The notes under the pieces were generated by a model. The model searched no databases. It saw only the letters and a program-made list of their open reading frames with translations, and was not told the DNA's origin. From contig NW_026516836.1 of assembly GCF_025766255.1 (NCBI RefSeq), positions 1 to 64,000 on the forward strand: DNA of 64,000 nucleotides, written 5' to 3'. A program made the translations under genes and the position numbers. The DNA is from Zychaea mexicana (taxonomy: Eukaryota > Mucoromycota > Mucoromycetes > Mucorales > Lichtheimiaceae). Below, piece by piece: positions 1 through 64,000 of the stretch. Each line of letters starts with the position of its first letter. Positions within the stretch are counted from its first letter, which is position 1.

Positions 1-114
1 GCACTCATGCTGTCGTTAATATATTTTAACAATCATATATAGTGGGTTCTGCATTACCTTATTGGTTACAAAAACATAATTATTGTTAATAAAAATAATT
101 GTTTTTTTATATAT

Positions 115-136
115 AAATTGAATTTTATGATATAAA
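115..136 (+). promoter_or_regulatory. A/T promoter box of element A transposase
   Basis: AAATTGAATTTTATG followed by a TATAAA-like stretch lies just upstream of the transposase ATG at 143. The same box precedes the zinc-finger gene of this element and most genes of the 8.6-19.8 kb block. Its role as a promoter is inferred from this recurrence. Confidence 0.5.
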
Positions 137-142
137 TAAAAA

Positions 143-1663
143 ATGGAGCAAATAGATTATACACCATTAATTACAATAGAAGTAAATACTATTATTGCTA
201 ATTATTGGACATTTCTTGAATGGAATTGGCTTATTATACATAATAAATTTAAACATAGAACACAAATTAAACATATTAAATTTATTGAAAAAATTAAAAA
301 TATATTGTTACAAAAATTAGGTTATACTACTGTCTTTTTTTTCTTAGTTGTATTATATACAAGTAAAGAGTATCCAGCTCCTTATTTTGAGGTAGAAAAA
401 GGTTTATTTTTATTATATCATTTGGTTTCAGGTATTTCTGGAGATGAAATTGAAAAATATTTACCTCAAAGCACATTTCATACATTTTATAAAAAATTTT
501 GGATGAATGAAGAGAATTATAAAAGAATTAATAAAATAGTAAATGATTCATTGATGCATATGTTTTCGAATATAAAGTTACGTATTTTATCTGCTAGAAA
601 ATATAATCCAGATTTATTTAAACATGTAACACTTATTTTAGATGGTCATGATTCACGAATTAATTATACAGATACAGATTTAGATAGGTCACGCTTATAT
701 TCATATAAATTTAAAAAAAATGGTTTACGTACACAATTTGCAGCTGATGTTAATGATATGATAATTTTTATATCAAAAAGTGAATTTTGTACAGATAGTT
801 CTGATGGTAGCATGTTTTTAAATATGAAACTTTATAATAAAATGAATCAAAATGATACTTTAGCAGTTGATGGTGGGTATACCTTATTTATAACACAATT
901 TACTGAAATTGCTACAGAAAAAGGATATGATTTTAACAATGATAACTTTGTTTATCCAATACGTAAAAATATAAATGAAAATCTAACTATTACTGAAGAA
1001 CATTTTAATAATACATTTGGAAGCTTTAGAAGTAAAATTGAAAATCAGTTTTCTGAAATTGGCAATAAATTTTATCGATTTAATAATAATAAATCAATTG
1101 TAAAAATAGATAATATTAAATTTTATAACCTCCAATTTCGTGTAGCTTGTTTATTAAAGAATATTACAAAATTCATTGAATTATTTAATATACCTGTTTT
1201 ACCTCACCATAAATTATGGCATAGTCATGATTTTGATTTTCCTATTGAAAAAAAATTAATTGATATAGTTGTTAGTAATAATAAACAAAATAAAGATAAA
1301 CTTGATAGAATGGTACAACTACAAAATGATTTATTAAATATGACAGTATCAAATAATACAATGGTTATAGATAATGATAGTGAATCAGATGAATTAGAAA
1401 ATAGTGAAAATGATAATAATATTCCTAATTTTAATGAGCGTACTAGAAAAAGAAGAAGAAATATAAAAGGTAAACAGCGTGCAACTGCATCATATGAAAT
1501 AGAAAGTATTGTTGGACATAAAAAGGAAAATAACATATATTTATTTCATGTAAAATGGGTTGGATATAGTGATAATGATAATAGCTGGTTATCTATTGAT
1601 ATGTTTAATCAAAAAGAATTATTAAAAGCATATATTGAAAAACATAGTCTAGGTATATTATAA
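143..1663 (+). CDS. DDE transposase (DDE_Tnp_4-like) with C-terminal chromodomain
   Basis: This 506-residue protein is a complete transposase expected to cut and join element ends in the nucleus. The likely catalytic residues are D167 (in LILDGHDSR), D243 (in AVDGGY) and E300 (in FRSKIENQF). The last falls in the R-x-x-I/V-E-x-x-F pattern typical of the DDE_Tnp_4/Harbinger-like family. Residues 408-425 are acidic. Residues 434-446 are strongly basic (RTRKRRRNIKGK) and could be a nuclear signal. Residues 451-501 form a chromodomain: YEIESIVGH, then the aromatic FHVKWVGY and NSWLS positions. A chromodomain could steer insertion to histone-marked chromatin, as in chromoviruses; that is inference. 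The start is the first ATG after the promoter box. Codon use is extremely AT-rich compared with host genes. Diverged copies lie at 10616-14450, 12276-13796 and 17601-19089. Confidence 0.85.
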   Translation: MEQIDYTPLITIEVNTIIANYWTFLEWNWLIIHNKFKHRTQIKHIKFIEKIKNILLQKLGYTTVFFFLVVLYTSKEYPAPYFEVEKGLFLLYHLVSGISGDEIEKYLPQSTFHTFYKKFWMNEENYKRINKIVNDSLMHMFSNIKLRILSARKYNPDLFKHVTLILDGHDSRINYTDTDLDRSRLYSYKFKKNGLRTQFAADVNDMIIFISKSEFCTDSSDGSMFLNMKLYNKMNQNDTLAVDGGYTLFITQFTEIATEKGYDFNNDNFVYPIRKNINENLTITEEHFNNTFGSFRSKIENQFSEIGNKFYRFNNNKSIVKIDNIKFYNLQFRVACLLKNITKFIELFNIPVLPHHKLWHSHDFDFPIEKKLIDIVVSNNKQNKDKLDRMVQLQNDLLNMTVSNNTMVIDNDSESDELENSENDNNIPNFNERTRKRRRNIKGKQRATASYEIESIVGHKKENNIYLFHVKWVGYSDNDNSWLSIDMFNQKELLKAYIEKHSLGIL

Positions 1664-1724
1664 AAAACATTATATAATATTATATAAAACATTTATGGAA
1701 GAATTATAATATTATATAAAATAT

Positions 1725-2213
1725 TTATGGAAGAATATTATTAAAGCATAGAAAAAAAGGATTACCTAAACTTATTTTTATAGGTTTTCTTTTTTTTTTG
1801 ATTTTTTTTTCAATTTTTATAGGTGGCTTTTTAATTTCTATATCTTTACTATTATTTAATACTGTCTGTTTTCTAGGAATATGTAATTTACTATGTTTGC
1901 AACAAAGAAAATCTTTTTTAGTACCTTCAGGTATATTAGTTTTAATCTTACGGGAACAGAATCTACCCTTATGTTTTCCTTTTTTGAACTTATGCGTACA
2001 GAAATCATTATTCATACTAAGGTATAGAAAATAATCTGACGAAAATGTTTCTTTTATTTTTTTATCTATTTTTTTTTGAATTTTTTTTATTAATTTTTCT
2101 TCGTTTTCTAAGAAATGATCAAATTCAGATTCCATAAAAATATTTATTTCTTCACATAAATTTTTTTGAATTTGAATATGGTTAAGTGGGAGATAATCAT
2201 TAAGTGCAACCAT
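1725..2213 (-). CDS. Small Cys/His zinc-finger protein of element A
   Basis: This 162-residue protein is encoded convergently to the transposase, with the stop codons about 60 bp apart. Residues 30-57 are a charged, Lys/Glu-rich stretch likely to be helical. Residues 72-111 hold C72, H74, C86, C104, C105, H107 and H111 around a GKHKGRFC core, a plausible zinc-binding site. Residues 118-150 are very lysine-rich and probably bind nucleic acid. I cannot name the family. A near-identical copy in element B and a diverged copy at 15340-15827 show that the gene travels with this transposase. An accessory role such as terminal-repeat binding is therefore a reasonable guess, not a demonstrated function. 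Confidence 0.7.
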   Translation of the reverse strand: MVALNDYLPLNHIQIQKNLCEEINIFMESEFDHFLENEEKLIKKIQKKIDKKIKETFSSDYFLYLSMNNDFCTHKFKKGKHKGRFCSRKIKTNIPEGTKKDFLCCKHSKLHIPRKQTVLNNSKDIEIKKPPIKIEKKIKKKRKPIKISLGNPFFLCFNNILP

Positions 2214-2336
2214 TATTAAACCTTTGGATGATTTTATTTTTATTTAAAAATAAAATTCAATTTTATAAATAATTTAAACCTTTGGATGATTTTATTTTTA
2301 TTTAAAAATAAAATTCAATTTTATAATTAATTTAAA
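2214..2336 (-). repeat. 58-bp tandem duplication carrying the promoter box
   Basis: Two nearly identical 58-bp units, each starting CCTTTGGATG (2221 and 2279), lie directly upstream of the zinc-finger gene. Each carries the AAAATTGAATTTTAT box on the minus strand, so the promoter is duplicated. The same duplication is present in element B, so it predates the split of the two copies. Confidence 0.75.
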
Positions 2337-2409
2337 TTTTTGTTACCAACAAAAAATTTGTTACCAATAATTTTTATACAAAAACAGTTGGTAATGCATA
2401 TGCGCTATA

Positions 2410-2818
2410 GTGGGTCATCAAGGGAGTACCGATCACAGAACAGCTTATCGGATATAGAGAAGAATCCATCGACAAAGCGAGTAACGGAAAATTGACATCA
2501 ATTCATGAAGAATTGTAAGTGGTAGTAACTAGAATCGATAAAACAATTATATATACCTTCGTGGTCAAATTCGGAAAAGATAAGTTAATTAATTTTGGAA
2601 TCACATATATTTAAATGCTTAATAGATCTTTGAATTGTATTTTTTTAATCGACAGCATCAACTGTGCATCGAATGCACATTTGATTTATGGATTTGACGA
2701 AGATGTGTGGAACGAGATGGTTGAAGAATGTGATGAACAGTATCACATTAAAGATCTACCAATAGACACCACTACTTACATCAACCAATTTACAAAGAAG
2801 AATAACCATTATTTATGA
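2410..2818 (+). other. Unrecognised coding remnant between two transposons
   Basis: Composition rises towards host-like values here. An open frame at 2615-2818 encodes 67 residues ending in TKKNNHYL, with an acidic middle (FDEDVWNEMVEECDEQY). The same frame upstream reads sensibly (VIKGVPITEQLIGYREE) but is interrupted by stops near 2515 and 2612. It may be the 3' part of a broken host or transposon gene. I recognise no family. The left flank of element A (1-37) is too short to tell whether the gene continues there. Confidence 0.3.
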
Positions 2819-3294
2819 GAAACGTATGGGAATTAATAAATTTAGCTATATATTATAATATATTAAGTACTATAAATAGATTGCGGAGTTATAATTTTCA
2901 ATAATAAATTAATATTAATTAAAAATTATTATTTATATAACATTTGAAAATAAAGTAAAAAAAAATTAATATAATCTTTTGAAATAAAATAAAAATAAAT
3001 AAAAAAATTATTATAAAATAACTTTTTAGATTCAAAACTTATAATAAAGAATGAAATTTTAAAAATCAATATATAATGTAATATTTCTCTATAGTTTAAT
3101 ATTTACTGTATATAGAATATAATAGAATTATTTCAATTATAAAATCTAAAACTTAAAATTATATTTAATATATTTTAATGATTACGTTAATATTCTATCT
3201 GAAGTTCAATATCCGACATTTAAAAAAATATTTCAAATTTAAATTTTTATCATTTTCCACAAATTTTATTTGTGAAAATATATATATATATATA
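2819..3294. other. AT-rich stretch without recognisable gene
   Basis: The sequence is A/T homopolymer-rich with stop codons in every frame. It ends in a (TA)n run at 3281-3294 that served as the insertion site of the foldback element. I see no gene or structured repeat in it. Confidence 0.6.
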
Positions 3295-3365
3295 CAGGAT
3301 TTTTCATCTCCTAGCAGACGTTTGAACTTTTATTTAGGCAGAAGGGATTTAATTCTAGGCAGAGT

Positions 3366-3800
3366 GGACATGAATGTTAATCTGAGTGGACATGAATAAA
3401 AATTAATCTAGACATGAATAAAAGTTAATCTGGTTATGAATAATAATTGATCTGGACATGAATGAAAATCGAGCTGGACATGAATGAAAATCGAGCTAGA
3501 CATGAATGAAATTCGATCTAGACATGAATGAAAATCGATCTAGACATGAATGAAAATCGACCTGGACATGAATATAAATTGACCTGGACATGAATGAAAA
3601 TCGATCTAGATATGAATGAAAATCGAGCTGGACATAAATATAAATTGACCTGGACATGAATATAAATCGATCTGGACATGAGTAAAATCAATCTAGACAA
3701 AATAAAAATCAATCTGTATAGGAATGAAAATCATTCTGGACAAGAATAATAATCAATCTAAACATGAATAATAGACAACCTGAACATAATAACAGTCAAA
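3366..3800. repeat. 22-bp minisatellite, left arm of foldback element
   Basis: About 19 diverged head-to-tail copies of a 22-bp unit (core GGACATGAATGAAAATCGA) run through the outer left arm. The mirror array lies at 7040-7455. Open frames here are by-products of the period: 22 bp times three gives a 22-residue reading cycle. Confidence 0.85.
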
Positions 3801-4535
3801 CTGGACATTGTTTTAGTCAACTAAGACATAAAAAAGTTGAAGTAGATAATATATTAAGTGTAGCAGAGCAGAATATTTGAGTACTTCAGATTTTCAATTC
3901 AAGTCAAGACATAATAGAAGTTAAGCAGTACAAAGCCAATGTCAAGATATAGTAGTATGGCTGGTTCACTCGTGACAAAAAGCTTGTAGGCTAATGTATA
4001 GGAAATGGCAAGGGTGCGTCAGAGACTCACTACTGTGCGCATAAGCCTATTTTGCTGCTGTGGGAACAGGGCCTGAGCGTTTCCCCTCCATTCATTTTAC
4101 CTGGGTTAAGTTTAACACAAACTGGAGGCTGGTGGCTGAGGTAGGTGGAAAGTGTCGGGTTTGTTAGCAGCAGCAGGGAGGAAAAAAACAACAACCAAAG
4201 ATCCTTTTTTTTCTCATTACCATTTGCCATGGCAAATCAACAGCTTCGACGCACACTTGTAAATGGCTCCTACTCTCTTCACGATGAATAAAAGACAAAG
4301 AAAACAAAACGGCACAATCCACGGATTTATTGAAAAACGAAATGAAGGTAACTGTTTTCTTAAAAAAAGCATGTGCTCAAGATTTGTAAGGAGTAGACCG
4401 CCATTACTGCTGCTTAAAAAACGCTGGGTAAGTGAACAAGGGAAGGAAAAGGTTACTGGTTGTGCTTGGGGTATAGCTTTAGTGGACATATGCCCATTCA
4501 GAATTACTGCTTCTTTCTCTTTTTCTCTGTATATA

Positions 4536-4898
4536 CAGTTGACCCCCTTAATGTCAACCCTCAAGTACACCTGAAAGTGTTGACGCTAACGGGGGTTGAC
4601 GTTAAAGGGGGTGGCACAAAGTTTAACTGTATAATAAAAATATTAAACCAGCGCACCCCGACACAATGTATGTATGCAACAGAGTCGTTCCTAACAATGT
4701 ATTTTCAACCAATAACGAAATAACCTCTTTTGATTGGATATGTTTGACCTCAATAAGAAGTCAACCCTGGCCAAGGTGTTGACATTGACCTTATGTAAAA
4801 GTTGAAATTTATCTCTGCTAAAATATGAGGTTCTCAGAAAAAGGTTGACTATATCGGGGGTTGATATTAAAGGGGTTGACATTAAAGGGGGTCCACTG
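4536..4898. mobile_element. pogo/Tc1-like MITE nested in the left foldback arm
   Basis: This 363-bp element starts CAGTTGACCCCCTTAATG and ends with the complement of CAGTGGACCCCCTTTAATG. TA is duplicated at 4534-4535 and 4899-4900. The opposite arm (about 6340) shows the empty site, reading continuously through the equivalent of CTCTGTATATAC. Internally it contains repeated GTTGACATTAAAGGGGG-like motifs and no coding potential. Confidence 0.9.
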
Positions 4899-7039
4899 TA
4901 CGTGATGCACCATTTTACACCAATCCAACGTCAAACTTACGTGTGTAATACAACATCGTCCTCTACCTGCACAAACGATTCGTACTCACAATAAGAACGA
5001 CGCAACAATCTTCTTCTCCATTACTCAAACACAATCATATACAACATAACGCTGATCCGCCATTGGCTTGCAAAATATACAGCCTGACGCATTTATTTTT
5101 CACTATCATGTACGCCCATATTACACGATGACGACTATGCCGCCGGTCTTTTGTTTTAAGACTTGTACGCTCAAGCACATCATCATCGTAATGACGGTCA
5201 TCTCTTTCTTTGCTGTTTGTATACACATCAACGCGATGATAATTAGATTGCTATGATGCATACACACCACTACAACTATAACCCTCCTCTGCAATTCGCT
5301 GTACTCGCACACATACGATGGCAACGACGATTACCTTTTTCTTTTTGCATATGCCAACACGAACATTGCCGGTCTTGATGGATTAGGTACTTATATATGC
5401 TGATGGGTGGAATGTAGGGTGTTATTATTGTTGCTGTAGATGTTACGGCTGGGATAAAAAAATAAAAGCAAAAGATCATACATTATGTAGTCATTATGTT
5501 TCAGTTGTCTGCATAAACGGGTGTGAGATGGTATTGCATATTATTACAAGTGCTTCTATAAAAACTATAAATATAGCTCTGAGCGGTGATGATAATATGG
5601 CAGGGACAAAGAAGAAAACGCGTTTGTTGTTATGAAGGAGGAAGTTTTTTGCTATTACAACAGCAACTTTATTTGTTGTTAATAACAACAACTGTGAACA
5701 ACCAACAAGTTAGTACCCTTGACGTCATTCGCTACGCTCTCTCTCACTCGACTGTACGTGGAGTTCTTGCACTCATTCCTAATGAAATCGTGTGCGTTCC
5801 TGCTGCTCGATGGCAGATCTTCAAGGATCGCATCTTGGAATTGTGTGGCTACAAATAGGTTCACAAACGCGAGACTGTGCATGGCACCAGACGCTCTGCC
5901 ACGCAATATCAATAATTACAATAACCATCCTTCACCACGAAACAATATCCTTCGCACTTGTATAACTCTTATAGAATCTTCTTTTTTGTCTTTCTTATAT
6001 AACGGTCAACATACTTTATTTTCATCCAATGCACATCAACACAAACAGAAAGAAACGCGTCAGTTATCCTTCTTGCTATCTACAGCTCATTCATCCATAA
6101 AGACCGGCGATGTTAACATTGTTATATGCAAAAGGAAAAAAGTAATCGCGTCAGGCTGTATGTTTTGCAAGTCAATGGCGGATCAGCGCCATGTTGTATA
6201 TAATTGTGTATGAGTAATGGAGAAGAAGATTGTTGCGTCGTTCTTGTTGTGAGTACGAATCGTTTGTGCAGGTAGAGGACGATGTTGTATTACGCACGTA
6301 AGTTTGACGTTGGATTGGTGCAAGATGGTGCATCAAGTATATACAGAGAAGAAAAGAAACAGTAATTCTGAATGAGCGTATGCCTACTAAAGCTATAGCC
6401 CAAGCACAACCAGTAACCTTTTCCTTCCCTTGTTCACTTACCCAGCATTTTTTTAAGCAGCAGTAATGGCGGTCTACTCCTTACAAATCTTGAGCACATG
6501 CTTTTTTTAAGAAAACAGTTACCTTCATTTCATTTTTCAATAAATCCGTGGATTGTGCCGTTTTGTTTTCTTTGTCTTTTATTCATCGTGAAGAGAGTAG
6601 GAGCCATTTACAAGTGTGCGTCGAAGCTGTTGATTTGCCATGGCAAATGGTAATGAGAAAAAAAAGGATCTTTGGTTGTTGTTTTTTTCCTCCCTGCTGC
6701 TGCTAACAAACCCCACACTTTCCACCTACCTTAGCCACCAGCCTCCAGTTTGTGTTAAACTTAACCCAGGAAAAATGAATGGAGGGGAAACGCTCAGGCC
6801 CTGTTCCCACAGCAGCAAAATAGGCTTATGCGCACAGTGAGTCTCTGACGCACCCTTGCCATTTCCTGTACATTAGCCTACAAGCTTCTTGTCACGAGTG
6901 AAACAGCCATACTACTGTATCGTGACATTGGCTTTGTACTGCTTAACATCTATTATGTCTTAACTTGAATTGAAAATCTTAGATACTCAAATATTCTGCT
7001 CTGCTACAACACTTAATATATTATCTACTTCAAATCTTA

Positions 7040-7455
7040 TTATGTCTTAGTTGACTGTTATTATGTCCAGGTTGTCTATTATTCATGTTTAGATTGATTA
7101 TTATTCTTGTCCAGAATGATTTTCATTCATGTACAGATTGATTTTTATCTTGTCCAGATTGATTTTACTCATGTCCAGATCGATTTATATTCATGTCCAG
7201 GTCGATTTATTTATGTCCAGATCGTTTTATACTCATGTCCAGCTCGATCTTTATTCATGTCCAGCTCGATTTTCATTCATGTCCAGCTCGATTTTCATTC
7301 ATGTCTAGATCGATTTTCATTCATGTCCAGCTCGATTTTCATTCATGTCTAGATCGATTTTCACTCATGTCCAGCTCGATTTTCATTCATGTCCAGATCA
7401 ATTATTATTCATAACTAGATTAACTTTTATTTATGTCCACTCAGATTAACATTCA
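7040..7455. repeat. 22-bp minisatellite, right arm of foldback element
   Basis: This is the inverted counterpart of the 3366-3800 array, with the core TCATGTCCAGCTCGATTTTCAT repeated head-to-tail. Copy order and sequence variants differ between arms, so the arrays have changed independently since the arms formed. Confidence 0.85.
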
Positions 7456-7533
7456 TGTCCACTCTGCCTAAAATTAAATCCCTTCTTCCTAAATAAAAGT
7501 TCAAACGTCTGCTAGGAGTTAAAAAATCCTGTA

Positions 7534-8614
7534 TTAATAAAATAATATATTATATAGGGGGATGGTTATTTTTATTATATCTTAGTAAAAATATGTTTTT
7601 CCATAAAATTAAATTACATTAAAATTAGTATTACTAATGACATACTATATTATATTATATAATTCCTAAAATTAAATATGGAAAATTATATTCTGTAAAA
7701 ATTGTTATTTTCTTTTAATTTATTAGATAGATATAAGATCTATCTTTTATATTATATATAAAATAAAAAATAACTACATATTTTTCAAATGTAGTAATTA
7801 AAAATAAATCTATCATTTCAGAATATAACATTCCAGTAGAAGAAGATTTTTTTATTTAATCTAGAATATTATATTCGAAATATATTAAATATATTATAAT
7901 ATATATATTAATCAAACTACGATACATCAAGATTGTGGCATTTAATTAAAAATGAAAATAAATAAAAAAAAATATATTTGATGTTTTAAATTAATCAAGA
8001 AAATCAATGTTTTTTATTATATTTTATATATAATAATAATAAATTAAAACAAATATTATATATAAATAGTACTAAATTAACTATATAATTATATATTCTA
8101 CTGTATAATTATTAATTATACTTCAAAGGTAGCAATTCTTTTTTTGTTCTTTAAATGTGCTATACAAAGCCTGTCAGTAAGTATTTACAAACAAACAAAC
8201 AAACATTACTTCTATAGGCTGTAAGAAAAGACTTTGCAAAATACAAGTTAACCATTAAGCAGCTATTACCAAAGTGGCTGTACGTGCTCCAAAGCCTAAG
8301 CACATCAAGCGTACTCTCAAGATATCTGACGACTGCTAGCAAAGGTGGAAGCTGGTAGTAATACCTATAAAACATTAAAAAGTTGCGAAAGAATTGCGAA
8401 GGTATGACATTTTAATGCAGTCGTCTGTGTGAGTTGCTAATCTTATAGTCGAAGCAGGAGGCATCCAAAAACCACGCAAACAAATACTTCTGGGACTACG
8501 AGATCACCAAGATGTCCACGATCCTAGCAATAGATTTAATTGCAGAAGTAAGATAGTTTTGCTATTTAAGTCTGCCGTTACACTTTTTGCTTATTTACTT
8601 TTATGTTTGCTGCC
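7534..8614. other. AT-rich spacer followed by unrecognised host-like sequence
   Basis: Positions 7534-8150 are A/T-rich and hold no gene. From about 8150 base composition becomes host-like. Short open stretches, for example a frame reading through 8430-8560 with KPRKQILLGLRDH, suggest a decayed gene, possibly a transposase, but I cannot identify it. Composition drops again exactly at the direct repeat that begins at 8615. Confidence 0.4.
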
Positions 8615-8900
8615 AAGAGGACTAATCGAATATCTTATGATAATAAGATTTCTAATGAAATTAAGAAATCTATTAATCATTAAGATATTAAAATATAAAA
8701 AAATAAATCTTATTTTTTTATTTTATTCAATTTATTAAAAATCGAATCGATAGTCTGATTCCTAATGCTGGGGGGTCTGATAAAAAATCTTTGATTTTTT
8801 TGAAGAGGTCTTGACTTTGATGAAATCAATCCTAAACAACTGGTAGGTTGTTATTTAGACTTAAATGAGAATCTGGAAGATTCCATTAAGTCTCCTTATA
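8615..8900 (+). repeat. Left copy of hairpin-rich direct repeat
   Basis: This 286-bp copy matches 19503-19790 at over 90% by eye. It is built from hairpins: a 61-nt stem at 8629-8689 with perfect 9-bp outer pairs (AATATCTTA/TAAGATATT), a T/A stem at 8782-8800, a 6-bp AACAAC/GTTGTT stem at 8835-8852 and a stem at 8857-8893. It contains no open frame. Such structure fits a replication origin or a structured transcript end. Confidence 0.85.
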
Positions 8901-9085
8901 GATATTAGAAAAGTTTTTACTTTTCAATATTAAGGACTGGCTATGGTTATAATGATTTTAATACAATCTAGTAACCCTAGATGACTTATTAGCTAAGGTA
9001 TATCAGGATAGCCAAATTAATTTTCATTGAAATAATTCATGCACGAATGTCTTGGCATATATACATTTAAATTTTTGAAAAAAAT

Positions 9086-9120
9086 AAAAATTGAATTTTT
9101 TTTTTAATATTAAAATAATA
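9086..9120 (+). promoter_or_regulatory. Promoter box of the Rep gene
   Basis: AAAAATTGAATTTTTTTTTT followed by AATATTAAAATAATA lies about 65 bp before the Rep ATG. The downstream part is almost identical to the boxes of gene C (10583) and the minus-strand zinc-finger gene (15856-15890). Confidence 0.55.
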
Positions 9121-9183
9121 CCACAGAATATAAAGCAAAATATATTTGTTATATTTTTTATTTTTATTACTTCAACAATCGAC

Positions 9184-10543
9184 ATGAACCAGCTCAACCT
9201 TCTCGTATTCTTAGCTATTATGGCTGAATTTGTTCCTATTTTAGGAATTACATTGACGCTCTTAATTGAAAGAGCAAAACACCTTGCTGAAAACCATTAG
9301 TATATTGAGTATGAACCTCTTGTCACACAACTGAGGTCAGAACTCGAAAAAGACCTTACATAGGCTAAAGTAGATAAAAAAACTAAAGATAATGCATGCA
9401 ATAAAATAATTGGAAGAATTCGAGAATATGTGAGATTCCTCAAATCCTCAAATCCTCAATTTTCTGATGCAATGTTAGAGGGTAACACCTCTGGTGCAGA
9501 TTCCTCGCAGGGCGGCAAAGAATTCCAATTCCAAATCACTAAAGGGCTGTTCACATATATTTGTAAGGACTTCCATTTAACAAAAGAACAAATCATAGAA
9601 TGGTTTATAAAACATGAACGTATTGGTTATTAAATTGAAAAGGCAATTGCATGTGATGAAATTGCACCAGAAACCAATGAGAAACATGTACACATATGAA
9701 TACAAATGAATGAGTGGTTCGACACAAAAACAGCATGTAAATTCTTTACTATTGATGGTGTTACTCCAAATATTAAACCTGGTGGTAATCCACAAAAGTC
9801 TATTAACTATTGTATGAAAGGAAAAGATTATATTTGTTATAATATGGATCCAAATTATGAAATTAAAACCAGAAAAATGCACCAATAGCTACTTGGATAT
9901 CAATTAATTACTAAGTAGCTTAATATACGGAAGGCTACCGAAAATATATCCAGAATTGCTATAGAAATATGATACTGTAAAATCAAATTTAAATTCTTAC
10001 TTTCATGATGCTGATATCGAAAATAACCCTGGAAATAAATTACATATGTGGTCTATGTTTGGTATTGAAACAATGTTTAGTAGTAAAAATAAGATACTAC
10101 AATACTGGATTGTAGGTCCATCAAATGTAGGTAAGACATATAACATTGATGTATTAGAACAAGGTGGCCATCGAGCATATCTAATGAATAAGGAAAATGA
10201 TTGGTCAGATTATAAGGATGATGATTATGATTTTATGTATAATGAAGAAACAGGTTCTGATTTCAAATTAACATTTTTAAACCAAATGTTAGAAGGAACA
10301 TGGTTAAAACTTAATAGCAAATTCACAAAGTCAATAACTAAAAAGAAAAATATACCAATAATACTCAATAGTAACTATATGCCGCACATGTTATACAAAA
10401 ACAAATCAGTATATGAGTTAGAGCCAACGCTCAATCGTTTATATATTATCTATGTTGATAAGAACCGTAAAGGTCATATAATATGGAATCCATACATAGG
10501 TGATATACTAATAGTTTTAGTTTATTTTTATTTTTATGGATAG
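9184..10543 (+). pseudogene. CRESS-DNA-type rolling-circle replication initiator (Rep), broken
   Basis: The relic encodes both halves of a Rep protein, which nicks an origin and unwinds DNA for rolling-circle replication. The N-terminal HUH endonuclease region shows an HVH metal-binding motif near 9685 and a YCMKGK tyrosine motif near 9814. The helicase half (10046-10543) shows GPSNVGKT (Walker A, about 10108), an acidic Walker B ending in YNEE (about 10245) and ILNSN (motif C, about 10365). Before these lies an unusual N-terminal extension with a hydrophobic segment (LLVFLAIMAEFVPILGITL). Five in-frame stops (about 9298, 9361, 9631, 9697, 9886) and one frameshift between 9888 and 10046 make it non-functional. 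Copies of such Reps occur in eukaryotic genomes as endogenous viral or plasmid-like sequences. The shared promoter suggests this one belonged to the surrounding element. Confidence 0.85.
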
Positions 10544-10582
10544 TAAGGATTTTATGGGTAATAAAGATTTTATAGTTTATAT

Positions 10583-10612
10583 AATTGAATTTTTTTTAAT
10601 ATAAAAATAATA
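10583..10612 (+). promoter_or_regulatory. Promoter box of DDE gene C
   Basis: ATTGAATTTTTTTTAATATA followed by AAAATAATAA ends 3 bp before the ATG at 10616. It differs from the Rep box by only a few bases although the downstream genes are unrelated. Confidence 0.55.
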
Positions 10613-11755
10613 ACAATGGATATTAATAAATTGATTACCGATGAAGTAAATTTTATACTTATAATGTATTGGGCTTTTTTAAATTATAATTAGCCCATCA
10701 TTAATAATAAGTATAAACATAGAACAGAAATAAAACATATCAAGTACATTGATATTATTAAAAAAAGTTAGTAGAAAAATTAGGATATATTGCAGTCTTT
10801 TTCTTTTTGGTTGTATTATATACTAATAAAGAATATCCTGCTCCTTATTTTGAAGTAGAGAAAGGTTTATTTTTATTATACCATTTAGTATCTAGTATTT
10901 CAGGAAAAGATGATATTAATGAATTTATTCCTCAAAGTTCCTTTTTTAATTTTTATAAAAAATTTTGGATGGATGAAGAAAATTATAAAAGAATAAATAA
11001 AATAGTAAATGATGCATTGGATAACATGTTTTCAAATATAAAATTAAGAATTTTATCCGCCCATAAATATAATCCAGAATTGTTTAAACACATAACATTG
11101 ATTATCGACGGTTATGATTCTAGAATAAATTATACCGACACAGAAATTAAATATAGCAGATTATATAGTTATAAATTTAAGAAAAATGGATTAAGAACTC
11201 AATTTGTTAGTGATATGAATGATATGATTATTTATACTTCTAAAAGTGATTATTGTTCAGATAGCTCTGATAGTAGTATATTCTTGAATATGAAATTATA
11301 TAGAAAACTTAATAATAAAGATACTGTTGCAGTTGATGGTAGTTATACTTTATTTTTAAAACAGTTTGTAGATTTATCAGTAACTAAAGGTTATAATTTT
11401 ACTGATGATAATTTTGTGTATCCTATTAGAAAAAATCCTAGTGAAAGCTTATCAATTACAGAAGACTATTTTAACAAAACATTTGGAAGTTTCAGAAGTA
11501 AAATTGAAAACCAATTTTCAGCAATAGGTAATAAATTTCATAGATTTAATAATAACAAATCAGTTGTGAAAATAGATAATGGCGCATATGCATTACCAAC
11601 TGTTTTTATATAAAAATTATTGGTAACAAAAATTTAAATTAATTATAAAATTGACTTTTATTTTTAAATAAAAACAAAATCATCTAAAGATTTAAATTAT
11701 TTATAAAATTGAATTTTATTTTTAAATAAAAATAAAATCATCCAAAGGTTTAATA

Positions 11756-12193
11756 ATGGTTGCACTTAATGATTATCTCCCACTTAACCATATTCAAATT
11801 CAAAAAAATTTATGTGAAGAAATAAATATTTTTATGGAATCTGAATTTGATCATTTCTTAGAAAACGAAAAAAAATTAATAAAAAAAATTCAAAAAAAAA
11901 TAGATAAAAAAATAAAAAAAACATTTTCGTCAGATTATTTTCTATACCTTAGTATGAATAATGATTTCTGTATGCATAAGTTCAAAAAAGGAAAACATAA
12001 GGGTAGATTCTGTTCCCATAAGATTAAAACTAATATACCTGAAGGTACTAAAAAAGATTTTCTTTGTTGCAAACATAGTAAATTACATATTCCTAAAAAA
12101 CGGACAGTATTAAATAATAGTAAAGATATAGAAATTAAAAAGCTACCTATAAAAATTGAAAAAAAAATCAAAAAAAAAAAAGAAAACCTATAA
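11756..12193 (+). CDS. Zinc-finger protein of element B
   Basis: This 145-residue copy is about 95% identical to the 1725-2213 protein over its first 140 residues. All candidate zinc ligands are kept (C72, H74, C86, C104, C105, H107, H111). A length change in an A-homopolymer near 12180 shifts the frame, so it ends early in place of the NPFFLCFNNILP tail, which is still readable in another frame. The two 58-bp promoter repeats lie upstream. The core appears intact even though the partner transposase in this copy is broken. Confidence 0.65.
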   Translation: MVALNDYLPLNHIQIQKNLCEEINIFMESEFDHFLENEKKLIKKIQKKIDKKIKKTFSSDYFLYLSMNNDFCMHKFKKGKHKGRFCSHKIKTNIPEGTKKDFLCCKHSKLHIPKKRTVLNNSKDIEIKKLPIKIEKKIKKKKENL

Positions 12194-12275
12194 AAATAAG
12201 TATAGGTAATCCTTTTTTTCTATGCTTTAATAATATTCTTCCATAAATGTTTTATATAATATTATATAATGTTTT

Positions 12276-13796
12276 TTATAATATACCTAGACTATGTTTT
12301 TCAATATATGCTTTTAATAATTCTTTTTGATTAAACATATCAATAGATAACCAGCTATTATCATTATCACTATATCCAACCCATTTTACATGAAATAAAT
12401 ATATGTTATTTTCCTTTTTATGTCCAACAATACTTTCTATTTCATATGATACAGTTGCACGCTATTTACCTTTTATATTTCTTCTTCTTTTTCTAGTACG
12501 CTCATTAAAATTAGGAATATCATTATCATTTTCACTATTTTCTAATTCATCTGATTCACTATCATTATCTATAACCATTGTATTATTTGATATTGTCATA
12601 TTTAATAAATCATTTTGTAGTTGTACCATTCTATCAAGTTTATCTTTATTTTGTTTATTATTACTAACAACTATATCAATTAATTTTTTTTCAATAGGAA
12701 AATCAAAATCATGACTATGCCATAATTTATGGTAAGGTAAAACAGGTATATTAAATAATTCAACGAATTTTGTAATATTCTTTAATAAACAAGCTACACG
12801 AAATTGGAGGTTATAAAATTTAATATTATCTATTTTTACAATTGATTTATTATTATTAAATCGATAAAATTTATTGCCAATTTCAGAAAACTGATTTTCA
12901 ATTTTACTTCTAAAGCTTCCAAATGTATTATTAAAATGTTCTTCAGTAATAGTTAGATTTTCATTTATATTTTTACGTATTGGATAAACAAAGTTATCAT
13001 TGTTAAAATTATATCCTTTTTCTGTAGTAATTTCAGTAAATTATGTTATAAATAAGGTATACCCACTATCAACTGCTAAAGTATCATTTTGATTCATTTT
13101 ATTATAAAGTTTCATATTTAAAAACATGCTACCATCAGAACTATCTGTACAAAATTCACTTTTTGATATAAAAATTATCATATCATTAACATCAGCTGCA
13201 AATTGTGTACGTAAACCATTTTTTTTAAATTTATATAAATATAAGCGTGACCTATCTAAATCTGTATCTGTATAATTAATTCGTGAATCATGACTATCTA
13301 AAATAAGTGTTACATGTTTAAACAAATCTGGATTATATTTTCTAGCAGATAAAATACGTAACTTTATATTCGAAAACATATACATCAATGAATCATTTAC
13401 TATTTTATTTATTCTTTTATAATTCTCTTCATTCATCCAAAATTTTTTATAAAATGTATGAAATGTGCTTTGAGGTAAATATTTTTCAATTTCATCTCTA
13501 GGAATACCTGAAACCAAATGATATAATAAAAATAAACCTTTTTCTACCTCAAAATAAGGAGCTGGATACTCTTTACTTGTATATAATACAACTAAGAAAA
13601 AAAAGACAGTAGTATAACCTAATTTTTGTAATAATATATTTTTAATTTTTTCAATAAATTTAATATGTTTAATTTGTGTTCTATGTTTAAATTTATTATG
13701 TATAATAGGCCAATTCCATGCAAGAAATGTCCAATAATTAGCAATAATAGTATTTACTTCTATTGTAATTAATGGTGTATAATCTATTTGCTCCAT
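12276..13796 (-). pseudogene. DDE-chromodomain transposase of element B, two stops
   Basis: The sequence is collinear with the intact 143-1663 gene but has in-frame stops at about 13038-13040 (end of the central catalytic region) and about 12465 (start of the chromodomain linker). Both stops are explained by C-to-T change of a Gln codon. Several substitutions fall next to catalytic residues: the Gly after D167 and the first Gly after D243 are both Ser. The chromodomain coding part is otherwise preserved. It is unlikely to be active. Confidence 0.9.
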
Positions 13797-14602
13797 TTTT
13801 TATTTATATCATAAAATTCAATTTATATATAAAAAACAATTATTTTTATTAAAAATAATTATGTTTTTGTAACCAATAAGGTAATGTAGAACCCACAATG
13901 TAAAGTTTTATAATTTACAATTTAAGGTTGCTTGTTTATTAAAAAATATACAGAAATTCTGTGAGTTATTTAATATACCAACTATGCCACATCATAAGTT
14001 ATGGGAAACTGAGAACTTTGATTTTCCTATTGAAAGAAATTAATAGATATTATTGTTAGTAATGAAAAGCAAAATAAAAATAAATTAAATAAAATGCTTG
14101 AATTACAAAGTAGTTTCTTAACTATGGATATATCGGATACTCCTATGATAGATAATGATTATTCAGGTGATGAAATTAATAGTGATGCTAGTAATTCGAG
14201 TGATGATTATAAAAAAAGTAAAGAATTATCAAAGAAAAGAAAAATTAAAGGTAAAGGAAAACAAAGAGGATATAAATCTTATGAAATTGAAGCAATTATT
14301 ACTCATAAAATGGAAAATGAAGTATATCACTTTTAAGTTAAACGAAAAGATTATTCAGAAAGTGAAAATACTTGGTTAACTATTGATAACTTTAAAGAAA
14401 AGGCAATGCTAAAAGAATACATTGAAAATAATAATCTTGGTTTACTTTAAATTAATTTCTCTAATATAACTTTATTACTATTTTTAAAAATGCCATACTC
14501 TACCTTATATATTTAAAGAGGTTAAACTCCTTTATTTTTTTAGTTTTATAATAAATAAAGTCAGCTGCTACTATTATTGCATTATCTTGTTTGTAATATC
14601 TA

Positions 14603-15337
14603 TGGTGCCCGCCACCTAGAAACGTAAATTTTCGGACCAATTTTCAATGTTTTATTTCAACTTTTTTCACTTATACAACCCACTTTTTTGGCTTCATAGA
14701 ACAATAGAGAAAGGCTCAAAGAATAGTTCTATGAAACGTTTTTGTATCCATACGAGCAAAAAAAATGAGAAATAAAGTGTTGAAGTTGGTGTCGATTTCA
14801 AAATTTAGCAAAGGATTTTGTCAGAATATCCACCCTACTATACACTATAGTATATGACATTGAATCGGCGATTTCCATATTAAGAAGGTAGTGTAACATT
14901 AGTGGTAAGTATTTGTGCAATATATACCTCAGCCTTCCAATCAACATTGACTGTAATGGTGCCAGGTAAATTATAAGTAGGATGACAGTTTTATTGTTCC
15001 TTCTTTTTCCAAAACATTCTGTACAACGGGGAGACTCAACAAGTACCAGAAGAACCTTAAAATTGTGCAAGAGTCAAAGAATACAATTAAGTAAATTTCT
15101 TATGCGTTCAAAGAGAACTGTCAGTTTTTAATAATCATGTAAGAATCATGCGAGAGTAGTTTGTTTCTTTAGGTCATCCTCTGAGAAAGGACTCACTGGA
15201 TGAAAAGCAGAAAAAATATAAGTCCCACTAGCAAATTTTCGATGAATAAATATCACTTAACTAAAAATGGAAATTTATAAAGGCGGAACCTTAAATTTTT
15301 GAAATGTCCACTTGTTGTTTCTAGGTAGCAGGCACCA
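14603..15337. mobile_element. 735-bp TA-flanked MITE with TGGTGCC termini
   Basis: The terminal repeats TGGTGCCCGCCACCTAGAAAC and TGGTGCCTGCTACCTAGAAAC match at 19 of 21 positions. TA is duplicated at 14601-14602 and 15338-15339. Its GC content is higher than that of the block around it. The open frames are short and unlike any transposase. It separates the end of gene C from the zinc-finger gene. Confidence 0.85.
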
Positions 15338-15339
15338 TA

Positions 15340-15827
15340 CAAAGTTTATTATTCCACCATTGCAAACATAATTTTTTTCATTTTTCTTTTTTAACTTTTT
15401 TTATATCTTTTTTATGCCCATATTTGCTTACAATAACACAGGGTAATTCTGGTTTTTTAATTTTTTTTGATCTTTTTTATTTCTTTTTTTTAGTATATGC
15501 TTTTTACTATATTTACAGCAAAGATAATCAGGCTTTTGACCTTCTAAATTAGTATTGATTTTTTGTGACACATATATCCTTTTTTATTTCCACGTTTATG
15601 TATATATGTACATACATTATTACTACTATTCAAATACCAAAAGTGATTACTTTCAATATCTTGCATTTTTTCTTTTATTTTTTTTTCCATCATTTTTTTT
15701 TATTTTCTTTTGTTGAAACAAGACATTCATTTTCAAAATATTCTTCCATTACTTCTTCCATTATATTTTTAATAGACTTAGCTAGGTTATCTGTACCCAT
15801 AAGTATCTCAGAATTTAATAAGACCAT
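15340..15827 (-). pseudogene. Diverged zinc-finger protein of the composite element
   Basis: Starting at the minus-strand ATG at 15825-15827, the frame reads MVLLNSEILMGTDN, then an acidic helix-like part and a frameshift in an A run near 15690. It then shows the Cys/His core with CTYIHKRGNKKG and DYLCCKYSKKH. Spacing and order match the 1725-2213 protein (C-x-H, a G-rich turn, C, then CC-K-x-S-K-x-H), so it is a diverged relative. The lysine-rich tail follows with a second frameshift. As in element A, it is convergent with a DDE-chromodomain gene (C), so the two-gene pairing is conserved between distant relatives. Confidence 0.7.
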
Positions 15828-15855
15828 TTTAGTTTTTGCTTATAGATTGGATAGT

Positions 15856-15890
15856 TATTATTTTTATATTAAGAAAAATTCAATTTTTTT
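15856..15890 (-). promoter_or_regulatory. Promoter box of the minus-strand zinc-finger gene
   Basis: On the minus strand this reads ATTGAATTTTTCTTAATATA then AAAATAATAA, ending about 28 bp before the ATG. It is nearly identical to the Rep and gene C boxes. Confidence 0.55.
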
Positions 15891-16012
15891 TATATGTAAA
15901 AATTAATTATATGCACGATTTGAAACTCCGAAATACTTAAAACTTTATAAGTTTCAATAAAAATTATAGGTTATCAAAATTTTATTGCTACGGATATACC
16001 CACATAATAAAG

Positions 16013-17609
16013 GTGAAGGATTATGAAAATAAATTCATGTATTATAAAAACATAGATATGTATGAGGACTTATACAAAGATGAATTTGAAAACGAATACC
16101 AAGATCAGCATACATTTATCCGTTATGCACATAATAGTGGTCAGGATGATATTAAAAAATATACAGCGATGGATAAAACAGTAGAGGAACTACAAGAATT
16201 AGCTAATACAGAAAAATATATGAAGGAACAAGAAGAAAAACATAATGGTAATAATACACAGAACAATAAACAACATAAACCGCCTCAACAAAATAATAGA
16301 GGATGGTCAACTGTAAAGGTACCACCATCAGCAGATTGTAGGCATTGGGAAGATGTGTTTAATGATATAAAATGTGATGATGTTGTAAATGATACTACTA
16401 ATTGGGAAAACCCACCAGAAGATATAGAGAAACATAAATACATAGATGTACAGTGGACCCCCGAATTTTTCAACCCCGTTCGTTTCAATACCCGGGCTTT
16501 TTCAAGAAATTTCCAGGGAATGACCCAAAATCATTAATAAATTTTTCAATACCTCGTTATTTTTCATTTTCAATATATCTTTTACCCTTGAACTCTATAC
16601 GGGGGTGAAGTATCTATATTTTGCTACATCATGTGGATGGTATTCATATAAAGATGTATGAATATTTTTAATACAATTTGCAAATATGAGGTATATATCT
16701 ACGTTTATGACCATGTATGCCTATTGTTATGCTCTAAAACAAGAGGTTAAGGTTCTCTGTGTCCCATTCATTTACTGTCGGCGCAAGTGGTCTCTCACTT
16801 GTCTAAGCCTTTCTTTGAGGGAGCCTTCCTCTAAAAAGCAGATAAGACTGATCACAAGTAGTGAATGGTGTTGTTTCAGAAGTGAGTTTGCTGGCTTCTC
16901 GCGACTGTCATTCGTTTTTTCTTTATTTATCGGAGCAAGTAATTGATAGAATCGGATCTCAAGAGAAACTAGGGAAGTCATTATATGTTTATCAAAATCT
17001 TAAACAAGTAGAGCTGTGTGTCAGGTAATTGTAGAAAATATATATTCCATATAATATAAAAGGAAAAAAGCTTGTGGCAGTATGGATTTAGAAACAGTAC
17101 TGTACTACTGTACAGTAGTGAGAAGGTTTCAGCTAAATTTTAAAAGTTTATCCAGAAGATTGCTGCCGCTACCCTTCCCCCGATGAAATTCAAACCCGCT
17201 TTAATTTCAAGAGTGTTCAGGAATAGCAGCCTTGAAAAAAGCGGGGGTCCACTGTAAGTACATCTGAATCAGAGAAAAGCAGTGACTGCAACATACTAAA
17301 TAATATACCAAAACGTAAAAAGAAAAAAAGGCACATTAAAATAAATGGAGAAACAAGCAAATAGTAGAAGAAATACAGCCAAAAGAATATTTTAAAAAGC
17401 ATAAGGATATAAAACAGGCTCTAATAGATGATATAGATATAACAAAAGAAACTGACATCAAAAATAAATCAATAGATACTAATATAAGTATAAGTATAAC
17501 TAATGAATGCATAAAACATAAATATAATTGGGCAAGTAAACGAAAGGCTGATGCGGTCAGTTTCAATATGAGATTTTTTAATAAGCAAATAAGTAAGAAA
17601 TTAACTTAG
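16013..17609 (+). pseudogene. Gene X: unrecognised acidic/basic protein, interrupted by a MITE
   Basis: The frame 16013-16450 encodes about 146 residues, rich in Asp, Glu, Asn and Gln, including EELQELANTEKYMKEQEE (likely coiled coil) and RGWSTVKVPPSADCRHWEDV. A MITE then interrupts it; beyond the TA duplication the same frame continues (STSESEKSSDC...PKRKKKKRH, a nuclear-signal-like patch). After a one-base shift near 17345 a long frame runs to the TAG at 17607-17609. The total would be about 260 residues. The annotated start is a GTG; an ATG lies 26 bp or more downstream, so the true start is uncertain. I recognise no family. Its 3' end overlaps the convergent DDE gene D by 9 bp. Confidence 0.5.
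16451..17254. mobile_element. 804-bp CAGTGGACCCCC-type MITE inside gene X
   Basis: The element begins CAGTGGACCCCCGAATTTTT and ends with the complement of CAGTGGACCCCCGC. TA is duplicated at 16449-16450 and 17255-17256. The first 12 bases are shared with the right end of the 4536-4898 MITE, so both are probably mobilised by the same pogo-like enzyme, but their interiors differ. No coding sequence is evident. Confidence 0.9.
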
Positions 17610-19089
17610 AGCTGAATACCATGTATGGCCATATATTTCATGTAGCATTTCCCGGGAATTAAACTTATCAACTGTTAACCAACTATTATCCTTTACACTA
17701 TATCCAACCCGCTTAACCTCAAATATGTACTAATTATCAGTATACACATGTCCTACAATCTTCTCAATTTCATATGAATTACTATGTTCTATATTTCTCT
17801 GTTCTCTTTGATTTTTTCTCTTGCTTTAGATGTATTATTTTCAGTTTCGTCCTCACTATCTATAGCCATATCTATTGATTGATTAATGTTAAGCTGTAGA
17901 AATTTCTGCTGCATGTCAACCATTTCGTTATATTCAGTATTTACTTTTTTGCTCATTTGAAAATACTAAGTCAAGTTTGTTTTTCTTACTTTGGAATTCA
18001 AAATCTTTTCCATACCATAATTTATGATGTGGTTGTACCTCTATATTATACTTATTTACAAATCGCCATATATTAGTAAGAATACAAGCAATACAAAACT
18101 GAATATTATAATATCTTATATCAGGTATTTGCAATGTAGCACGATTATTATTAAATCGTTCAAATTTAGAGCCTAATATAGAAAACTGTGCTTCTATTGC
18201 TGAACGAAATGATCCAAACTTATTATTAAAGTATGTCTCATTGATTGTTAACGTTTGTCCTAGTTCTTTTCTTATGGGATGTAAAAAATTACGATCATAA
18301 AAACTATATCCAGCATCTGTCGCATTATCTTTAAACTTTTGTATAAATAAATTATATCCACCATCCATTCCTAAACAATCTGCCTCACTTATTTTTTTAT
18401 ACAGTTTCATATTAATAAACATAGTACCATCTTTTCCGATAGCACATTTTTCAGATACTGAAACATGTGTAATTATTTCATTCATATCCTATATAACTTA
18501 TGTATGTATAGCTGGCCCTTTTAATTTATATGAATATAATTATGAATGTGACTCATTTGGTTTATAATACTTTATTTTACTATCATGTCCATCAATAAAT
18601 AGTGTAACATTCTTAAAACCATCTGATTGTTTATTATTGCTGATAGAATGCGAATACGTGGTGATGAGAACATACTATCTAGATCTTGTTTTACCTTTTT
18701 ATTCAATTCATTATAGTTAGTAATCCAGAACCGCTTATATAAATCATAAAATGTTGCATATAGCATAACAGTATGCATATCCTTTCCTGATACACCTAAT
18801 ACCATATGATATAATAATGCAAGTCCTTTTTCAATCTCGCGGTATGGCCCTGGATATTCAATATTTCCATATAAAATTGTAAGAAAATAAAATACAGGTA
18901 TAAATCCAAATCTATTAAGTAATACATCCTTTATATCATTGATTGTATTATTCTTCATATCTTTAATAGCTGTTCTATGATTAAATCTATGTTGCATTTC
19001 AGGCTAAGATTTATCAAGAAAAGTCCATTTATTATCAATAAAATTTTAATTTCAATATCGAGTTGTTCAGTGCGTTGTGTTGTGTTCAT
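17601..19089 (-). pseudogene. DDE-chromodomain protein D, broken
   Basis: This third type of the transposase begins at 19087-19089 (MNTTQRTEQLDIEIK). A stop and shift occur near 19010. Recognisable segments are NIEYPGPYREIEKGLALLYH (18850), a damaged first catalytic region near 18590, MGMDGGY-like second motif (18360; LGMDGGY), FGSFRSAIEAQF (18190) with the Glu, PHHKLWYGKDF (18030), then a frameshift near 17935. A linker and a chromodomain follow (SYEIEKIVGH...DNSWLTVD, 17780-17660) with one stop. Similarity to A is clearly lower than that of C to A, so this is an older lineage. It lies at the far right of the block facing inward, convergent with gene X. Confidence 0.8.
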
Positions 19090-19151
19090 TTTTATTTGTT
19101 GTTATATACTTTAAACAATCGCTCTTTTTTTTCTCGGGGGAGGCTACCAAT

Positions 19152-19190
19152 ATAAATAAAAAAATTCAATTTTTATTATTTTTATTGTAA
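19152..19190 (-). promoter_or_regulatory. Promoter box of DDE gene D
   Basis: On the minus strand AAAAATTGAATTTTTTTATT lies about 80 bp before the ATG at 19089. This is further from the start than in the other genes, with a G/C-richer stretch in between. Confidence 0.45.
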
Positions 19191-19233
19191 ATCAATAATT
19201 AATTCGGCCACTGATGGTTATACCGATCATAGC

Positions 19234-19271
19234 AATTTTATTATCTATATTACAGCTAGTAGATTATAATT
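19234..19271. promoter_or_regulatory. Stem-loop exposing TATTAC, candidate Rep nick site
   Basis: AATTTTATTATCTA (19234-19247) can pair imperfectly with TAGATTATAATT (19260-19271), leaving TATTACAGC in the loop. CRESS Rep proteins nick inside NANTATTAC in such loops. The base two before TATTAC does not fit that consensus fully, so this is only a candidate. Confidence 0.3.
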
Positions 19272-19310
19272 GGTTAGACAACTAATAGCAGGACGCTATA
19301 GTGTGTCACT

Positions 19311-19373
19311 CTTAGTGTCATGCCACTATTATGTCATAATGAGGGTAACACTTAGTGTCATGACACTATTATG
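19311..19373. repeat. Iteron-like 23-bp direct repeats with perfect palindrome
   Basis: Two 23-bp copies differing at one base start at 19311 and 19351 (40-bp spacing). The second contains the perfect 16-bp palindrome TAGTGTCATGACACTA. Partial versions (TATAGTGTGTCAC, ACACTATCTG) flank them. Repeats of this kind beside a stem-loop resemble Rep-binding iterons. Confidence 0.55.
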
Positions 19374-19502
19374 AATTAATACACTATCTGTGACTGATAA
19401 AAAAAACTTTAGTTTTTTTTGAAGTAGTGTTTCATATGTGAATAACATTCACATCGTTTTTTAGGGGTGAAAAAAGGTTTATCTTTTTTTAGGGGGTTTA
19501 GG

Positions 19503-19790
19503 AAGAGAACTAATCGAATATCTTATGATAATAAGATTTCTAATGAAATTAAGAAATCTATTAATCATTAAGATATTAAAATATAAAAAAATAAAACTTA
19601 CTTTTTTTTATTTTATTCGATTTGTTAAAATCGAATCGATAGTTTGAATCTTAATGCTGGGGGGTCTGATAAAAAATCTTTGATTTTTTTTGAAGAGGTC
19701 TTGACTTTAATGAAATCAATCCTAAACAACTGGTAGGTTGTTATTTAGACTTAAATGAGAATTTGGAAGATTCCATTAAGTCTCCCAATA
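19503..19790 (+). repeat. Right copy of hairpin-rich direct repeat
   Basis: This 288-bp copy corresponds to 8615-8900 in the same orientation, including the 61-nt stem at 19517-19577. It is preceded by further short A/T hairpins (about 19397-19425 and 19466-19491). Host-like sequence starts immediately after it, at 19791. Confidence 0.85.
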
Positions 19791-19806
19791 GAAAGAACTT
19801 GAAGTT

Positions 19807-21692
19807 ATGGAGCGAGTAACGGCTGTAACTGCGCTGCGATCACATGGTCAAAAGTCATTGTCAAGAAGCAACAGCAGTAGCAATAGTGGCAATGAGCAGA
19901 ATATCAATGATAATAGCAACAGTGGCGGATGCATTAGTATCAATGAAAATCAAAATATTGAAAATGCAGGGGAAATGTAAGTATGATGGATGTACACAGT
20001 CAATATTTGGAAGCTCCGTTGGCAGAATTAGCGATAAAGCTTGTGGCTCTAACTATATTGAAAACAGCGATCGAAAAGGAAAGAAAGACAAGAAGACGAA
20101 GCAGTTGGTCTGGTATGCACTACTCAAACCATATATTTTGGTCAAACTTTCTGCTGATGTGTTACGCTAACGCTTGCTTTTATTTAGACGCCGGTAAAAC
20201 GACCAAACAACCCAACAGCCAACACTAACTGAACAATTTGCTGCATACAAGAAAAACGTTCTTGGGGATGCGCTTACCGGCCATGAGTTCAGTATGGAGA
20301 ATGGTGTTCCCGAGTTGATGTATGTTTATTGATGCTTCCTTTTCATTTACTTATTCTGGTAGATATACTTATTACTTGGCTTATATGGTTATCACCGTCT
20401 CTTTATAGGGCTTTGAGTGATGTCATGCTATTAAAGCCTTCCCAATTCAATAAATACACACGTGCGCATTTCACTGATCAAGTCCTGAGCGAATGGCACG
20501 ACAACACTCGGAAAAGCCTACTCGCTGATGTAGAAGAAGAAGCTTCCAGGATTGCCAAAGTTCTTGTTGATTTCATTTATGTATGTATTTACGACATTGG
20601 GTTCTCGCTAATGGTTTAATAATATATTATTTGAGCAAAAACAGGACTTGAAAAAGAAACGCATCAGGACACGTGAAGCCGTCCAGAAGTTAGTTGCCAT
20701 GAGTATTGACAAGAAAGATTGCGAAGCACAACTTTTAATAGGTTTATCGAATTTGTAAGCTCTTATTGTGACTTGTCATGTATTGTGAATGGCTATTAGG
20801 TTTGTGCTGATGTCCGCACCTATCTAGGATCCAGAGGCTTCCGTCGAAAACGCTCTTAACTACTGTCACCATGGGTGAAACAGAATTATGGAGTAGTGTT
20901 TTCGATCCCATTTTCTCTGCTTTGTTGTTGGATCCTGATCGTAATGTGTCATTGAGATGGTAAGTACATATCTTTTCCGTTTTACATGATCATACACTAT
21001 GCATGATTTCTTTATTACTTATTCTTTTTGGTTATTACCGATCTGGATGGATATTCGGTCATATATAGGACCAACGTTGTTCCAGATGACGGTAGTGCTA
21101 GTGAAGTAGTCCGTGTGCAACCCGACACAATGATTTGCGAGATTGATCAGCTTAGTTAGGGACGTCCATTGGGATACGGCGAGGCCAAATTGGCAGACCC
21201 AAGTCCAAATATCGACTGTTTGGCCAATGACCTCTTGAGATTAGTGGTTATGAATGCCAAAGCTGTTGAAAAATCCAAATTGTGTGGTGTTCTAGGGTTC
21301 CAGATCCATGGTAAATGTTAAATCCTGGTGTTTTATGTGTGCTACACCCTAATTCATTTTTTGTATATGGCTGTTGATTCTTTTTTTTTCTAGGTTATAA
21401 CCTCAAAGTTTACATCACTCAGAAAATGCCAAACAGTTCGTTTTATACCATGACTGAAGTACTGGCAATTACTTTTCCAAAGCCAATACAAGAACTGGAC
21501 TCATTCACAAGCAGAAGCAATATTGAATCGTTACTTTCTCTATACGAAGTTTTTTGGGGGAACTGCCTCAAACAATAAGATCGAGAAGTTGAACGAGGAA
21601 ATTCGCATTCACCACGCCTCGACATATCGACTTTAAAAAATATCAAGGATGGATCCGTGGACCGTTCGCGTGAATGCACACTAGACTATTGA
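19807..21692 (+). pseudogene. Broken member of an expanded mucoralean protein family
   Basis: Six or more exons can be followed. They read MERVTAVTALRSHGQKSLSR (Ser/Asn-rich), LTEQFAAYKKNVLGDAL, ALSDVMLLKPSQFNKYTRAHF, DLKKKRIRTREAVQKLVAMS, PSKTLLTTVTMGETELWSSV, TNVVPDDG...GYGEAKLA and YNLKVYITQKMPNSSFYTM. Introns begin GTAAGT/GTATGT and end AG. I recall this layout from a large lineage-specific family of Mucorales with no established function. The D (VPDDG), ExK (GEAK) and Q (FQIHG) residues in order are compatible with a PD-(D/E)xK nuclease fold, which is inference. In-frame stops at about 21158 and 21575 indicate a pseudogene. The gene begins 17 bp after the composite element. Confidence 0.6.
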
Positions 21693-22695
21693 TAACCAAC
21701 CTACATTGTATATATTTTCTCATCCTCATTCTATTCTGTTTTCCTTTATCATGATGCTGATCATTTTTCACTGGCACGACTTATATTACTTTTCCTTACT
21801 TCCCCTCATCCCATGATGGCTACCAGTTTCTCTTATCAGTATTTCACAATGAGCATCACCTTCAGTTCCTTCATATTTATCACAATCCTTCTTTTCTCCC
21901 TATCATCCACTGTATCATGGCATAGCTAGTGTCAATCCAAAGATATCATTCGCAAGCCGAGAATCGACTATCTTTAAAAAGTACAGGAGTATCATATCAA
22001 AGATTCACAAGCATATTCAAACAACCATCAAATTTGACGACACGTTATCCCTTCCTTAGAAAATGAAGCAAAGAAAGGTGACTTTGGGCCCATATAATCT
22101 GTATTTTCACTTGAAACTGGTGTGAAATATCAGAACGGAAGAGATGATATTTGTAAACATACCCCCAATTTTATCATTCTTATCATACCAAGTGACTTCT
22201 TCTAGTATCACTACTGAATGTATTCGGAAGTGCGGATAAGGTGCAAAATTGTAAGCTGTACGCAAGTGTTCTTAGCGAAAAATCAAAGAAGCTTAATAAA
22301 GACACAAAGGGAACTGCTACGGACACACCATTCTATCAATAAATTTTCGAGGTTACACGCGAATCAATGGTGCGTCGCAAGCATGGAAAAAGGATCTTTT
22401 ATTCGGTGATAACTTCATTTGTGGGATGTCCGCAACAAGCTATGATAAGAGTATGACTCAATACATAGAGAGATGTCAGAATAAACATGACTTTTTTTGT
22501 TATTCCTTCCAGTTCTACATCAAACAACAGCGTAGGTGTAGTATGCAATTCATTTCGCGCATAGTACCAGTTTCTCATTGGAAATTTGGTCTCTAACCAG
22601 ACGTTCCTATGTGGCGATTCAGTCATATAAAAGAGAGTGACTATAACTGTACTTTCTTTATCTCTATACACTGATTTACAGATATACTCTACGTC
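21693..22695. other. Intergenic, no gene recognised
   Basis: The sequence has host-like composition with only short frames in either direction. A 185-residue minus-strand frame (22399-22956) is antisense to the MULE remnant and carries no recognisable domain. Confidence 0.5.
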
Positions 22696-24300
22696 ATGGA
22701 TAAATCGGTTGGCAGGACATATACTGTTTTTGAAGAGAAAATCCTTGCGGATCTGAACGAACACGTACAATGCTAGAATTTTGCAGTCTCTACGAAGAAT
22801 AGCGATGACAAAGAAATTGTGCTTCAATGCGTACATGGCAACCGCTATCGTAACACACATGGAATCGATGAAGAAACTCGTCAACGTCAAACATCGACGA
22901 AAAAGACAAGATGTATGTGGCGCATGTACGTGAAGTGGATACAAGAAAAGAAGCATTGGCGCGTAACGACTGTCAATATATAGTACCGACGAGCATAATC
23001 ATGAACTTAGCAATCAACCACAATTCCACCACCAGCATCCGAAGTTCGACAGCAGGTTCATTCTAAGACGGAGTGCTAGATCAAACCAGCCAAAGTGTTT
23101 GAAGTGATAAGGGGCCACGAAGACGTTACTGTACCAAGCTGTCAATGAACGATCTGTACAACGTTCGCGAACGCATCTTCCGTGAAGACAATCACGGCGA
23201 TTTCAGCACGATCCTCGAGTTTTTCATCAGCAACAAGTACATGACGAGATAAAACTACATGAGTCAGTGAATAAAAGTTGAAGCCATTTTTATCTCGCAC
23301 AAAATCAAGCCTAGCAAAGCGAATCAGGTCAACGAGATTATTGTCATTGATGCAACTTACAAAGCAAGTGTGACTAAAATGCCGCTTGTAAACTTTGTCG
23401 GTGTCAGCCATCTTGGTGCCTCAAAACTACAAGACGCATTGATTGCATCTGTATTTGTGGTAAACGAAAAAGAAAGAATCATACCTCTGGGCTCCTAAGA
23501 AGGCGCGTCAAGTCATATGGCCTGAAGGCAATGTAGACATCTTTATTACTGATAACGAAGAGGCACTGATCAACTCCATAAGCTCTATGTTCCTGGATAC
23601 TAACCATGCGTTGTCCATATAGTAAATAGAGCAACATTAGTGGTTGTTTCTTGTCAAAGAGCACCAAAATAGAGCTCGTCTAAGGAAGCTATCTAATAAG
23701 ATACGATATATGAGTAAAATAAGGATAAAAATGCTTCCAATACTGCTGTGTACAAAAAATAAGGCCTTAGTACAAAAAAAGCCACTGTATACACTAAGAT
23801 AAAATATAAGCTGTCCAACAATGAATATAAGCAAGACAGCTGAGCTGAGAAGGAAAAGGTACCCTTCTACAGAACAGAATTCGGAATAATGACGATGCAT
23901 TATTTTAATGGGTAAGTACAACATATATCATTTATACTGTAGGTTTGTTTTCGAGAAGAAGCTAAACGATGCTTATCAAAAGCACGTGCATAGCTGCATG
24001 GCCTATAAGGAAAAGTGGGGTGCTTTCAACGCTGGGAATTTTAAATATGGGTGTACAAGCAACCTCTCAAGTCGAAGATACACATTGGCGTATCAAAGAT
24101 ACTATACAAACGACAGAAGTTTGTTAAAAGACACTCAAGACTATCGATGTACTCAAGCAAAAGACGGTAACTTAAAGTATCCAATTGGACTTCTTTCGGC
24201 CTGTATTCGTACATAAGTTTCTCGTTCGTAACAATGAATTTGTGTAATTCAAACGAAAGGTTTACGGGATCGACACATATAGTCAACAACCAATCAGCTT
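22696..24300 (+). pseudogene. MULE/FAR1-type transposase remnant 1
   Basis: The ATG at 22696 starts a FAR1-like DNA-binding region (DKEIVLQCVHGNRYRNTHGIDEETR, about 22810-22890). The MULE catalytic region follows, with IVIDATYKASVTKMPLVNFVGV (first Asp, 23340-23400), FITDNEEALINSI (second Asp, 23540) and LDTNHALSI (23605). After a gap at 23640-23940, C-terminal segments continue (YKEKWGAF, VEDTHWRIKDTIQTT, FLVRNNEFV) in shifting frames. There are numerous stops and at least three frameshifts. Mutator-like elements of this type are common in Mucorales. The satellite at 24376 starts right after its last recognisable segment. I could not find terminal repeats. Confidence 0.75.
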
Positions 24301-24375
24301 GATCATTGCAAGCAAAAGCACGTTTATTTTCTATTTTGTAGAAATATTTTTATATCCAACAAATTTCCAGAGGCA

Positions 24376-27018
24376 GCAATGGGACCAGCAATCTCGCGAC
24401 AGCAACGCAACTTGGCGACGCATAAAGACAGTACGCAGCTGAACTCCATACTTTCCACTCCAGCACCAACGTATGGTGGCCAGAATTTCTCCGAACGTAT
24501 CGGCAGGGCACATCCAAGCACAACAGCCATCTATCTAACAGGGCAAATCACCGAATGAGCATATGGTTCTCAACATGGTTGAAGCAACAGCAGATCAATG
24601 TTACTTAACAGCAATGGGACCAGCAATCTCGCGACAGCAATGCAACTTGGCGACGCATGAAGACAGTACGCAGCTGAATTCCATACTTCCCACTCCAGCA
24701 CCAATGTATGGTGGCCAGAATTTTTCCGAACGTATCGGCAGGGCACATCCAAGCACAACAGCCATCTATCTAACAGGGCAAATCACCGAATGAGCATATG
24801 GTTCTCAACATGGTTGAAGCAACAGCAGATCAATGTTACTTAACAGCAATGGGACCAGCAATCTCGCGACAGCAATGCAACTTGGCGACGCATGAAGACA
24901 GTACGCAGCTGAACTCCATACTTCCCACTCCAGCACCAACGTATGGTGGCCAGAATTTTTCCGAACGTATCGGCAGGGCACATCCAAGCACAATAGCCAT
25001 CTATCTAACAGGGCAAATCACCGAATGAGCATGTGGTTCTCAACATGGTTGAAGCAACAACAGATCAAAGTTACCTTAGTAGCAATGGGACCAGCTATCT
25101 CGCGACAGCAATGCAACTTGGCGACGCATGAAGACAGTACGCAGCTGAATTCCATACTTCCCACTCCAGCACCAATGTATGGTGGCCAGAATTTTTCCGA
25201 ACGTATCGGCAGGGCACATCCAAGCACAATAGCCATCTATCTAACAGGGCAAATCACCGAATGAGCATGTGGTTCTCAACATGGTTGAAGCAACAACAGA
25301 TCAAAGTTACCTTAGTAGCAATGGGACCAGCTATCTCGCGACAGCAATGCAACTTGGCGACGCATGAAGACAGTACGCAGCTGAACTCCATACTTCCCAC
25401 TCCAGCACCAACGTATGGTGGCCAGAATTTCTCCGAACGTATCGGCAGGGCACATCCAAGCACAACAGCCATCTATCTAACAGGGCAAATCACCGAATGA
25501 GCATATGGTTCTCAACATGGTTGAAGCAACAGCAGATCAATGTTACTTAACAGCAATGGGACCAGCAATCTCGCGACAGCAATGCAACTTGGCGACGCAT
25601 GAAGACAGTACGCAGCTGAACTCCATACTTCCCACTCCAGCACCAACGTATGGTGGCCAGAATTTTTCCGAACGTATCGGCAGGGCACATCCAAGCACAA
25701 TAGCCATCTATCTAACAGGGCAAATCACCGAATGAGCATGTGGTTCTCAACATGGTTGAAGCAACAACAGATCAAAGTTACCTTAGTAGCAATGGGACCA
25801 GCTATCTCGCGACAGCAATGCAACTTGGCGACGCATGAAGACAGTACGCAGCTGAATTCCATACTTCCCACTCCAGCACCAACGTATGGTGGCCAGAATT
25901 TTTCCGAACGTATCGGCAGGGCACATCCAAGCGCAACAGCCATCTATCTAACAGGGCAAAGCACCGAATGAACATATGGTTCTCAACATGGTTGAAGCAA
26001 CAGCAGATCAATGTTACTTAACAGCAATGGGACCAGCAATCTCGCGACAGCAATGCAACTTGGCGACGCATGAAGACAGTACGCAGCTGAACTCCATACT
26101 TCCCACTCCAGCACCAATGTATGGTGGCCAGAATTTTTCCGAACGTATCGGCAGGGCACATCCAAGCACAATAGCCATCTATCTAACAGGGCAAATCACC
26201 GAATGAGCATGTGGTTCTCAACATGGTTGAAGCAACAACAGATCAAAGTTACCTTAGTAGCAATGGGACCAGCTATCTCGCGACAGCAATGCAACTTGGC
26301 GACGCATGAAGACAGTACGCAGCTGAACTCCATACTTCCCACTCCAGCACCAACGTATGGTGGCCAGAATTTCTCCGAACGTATCGGCAGGGCACATCCA
26401 AGCACAATAGCCATCTATCTAACAGGGCAAATCACCGAATGAGCATGTGGTTCTCAACATGGTTGAAGCAACAACAGATCAAAGTTACCTTAGTAGCAAT
26501 GGGACCAGCTATCTCGCGACAGCAATGCAACTTGGCGACGCATGAAGACAGTACGCAGCTGAACTCCATACTTCCCACTCCAGCACCAACGTATGATGGC
26601 CAGAATTTCTCCGAACGTATCGGCAGGGCACATCCAAGCACAACAGCCATCTATCTAACAGGGCAAATCACCGAATGAGCATATGGTTCTCAACATGGTT
26701 GAAGCAACAGCAGATCAATGTTACCTTAGTAGCAATGGGACCAGCTATCTCGCGACAGCAACGCAACTTGGCGACGCATGAAGACAGTACGCAGCTGAAC
26801 TCCATACTTCCCACTCCAGCACCAACGTATGGTGGCCAGAATTTCTCCGAACGTATCGGCAGGGCACATCCAAGCGCAACAGCCATCTATCTAACAGGGC
26901 AAAGCACCGAATGAGCATGTGGTTCTCAGCATGGTTGAAGCAACAACAGATCAATGTTACCTTAGTAGCAATGGGACCAGCAATCTCACGACAGCAACGC
27001 AACTTGGCGACGCATGAA
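24376..27018 (+). repeat. Satellite array of about 235-bp units
   Basis: Eleven full units and one truncated unit start with GCAATGGGACCAGC at about 24376, 24612, 24847, 25082, 25318, 25553, 25789, 26024, 26260, 26496, 26731 and 26967. Unit length alternates between 235 and 236. Two junction types recur: GTTACTTAACAGC followed by GCAATCTC, and GTTACCTTAGTAGC followed by GCTATCTC. Linked variants include CATATGG/CATGTGG and ACAATAGCC/ACAACAGCC. Each unit holds an open frame ending in ITE and TGA, but the frame is not maintained across units, so I do not call it coding. The last unit breaks off into unrelated sequence at about 27019. Confidence 0.95.
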
Positions 27019-27030
27019 ACAGCATGGCAT

Positions 27031-27898
27031 GAGGAAAATGCATCATCAACCAACTTTGTTCCAGAGTTATATAAAAGTCCACAATAAGGTGTTGTTTTTG
27101 TCTGTTCACAGAAAATAATCTCGACGTCACTCCTGTTCGTATTGTGATAAAGTGACTGTACTTTTATAAACGCCAGCCAATCATGGAATGGGCAGGTTCA
27201 TTTGCACCCCCTCGTGCACCCCCCCCCCCAGTCACTGCCCGAACCGGATTTGTAGTTTGCACTCCCCCCCTCCACCTAACCAATTCGTCCACCAAACCAT
27301 TTGGTGCACACCGCTTCATCCACATTCCTCATTCACAGATCGAATAGTCATCACAAGGTTGAAGAATGAAGCATGATCATCAGACCAAGTAAGATAAAAT
27401 TAGAAGCTATAAACTAAATGTATGTCTATTTTTGTATGTGCCTTTTCAAGATAAATTGTCAGAAAGGAGACACGCACAGGCATAATGAAATATAGCACCG
27501 GCAGTTGCTACTTAATTGTATAGAGAAGAGTTCTTAAGATGCACGGGATAGAATATGTGATGGAACTGAAAAATGATGTGGAACAGAAAGGGAGGCCACG
27601 GCGATTAATTAACATACACTTTGATTTGCCACGTCTTACATAATGCATATGAAACTGAGACTGTATTATTGCAAATAGCAGTATATTCTATATTTGCCAA
27701 TATAGATAGTTCGTATATAGATAGTCCATAGACACATAGTCCGTATATACATGGTCCATATACACATCGACCTGTACATTATCGTGGTCGTTTGCAATAT
27801 GTTTGGCACTACATGGTACTCAGGAAGTGAGAATAGAATGTGGGTATCTTAAACAAACAAGCATATTTCTCTAAATCTCTCAGCTCATTTTCATCGCA
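27031..27898. other. Intergenic with C-homopolymer and short direct repeats
   Basis: A run of ten C residues lies near 27220, and a short repeat (TATAGTCC/TATATAGATAGTCC-like) recurs at 27700-27770. I see no gene in this stretch. Confidence 0.5.
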
Positions 27899-29270
27899 AT
27901 GTCGAACCCAACAAGTGCAAATCCTGAAGAACTTCGGGTCACTTATGACGACTTTGACTCTGTCAAGCAAGCTTGCGTCGACTGGGAGAAAAAGAACAAG
28001 GTTTCCCTCCGTACCTTGAAAAGTACGCGTACAGGAGAAAAATGAGTCCTCCGTCTTGTTTACAAGCACTTTAAACAACCTACCAATCAAGAGGTATATG
28101 ACGATGGCAAAACTACGACAGTAGAAACCATCTTGGCGAATGACAAAGGTGATGTTATTCGATCCAACAGCAAGGACATCAAAAAACGGCGCGAGAAAGA
28201 CTCCCAGTGAATTGGATGCGAGTTTGAGATCAAGCTGCGGTCATTGAGTAAGGCTAGCCAGCAATGACACGTTGTCTCCTTTTACAACGGTGAACACAAT
28301 CATGAGATTGCAAAGGAGCTCTCGTCGTATCTTTGCTTCGTCAGCTCGATTAGAAGCAACACGTCATTGTTCTTAGCATGATCAAAGGGTACGCCAGTAG
28401 CAATTTCACTGGCTCGCCAATTCCATGAAACCATCATCATGGATACCACGTACAATACAAACAGACATCGGCTTCTCTTTGTAAATGTCGTCGGTACAGG
28501 CAATGTTGATTATCATGACTTGAAAACGTTCTGTATTGCTGGTGGATGGGTGTCTGAAGAAACGAATGACAGCTACGACTGGTTTGTCAAAAAGCATGAG
28601 CAAGTTGTTTGGCCAGCTGAGCAGCCAGTCTCCCCGAAAGCCTTTGTGACCGACAGCGAATCTGCGTTAATGAAAGCCTTGGATCACGTCTTCCCCAACT
28701 CGAAAAAATTGCTCTGCACCAACCACATCAGACGCAATTTTCAAGTCAAGCTCCAAAAGCTTTTAGAAGTTAAAGAAGACTTTGAGGCGCTTCTGAAAGC
28801 CATCAATTACTTGATGGGTGTTGAATATGATGATAAGTTCCAAAACAAGCGACTGGTTCCAGTTGAGGATTTTGAGCTAAAGGCAAAGGGTTGCCAGAGG
28901 CAACGAGAGATTTCCCATGCCAAAGCAGTATTGATGGTGGTGATGGCGAGAGCGGGCTGGTGCTGCCTATATATTATGGAGGCAATAAAGCACAAGGTAA
29001 TTGATTGGTATATATCTCCATAATATGTGAAATTGTAAAGTAAATCAAGTCCAATAAGAGCATACTATATTGGAAGATGCTACAATGGCAATTGATTGAT
29101 GGATTTTACTGAACCGTTTGGAAAGGCGGAAGAGACACTGCTTAGAAAGTTTGAGTCGCGTCTCAAGCTTTGATTGGAACTACAGCTCAGCAAACAAATA
29201 GAGCGGCAAGTATCATTGGCAATCACGTCAAGTCAGGATCAGGACCTTTGATATTATCTCTCGAATTCAG
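27899..29270 (+). pseudogene. MULE/FAR1-type transposase remnant 2
   Basis: Starting MSNPTSANPEELRVTYDDFD, the frame shows a FAR1-like N-terminal region with several stops (28042, 28209, 28275). The best-preserved part is 28430-29023, with TIIMDTTYNTNRHRLLFVNVV (first Asp), AFVTDSESALMKALDHVFP (second Asp) and LLCTNHIRRNF, all standard MULE positions. Weak remnants continue to about 29270 (MDFTEPFGKAEETLLRKFES). It is less damaged than remnant 1 and differs from it enough to be a different subfamily. No terminal repeats were found. Confidence 0.75.
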
Positions 29271-31929
29271 GTACAAATACATCAGCATTCAAAATATATA
29301 GAGCATTCAAAAATAACCGTTATAAAATAAATGGTGAAGGAGAAGAAAATCGTCCCATATGCATCAAACTAAAACATCAAATCTAAGCCCGAAACTGGCT
29401 AAACGCGGACCAGGACTTGCGCGGTCGCCTAAACCTGCTCGCTCACTGGCGTTCGCTGCCAGGCCCCTCAAGCGGTTGCGAGCTACTCGCCCTTCTTTTC
29501 AACTTATTGAGTGACTTATTCCATCACGATGTCATATATTTATCAGTAATGTAGCTGCTTGATATCATGACAATGCAGTAAGATTTATTGGATCGCGTGA
29601 ATACCAGCATTTGCATCTGTGTCTGTATAAGGAAGAAACCTGCATAGCAGCGAAAATGCCGCTGTTTCTATTTTTGTTTCAACAAACATCCATCTCCATG
29701 ACCACAAGCTTCAACGACGACGTATTCTTAGCAACTTCAAGCAGATGTTCTCTTTTCAGTGCGCAGATTCTATTCTTAACTGGGGAAACCAGTGTCTCTT
29801 ACACAGAATATCCACAGACCGGTCTTTTTATTCCATTGCAATCAATACTTTATTGATAGTGTTTCCTTCATTACTATAGCAACGCAGAAATAGATAGATC
29901 ACATACCGATTATTTTTATCTAGATAGCCTGCTGGATTGAAGCCTGGATTTGTGCAAAGATGATATGAGGAAGACGATGGATTGCCTGCTTTTTGTCGTG
30001 AGAAATGGATTCGAAAGCGGTAATCGGTGCTGTTGCTGTTCAGTGAAAAGGGATGATGCATATATCTTTACTTTAAAGTCGCACAAACGTCATAATCAAG
30101 AAATAGTTTCGAAATAGCGCTGGATACCGCCTTTCTTTATAATGGTGCTGTGTATCTCTTCTTTTCTTTACAAGATGGAGAAAAAAGTATCGACTGGCAT
30201 AGAACATTCTCAAAAGAGTTCGTCTGTACGTACAATGGCGTTGCGATTGTCACAAAACGCCGGTTTTGACAGCGAATGGAATGACCACTAAGGAATTGTG
30301 TAATCCGTGTGTTGTATATACGCTCGTCAAAGTTTGTATATATGTTCGAGTGGTGTGTGTACGATTGCCGCCTTGGTTTGTCACTTCAGTATGATAAAAA
30401 CGCGTGGTCAAAAACTCTGCACATATAATATCGTTATAGGCGAGACGATCTGCTACAGTACTCGTCCTCCAGAGAAACCGTTGTATGCAAACATTCATAG
30501 CAGCACACGGTTCCAGTGGCATCAGTAGAATGGCATATTGAGTTGTCAAAGGTGCTTGTACGATCGATGTTTGGAGAGTTCGTGATATCCATGCTTTTGT
30601 TTGGTAAAGTATTTTTTTTCTTATTCCATTTTGTATTGTTCTAGGTGACATACAGCTTTTTTTTTTAAAATAGAGCTGTGCTGTTCATTTTCAGCAGCAC
30701 AGTGACTCTAAGATGATGAAACGCAGCACGATTATGGTTCACCAAAGTCTTCGTCGTATTTATAGGTCATTGTTCGACTGTCGAGTATATACGTTGGTAA
30801 TCCAAGTTATAAAATAGAGAGCCTTCTGTTTTTATTTTAAACGTTTTCTTTTACTGGTGCTCTCACACAATCCGCCATATCAGCAATCCGACGAAAGAGC
30901 TGCCTTCAGCAGCACATCTTCTAACTCGCTCAAACAGTAGCTTTTTACTTTTTAAAAATTGATTGTCTTTATTTAAGAATTCTGTTCTTCTAGTCCAACA
31001 GTGTTTCCTTCAGCAAACAAAGACCGGCACTCTGAATTATATACCCACATCACTCATCCCCACCAGTATGCCCACCACAATTATAATAAGCACAGTATAT
31101 CCTGCCCAGAAATCACTCTTGACCACTTACCTGGATCCTCACACGTAACAATGATACAAAAACGTAGTATATACATTATAAACCACAGCCTCAAATTAGA
31201 AAATGGCTCAAGCTGATCCAGCAATATACACAAACACCAAAAGTAAAGTACCTTATCACACCAACAGCATCTTGATGTGGCTACACAGTCAACGGTCTCG
31301 CACCTGTTCTATAAACAAACAGAATAACCTGCTCCTCCAAATTCCTCTGCCACCGTCGCCAATATCCACAAGCCCGTCAACAATCGCGCGTTTACATGCG
31401 CTCGTTCATCCTGTTAAACATTCTTGCTTCTTTAGAAAAACAATCCACAAATTCTAACTAGCTAATAAAAACGGGAAAGTTTAAAGTAGAATGACTTACC
31501 ATGTGGATCATAACTTTATCAAGCACAGCAGGAGCCCGCAACGGAAATGCATGTGTCAAAAAAAATGTTGGGAAGAGTTTCAGTGAAACTCTGTACGGGC
31601 GTTCTATCCCTGGATACTCGTTTTGTGTGACCGGTCATGATCAACCCCGCCCCATCCGCCATTCCCCTGTGCTGTTCCTTACGCAACCTCGTCACTCACC
31701 AGAACTTGACCAAAAGCATGATAAAAAATGGCAAGATTTCTTCATCAGATGGGCGTGGAAAGAATTTTGGGTGGCTTGCTGACATGGTGAACGTTTTGTG
31801 ATAAAGAGAGAGAGCATTTAATATTTACACACTCTGTTGTGGTTACAGCTTTATTTTACGTCGAAGGTAAGCAGTGAAGCCACATTTGATCGTTTGATAG
31901 TTGGAAGACAATGCTGTGATGGTTACACG
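29271..31929. other. Gene-poor region, no gene recognised
   Basis: Open frames are short on both strands. The longest is 133 residues on the minus strand (30250-30651), without a recognisable domain or supporting codon pattern. A GC-rich, partly palindromic patch at 29395-29495 (with CTCGCTCACTGGCGTTCGCTGCC-like sequence) resembles terminal sequence of mobile elements but lacks a partner. AG-rich and T-rich tracts occur throughout. Confidence 0.4.
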
Positions 31930-31943
31930 GTTGCCATGGCAAC
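31930..31943. promoter_or_regulatory. Perfect RFX-type palindrome (X-box)
   Basis: GTTGCCATGGCAAC is a perfect 14-bp palindrome and matches the RFX/Crt1 X-box consensus. It overlaps the second in-frame ATG of the small frame 31837-32361. Binding is inferred from sequence only. Confidence 0.4.
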
Positions 31944-32361
31944 GAAAAGCGTTACGGACAGACGGACAGAGCAGTTTCATAAAGGCTTTCATACTCCGTA
32001 TAGAACGCCTAAAAAGCAAAGTCCATCCATGGAGAGCAAAGGCAACCAACACAGTCTCGGCCTTGATTTTGATAAATTCAAAACGGCATATGAAGGGATA
32101 CAGCTAAGCATACACAGGAACGCTATGAGAACAGGTCACCCGTTTGAAGCGGCAGAGCAGCATCCATGCACAGCATCTTTGATAAGCACGGGAAAAGCAA
32201 AAACAAGTCCGTCCAGCAAAGAAGCCTTGAAAACAAAATCGCCAAGTAGAGCCACAATACGTTCAAAAACGTGGAAAGATGAAGCAGTGTTGAGTAATAG
32301 TGGGCAGCAAATGAACTTTAGTAAGAACAACAGTGGTGCCCGTTGCTTCATGTATTTATAG
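31936..32361 (+). CDS. Possible small basic hypothetical protein
   Basis: An uninterrupted frame of about 141 residues from the ATG inside the palindrome reads MATKSVTDRRTEQFHKGFHT... and ends in ARCFMYL. It is rich in Ser, Lys and Thr with no obvious domain, signal peptide or membrane segment. An upstream ATG at 31837 would add 33 residues. I recognise no family, and it could be a chance frame. Confidence 0.25.
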   Translation: MATKSVTDRRTEQFHKGFHTPYRTPKKQSPSMESKGNQHSLGLDFDKFKTAYEGIQLSIHRNAMRTGHPFEAAEQHPCTASLISTGKAKTSPSSKEALKTKSPSRATIRSKTWKDEAVLSNSGQQMNFSKNNSGARCFMYL

Positions 32362-33461
32362 CAACCTGGAACCCTGAACCATCAGAGCAATGAACCATCG
32401 GAAGAAGTGCTTCCCAATAAGCAGTGGTGGCGGCTTTACTCCTTTTGTTTACGTCTTGTCATTTTCTCATGCTATCTTTCCTTATGCGCAATCGTGTCCG
32501 ACATAATTTTATCTTGTAGCTAATGGATCTGGCTCAATTACTCGCTTGACTTCTTTGTTGCTTGCTACTCCTCTGTATGTAGCAAAGGGTTTGTATGTGG
32601 GAATTCACAATGCTCAGCAGATAGGCTAGATGTCCTTTATATGTGTACTGGGCAGGTTATTCTTGTGATAACGATTTTAAAGTTTTTTTGTCAGGCGGTA
32701 TGTATGTTTAAAACAACGTGTGCATTATGCATATGCTTGATCTCCTGGAAGTTATTACTGTATGAGCTGTACAGTCTACTATTTTGTGTATTGTTGATAC
32801 GAAAATCTTAGAAAGCAAGCTACTTTCTATGTGCAATTAGCAACTACAGGTATAGTACCCGGACGATCTCTCTTTCACTCTCACGTCATAGTTTTCGTAT
32901 ATTGTCCCTCGGCGTTCGTTCTTTATTTTTTGACTTGAGTTATCAAGTATGTGTATTTGTAGCACCAACAACAACGTCATTTTATCAACACACTCGTTTG
33001 CGCTCGCATGGGCCACATTCTTTCCTCGAAATATTTCTTGGCCAAAAACAGGGTGATATCATAGACTAGCTTTTGCTAGCTCCCATCTCATTGGTGTCTG
33101 TATGATAAGCCGAGGCGTCACAAAGAGATAGTAGAGAGAATAGTGTGCAGCATACCTTTATCCGGCATACGGGGAAGAAAGGAAGATTACCCGGCCATGA
33201 CAAAATCCTCGTATCGTATCACAGACCATGCCATTATGATATGGTGTAGTGCATGTGTGGTTTGCCTTTCATATTTCTCAGTTGGTGTTGTTGTTGACGA
33301 TCACCTGACAAACATAATTTTTTAGTGCATGTTTTTTTCCAACAAGGATGTACAGTTTTATTTATAAAAAGATGAAAATCAGCAAGCAGCCTTTTTCTTT
33401 CTTCCTTTCTATTCTACATTTGTAACTTTCTACTGTTTAACTTTTATTATTAATAATCAAC
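32362..33461. other. Intergenic upstream of the 149-residue gene
   Basis: No gene is recognised. The last 100 bp are T-rich with pyrimidine tracts (CTTTTTCTTTCTTCC), consistent with a fungal promoter and 5' leader for the gene at 33462. Confidence 0.45.
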
Positions 33462-33911
33462 ATGTCAGCCGTCGTCATTGCCCAGCAACAGCAACAGCAA
33501 CAGCCTCAACAGCCACCCGGCACGTCCTCTGGAGGCTACCGGTCCTTGCTGAGCAAGCCAGCCCGTCTGTGGCAAAGATCCAACAAGACCGCGCCTCTGG
33601 TTGATGAAAAGTCTCCTTCGGTACAGCCCATTGATGTGCCCAAGAACAGCAGTAACAGCAACAAGCGAAACGAGAACAAATTGACGATTGTTCTGAGGGA
33701 GACGGCCAAGGGCGATATCTTCAAATTGTCGACGATCAATGACAGCGGATTTTTTCTCCCACCGAGTCCTTGTGAAGACAGCAAGCGTGATCACTGGCTC
33801 GATATTGATCAGGATGAGCTAGCCTTTCGATTGCCAAGCCCGGATCGCCTGACTACCCATTCGGGTGACAAGGAACAACGCAGTTTTTTTACACCCTCTG
33901 CTACCTTTTAG
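33462..33911 (+). CDS. Hypothetical single-exon protein with conserved-looking C-terminal half
   Basis: The 149-residue product starts with a Gln/Pro-rich tract (residues 7-20), then a Ser/Asn-rich basic stretch. A better-ordered half follows (LTIVLRETAKGDIFKLSTIND, then GFFLPPSPCEDSKRDHWLDIDQDE and FRLPSPDR). Two SP/TP-type sites (PPSPCED, LPSPDR) could be phosphorylated. There is no signal peptide, membrane segment or catalytic motif. GC content and codon use are host-like. I do not recognise the family; the C-terminal half looks constrained, so it is probably a real gene. Confidence 0.6.
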   Translation: MSAVVIAQQQQQQQPQQPPGTSSGGYRSLLSKPARLWQRSNKTAPLVDEKSPSVQPIDVPKNSSNSNKRNENKLTIVLRETAKGDIFKLSTINDSGFFLPPSPCEDSKRDHWLDIDQDELAFRLPSPDRLTTHSGDKEQRSFFTPSATF

Positions 33912-34219
33912 TTGCATTACACGCTACACTACGTATTCTTTGTCTGTATACCCTTCCGCTTGCCGCCTTTTCTTCCATTCATAATTCAAGACACACACAG
34001 AGCCATTGTTTAATCTCTCCCTTTCTTGTACTTGCCATTAGTAGTTTTCTTTTTTGTGTTCATTTTAATGATATAATGTTTTGATAATAGTATTATATAC
34101 CTAATAGCTAATAATAATAGTGTTGCCCTTGTTCCTTTGTTTGTCCAGCAAAAATCATGATACATGAAGGTCCATGTTGTGCTATACACATACTACAATG
34201 GAACTGCTCGCGAGATATC

Positions 34220-35425
34220 TTATCCAAAGAGTCGCCGTTTCTTCTGCTTGGGCTTTTGTCTTACCACCCGTCCCTCTTTTCGTCTGTTACTGCTCTCGCT
34301 CTTTGCATTAGTTAGCATTTTTCGGTCTGAGAATGATTAAAATGTTACGTGCATCCTTCTTCTTACCAAGGAGGAAGAGGCCAGCTGGCTTTCTTGCGCA
34401 ACGTCGGCCGAATCTGGTTCTGCATGATCAGGTGCTGTCGCTGTTCTTGCTGGCGTTGGCGATGCTTCCGTTGCTGCTGTTGAGGACGGCGCTAATCGAA
34501 TGTTATGTATGGCGTGTATGTGTGAGTGTGAATGTACACGGCGGTGGATGATTAATTCTTCCATCTATCGCCCCAACGCAACAACACACCACCCCCCCCT
34601 TTTTTTTCTATAAACACGTATTCACCCGCCTCTTCCTTTGTGTAAGCTGGCTTACATAACTCGGTTTCTACTTCACTGTGTGCTCGTTTGCTTTGAGCAA
34701 TGCTCGCGGATGCCTTGTGCATTCTCTTCAACCAAGAGTCGTTCAAAATACATGCTTCATCAGGCTAATATTTGAAAATAGGTCAACAACAGCAGTAGCA
34801 GCAGCGTGGGCATATGTTATTGACATGGGAAAAAAAAGATTAGAGAAGGTGGAGGTGACGTTTTACCTTTCCAAATGAAATGTCATGTTGCACATCTATT
34901 CGCCTTGATCAATAATCCAAGTGTGCCGTACGGAAAAAAAAAGAACAAAGAAGGGAAGGCAAGGAGTTTACCTGGTTGGTTCGTCGCCTTTCCGGCTAGC
35001 ATCAACATTGGCAAAATAAAATGGTCGTACAATACCGTCGGAGCTTCTGCGAGTAATGCTTTGCACATGAACGTCCACGCTAGTGTCGCGAACCCTTGAG
35101 ATTCACTGCCCCTAATTCGCAGCTCTTGGCCTTCCTTCATTTGCTCCACTTGACATTTCCCCTTCACATCGTGCAGAAATGTTTCAAGGTGTTTCAGCAA
35201 CTGCTGCAATTGCTCGTCATCGTCAATGACAAGTCGATGGCTGCTTGCTTGCTTCTTTAGTGCTCTGGCGTTGGCGGCATCGTACCACACACGTCGTAGA
35301 TCGGTGACCAGTAAACGATAACCGGTATTGTCCGTATGGTATTTCAGATAATAGACATTGTCGTCGTTTGCTTTTACACAGTTCCATGGTGCACTTAACA
35401 GCCGGGTATAGGAGTCTTCATCCAT
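34220..35425 (-). CDS. NEJ1: XLF/Cernunnos (Nej1) non-homologous end-joining factor
   Basis: XLF bridges XRCC4-ligase IV complexes at Ku-bound DNA ends in the nucleus. Exon 1 (from the ATG at 35425) matches the XLF head domain: APWNCVKANDDNVYYLKY, GYRLLVTDLRRVWYD and FATLAWTFMCKAL followed by FILPMLML. These parallel the LLVSDLQQVW and WNFHC segments of animal XLF. A donor at about 34978 leads to a short exon (DVQHDISFGK) and a helical exon (ILNDSWLKRMHKASASIAQSK). A Ala/Thr/Pro-rich exon then precedes a last exon ending in KQKKRRLFG before the stop at 34220-34222. That tail fits the C-terminal Ku-binding motif (basic residues then LF). Exon borders are my reading of splice consensus. It lies 73 bp downstream of the quinolinate gene on the same strand. 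Confidence 0.8.
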
Positions 35426-35498
35426 TCCTTTTTTAAATATATGTTATTATTAGGCTTAACAAACAAAGAAAAGAAGAACACAAAAGAAAAAATGGCTA

Positions 35499-36775
<1,277 letters not shown>

Positions 36776-38340
36776 TATAGATAAATAAGACCAGTGAGAG
36801 ATAGAGAGAGTGAAAAAAAGATCCAATGTTTACCCGAAGTACTTGTATGCGGACGCTGAATCATATCATAGCACAGCCGATGATCAACCCAAAAACGAAG
36901 AAGAAAAGAGATCGCATTGATCTCTTTTCACTATTAGAGCAAAGAGGAGGTCGAAGGTAATCAATCTATACACTACGTCTATAGAGATAAGTGATTTACA
37001 AAATATACTGATTATAACATTTGTCTGTTTCTTTCATGTGTTTGCCTGCATAAAATGATTATAGTGGACAGCGTGTGGGGAACTGCTACCGTGCGGAGAC
37101 GCTGTATGACACATAGAGTCCGCACCCTGCTGTCGCTGTTGGTCGGGTCGATTCGGATGTCATATGTCAATAGAAGCAAGAGCCCGTCATTTGACGGGAC
37201 GAAACAACGATTCTTGCTTTCTTCACAGTTGTCATTGTTCCCCGATATAAAAAGAGCGCCATGTTCCTTGGGCTACCGCTGGTTGAGATGGGGTAATCGA
37301 CGAGGTTTCTCGTTGAAAACCACAAAGATTAATCTTTGTCACCAAGCAAGACAGCAGTGTACTTTCGAAATCATTCAACACGCCGGGGTGACTACTAGAA
37401 ATATTAGATTGTTAAGTCATTCAATGATTGTTTAATTACACTATTTTCTCCCTCTAAGATAAGCGTGCACCACGTACTACATCGTGTATATAAAATGCAT
37501 ACAATCGACTATGTCACTTGACAGAAGCACACTCAAGCATCTATATTATCGACAGCATTAACAATACCAAGAAACCACCTTGTGCTGAGATTGATGAACA
37601 TCAAGCTAAGGTCTTTTTGAATAACGTAAACAGCGAATAACTCGAATTGATGTTAACAACAGCAGTTCATTGAAAATAGCAAGGACTCTGATAACAAAAT
37701 AGTATAACCAACTGAATGACAAACGCCGTACTTTTTAAACCTTGGTCGTAAACTAAATATCAGATAGGAAAAGGTTTTCCTCTGAATTTTTGAGCTTTGG
37801 CTTCAAACACATGGGATTTCCTAAGCAATTATGGTATATACATACACAGTATACCTTGTCGAGCGCACTAGTGCATGCATATCTGGCGCTATATACTAGT
37901 GATGGCGTGAGCACTATTAATCCAACACACAAATTCGTCTGATATAAGCAAAAAAATAAAGGATGAACAAAGTGACTGTACTGGACAAATGATAGAACTC
38001 CACAAGCACGTTTAATCAGTTGTCGCGGGTTTTTTCAAAGACAGGAGTGCATAGAAAGTGGTATCAGACTATGAAAAGCATGATATTACAACTTTCCAAA
38101 AAATCAACCTTCATATACTACAGAAATGTGGCAAATATAGAAATCTGACTAGTACAAGGTCCATGCTTATGCTCGAACCCCGCTTTTGTTGGACTCTAAT
38201 AGAAAAGTTTGATCATGCCATACAGTCAATTAAAAAAATGGGCCCACAGTTTAGCCGAAGCATTCATATATATATTTGCTACATCTTTATTTTTCAATTT
38301 AACACATATCATACTCTTTTTCACAAAGCACATATATTCA
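36776..38340. other. Intergenic between divergent BNA6 and monooxygenase genes
   Basis: The 1.5-kb spacer holds one 126-residue frame (37055-37435) without a recognisable domain. I treat it as chance. A TATATAAAA-like element is seen near 37488, and short A/T tracts precede the monooxygenase ATG. Confidence 0.45.
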
Positions 38341-40513
38341 TGAGTGAAGAATCTCCATCCCAAGTTGACGTACTAGTCGTTGGAGGTAAAGAAACATACA
38401 TCATCGATAATCGTTTGAAAACGGTGTATAAAAGTCTTTGACCACATATCCTTTTGCTTCACTTTGTTCTTAGGAGGACCCGTTGGTCTTTTCGCAGCAA
38501 ACATGGCCGTCAGGTCCGGCTTGACCATGCGGATTGTAGGTAATAAAATTGAAGGAGAGGTTTTTAGTATCACACGACGATAGTAAAAAAATGACAATCT
38601 CGCACCAACACACAATATTATACGACATAATATAATAAATACTGTAGACATCGAATCTGAACCACAGCATTGGGGCCGCGGAGACTGGCTCCATGGCCGC
38701 ACACTTGAAATTCTTGACTACACCGGGCTTAATACTGATCTCTTAGGAACAGGCAGCAAGGTGGAAACGCTAGCAGTGCACCATCAATTACCGCCTCGCA
38801 ACCATACGGCGACAGCTGGACGAACAAGCATGGATTTTGTCCCTGAATCCATCGTTACAAAGTACAAGTAAGTATGGAGTAATACAACGAGATATTGGTC
38901 TTTCTTGGTTGATGTATGTTGCAAAGCCAGTTTGCTACTGGAACCATCATGTTCTCTTTTACATATTCTAATTAAAAAATGTTACATAAAACAGGCATCT
39001 TCTTTGCGTTGGGCAACATATTACAGAATCGAACTTCCAGCACACGCTTTCGGAAAACGGTATCCAAGTCGAACGCCCGGTCACTGTTACACAATTTACT
39101 CAAAAAGAAGGAGAAGAGTATCCTATTTTGGCAACGTTGGAGAACAAAAAAAATCATGCGACAGAAGTGATTCGTGCCAAATATTTGCTAGGATGTGATG
39201 GTGCACACAGCTCAATTCGGCAGCAGCTTGGAATCGGCTATGAAGGCAACGGAAGTAAACGGAACTGTGGTGTTTTAGATGCCTTGGTGCAAACCAATTT
39301 CCCTGACCGAAAAAGTATCAGGTATGTGACGAGTGAAATGCTGGCAGGAGCTATCTATTACGAAAGACAGAATTTATTCTTTTTATGCTAATCCCAGTGA
39401 TACAGTTTCGTTCGAGGACCTTTTGGAAGCCATGCATGCCTGTTTCCACGCGAAAACAACTTGACTCGTGTCATGGTGGAACTTCCGTCGGATGATCGCG
39501 ACAGAAATCAAATTCCTTTGGAGACTGTGCAAAGTGAGGCACGCAGAGCACTTTTGCCTCACCGCGTAGAGTTTTTGGCAGTAATGTGGTGGACGGTGTA
39601 CAGCGTTGGTCAGCATGTCGCAGCTCGATATACCGACAACGCAGGTGATACGCCTCGCGTTTTCTTGTGTGGCGACGCCTGCCATTCACAAAGTCCAACC
39701 CTGGGTCAAGGTTTGAATACTGGCATCGGCGATGTTTTTAATTTGGTAATGAAACTATTTATGCAACGGCACCTTCATGTGTACTTAGAGCAACAAAGCA
39801 ATAACACGCGTAACTCGGAATAGGTTTGGAAAATCGCCATGGTGAACGCTGGTCTTGCGAAGCCAGTCCTGCTATCTACATACGAACCCGAGCGGCGTCC
39901 CATAGCACAAAAGGTTATTGCCATCGACCGACTAGTTTCTGAGAACGTTTCAAAGGATGAGCCGTTAATGAGCCTCATTCGTGAGAATCAAGAATTGACT
40001 ACTGGATTTGGTGTGTCGTACGCAACTGGAACACCAAGATCGTCGGCAGGATTCTTACGAGCAGGCGACCGTGCACCTGATTTCAAGGTGGTAGCATACA
40101 GCACAAGCAAAAAAGCGCGTCTCTACGATCTCTGGCGCACAAAAGATAGCTGGTGCTTCCATTTGTTGATTCTGGCTGGCGATTTATGTCAGACCGCGGC
40201 ACGCGTAGCAGAAGCTTTGGAAGCATTCAAGGACAAGGATTGGAGCTGGCTGCAGATTCACCTCATTACGACGACAACTCAAAAGGGCGTTATTGATGCA
40301 ACGCCTAGCGTCATTAGCAAGCAGGCGCTTTTAATTGACAAGATTAACCAAGCACAGTGCCATCACGGATATGGTGTCAAGGACGAAGACGCACCTGTGG
40401 CGGTGGTTATTCGACCGGACCTGCATATCGGATGGATCGGCACATTATCGTCGTCTATGGAAGAGTGGCTTGCCACTAGCATTAATTTGGGGCTTAAGGG
40501 ATGGAATGTGTAA
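38341..40513 (+). CDS. FAD-dependent monooxygenase of the phenol 2-monooxygenase type
   Basis: The spliced product is an FAD/NAD(P)H aromatic hydroxylase, acting probably on a phenolic compound. Exon 1 begins MSEESPSQVDVLVVGG and joins GPVGLFAANMAVRSGL, giving the dinucleotide-binding GxGxxG. CDGAHSSIRQQLG (39194-39232) is the DG motif. RVFLCGDACHSQSPTLGQGLNTGIGD (39655-39733) is the GD motif that binds FAD ribityl. A C-terminal thioredoxin-like domain (GDRAPDFKV to DLHIGWIG, 40063-40443) is typical of the PHOX/phenol hydroxylase group. Introns lie at about 38387-38473, 38537-38646, 38869-38993, 39321-39409 and 39748-39825. All key motifs are intact. The exact substrate cannot be told from sequence. 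Confidence 0.9.
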
Positions 40514-40833
40514 AAAACGCAAAGAGAGCCAGCAGGCTGCTCACCCCCTTTCATCAAACTCATTTTACTCCATGCATCCACATTCGAACCATGTATATCC
40601 TATATTCTTCATTCATGTCAGAGCCAAAGTTGCAAGAGATAATACATACTATAATGCCCTCCGTTTCTCTTTCCCTTTCTTTCTCTCTCTCTCTCTCTTA
40701 ACCTCTTTTATACCTCGATTCTACCATCTTAGGCGCGCATCGCGCGTTCTTCTTTCCTCCCCTACTTCATCTATATTTGCCCGCCTTTTTTTAATTTGAT
40801 AGATCGATCAACGAATATTATATAATCAATACA
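40514..40833. other. Intergenic with (TC)n tract
   Basis: This spacer contains a (CT)n microsatellite at 40668-40699, the palindrome GCGCGCATCGCGCG near 40733 and an A/T-rich patch just before the protease ATG. These are plausible promoter features of the protease gene; no gene is present. Confidence 0.5.
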
Positions 40834-42132
40834 ATGATGCATTTATCTGGAATACTTGTAGTAGCGCTGCTTGTAGTGCTCATTCCAGCGGTTGTATTCG
40901 CGATCCAAGATGGAACAGACGTTACTGATCCGACAACCTTTCCATATTATGTCATGCTCGGTAATCCACATGTATGCGGTGGCGTGATCCTATTATTCAA
41001 CCCTGCCATCATCCTTACAGCTGCTCACTGCGTGGTTGATGCCCCACACCCATTGAGCTTGACAACGAGGCATAATCCGTACTTTGTTGGATACGGAGAT
41101 ATTGACCGTAAAAGCCAAACGATCAACACTATTACCGATTGGATCGTACATCCAGATTACGAGGACAGCAATGGACAGGTAGATATGCATCACGATATCG
41201 CCATCGTCAAGCTCCAGAAGCCGCTGAAGCCTTCTGACACTGTTGCTCGAGTTGCCTTGTGGTCTGCAAAGGACTTTGACATACCACGACAGGCAGAACT
41301 GATGGGTTACGGCTATACAAGGATTGACAAACCAGAGGCACCGACGTTGCAGCGAATAGCAGTCAATGTCACAAGGTTCACTGCGGGCTACTCGGATATG
41401 GTAGAAGCCATGTCTTCCCATGACAGCGAAATGGCTTGCCATGGTGATTCAGGTACGGCTTTTGTATACTAATACAAAGTATTTGTTGTGTATGCGTCAG
41501 AAGTAAAAGAGGGGAGGTGCAAGTGACAGTAATATACTTAAAAGGCTATCATGCTTTGTTTAGGAAGCCCTTTAATTGTCCACAAGCAAGTCAACGCCAC
41601 CACAACTTCGCCGGTGGCTGTAGGTCTCTTGGCAAGAATATTTGGTGTATACGATCAAGATCCCAATCACGCGACATGTCCAGTTCCATTTCGCATTGAA
41701 AGTGAAGTGCCAACTATAATTGAAAGTTTCTGCAATCTCTCCAACATGCTGAGATGGATCGCGGATGAGACAGGCCTGGCCGTTGAACAGCTGACGGATC
41801 CGGGTTTTGTCCCAAATAACACGTGTTATGAGGACTGCCATGGTCGGTGGAGAGGAACGAGACTGGAAGAAGGGTTCGAAGACGAGGACAACGAAAAGGA
41901 TTCAGGACGGCAATGGCATATTGGCTTTGGCGATCGTACTTTCCAAAAGAATCATCCGGACAAATGGTTTATAGGACCCTTGGTGCAACAGCGGCAACAA
42001 GACTTTCACACTTCTACTGCCACTACCATCACCGTAATGTCATTGTATTCATCATCACTATTATCATCACTATTACTCCTTACCATAATTACTGTTGTTG
42101 TAGCTTCTATTTTCGAAATAATGTGTATATGA
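40834..42132 (+). CDS. Secreted or surface trypsin-fold serine protease
   Basis: A signal peptide (MMHLSGILVVALLVVLIPAVVFA) precedes the mature start IQDGTDVTDPTTFPYYV. The catalytic triad is H65 (LTAAHC), D121 (HHDIAIVKL) and S206 (ACHGDSG). Exon 1 ends in the serine codon region; an intron of about 100 bp (from 41452) joins GSPLIVHKQ in exon 2, giving GDSGSP. The residue six before the catalytic Ser, which sets P1 specificity, is Met rather than the Asp of trypsin, so it is unlikely to cut after Lys/Arg. Exon 2 adds an unusual acidic region (EEGFEDEDNEKDSG) and a C-terminal hydrophobic segment (SSLLSSLLLLTIITVVVASIF). The latter suggests a membrane or GPI anchor. Four or more further cysteines may form disulfides. 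The gene is convergent with the tRNA synthetase; stop codons are about 26 bp apart. Confidence 0.88.
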
Positions 42133-42158
42133 TTATCTGATACCACTACTATATACTG

Positions 42159-43487
42159 CTATCGCAAGCCAACCACCTTGTAGACTTCTTCCATATGGCT
42201 GTACGCGGCTTCAGCTGCCTTGTCCGCACCCTGATCCAATACACGTCGGACGTACCCAGCGTCAGCTTGTAATCGTACCAGTTCAGCCTGGATGGGAGCA
42301 AGTCGCTCGATGACTGCATCTGCTACTTGCTCCTTGAACTGTTTTGTGCTTTGCACATCAGCAAAATCGTTGACAGCCTGCTCTATACTAATATTGCGTA
42401 CAGCACTGTAAATGCTCAGTAAATTAGATACGCCAGGACGCTCCTTTGTATCATAGCTAACACCGGGCAGTGAATCGGTCATGGCTCGACGGATCTTGCT
42501 TTGTATAAGTTCTGGAGAGTCAGTAAGGTTGACTCTCGACTGATCAGAGGGGTCAGACTTGGACATTTTAGCCGTAGGTTGGCGCAATGACATGACGCGC
42601 TGCGTCTCGGGTGCTATACATAAGTTAGCAACGACGTATCTCATCTTTGTTAAAACAAAAACAGATATGATGATGCACACATAAAAGCTTGCTTACGTAT
42701 GATCGCGACGGGTTTGGGAAACACTTCTTGATTGAATGTCTTGTTAAACAACTTTGCAGTATCGCGTGCAAGTTCAAGGTGCTGTAGCTGGTCTTGTCCC
42801 ACAGGTACATGAGTCGCTCTAGATATACATAATGCTCATTTAGTTCATGCAGCAAGGACACACAGCAGCGGTAATATCTTCACCAAAAGAGGTGTATACG
42901 TTACTTGTAAAGCAAAATATCAGCGGCTTGTAATACGGGATAATCGAACAAGCCCATCTTTAACCCAGTCGTCAACGACTCGTCTGCCAATATTTCTGCG
43001 TGTGAGGAAACACGACCTCGTGCACTATCCATCTTTGACTTCCACTGAGTCATGCGACCCAACCATCCTACAGGCGTCAAGCAGTTGAATATCCATGCAA
43101 GCTCAGAGTGAGCCCTGACCTTGCTTTGTTCAAACAGAATACTTTTTTCCGGATCTACACCGCACGCCAGTAAACTGACGGCCATGTCGAACTTGGCCTG
43201 GCGCAATGCGTCTGGATTCTGCGGCATAGTAATAGCATGAAGGTCAACAACGCTATAGTAATTGGTCGTGCCCGGTTCTTGTAGACTGGCCCAATTTGAT
43301 AAAGCACCGAGATAGTTGCCCAGGTGTGGAATGCCGGTAGGTTGAATACCCGAGAAGATAATACGCTTGGCTGTTGTCGAAAGAGCTCTCTAAGTGAGGG
43401 GGTTTTCGAACATTGTGAATTTGATTCAAGAATGAATGGGGGAAAGAAAGGGTGCAGTGCAGTCTAATAAAGTACCTTGGGTATCAT
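42159..43487 (-). CDS. MSW1: Tryptophanyl-tRNA synthetase, probably mitochondrial
   Basis: This class I enzyme charges tRNA-Trp. The first exon is only MIPK; after an intron comes RALSTTAKRIIFSGIQPTGIPHLGNYLGAL. That carries the HIGH-equivalent PHLGN and an N-terminus with basic and Ser/Thr residues as in mitochondrial targeting signals. Further exons read NYYSVVDLHAIT, SILFEQSKVRAHSELAWIF, GLFDYPVLQAADILLYK, HVPVGQDQLQHLELARD and MSLRQPTAKMSKSD (KMSKS loop, about 42560). The C-terminal part ends EVYKVVGLR at the stop 42159-42161. The bacterial-type layout and about 350-residue length fit the organellar enzyme rather than the cytosolic one. Three to four introns are present. Confidence 0.92.
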
Positions 43488-43624
43488 TATTATTGCTATT
43501 TTTTGTTACAGCACAAAAAAAGAAAAACCAAGTGTAGAGTTGTCGGCGACAAGGACAGACAGAGCTGTCAAAAGTTTATCCAGTCAAATTATTTATTTCA
43601 GCAGGAATCGGCAAGACTAAACTA

Positions 43625-46477
43625 TTAGTAGTTCTGAGCATAAGCTTGCTGGTTGGCGCCAGTGTGTTGTTGCTGAGGGGGATACTGCGGATACGCAGTA
43701 GGCTGTGGGTGCTGTTGCTGAGGAGTCATGGGTGTGCCCATACCATAGGGATTGTAGCTTTGTTGTGGTTGTTGTTCTGGTTGCTGCTGTTGCTGGGGCT
43801 GTTGAGGAGGGTACGGCGTGGAATAGGATGGCTGTGCGGGATATGAAACGGGAGTGCTGCTGGGTTGAACTTGAGCATAAGCTTGCTGTGGTTGCTGTTG
43901 TTGAGCAACGGGTTGCTCCACAGGTGGATTAGACGGTGATTGAGGCTGCTGTTGCTGCTGTACTGGCGCAGTTTCAGGATATCCATAAGCAGGTGGAGGC
44001 GCCTGCTGTGGAGATTGTTGAGGCATTTGTTGGGGTGGCTGCTGCTGCGGTGGCTGCTGCTGCTGCTGAATAGCAGGCGGATACTGTTGCTGCTGATGGT
44101 GCACGCCAGGAGAAGCTTGAGTATGGGGATAGCCTTGTGGGTATGCGGTGGGTTGTTGTTGCAGTTGTTGAGGAGGTTGCTGCTGATAAGCTTGATAGCT
44201 GCTCTCAGATGGAGGACCACCGCTATATGTGGGCTGCTGTGGCATTGGCTGTTGTTGCTGCTGTTGTTGGGGTGGGTACACGCCGTAACCTTGCGTCTGC
44301 TGAGGCGTCGAATATTCATGGCCTATATAGCGCAAGCATTAGTAGCGAAAGACCAGCGGATAAGTTACTCTTACAGGTGTTATTACCACTTGGGGCACCT
44401 GGAGATGTGTACTTGGCAAGCGACGATCCCAACATTCTATCGTACATGCTTCGAGCATGCAAGAACTTTTCATTCAAGGCAATCAGTTCATCTAATAACA
44501 CAAACAATAAGCATTACTCTCTTGAACGCCACTGGAAAAGGGTAAATGAGAAGAATCCGAATTACATACCTTTCTTTAGACTGTATTTTTCAATTAAACG
44601 CACGAGCTTGGGGCGGATAGCGAGTGAATTATTGTACAGGTTCTGTAATTCTTCATTTTCCGAGAATGCATCCTTTTGCGGGTCGATGCGTGTCAACATA
44701 TCCAAAAGACGATCCACATTCTGGAGCTCACCCATTACTTCGGCTTCCATTTGTGCTTCCTTTAGCAAATCTGCTGGCGAGGGATCCACAATTTTTTCCT
44801 ATTTTTGTATCCCATTTAGTTAATTTTTCACTCCTTACCGCTATTCAAAGAAGTTGCGAGGGATAACGATATCAACAGAAACATACCACGTAATTCACAG
44901 GGAAAATGCCCATTTGTCCTCGAAGTTCTCCCTTCCACCAATCGCGGTAGACACTCTCAATAACTCGGATAATATCGCCCTTTTGAAAACCCAATTCGCC
45001 TTGTTCGGTAGGCTGGAAATCATAAAGCGCGCGCACCCGCGATACTTTTGGAGCAACATCTTGCTTGGGCTATATTATGTATAATTCATATACATTAGGT
45101 ATGTATCATATTTGTATTCCCGGTTACTGTATACATGTATCTTTCGACAATAAGTTACCTTTGGTGCTGCAGCAGCGTCCGTAGTACCAACATTAGATGC
45201 CGACGATGCGGTTGCCTTGGTAACAGAAGAAGAAGCCTAATTAGAGCGATCACCATACCAGTTAGTAATCAAGTACGCATCTTAGACCCCCACACCCAAT
45301 CTTTTTTTAAGAGTTACCCGATAAGTAGATCGTTTCTCGGATTCCGACAATGACAACGCAAGTGCCAACTGAAGCTCTTCCTCTTCCTTTTGCTTATCCA
45401 ACTCGGTCTGTAGTTCATATACCATATACCATCCAGTATATGTTTAGTGATTAATAATTGATAGAACACAAAAATCAATTTGCTTTTACCTGGGTATATT
45501 CTTTCTTTGGCTTCTGTGGGTTGGGGAATTGAATCCCTTCTGCACGAAGTGAATGATAGACTTCATTCATCAGTCCAAGGCTCGAATCGGTGCTGAATTC
45601 CAGGGAGCATACTTGAATAAGTTCAAGTGCTCTTTTGCGCACACTTTCATGCGTAGTCTATGTATGTACATGCATCATGATCGTTAAGAAAAGAAACGGA
45701 ACCACAACAATTTTGCATAACCCTTTCTATTCCTTTTCAATGACTCGTTCTTACTTTATCATGAATAAGCTTGCTCAACGCATTTGTAAACACGCGGGAC
45801 GAAATCTCTCGGTGTACTGTAATACCACAGTTTTTCACCAATGCTTCTGATAACTATATAGAAGACATTTATGGCGTTTTAGCATAAACTTGAGGACGGG
45901 AAGGGGGTGAATAGATAAGCAAACGCAGGAAAGCGAACTTACAGCCAAGGCGTACAGTTGGACGTTGGCATTCCGGCTGGTAAATCGCTTGGTAACAGCA
46001 GTAGCACAATCCCGGGCACTATAGAGATCCAAAAGCGTTAGATTTAATTCTCCACATTCTTTCAACTATTGCCAAGAGAATTCCCGTGCCCCGTCCCTTT
46101 TCAAAGGGGATTGCCGCGAAGCAGCTGCAGGAAGTTCCCTGCAAAAGAAAAGAGAAGGAAGGCCAAGGCTTGGCACCCAGTTTACGTGGTTCAAATGATC
46201 AAACAATTACTTTTCAGGTGTTCCTCGAGAAACCTTGTCACAAACACCCAGGATAAGCTCCCAGTTTTCAGATGTGAGATTTTCGTTGGTCGCAGCAGCT
46301 ATAGAGCAATCGAAGTCAGTTATGTTATCCTTGGCGCTTTTACAAATATGCACATCCGCCACAAACATTATAAATTCTTTGCAAGTATTTATCTTAGCTC
46401 ACTAAATTACTGACTGCATTAACAGTACATAGTCACTTACCGACAGATTCTTCAAATGGGTTAGGTTTTGAGAACAT
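43625..46477 (-). CDS. HSE1: ESCRT-0 subunit Hse1 (STAM homologue): VHS, SH3, coiled coil, Gln/Pro-rich tail
   Basis: Hse1 works with Vps27 on endosomes to bind ubiquitinated cargo for multivesicular-body sorting. The spliced product starts [16 protein letters not shown] domain follows ([56 protein letters not shown]). Then come a ubiquitin-interacting motif ([17 protein letters not shown], about 45350-45400) and an SH3 domain ([39 protein letters not shown], about 44890-45050). The helical GAT-like segment is [20 protein letters not shown] to RLIEKYSL (44562-44789). The last exon is a 230-residue Gln/Pro/Tyr-rich tail. At least eight short introns are present. The tail's repeats produce long spurious frames on the other strand. 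Confidence 0.92.
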
Positions 46478-46977
46478 GTAGAAAAAAGAAAGAAAAAGGT
46501 TCACCTTCTTTTCCTCGAGGTTCGATTGAAGCGGAATAGAAACGGGTGTGGTCGCCCTGTGCGCCTAAGTAGTCCTCCGACGTTTTCGTCCAGCTGGGCG
46601 CGTCACTTGCTGATCTTGCATGGTAAATCACCCTCTTGTACTACCACGGTCTCCAAAAGTTTCTTCTCTGTTTTCATTTAAAATGCCATGATTTGCTAAC
46701 CTTTATTGTCCTCACGCACTATCTAAGAATTTCATTCAGAAATGAAGGGATGGTCATGCTTCTAAAGCCCAATATGGAAGGATTATCAGTCCACTTCTTT
46801 TATTGGATTTTTGATGAATGATATATATTGGAATAGTCAAGCACGATGCCTAATAATATAAATAAGCAAGATTTCTAATATTACATAATACAACTTGTTC
46901 CATTTGATACTGATAATACAATAGTACGGGAGGAAACACAACATTTTTGAAAACTGTGGTTTATAATCAGCTATAGT
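46478..46977. other. Short intergenic between two minus-strand genes
   Basis: This spacer holds the promoter side of HSE1 and the 3' end region of the carrier gene. I see no gene in it. Confidence 0.5.
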
Positions 46978-49896
46978 TTACTGTTTTACATTGGAAGCGC
47001 TAGTGCTGGATTGAAGGTTGCTGGCAGTGATCGTAATACTGCTTCTATTACCTATAACTCGCATATCAGTTCTATGCTCTTCTCTAATTTGTTCGTCGTT
47101 ATCAATTGATGTAATTGACAACCGAGATCGAGCACTTTCAAACGATTGCGCTCTTTGAAGTTGCTGATGGTCCGCTAAAACAGGAGCAACATCGTAGGTT
47201 TCCTGTTGTGCTATCTGCCATGCTGGAGCAACTTCAATCGCTGTCAACTCGGACGTTTCAAATGTTCGTGCAGGCTTGTTCGTTGCTGCTGTCGTTGCAG
47301 TCGGTCCATCTTTGGCAGTGTTGGAGGTCATCGATCGAAGTAATGTAGGTGATGCAGATTGCTCAAGACTACTAGTGTCATCAGGTTTCTGCTGTTGTTG
47401 GAGAGATCCTCCTCCTTTGTGGCCAACCGTAGGAGATGGATAACAGAATTGGTGGAAGCCCGTATCATCATGATTACCCCTTTGGTTCATGTCGCCACTG
47501 AAAGTAGATGGTGTTGTTGTGACAGTAGCAGTAGCGGTGGCGATATCTGCAGCTGGAGCAACCAGACCTGGTTCTTCCGCCCCACCGACTTGATGCTTCT
47601 CATTGCTGCGCTTGTCACCATTGTTTATGTTTCGATTTTTGACGATCCATCTTTTAAGGATCTGAACTTGAAAGTTGCCAATGAACAATCTATTATAAGC
47701 ACATGGTGCAAGTGTGTGAGTGTAACGACGAAAAACAAAATATGCAATAAAACAAAAGTCACATACTGGATAATATGATAAAGTAATAGCGGGAGAGAAA
47801 GTACACCAACTACACCGTAGCTGTTTTGAGAGTACAGAACATTGATCAAAGGAATACCCATGGATACTGTCTTGGTCGCGCCACAATACTAAGTTAAAAA
47901 ATTGTAACCAGACGAGGTGTTATTATACTGCTAATTCGTGTTACGTCTTAAACTATCAAAAGAATGGTAACGACCATCGTTTACATACCATAATAGCTAC
48001 AGTATCTTCCCTACCAAATCTCCATTGCGAAATCCACTGAGGCTCAGATACAAATTTGGACGGCCATGGAGCTCGGGCAACGAATAAGCACAAGGCGCAC
48101 CCAAAGACGTACATGAAAATATCCACAAAGACGATCGAGACGATGTCGACAGCAGTCATCTGATCGAATGCATTGCTAGCGACACCATCGCAAAATACAG
48201 ACCAAACGAGACATAGCAGAGCGAGGTTGTTGATGATAGGAAAACGTAGTTTGGCTGCTATCTTTTTTACTGGTTCCGAAAATCGGTATCGAACCAGCTG
48301 GCCAACAACAAGTGGTAGAAGTACAGTAAAACCCAGGTTGCGAAGGATATTGACATAGTCTGGATTACCATGAGGTGTACCCGGTGGAAAAACACGCGCA
48401 TCTTGTTGGAAAACTGAATCAAATGTATGAAAAAAGAGAGCAACAAAATCAAAATGGAATATGTCAGCTTACGCTATAATTCAAGATTTGCGCATTTGGT
48501 TTTTTTATGTGTCTTTCTTTACCAGTCATTAGTGCAGGGCAAATGAAGATGCCAAGAATGTTGCCAAATGCAGCATTGAATAATGCTGTAAAAATATGAC
48601 ATTATAATTTTGATTAGTAAACAGAGCAAGTAACTTCCATACATATTCGAATTAAAGGATGTGTTCCAACTTGATCTACTACATACCCCCACTATCGTTT
48701 CCTTTAGCATTTCTCGTCATGACCACGTTAGATGATACTGTCGTACTGGTCGATAATGCAATCATCCAGCCCTTATAAACCGAATTATCGATCTTGGCAT
48801 TTGCAGTAATAAGCATAAGGACGATGGCGTACATAAGAAACGGCAAGACAAGGAAGTTTATCACTTGAATAACCAAATGGAGTCGCCACCGCAGAATCGT
48901 TTTCAGCATCACGCGAACATCGATACCCAACCCGGATAGCAAGAAAATAACAATGACGGCGCCCCATTTGACTGTATACTGCGCTTGTATCGTACCGTTG
49001 GCTTTACCGACATCCGGGAACAGCCATGCCATTCCAATGACAAAAGCCAAACCCAATAAGAACCAATACTTGATGAACAAAGATTTAGCAGTCTTGTTGG
49101 TGGCATTCAGTTTTTTATGCATGTACTTTCGTTTTGCATGTTTGGAAGATGATAGTGCTGTTGTGTGGTTGTCGCAATTATCTGCTGTTGCTGCTGCTTG
49201 AGCAATCTCGAGATTGCTTAGAGCGTTTGTGTGATCCTTATCATTGTTGTTATGTGTTGGATCGTTGGTGACTTTATCCATCTGATCAAGATCAAATGAG
49301 TGGTACTTCTCCGCGTGCGGAGCGACGGAAGCTGCATTGGTGATATCGTATTCTTCCTCCTCGGCCAATGGACCTGGTGGCATCGATGCGCGGTTGTTTG
49401 CGTTGTGATAGTACCCTGTGCTGTATCGCCAATGTTCAGCGCGTGGATTGTACAACGTTGTCGTGCTGTTTTCGTTAAAATAATACGGGCCGCCGACCAT
49501 ACTGCTTCTGTTGCTTCCTGATGCAATTGTTGAGCTACTTGGTGGTACTATAGGCTGCTGTTGGTAGTGCTGCTGTTGCGGATCATGCGGCGTCTCGATG
49601 ATGATATGGTGGCTGATACTGCTCCTTCTACTTAGCGTTGAGCTCATATCGATCTCATCAATCAAGGCCATGGCTGCCATGGAAAGTCTGTTGTCAGCAT
49701 AGTATTGGCTATTACGTGGCGACGAAGGCTCACTTTGAGGATTAGTAACGGTTGCGCTGCTGTTGGTAGAGTCATAGTGCCGGGACTCAATGATAATACG
49801 GTGGATGTTTGGTGAGGGCGGAGGACCGGTAGTAAAGGACGGTTGTGGTGGTTGGTGGGACCCAGGATCGGTTTGAAAACTTGTTCTCCGGGACAT
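46978..49896 (-). CDS. RCH1: SLC10A7/Rch1-type bile-acid:Na+ symporter family carrier
   Basis: Members of this family are plasma-membrane or Golgi proteins that negatively regulate calcium entry (yeast Rch1) and affect glycosylation (human SLC10A7). An unusually long N-terminal cytosolic part of about 270 residues is rich in Ser, Asn, Gln and His. The membrane domain begins YWFLLGLAFVIGMAWLFPDV. It continues GAVIVIFLLSGLGID, LHLVIQVINFLVLPFLMYAI and STSTTVSSNVVMTRNAKGND, the last being the family's conserved PPPxSS-like region. Later exons give NILGIFICPALMTGK, GFTVLLPLVVGQLVRYR, FVDIFMYVFGCALCLFVAR and GIPLINVLY, for about ten helices. The last exon is a 230-residue Ser/Thr/Gln-rich tail ending SASNVKQ. 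Four to five introns are present. Transport substrate is not predictable. Confidence 0.87.
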
Positions 49897-52800
49897 CTAG
49901 TGGGATTCTCGGCTATCGGCAGGAAAACCTTTAACAGTATAAATATACGCTACTGTGTAAAGGATGGTAGTATTTTTGTTTTGTGCAGAAGAAAAAAGAA
50001 CGAAGATGCTTTTGCCCTTTGGAAAATGGAAAGCAATCAAACTAATAACGAAAGGAAGGGAGGTGTAATAAGTATAGTAGAAGAAAAATAGGCACCAACA
50101 ACACAGCAACTAATAGCTGGAAATCAAGAAATAAAAAAGATACAAAGGCGCATCCTTGCGCATTGTTGTATATCATAGTTGTACATAAGAAGCTCGCCGT
50201 TAAAATACTGCTTCTATGCTTCTTTGCACGGAGCATGCAGCAAGTGTTTCATCCATCAATAAAAGGCCACTCATTCGGCAATTTGCACGTTGAAGGGGGG
50301 AAGCAAGGGGTCTTAGTCTTCATTCCAAAATCAGTGAACCTTTTATGTTTCAAGATTTATTTACTTTTTCATACCATTAAGATAGATGGAGGGAGATTAT
50401 ATTTTTTCTCGTAACACCAGCATTTCTGACGAATGCAACCGAAACCATCACCGGGTTCTACGAAATCTTGAAGCTACCAGTACTATACAAACGGCGTTTT
50501 CTGCTTACACGATCTTAACAGATTATATACAATAGTGTATGACAGATGTGAATCCTTCGAGCATCAATACTGAAGTACTTGTATTAATAAGAAAGAGCAG
50601 TAACGTTTTGCTCTCTTGCACCTTTTACTAAGCAAAAGAACAATAGAATAATCTTCTCGCTACCGTACTGATCATCAAATCCAGACCAAGATGATAGTAG
50701 GCTACTACATGTATGTATGTAAGGGGCTAATCATGTAAAGGAGAGAGAAGCTCTCGTTTCTTTTTTGGCGCCAGCTGCTAGTGGTTATATTCTAGAGAAA
50801 AAGTTAGAGTGTGTTCAAACAACCAATTGAAATGTAGCAAATCAGAAAAGATACATTCTTTGATTGTGAAGGTCGATCTGTGTAACATACAACATTCTAA
50901 ATTTGTATCAACCAGAAAACATGGCAATGAGGTAAGCGCTCACACGGTGATTACTCCCAATAAACACAACTGCGATAAATAAGTAGATACATACATAATA
51001 CATGGCATTTTAGAATATAGAATTAATTTAACGAAAACAAACTGTTTCTTTGAAGAAAGTGACGCCTTGTTTCTCAGTATGGCGGTATGAACGCTGCTGT
51101 TGCTGTTGCTGCTGTTATTGTTGCTGCAACAATCAACTTTAATTTTGAAACACTGTGCATCAAGTTGATTAAATGCACCACCGTTCAATTCAAGCTTTAT
51201 CCTTGCGCAAAGCAACATTAGCTTCAATGTGTAAACTAGGGTAGTTGAGCATGATAATTTCAAAACATAAATTTGTATACAGTATACTGGGAGAAGGAAG
51301 ATGCTAAGATGCTGTTTCACATACGTATACATAATAGATAAAGTGGTGATGAGGCGTTTTACCTTTTACGTATGGAAACATGATCTATTCATATAATATC
51401 ATAAATAATTATCATATAATAAAAAATCCATCTGTTGTATAGAGAGTCAATGATGATAATTTACGCACATTAGCAGTAATGTTCTGAGTAGTAATGATAT
51501 ACATTTTTTCAATAGGCATTTTCATCATCTTTTGATATCATAGATGCTTGTTATATGATGTTATCACAGGTAAAGTGCTGTGTGATGTATTATGCGTATT
51601 GATATGTTTCAGCCACATTTTTAACACAACTCACTAATAAATGAACAGCCAACAACCATCGAGGACAACATGGTTCTAGTCCCTAGGTGGTATAGATAGG
51701 TATTAGAAGCTCTACCACAGTGTACAACTTTCGCCCAAGTAAACCTTTAAAATCTTACTTCAAAAATTCTTCATAATGCTCCTTTTTTGTAACATCATAT
51801 TTAGTTTAACATTTTGTCTATCTAAAATTATTTTAGAGGTTGTCGTTGTTGTAGCCCCAGTAAAGAACATTAAATACGAATACCAATGATGAATAACTGT
51901 ATCAAAGCGGTCTGTTGAAGCAAAGTGAATCATGATTCTACAAGTTGCAAGAAAGAGTTTTCTTTCGATGTATGTGGAGCGTCATTTTACTTGTGTAATT
52001 CATCTACCCTGAGTATAATACTTGCGTGAAGCTGTCATGATACTCCAGATTCAAAATCAGCAGGCCATTACCGTTTCTTGCTATTTCCCTGATGCGTAAT
52101 AAACAATCGAACATATTTATACATCTCTAAAAGTATGACGCAAGTTTGCGTTTTTATGCAGTCCTTTTTTATCATACTCCCCTGTCTGCCGGTGGTGCTT
52201 CTCTAGGTATATCAAGGAGCAAGCGCATCATTTTAATATTGATTCAGACCAAAAAAAAAACTCTTAATCGACAATGTCGAGCAAAAATACTGCTTTTACT
52301 CCTTTTCTTGTTGGGAAATCCGGTTCGTTTGATTCGCTAATAAGAGAACACCCTTTATTGGCTACTAAGCTGCTGAAATAATCCTATGTATTTGCTAAAG
52401 GAATTCCTAGTACATACATACCACGCCTTTTTTACAGGAGACAAAAACAAGAATCAGTAAAATTGGGCCCTTGCTGCTCGTGTATGCATGATGAACTGGT
52501 TTTTTAATACAAAGCCACTTTATTTTATGCAAGTTTTTTCGAGGCTTTCCTTATTTTATGTTCAAACTTTACTAGTACTACTTTTACTTACTAGCAAGTA
52601 TCCTAGTTCTGATTTCAATGGTATATTGTGAACCCTTGACGAAAAACATTTTCTAAAAAATTTCAATACCAACAGCGCAAGGAGCATTTCTTGTGACACT
52701 GTGGTGCTACGTATTGTATGATACAGCAGCTTAGGCACACATAACACAGCAGCACAGCACAAGAAGCGGCTAGATCAACCAGATTATTACTGTAGAAAAA

Positions 52801-55800
52801 CAAGTAGGAGTTCATCTTTACGTGAGAGAAAATTAAAGGGTGTTTCCTCGGATAAACTGTTTGTCTTTATCTGTCATTCGTACTTTGTTATGGTCAAAAG
52901 AGCCTTACGCGCGAAAGAATAGGTGATATTTTTTCCCCTTTCCATCGATCGAAATATTGTATTCCTTCTGTTTTGCTTACCCCTCTCCTTAGCCCCCTGA
53001 TTCGGAGCGAGCGAGGTGTTGACATATACGTCGGTGATTGGAAGAACCATGATCAGTACATTTTCGAAAATGCGGTTGCACAAGCAACGTTACATGATCT
53101 ACATTGACACCTTTCAAAACAAGAACCAGCAAAAACAAAATGATTGCTATCAAAATCGATCGCACACATACATAATTAGAATCAGAGGTTCCAATTGTTC
53201 CTGAACAAGGCTGTGCTGCTCTCTGCGACTGCAAAGAAAAATGCAAAAGTAGTTTTCTGAGCAGAATCGTGAAACAAAGACGCATCGACAAGTGTTATTC
53301 GTCATTATAGGGATGCTTTGATGCAGTTGCAGCAAACAGAAGCGGATATTTTCCCGCATATCATATGTTAACCATGAAAGTACGCGCTTAAAGTACAGAC
53401 GATAGCGGCTTTGGTACACAAACATGGATGTACTGCTTGGATGATCTGTCTTTATATTAGACGCTCTCACCACACGATTTGCTATCTGCTACAAACACTA
53501 TCCTATACGACTAGCTTTATTACTCTTACTGACTGCTATCGGTAGAGTCGAGCGATAAATTAGGGGGGCATCACTAAGGGGTTGGAAGGATGCGCAAAAA
53601 ATATAATGATGGGCTTGTATGTTCATGATGGTTTCATGAATGGTGTGCAGGTTCGGAGAACAAAGAGGACGCGTCATCAACATCATCGTCGATCTTTACA
53701 TGCGGTCATCATCATCGGCCGAGTCCTTTGTTCATTTGTCGATGGTAATAGCACCGTAGAAATCGGATCTTCTCTCAATTCCCCCTTCTTCTTGTCGTTT
53801 CGCTTTTGTTTGTGCAACCACGAAGAAGCGCATCGTGGATTATATTGCAGCGTAATTATAAGTCTTGTAAGATGATGCGCATAAAACGAATGTAGGTGTG
53901 TATATGAGAAATATACTAAGCTGTGCATTACATATTATAGCAGCATAAATAGCGAGCGCACGCACATACCACTTACATACACTCCCATACGCGTCACGCA
54001 TAATAAGGGAAATCTGTATATATTTCTTGGCAACTCTATCCATCGTTTACCCCCGCTTTCCTTGTTCGACTGCTTTTTCGGAGCGAGTACCGAAAGATTG
54101 GCTAGGTTCTAGTCAAATGATGATGATAATGATAATGATGACGGGGTTAATAGACAGGGTTGGCGCTGCAAATGCTATTATGAATCATTCTTAATTTCAG
54201 TAATACACGTGATGATAGGCAGACGAGCAGCAAAGTGGTGCAACCATATGGGAAGGACAAACTAGCCAATCGCGTTGCGTAAAAAATACTAAATCCTGTC
54301 AACAAAGACATTGCAAAAGTGGAACGTGATACTGCAGTTCAAGGTTTACGAGAAAGAAAAAGAAAGAAAGTCAGAAAGGAAAGAGAGTGCGGTGGATAAG
54401 CGAGTCAAGTCAAAAGGAGAGAGATAGACATGGACCCTAACGACAAAAAAAATGCACTCTTGTTTTAGTCCCCCAACCCCAAGCCTTCCTCGGTCGAGCG
54501 AGAATAATGGCAGATCTAGACTGTCGTTGTAATGCTGTGCGGGTAAGGCAACTTTATTAATTTAAGCTTTCTTTATGATGACAATGTTAATAGTACTAAT
54601 AATTATAAAATGTTGAAGTTTTGCGCTACCAAGCAACATGCTGCGTTACCATGTTGTTGCCGTGTGTGCTATAGAGACTGGCTCGGTGTGCACGGGGTAT
54701 TGGTTACCATGACGACGATCCTTATTTTCTTTGTTTGTCGTCATGGTGGTGCTATCTTATTAGTATATATCACTATTGGAGAAAGTGTGGTGCTTGACAG
54801 TGGGATAATAGTCCAAGAAGCAAAAGTGAGAAGAAAACGATGCTGAGAACATGTGTGTTGTGCGTGATCAAACCAGCTGTTCGATTTGTATATTCGGCAT
54901 CATACTCTAAATAAGAAAGAGAGAGAGAGAGAGAATAAAAGAGAGACCGAGATAGGTCATAAATTTTTTTTTGCTATAATTATCATTAGTATAAACAACA
55001 CTTATTGTGTTGGTGGGGAGGTGTGCATTATGTGTTTCTGTGACTGAAAATTGTGCTGCAGTATGCACAGACCTTCCTGCATATGCCCGTTTATTATTCA
55101 ACGCTACCGAATGCTGTATGTGCTGGAAATAACACCATTGAAGATAATTCGCCTTGTCTAATACAAGTAATATTCTCGGTGTTATCCGTTGGAAAGGCAG
55201 ATTGCAAATGGAACACGCACCCTTGTTGATGATGGCAAGAGAACCCTTTTTTCGTAATCTTTTTTTTATGATGTACAGACTTTATTTTCCGCTAGACCGA
55301 CAGTTCTTTCTATTGCCGCTTGAAAACAAAAGGCTCGTATACATCGCATGGTGGTGTCTTCTTTCTTTTCGGTACTTTAAAGATCCAAGCGAACACAGAT
55401 CGTTTTGTGTGATCGAGCGTGCGTGCGTGCGTGCGTATTTGTGTGCGTTGGCGCGTGCGGTAACAGCTCTTTCCATAGCGGTCAAAAAGGATCGTCAATT
55501 ATTGCTCGCATTTGGGAACGCTACAGCAGCATATCAAATCATCCAGTATATCCGAATCGAAAGCACCACCCATCGTCTTTTTTAACCCCTAAGGCGTCTG
55601 TATATAAATACACCGCCCACGGAAAACCTTTTATTGGCGTTTTCTCCAACCTCTTTTTTTTCTTGATTTCTTTCTTTTCTTTCTCTTCTCTGTCTTCTCT
55701 TTTTACCTTTTTGCAGCATAGGCCGGTTTTCTTTCTCTGTGCCTCGAGTCGCATACTATTTATTATACCTTATACTACCCTTTTCAGCTATTGCCCCTTC

Positions 55801-55904
55801 AGGAACACCCTCCCCTTAGCTTTTTCTTCTTCTGCACAAGGGTGACTTTATATTTCTATCATCTCTATATTGTCTGTATACTTAACAGACATCACTATTA
55901 TACT
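49897..55904. other. 6-kb gene-free interval between the carrier and bHLH genes
   Basis: No frame in this interval shows a recognisable domain. The longest (143-146 residues near 55154-55845) overlap low-complexity sequence. Visible items are a (GA)n tract at 54917-54935, a (GTGC)n tract at 55418-55440 and an 11-bp perfect inverted repeat around 54708-54749 (ACCATGACGAC...GTCGTCATGGT). Pyrimidine-rich stretches and CCCCT motifs (about 55796 and 55813) lie just upstream of the bHLH ATG. It most likely contains long 5' leader and regulatory DNA or non-coding transcripts. Confidence 0.45.
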
Positions 55905-57980
55905 ATGCCTTCGCATCGATTTAAAAATATAAGCAGCGGCCGATCCGCTAGGAACACTTCCAATAACTTTTTAAGCTTTACTGCTGGTCCATCCTACCAC
56001 TATGGTTAGTGTCTTTCTTGTGCATATTTTATTAACAACTAAGCAGAAGCAGCAAGTGGACCCTTGAGCTGTTGTTTTATTACATGATTTATTGACAGCA
56101 TCCATATTTAGGGAATGTGTATTCATCGTCAGATATGGCACATGTCGAGGAAAGGTAAGAACAGTAGTTTAATTAGCATACATTATCATATTAACAAGCT
56201 TTTCCTTTCTCACTAAAAATATATCCCTTTTTTGTAATAACACGAAAAGCAGTGCCAATGACCTTGCCCATGTTGACAAGCGCTCAGCCCACAATGCCCT
56301 TGAACGCCAACGCCGTGAAAACCTCAATTCCAAGTTCCAACAACTTGCGCATGCGTTGCCGTCTTTACAAACTGTGCGTCGCCCTAGCAAAACTGTCATC
56401 GTGGCCAAGTCGCTGGAGTTTGGTAAATGACTTTCCTCCCGTATTTCTCGGTTTAACACACATTCGGAGCACAGTAGACTAACCCACCCCCTTCCGCCTC
56501 TTCTTTCACATTACCATGCAAAGTCTCTTCCTCTGTTAACCGAGAAACAAAATTTCAAAGTCAAATTGAGCACTTACGCCGTGAAAACGAGCGACTTCGA
56601 GATCAAGCGTCCAAAACCAAGCCCCAGCAGCGTCACCAACAACAACAACAGAACGTGGCGGGCAGTATCTTCGACGGAACCATCTCATCTTCTTCTTCGT
56701 CTGCTTCTTCGATACTCGAGCAACAACAACAACAACCAATGTATCTGTCACCTGAGTTATTGCTGAATACGAATGGAGCAGCTACCATTGACCAAATTGC
56801 TGTCATAGGCACCGATACGACTACGGCAGCCTACAACAGCAATAGTACGGCGACCCAACTATCGCCACCACCGTCACCTACACCTGCTGTACCACTTTCC
56901 ACCAGTAATAGCCACAGTAACATAAAAAACGCTACTACTACTATTACTTGTGAGGAAAACAAGACATCATCAGCACCCAGTACTGAGACTTCGCCCAAAC
57001 GTAAAGTTTCCTCGACTTTCGAAAGTGGCAACAACGACGAGCCACTGAAACGAGAGAAACGGTCGCCGCCGGCATGCTTAATGGAAAGCATCAACATGAC
57101 AATGACCCCGACAACCACGAATGAAAAGCGAAAGATGCGACAGAATTCAACATCGTCATTGGATGCAAGCTTCATGATGATGACTACCACGAGCGATGCT
57201 GTACCACCCCCGGACCAGAGCGCTGCTGCTGTAGTAAGTGCTATGGCTGAGCAACAACAACAACCAACACCACAGCCAGCACTACTAAGACGCCGCCGTT
57301 CTTCTGCCCAACAGCAGCAAAAGGCAGCTCGTTCCAATTTCCAACATCAGCAACAACAGCAATACCAAGCAGTGGTTACGCCCACAACCTTCATGCGTCG
57401 GCAGCAACACCAACAACAACACGTAATGGTGCGAACTCCAAGTGGTGGTGGTATGATGCCGAACTATATGACGGGACATCGAGGCTATTACGATCATCAG
57501 CAACAACAGCAATTTATGATGAATATGGCAGCTGCTGCTGCCGCCGCCGCCACCGCTGCGGCTCCTACTACGAGTGGACCCGAGCACTTGGATGCACAAC
57601 AGCAACATCGTCAGTACCACCAACGGCAACAACAACAACAACATCAGACACAGCACCCTCATCCTGCTGCTGCTACTTTGATGGTGAATAATGGTAGCTA
57701 TCCTCATCATCTGACAATGATGGATTTAAGATACGACAGCGCGCCGACACCACCAACATCGATGATGACGACGATGTCTCCGGGAACGACAGCTTTTAAT
57801 ATGCAAGATGCCAATAATAGTAATAGTATGTCAGGTGCTGCCGCTGCTGCGGCCGCTGCGGCTAGCACTATGTCGACATCGGTGGTTGCTCAGCAGTATC
57901 AACAGCTCATGGACATCCCATCCATGTATCCACCACCGTACTTTCAGCATGATCCTAATGATGGTAAGATTATGCCATAG
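55905..57980 (+). CDS. bHLH transcription factor with Gln- and Ala-rich regions
   Basis: Exon 1 encodes MPSHRFKNISSGRSARN. Spliced to two short exons (NVYSSSDMAHVEE, SSANDLAHVDK), it reaches the basic helix-loop-helix RSAHNALERQRRENLNSKFQ (basic region, about 56280-56330) and LQTVRRPSKTVIVAKSLEF (helix 2). After an intron (about 56423-56521) the helix extends into a short leucine-zipper-like stretch (QSQIEHLRRENERLRDQ). The His-Glu-Arg pattern (H-x3-E-R-x-R-R) indicates E-box binding of the CACGTG type. The remaining 440 residues are low complexity: poly-Gln, Asn, Ser/Thr, an Ala run (about 57530-57560) and PPPSPTP-type sites, typical of activation regions. The 3' end is MYPPPYFQHDPNDGKIMP. 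It is nuclear and probably binds as a dimer. Target genes are unknown. Confidence 0.9.
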
Positions 57981-59753
57981 TTATAATACATGTCTCATGC
58001 GAGCAACAAGTAAGAACGTTGTATTAAGCCATCGATAATTAGATTACCATGGCTTCAATTGGCCATAATCATGCCCACTACTTATCAGTGCTTGATTTGA
58101 AACAAACAGCTTTCGATTTTTCTTTTCCTTATTCTTTTGCTGAATCCGTTGCATGACGACTGGATTGTATATGAATTGACGATACCTTTCCACTACCACC
58201 GCCATAAAACCCCTCTTCTTCCTTTATTTTATGCTTGTAAACCATTTTCTTCACTCAATTTGTACTGTATTCTTTCACGTTTTACACATCATATTTTCTT
58301 TGTTTCTATTGCCTTGCACTGGATGCAGTATATTTTTTCCACACACAAGCCCTTTTTTGCCAGTTCAACTCCCCTCGCCCCCATCTTCTCTTGTTTCTAT
58401 TATACTACCACGACATTGTACATACGGTCGTAGATGTTTTCATTTCCTTGTAAGCTTTTTCTTTTTTTTTATGGTTCTCTTTCTCTTTTCTTATCTCTCT
58501 ATTTCCTCTAGTTACTTTATTGTTTTGTACGTAGATCTAAGCGTGCATACACAAAGAAGGCAATAAAAAAACTTTGTTCTCCCCTTATTATCCTTTAGAG
58601 TTGACTGCTACGTACGCACACAGCCCATATGTAAAAGGAAAAAAAGGCGTGAGAAATAGAATATGAAATCAGCTCACCTCCATGTATATACAATGCCCTA
58701 CTGTATCTTATTGTTACATATTTTCAGACACTCTGCACGATGATCATCCAACTGCTGCACAAGCATATGTTTTTTGTATTGTACGTGTACATAATGTGCG
58801 CACATTGTATGTATGTATGATATGATGCAGCAGCAGCAGCACGAATTCGGCATGCTTAATCACGGCAATCATCGAGATATATGAATGATTGGCTATGTAT
58901 CGAATACATTTATATCAGTCTATAGCACTCGTACATCTTCTTTATTATTAAAATCTTTAAAAGTTAGCTGAAAAATCCAAAAAAGGAAACTCTCATCCAT
59001 GTAAATTCACAGACAGAAAAAGAGAAAGTAAATACTTACGCAAAGCATTCCCAAATTCATGGGGACCTCGGCCGCACTTTTTACCCGTGGGCGCGGGGAA
59101 GTTGAAGATGAAGCAGGACTTACGCCCAGAGGCTGCCTGAGTAAAAAAACAGCCGTTCGCGTGAAACGATGCAACATCCGAAGATGGGTCGAGACAGAGG
59201 CTACTAGGAACTGTGAAAGAAAGCAAAGGGGGAGGGGAGGGGGATAAACTATATTAAGAACGCAATAGACGCTTTTAACGACTTCCTGGGTTAGAGCAAG
59301 GGGAAGGGGAGGGGGGGATAAATTATACAAAGAACGCAAAGAAGAATATGAGGCTTTTAAGGACTTCCTCAGGTCCAAGTCAAAGCAAAAAGCACCCGCC
59401 ACCGTCCAGATGGATGGATAGATCTTGACCACTGCCGATGGACTACTTGACAGGTCGGCTTCTAGGAGCGGGATGACAGTGGAGCATCAATCTTGACTGG
59501 CATGGAGGTGTCTGTGCACTATCGCCATTCCGAGAAACGAAAGAGATGAACAGTTAATGGGAAACTGTTAAACCACACACATACAAGATTCTATCGTGCT
59601 ATGCTTACCCATACTTCTACAGACACAGGAGAGCCGAGCACACGGCCAGAGCAGAGCAGAGAATCGCAGCCAGAACAGAAACACTTCTTCTAGCTGGATA
59701 AAAAAAAGATTATTAGAGGGCTGCACCCACTGTGCTATCTTTATTTTTTAACA
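57981..59753. other. 3' region of bHLH gene and repeat-containing spacer
   Basis: The first 600 bp are T/C-rich, as in a 3' untranslated region. An imperfect inverted repeat (ATAATGTGCGCACATTGTAT) lies near 58790-58812. At 59225-59372 a purine-rich motif (GGGGAGGGGGATAAA then GAACGCAA...GACTTCCT) occurs twice in tandem about 77 bp apart. No gene is recognised. Confidence 0.45.
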
Positions 59754-60830
59754 CGGCATTACCATCCTCCTCCATCCCAAGCTGGATCCACCTATACTTA
59801 CATTTGTTTGTCGTTTTACAGCAAAGTTATAGACAGAGAGAGATGGGGTCTAAGCCAATCCAAGTCCAAACAGATCACCGCAGAGCCATCCTCTATTAGA
59901 AAAAAGAAAACATCTATGAGCAGCTGCATACACTTTTTGACATGTCACGGCAGACATCTTCCTGGTTCTTCAAACACGCAAAGACAAACACAAGCACAGC
60001 GATACTTACTATTATGACATCCTTGGCTTGGAGGAAGAGAGCCTTGAGTTAGAGAGAGGAAAAGCAAGAAGGGGATGACCAATTCTGAAAAAAGAATAAG
60101 AGAAGAAAGGGGAGGAGAGAAAGAAAACTTTTTTGAGAGACTGCCATATTGCATACGTCATGGTCAGGAGCCCTTTCCCGTCACGCTGCTGTACACACTG
60201 CACACCTTTGACGCGTCATCCCCAACACCCATGCCATCCTACTCACCTATCATATCAATGTTCAAGTCCCCTTTTGCTTATACTTACTATCTGTTATTTG
60301 TCCGCAGGACACAATTAACCCAACCAGCATAAAGCGAAACCTGAAGTAGTATGAAAAGAAGAAAGATCGTGAGCAGGCTGTTCTAAATATGCAACTATTC
60401 CTGACACGTCATGGCATCAGCACCTCCAACAGACACTCGACTTCTCTCCAGCTCATCCTCACATTTCATTCCCTACCGTACTTACATTTGTTGCTTATGT
60501 TTAAGGGTGGGGTGCAAACAACAAACCGAACCAACCATTTCAAAAAGTCAGAATCCTATAGTAGTAGCAGAGAAGAAAGGAGGATAACATTAGCGACTGT
60601 ATGCTGTACACACACTTCTTTAGACACGTCGAAATTCAGATCTTCTTTCGTATATCACATCCACAAGCAAAACCTCAAAGTACACTTCACACTTTCCATA
60701 TTGTACTTACTCTTGCATCTGCGGCTTTGAGAGCCAACGTGAGGGAGAGAAGGACCAGGTTAAGACGAGAAGAAGGTCTGTGTCAAAAAAGAAAGAAAGT
60801 GAGATAAACGGATCTTGAGATACTCACAAC
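59754..60830 (-). repeat. Diverged tandem repeat with regularly spaced splice-donor and TGACRYGTCA boxes
   Basis: Plus-strand ACTTAC (a GTAAGT donor on the minus strand) recurs at 59796, 60004, 60282, 60480 and 60705. A TGACATGTCA/TGACGCGTCA/TGACACGTCA box recurs at 59938, 60209, 60402 and, weaker, at 60622. Each box lies 66-83 bp before the next donor. Short similar blocks follow both. I read this as four or five old tandem units of about 195-275 bp. Segments between putative acceptors and donors that I translated have stops in all frames, so it is not an ordinary coding gene. Confidence 0.5.
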
Positions 60831-61196
60831 CGGTTGCATACGCTCTTCTCACTCACCAACACAAGCATACACTCTTCGATCCTCTAATCCATTCCAATGA
60901 CACTCACATTGAATAGCTTTGGTTTAGAAAAGTTGACGAGGAGGAAGAAGAGCCCCATGATTGCTGCGGCCGCACGGTTATATAGTAGTAATGAACACGG
61001 CATTTGAGCCAGTTCAATCTATCCAATCAGATTGCTCTCTCACGTTTATGACGCGCCGAAATGTGTGGCTCCTCCAGATCAGAAAATTTGTTCTACATGA
61101 ATGTATGACTATGTGAGTAGACGTGTATCGCATCGAGGAAAGACTCAAGGGGATAACCTTCATTAACACGAGATGAAGCTCACTTCACGTCCTTCA
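60831..61196. other. Spacer upstream of the Helitron fragment
   Basis: Mixed composition with a TATATAG-type A/T patch near 60980 and a NotI-like GCGGCCGC at 60967. No gene is recognised. Confidence 0.4.
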
Positions 61197-62205
61197 TCAT
61201 ATGAGAAGTGTCATCGCTTTAAACACGCTGGACACAAGTATCAATACAAGTATCAACGTATACGTACAAGCGTATCCAAATCTCATGAGACATGACGATC
61301 CCGCGCTTGCCGATGTTCCATTTGGTGGAAAAATTATGGTCCTTGGTGTTGACTTTTGCCAGGTAAACAACATTGTATCCTCTCTTCTACTTTGCATGTT
61401 TTTTACCATTAAGCGGTAGTACTCACAGTAAAGTATATGGTAATAGGTCCTTCCAGTGATACCAAATGCGTCGCGCTCGCAGATCGTACAGCAGTGGGTA
61501 AATCGCTCATCGAAGCCATTTACGGCAGCCTTGACGCACCACACGTGGATCGCGATTACCTCATCAGTCGCTCCATTCTAACTCCAAAAAATGTCGACGT
61601 TTCAGCGATCAACGATCTGATACTCGACCATTTCCCAGGCACCATCCACGTATTCCCGAGCGCAGATACTGTGGATGATCCAGAGAATCAAATCACATAC
61701 CCACCAGAGCTGCTCAATTCCATGAATCCATCCGACCTCCCACCACACTTGCTAAAACTCAAAGTCGGTTGCCCAATTATGCTTTTGAGAAACTTGCACA
61801 CCCAAAGTGGTCTCTGCAACGGGACACGGCTGATTGTACGCTCTTTTCAAAATATGTATTTGAAGCTGAAATAGCCACTGGACCTCATGCCGGCAACATT
61901 GTCTTAATCCCTCGCATAACACTCACACATTCACTAACATGCTCTCCCATTCTCTTCAAACGCACCCAATTCGCTGTTCGCCTGGCATTCACTATGACCC
62001 TCAATAAGGCACAGGATCAAACCTTAAAACTGTCGGCCTCTACTTGCCTGAACCTCCGTTCACGCATGGTCTACTTTATGTAGCCATGTCACGCGTCCGC
62101 ACCCCTTCATCCATCAGAATCATGTTAGATCCCGAGAACTCAAGTATCGCGGGTCAGCAAGGCCAAAACACCCGAAATGTTGTTTTCCATGAAGTTCTTC
62201 TCTAA
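61197..62205 (+). pseudogene. Helitron RepHel helicase fragment (Pif1-like, C-terminal part), broken
   Basis: FGGKIMVLGVDFCQ (61320-61360), then an intron-like gap and VLPVIPNASRSQIVQQWVNR in another frame, match the Helitron helicase Walker B region. The frame 61560-61874 gives the AINDLILDHFPG, PPHLLKLKVGCPIMLLRNL and LCNGTRLIV motifs. After a frameshift come AFTMTLNKAQDQTLK (motif equivalent to FAMTINKSQGQ), and after another shift LLYVAMSRVRTPSSIRIM. The upstream Rep (HUH) domain and most of the helicase are missing. At least three frameshifts make it inactive. Helitrons spread by rolling-circle copying; this is a decayed 3' part. No CTRR end is certain. Confidence 0.8.
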
Positions 62206-62439
62206 TTCTTTTTGTCGCCTATTCTCTTTTTTTATATCGCCTATTTTTCATTTGTTACCACCACCTATTCTCTTTTTATCAATATTACTACACCATCTTT
62301 TTCCACACTTCTATTCGCTTTGCATTTGAACTGGAGATAGTAAGTATCCAACTTTGACGACTTCCTATGATAGAATACTTCTCACTGCACAATAATTTTG
62401 CTTTTGTTTTTGAAAACAGACAATAAGTATCTAATACCA

Positions 62440-62580
62440 AGGTATTGATCCAACCTCGCTCGACAGTGGGGTTTGGAGGTCAAGGGGGGAACCCCCTTGC
62501 GACGCGTTTCCGTTGAATGACACGGAGCGTAGCGGAGGGGCTCATTCAGCCGAGCGAAGCGAGGCAGGTGGATGTTGATA
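62440..62580 (+). other. GC-rich palindromic patch, possible Helitron terminus
   Basis: The patch contains GGGGGGAACCCCC, GGAGCGTAGCGGAGGGGCTC and CGAGCGAAGCGAG-type palindromes downstream of and in the same direction as the helicase fragment. Helitron 3' ends often carry such GC hairpins. A clear terminal CTRR followed by T is not visible, so the assignment is tentative. Confidence 0.3.
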
Positions 62581-62790
62581 TATAGTAAAAGTAGTGTGTG
62601 TGTGTGTATGTTTGAAAAGTAGAGAGCAGTGAGGTGGTGGCCGCTTACTTCTCTTATATAGAGTATAATCGCAATCCTCATCGATAGGAGAAAGAGGAGC
62701 AAAACATTCGTTATTGTACCAGCGCGACCGTACATCACTAAGAAATACGGATGTTCATAAATAGTTGGATGCGATAACTATTGTCTTATA

Positions 62791-62956
62791 CAGTGGTTCC
62801 GGTTTAATTTCACTCTCAATAAGATATACCCTCAGTTATTTCAACTTTTTTCTATACCCCCTTTAAGCATAGAACAACCCTCGTTTGTGTCAACCCTTAG
62901 TAGTTTCGACACCTTATAGACCCCCTTTGAGGTTGAAATTAAACGGGGAACCGCTG
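62791..62956. mobile_element. 166-bp CAGT-ended MITE with TA duplication
   Basis: The termini CAGTGGTTCCGGTTTAATTT and CAGCGGTTCCCCGTTTAATT are inverted, and TA flanks both sides (62789-62790 and 62957-62958). The interior has alternating CCCCTTT and TTTCAAC motifs. It is related in design to the MITEs at 4536 and 16451 but is a different family. Confidence 0.85.
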
Positions 62957-63151
62957 TAGAGATGAAGCGAATAACAAGATGCAGTCTACTGCCTAGATAT
63001 CCCGATCATCGAACAGCAGTCCTCCTGCTGATTGATGAGTCTATATCGCTCTTCACGAAATTTGTAGTATGTCAGAGTTACGATACTAGGATTGCTATGT
63101 TTTGTGCTCTTTAAATACTGTAGCCCATATATACTGCTGCACGACGCCATT

Positions 63152-63629
63152 ATGTCTTCACAGAGAAAGGGAAAAAGATTTATGAAATCTGTCAAAAAGT
63201 ACTTTGATGGAAGAAAGCGTGAGAAATCGATCTTTCATCATTCACAAAGGGGGACTTTCTTGCATTGCTTGTCATACGTAAACTTTAACAATGCATCAGT
63301 TCCTCAAACAGTCAAAATGACTTTTCATAAATATAAAGTATGGCACCTAGTACATTTTAATCAGTTAGTGCAGGCACGATATGTATATTGAGAGTCCAGA
63401 GGGACTGTTTGAAGCATGGCTATTGAAGTGGTTAATCCACCGTAAAATTGCTACAACAGACAATTGCTAACATATCCGTGATGCATTTTATCCAGGATAC
63501 CTCAATCCTGCTTTTTGCAAGATCGCGTTTACACATGGCACACATCAAAACAAACATCCGCCTGCCATGCATGCTGCCGGAGAAGCAATCACTCTTGGAA
63601 AAAACCAATCGACAACTGAAATGATGTAA
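63152..63629 (+). other. Unrecognised coding remnant
   Basis: A frame from 63152 (MSSQRKGKRFMKSVKKYFDGRKREK...) runs to 63391. A second frame (63404-63629) continues sensibly (YIESPEGLFEAWLLKWLIHRK, then after a stop RDAFYPGYLNPAFCKIAFTHG). Together they look like one basic protein broken by a frameshift and a stop, possibly from a transposon. No family was recognised. From 63640 to the end the sequence is purine-rich and no gene is evident. Confidence 0.35.
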
Positions 63630-64000
63630 ATGTTTTATAACAAAAGAGAAATACGAAAAAGAATCGTTTACAGTAGTAGTAGTAGTTTCGAAAAAAGAAA
63701 AGGAGAGGGTATGAACACAGGCATATAAGATAATGGGGATTTGGAGGTTGGTTGTCAGAGAGAAGAAAAGAAGAAGAAAATATATAAATAATAGTTTAAG
63801 TTCTGGGAAGGTGAAAAAGAAGAAGGAGGATAAAATAAGACATAGAGAACCGCTGATTGATATAATATGGGTTCAAAGAGAGAACGGGGAAGAAGTACAG
63901 ATAAAGAGAAATAAAAATATAAAAAGAAGTTTCTTCTTTTTACTCTTCCTGAAGAGTGGCCAATTCGTTGCTACGGCGTAACGATGACGACGTGTTGGTG

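What the first reader, a model, noticed from the sequence alone, without database searches (positions are those of the whole stretch)
8615..19790. Possible self-replicating integrating element: CRESS Rep plus two DDE-chromodomain genes and a zinc-finger gene
Seen: an 11.2-kb AT-rich block with direct terminal repeats, one broken CRESS-type Rep, two distinct DDE-chromodomain proteins, one Cys/His protein, gene X, iterons and a shared promoter. Known: CRESS Reps drive rolling-circle replication of circular DNA, and DDE enzymes integrate DNA. Inference: one element combined both, about 7.3 kb after removing three later insertions. I know of no described transposon with this gene set.
Basis: partly seen in the sequence, partly recalled or inferred. 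Interest (0 to 1): 0.9.

Follow-up and report, generated by a model that had tools for sequence, protein, structure and literature searches.

The report
Transposon carrying a virus-type replication gene
The block holds a decayed copy of a roughly 4-kb jumping gene, repeated many times in this probably fungal genome, that carries both a cut-and-paste transposase and a replication gene of the kind found in small circular viruses; I found one earlier report of such a pairing, in truffle.

Summary
The core inference holds; its anatomy was misread. Rep and DDE gene 'D' form one dispersed unit of about 4.04 kb. In 29 of 29 other Rep loci the window pieces up to 10496 and from 16002 abut; in 26 of 29 the match runs on unbroken into the DDE gene. 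'Gene X' is part of a ~700-aa Rep. The unit has precise ends (GGGGACC...GGACGCC) and 3-bp target duplications in 14 of 23 copies with both ends read (shuffles: mean 1.35, maximum 6). Open Rep and DDE frames exist in other copies. Rep endonuclease and helicase segments are under purifying selection (pN/pS 0.15, 0.14). The other DDE genes and the Cys/His gene are separate nested transposons; the terminal repeats are an unrelated dispersed repeat. Nearest precedent: the truffle geminivirus-like transposon (PMC3198968). Best reading: a DDE-chromodomain transposon that acquired a CRESS-type Rep as second gene; DDE integrates, Rep probably replicates an excised form (inferred, not shown). Against: many Rep-broken copies have multiplied, and no viral-type origin hairpin was found.

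The parts
8932..10498 (+). Left part of the Rep-DDE element: left end (decayed GGGGACC), 5' non-coding stretch, Rep N-terminal, HUH and SF3 helicase region (broken)
   Evidence: 8934-10496 or most of it matches in 29 of 29 loci; one search left-end comparison; one search counts 8 in-frame stops in the part that aligned
9184..10498 (+). Rep gene, part 1 (HUH motif near 9690, Tyr motif near 9810, Walker A near 10117)
10499..16003 (.). Insertion 1: a DDE / Cys-His type transposon with a second such transposon nested in it; flanked by a 3-bp duplication ATA (10496-10498 / 16004-16006)
   Evidence: duplication read from the printed sequence
10650..14460 (+). Outer nested DDE gene (broken; pieces 10762-11580 and 13897-14379); edges approximate
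11581..13896 (.). Inner nested transposon: Cys/His gene (+) 11756-12193 and DDE-chromodomain gene (-) 13799-12276; edges approximate
16004..16450 (+).
16451..17254 (.). Insertion 2: 804-bp dispersed repeat, 13-bp inverted ends CAGTGGACCCCCG, TA duplication
   Evidence: ends read from sequence; 20 matches in the genome, 9 of them over nearly the full query, window included
17255..17609 (+). Rep gene, part 3 (C-terminal tail)
17640..19090 (-). DDE_Tnp_4-chromodomain transposase 'D' (broken), convergent with Rep; edges approximate
19091..19297 (.). Right non-coding end of the element, ending GGACGC(T)
8615..8902 (.). Dispersed ~280-bp repeat flanking the element; not its end
19503..19792 (.). Second copy of the ~280-bp repeat

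Best explanation
The block is a decayed copy, with two later insertions, of a roughly 4.04-kb DNA transposon with two convergent genes: a ~494-aa DDE_Tnp_4 transposase with an HP1-like chromodomain, and a ~703-aa Rep (N-terminal part, HUH endonuclease, SF3 helicase, C-terminal extension). Shown: the two genes recur as one unit with precise ends and 3-bp target duplications; Rep's catalytic segments are constrained across copies. Follows from the families: the DDE protein cuts and integrates, leaving the 3-bp duplication; the chromodomain may steer insertion to marked chromatin. Inferred: Rep was acquired by a transposon lineage whose relatives often carry a Cys/His gene in the same place, and it raises copy number by nicking and replicating an excised circular or single-stranded form before the DDE protein re-inserts it. 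It can probably act in trans, since Rep-broken copies also spread.
For: Unit: Rep halves contiguous in 29 of 29 loci, Rep tail (from 17253) following in 28 of 29, one unbroken match past 17640 into the DDE gene in 26 of 29; of the 3 that fail, one is cut by a contig end and two break off before. 47 of 62 D-type DDE matches (73% identity or more) have a convergent Rep within 9 kb; within 3.5 kb 38 of 62, against 2 of 86 less similar DDEs. Ends and 3-bp duplications: 14 of 23. Families: DDE_Tnp_4 7.5e-12 and Chromo 9.8e-8; a profile of ten Reps matches four solved CRESS Reps at 1.4e-9 to 4.9e-9; a low-confidence model of homolog P0001 has Vientovirus Rep, AAV2 Rep40 and geminivirus Rep as its four fold matches below 0.001. 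Selection: pN/pS HUH 0.15 (0.11-0.22), SF3 0.14 (0.08-0.20), DDE segments 0.24-0.55. Exchange of second gene: D-type DDE copies in C112 (three) and C115 lie beside another gene and lack Rep, and one in C212 has a Cys/His gene 1.06 kb away.
Against: No circle, replication intermediate or Rep activity was seen. An in-frame stop just behind the HUH motif is shared by 12 of 28 copies, on both N-terminal types, so copies multiply without Rep in cis. No significant hairpin in three left ends tested (z -0.74, -0.89, +1.70). 9 of 23 copies show no matching 3-bp duplication, the window copy neither. pN/pS used only stop- and gap-free segments, pairs are not independent, and the Rep end segments are weak (0.47 and 0.58, wide intervals). 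15 of 62 D-type DDE matches lack a Rep within 9 kb. Co-occurrence outside this genome was not seen directly.
Confidence: 0.62

Rival explanations
1. Real composite transposon, but Rep only binds or unwinds the element's ends for the DDE transposase, taking over the job of the usual second protein; it does not replicate anything.
For: The second-gene position is interchangeable: a Cys/His gene lies convergent with the DDE gene within 3.5 kb in 16 of 86 less similar DDE matches, 12 of the 16 at 1.05-1.3 kb, another gene in C112 and C115. No origin hairpin found. One metagenomic homolog, P0002, reads H-Y-Y at the HUH site, and 12 of 28 copies share a stop behind the HUH motif.
Against: Strong constraint on HUH and SF3 segments; H-x-H kept in 26 of 28 copies, Tyr in 28 of 29, Walker A lysine in 29 of 29, which suggests that catalysis is used.
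Confidence: 0.25
2. An endogenous CRESS virus or plasmid that captured a transposase to integrate.
For: Rep is of viral type.
Against: No relative confirmed in IMG/VR (one scan with two short peptide patterns); the DDE search had 414 candidates in this genome, the Rep search 85, so the DDE family is the larger and more diverse; ends and duplications are of DDE type. A capsid gene was not specifically searched for.
Confidence: 0.08
3. Rep is the main mobilising enzyme (Helitron- or Replitron-like) and the DDE gene is a passenger.
For: HUH plus helicase architecture; Rep at least as constrained as DDE.
Against: 3-bp target duplications and short inverted ends; the three catalytic acidic residues (D, D, E) kept in 29 of 29 DDE copies read.
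Confidence: 0.03
4. A nest of unrelated insertions only.
For: True for insertions 1 and 2 and the flanking repeats.
Against: Rep + D recur contiguously in 26 of 29 loci examined.
Confidence: 0.02

Closest known systems
Geminivirus-like transposon of Tuber melanosporum (Liu et al. 2011, PMC3198968; 12 passages incl. abstract, and section 8, seen)
   Same: Repeated unit (42 Rep genes or remnants) with a geminivirus-like Rep and transposase ORFs in a fungal genome
   Different: There 37-bp inverted repeats, no obvious duplications, two transposase ORFs, interrupted Rep; here 7-bp imperfect ends, 3-bp duplications, one DDE-chromodomain gene, open frames in some copies, measured selection, ~700-aa Rep
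PIF/Harbinger-type and other DDE_Tnp_4 transposons (family features recalled)
   Same: DDE_Tnp_4 domain, 3-bp duplication, second gene
   Different: Targets not limited to TWA; chromodomain; second gene is a Rep instead of a Myb-like protein
CRESS-DNA virus Reps (geminivirus, circovirus, redondovirus)
   Same: HUH endonuclease then SF3 helicase, conserved motifs
   Different: About 700 aa, with N- and C-terminal extensions; beside a transposase gene; no origin hairpin found
Helitrons and Replitrons (recalled)
   Same: Eukaryotic mobile element with an HUH enzyme
   Different: Here ends and duplications point to DDE integration

Membership tests
Rep-bearing transposon of the Tuber kind (PMC3198968) | Rep and transposase ORFs in one repeated unit | tested here: met
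Rep-bearing transposon of the Tuber kind (PMC3198968) | 37-bp TIRs, no TSDs, two transposase ORFs | tested here: not met
   7-bp imperfect ends, 3-bp TSD, one DDE gene
PIF/Harbinger superfamily | DDE_Tnp_4 catalytic domain | tested here: met
   7.5e-12; D, D, E invariant in the 28-sequence alignment
PIF/Harbinger superfamily | 3-bp TSD, mostly TWA (recalled) | tested here: not met
   length 3 met, but 1 of 14 matching duplications is TWA
PIF/Harbinger superfamily | second gene with Myb-like domain (recalled) | tested here: not met
   second gene is Rep
CRESS Rep protein family | HUH motif, catalytic Tyr, Walker A in one protein | tested here: met
   Gemini_AL1 below its cut-off for this copy but 2.3e-8 for homolog P0009
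CRESS DNA virus | capsid gene | tested here: inconclusive
   frames over 150 aa in three fetched copies are Rep, DDE pieces, a 166-171-aa frame antisense to Rep, and in L053 two frames (303, 156 aa) not identified; no dedicated capsid search
CRESS DNA virus | origin hairpin with nonanucleotide | tested here: inconclusive
   no significant hairpin in three left ends; a candidate block TAGTAACCCTA is present in 30 of 33 Rep-copy left ends read and absent in 2 of 2 left ends of elements with the other gene
Helitron/Replitron | HUH-type insertion without 3-bp TSD (recalled) | tested here: not met

The most novel reading that the evidence does not exclude
A hybrid class of eukaryotic transposon that uses two unrelated DNA enzymes in turn: DDE cut-and-paste for entry and exit, and a virus-type Rep for rolling-circle amplification of the excised circle, with the Rep slot exchangeable between sister elements.
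Probability: 0.35. Interest if true: 0.88.

Novelty: new variant of a known kind. Interest (0 to 1): 0.7.

Why it matters
It gives a multi-copy, partly open-framed family with defined ends in which a virus-type Rep and a DDE transposase travel together and Rep is under selection. That makes testable whether cut-and-paste transposons can take up replication genes, and how Rep genes move between viruses and transposons.

Tried and rejected
Direct repeats as the element's ends: rejected. X as a separate gene: rejected. Rep relatives in IMG/VR: 21 stretches matched a pattern, none confirmed by tblastn. Origin hairpin: not significant. Tandem head-to-tail junctions with a shared 15-nt spacer (7 sites, up to 2 mismatches, none in the reversed control) first looked like concatemers from rolling-circle replication; but next to six of the seven (C51, C79, C194, C53, C303, C115) lies a unit with the other gene, so I do not count them as evidence for replication. 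The structure of the Rep homolog was poor (mean pLDDT 52.8); only its Foldseek ranking is used. The DDE model was good (85.4), but its best PDB matches were chromodomains at 0.0015 or worse, with Tn5 transposase at 0.015. Papers were searched (all ten allowed); of the listings only PMC3198968 was opened, and the library holds open-licence PMC papers only. Rows given to the counts: one search used 68 of the 84 Rep matches (16 small second pieces left out) and 95 of the 150 DDE matches; one search used 148 of these 150 (two second pieces of C294 copies left out) and 138 of the 150 Cys/His matches (12 rows at or near a listed place left out). themselves scored 150 of 414 and of 293 candidates.
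Full report
What was checked. The window is contig C83 of a 50.3-Mb genome in 305 contigs. Among Rep and DDE homologs with a named source, the closest are from Circinella minor; others are from Rhizopus, Mucor, Phascolomyces and, further off, Linnemannia, so a fungus of the Mucorales is likely (inference).

The unit. The Rep helicase piece 9965-10540 has 84 matches in the genome, some of them pieces of one copy. In 29 of 29 other Rep loci (the best-scoring ones) the window pieces up to about 10496 and from about 16002 abut; in 28 of 29 the piece from 17253 follows, and in 26 of 29 the match runs unbroken past 17640 into the DDE gene. Of the three that do not, L033 is cut by a contig end and L011 and L018 break off before. 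Two fetched copies carry the match through to 19296-19300. So Rep, its C-terminal part and the DDE gene D form one unit; copy L051 measures 4039 bases from end to end.

Ends. Left ends read GGGGACC and right ends GGACGCC, with small variations, a 7-bp imperfect inverted pair (5 of 7). For 23 copies both flanks were read; 14 have a matching 3-bp duplication, none matches at 2, 4 or 5 bp, and 2,000 shuffles of the pairing gave a mean of 1.35 and a maximum of 6. Two of the 14 (C141, C13) share the same flanks, so 13 are independent. The 9 that do not match are C46:80399, C262 (two), C242, C35 (two), C256, C292 and C271; the C35:288192 copy abuts another DDE element. The window copy's own flanks do not match (ATT/ATA, read).

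Genes. Other copies hold open frames for a 703-aa Rep and a 494-aa DDE protein. The DDE protein matches DDE_Tnp_4 and Chromo above cut-off, with HP1-type chromodomains as closest solved sequences. Rep is below the Pfam cut-off on its own (Gemini_AL1 0.0016), as are 8 of its 9 homologs, but P0009 reaches 2.3e-8, and a profile of ten Reps finds four solved CRESS Reps at 1.4e-9 to 4.9e-9. Motifs over 29 loci: H-x-H kept in 26 of 28 read; Tyr in 28 of 29; Walker A lysine in 29 of 29. In one metagenomic homolog, P0002, the second H is Y.

Selection. On 29 loci, using only copies free of gaps and stops in each segment: HUH pN/pS 0.15 (12 copies), SF3 0.14 (22), Rep 225-300 0.24 (26), Rep 455-610 0.24 (5), Rep 1-90 and 610-700 0.47 and 0.58 with wide intervals (10 and 4), DDE 0.34, 0.24 and 0.55 (13, 16, 23). 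A first run gave 0.17, 0.17 and 0.25 for three Rep segments and 0.62 and 0.49 for DDE at low divergence on another locus set. The catalytic part of Rep is thus at least as constrained as the transposase. Against a need for Rep in cis, an in-frame stop just behind the HUH motif is shared by 12 of 28 copies.

Nesting. Insertion 1 (10499-16003) carries a DDE gene on + and, from inverted similarity to the Cys/His gene region (pair I7, an AT-rich stretch), possibly a Cys/His-type gene on -; its flanks repeat ATA. Inside it lies a second DDE/Cys-His element, close kin of the intact one at 143-2213. Insertion 2 (16451-17254) is an 804-bp repeat with 13-bp inverted ends and a TA duplication, with 20 matches in the genome. 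The flanking 280-bp repeats occur in other surroundings.

Exchange of the second gene. Of 62 D-type DDE matches (73% identity or more), 47 have a convergent Rep within 9 kb, 38 within 3.5 kb, and 2 a convergent Cys/His gene within 3.5 kb. Of 86 less similar DDE matches, 2 have a Rep and 16 a Cys/His gene within 3.5 kb, 12 of the 16 at 1.05-1.3 kb (lists incomplete, see Tried and rejected). Three D copies in C112 and one in C115 lie beside a different ~300-aa gene, about 1 to 6 kb away; in C115 that gene ends in Rep's C-terminal tail. The region upstream of the HUH domain (9184-9571) is 94-96% identical to the window in 13 of 27 loci read, 79-82% in 12, with 86% and 74% in the other two, and both main types occur with both types of the piece 16002-16450. 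The simplest reading is that Rep entered an existing second-gene slot; the reverse is not excluded.

Mechanism. Integration by the DDE protein follows from the ends, the duplications and the family. What Rep does is inference: replication of an excised form is my first choice, because the endonuclease and helicase are constrained; an accessory binding role is the main rival. I found no circle and no significant origin hairpin. An 11-nt block, TAGTAACCCTA, is present in 30 of 33 left ends of Rep copies read (the other three, C13, C262:119128 and C212, differ by one or two bases) and missing in 2 of 2 left ends of elements with the other gene; it is a candidate Rep site on few cases.

Known or new. 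Liu et al. 2011 (PMC3198968; passages and section 8 seen) describe a Tuber melanosporum repeat with a geminivirus-like Rep and two transposase ORFs, 37-bp TIRs and no obvious TSDs. Ten paper searches listed no other that I recognised by title or abstract. The present family differs in ends, duplications, transposase number, Rep length and state. I therefore call it a new variant of a known, thinly documented kind.

Noticed in passing
window 143-2213: Open DDE-chromodomain gene (506 aa) with a convergent open Cys/His gene (162 aa): a standalone member of the element type nested in the block.
   Followed up: yes
L124 (C115), C112, L120 (C51), L122 (C194): Alternative second gene (~260-300 aa, coiled-coil-like with a Cys cluster by eye, no Pfam match above cut-off), sharing a linker with Rep and in C115 its C-terminal tail; 105 match rows, many of them only the Rep tail.
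   Followed up: partly
C51, C79, C115, C303, C174, C194, C53: Seven head-to-tail junctions of related elements with the same 15-nt spacer; origin unexplained.
   Followed up: partly
L010-L038, Rep just behind the HUH motif: One in-frame stop shared by 12 of 28 copies, on both N-terminal types: multiplication of Rep-broken copies, recombination, or recurrence.
   Followed up: partly
window 3365-3769 and 7058-7461: Two 22-bp minisatellite arrays whose units look alike in inverted orientation, bracketing 3.3 kb of higher GC.
   Followed up: no
window 24375-27022: 236-bp tandem repeat, 11.2 copies, 96% matches.
   Followed up: no
P0003, P0004: Metagenomic Rep homologs end in a Cys/His cluster reminiscent by eye of the Cys/His second gene.
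   Followed up: no
P0002 and P0031: A Rep homolog and a DDE homolog both report a longest contig of 4,459 bases, JGI among the sources; possibly one contig.
   Followed up: no
window 28439-29020: MULE transposase fragment.
   Followed up: no
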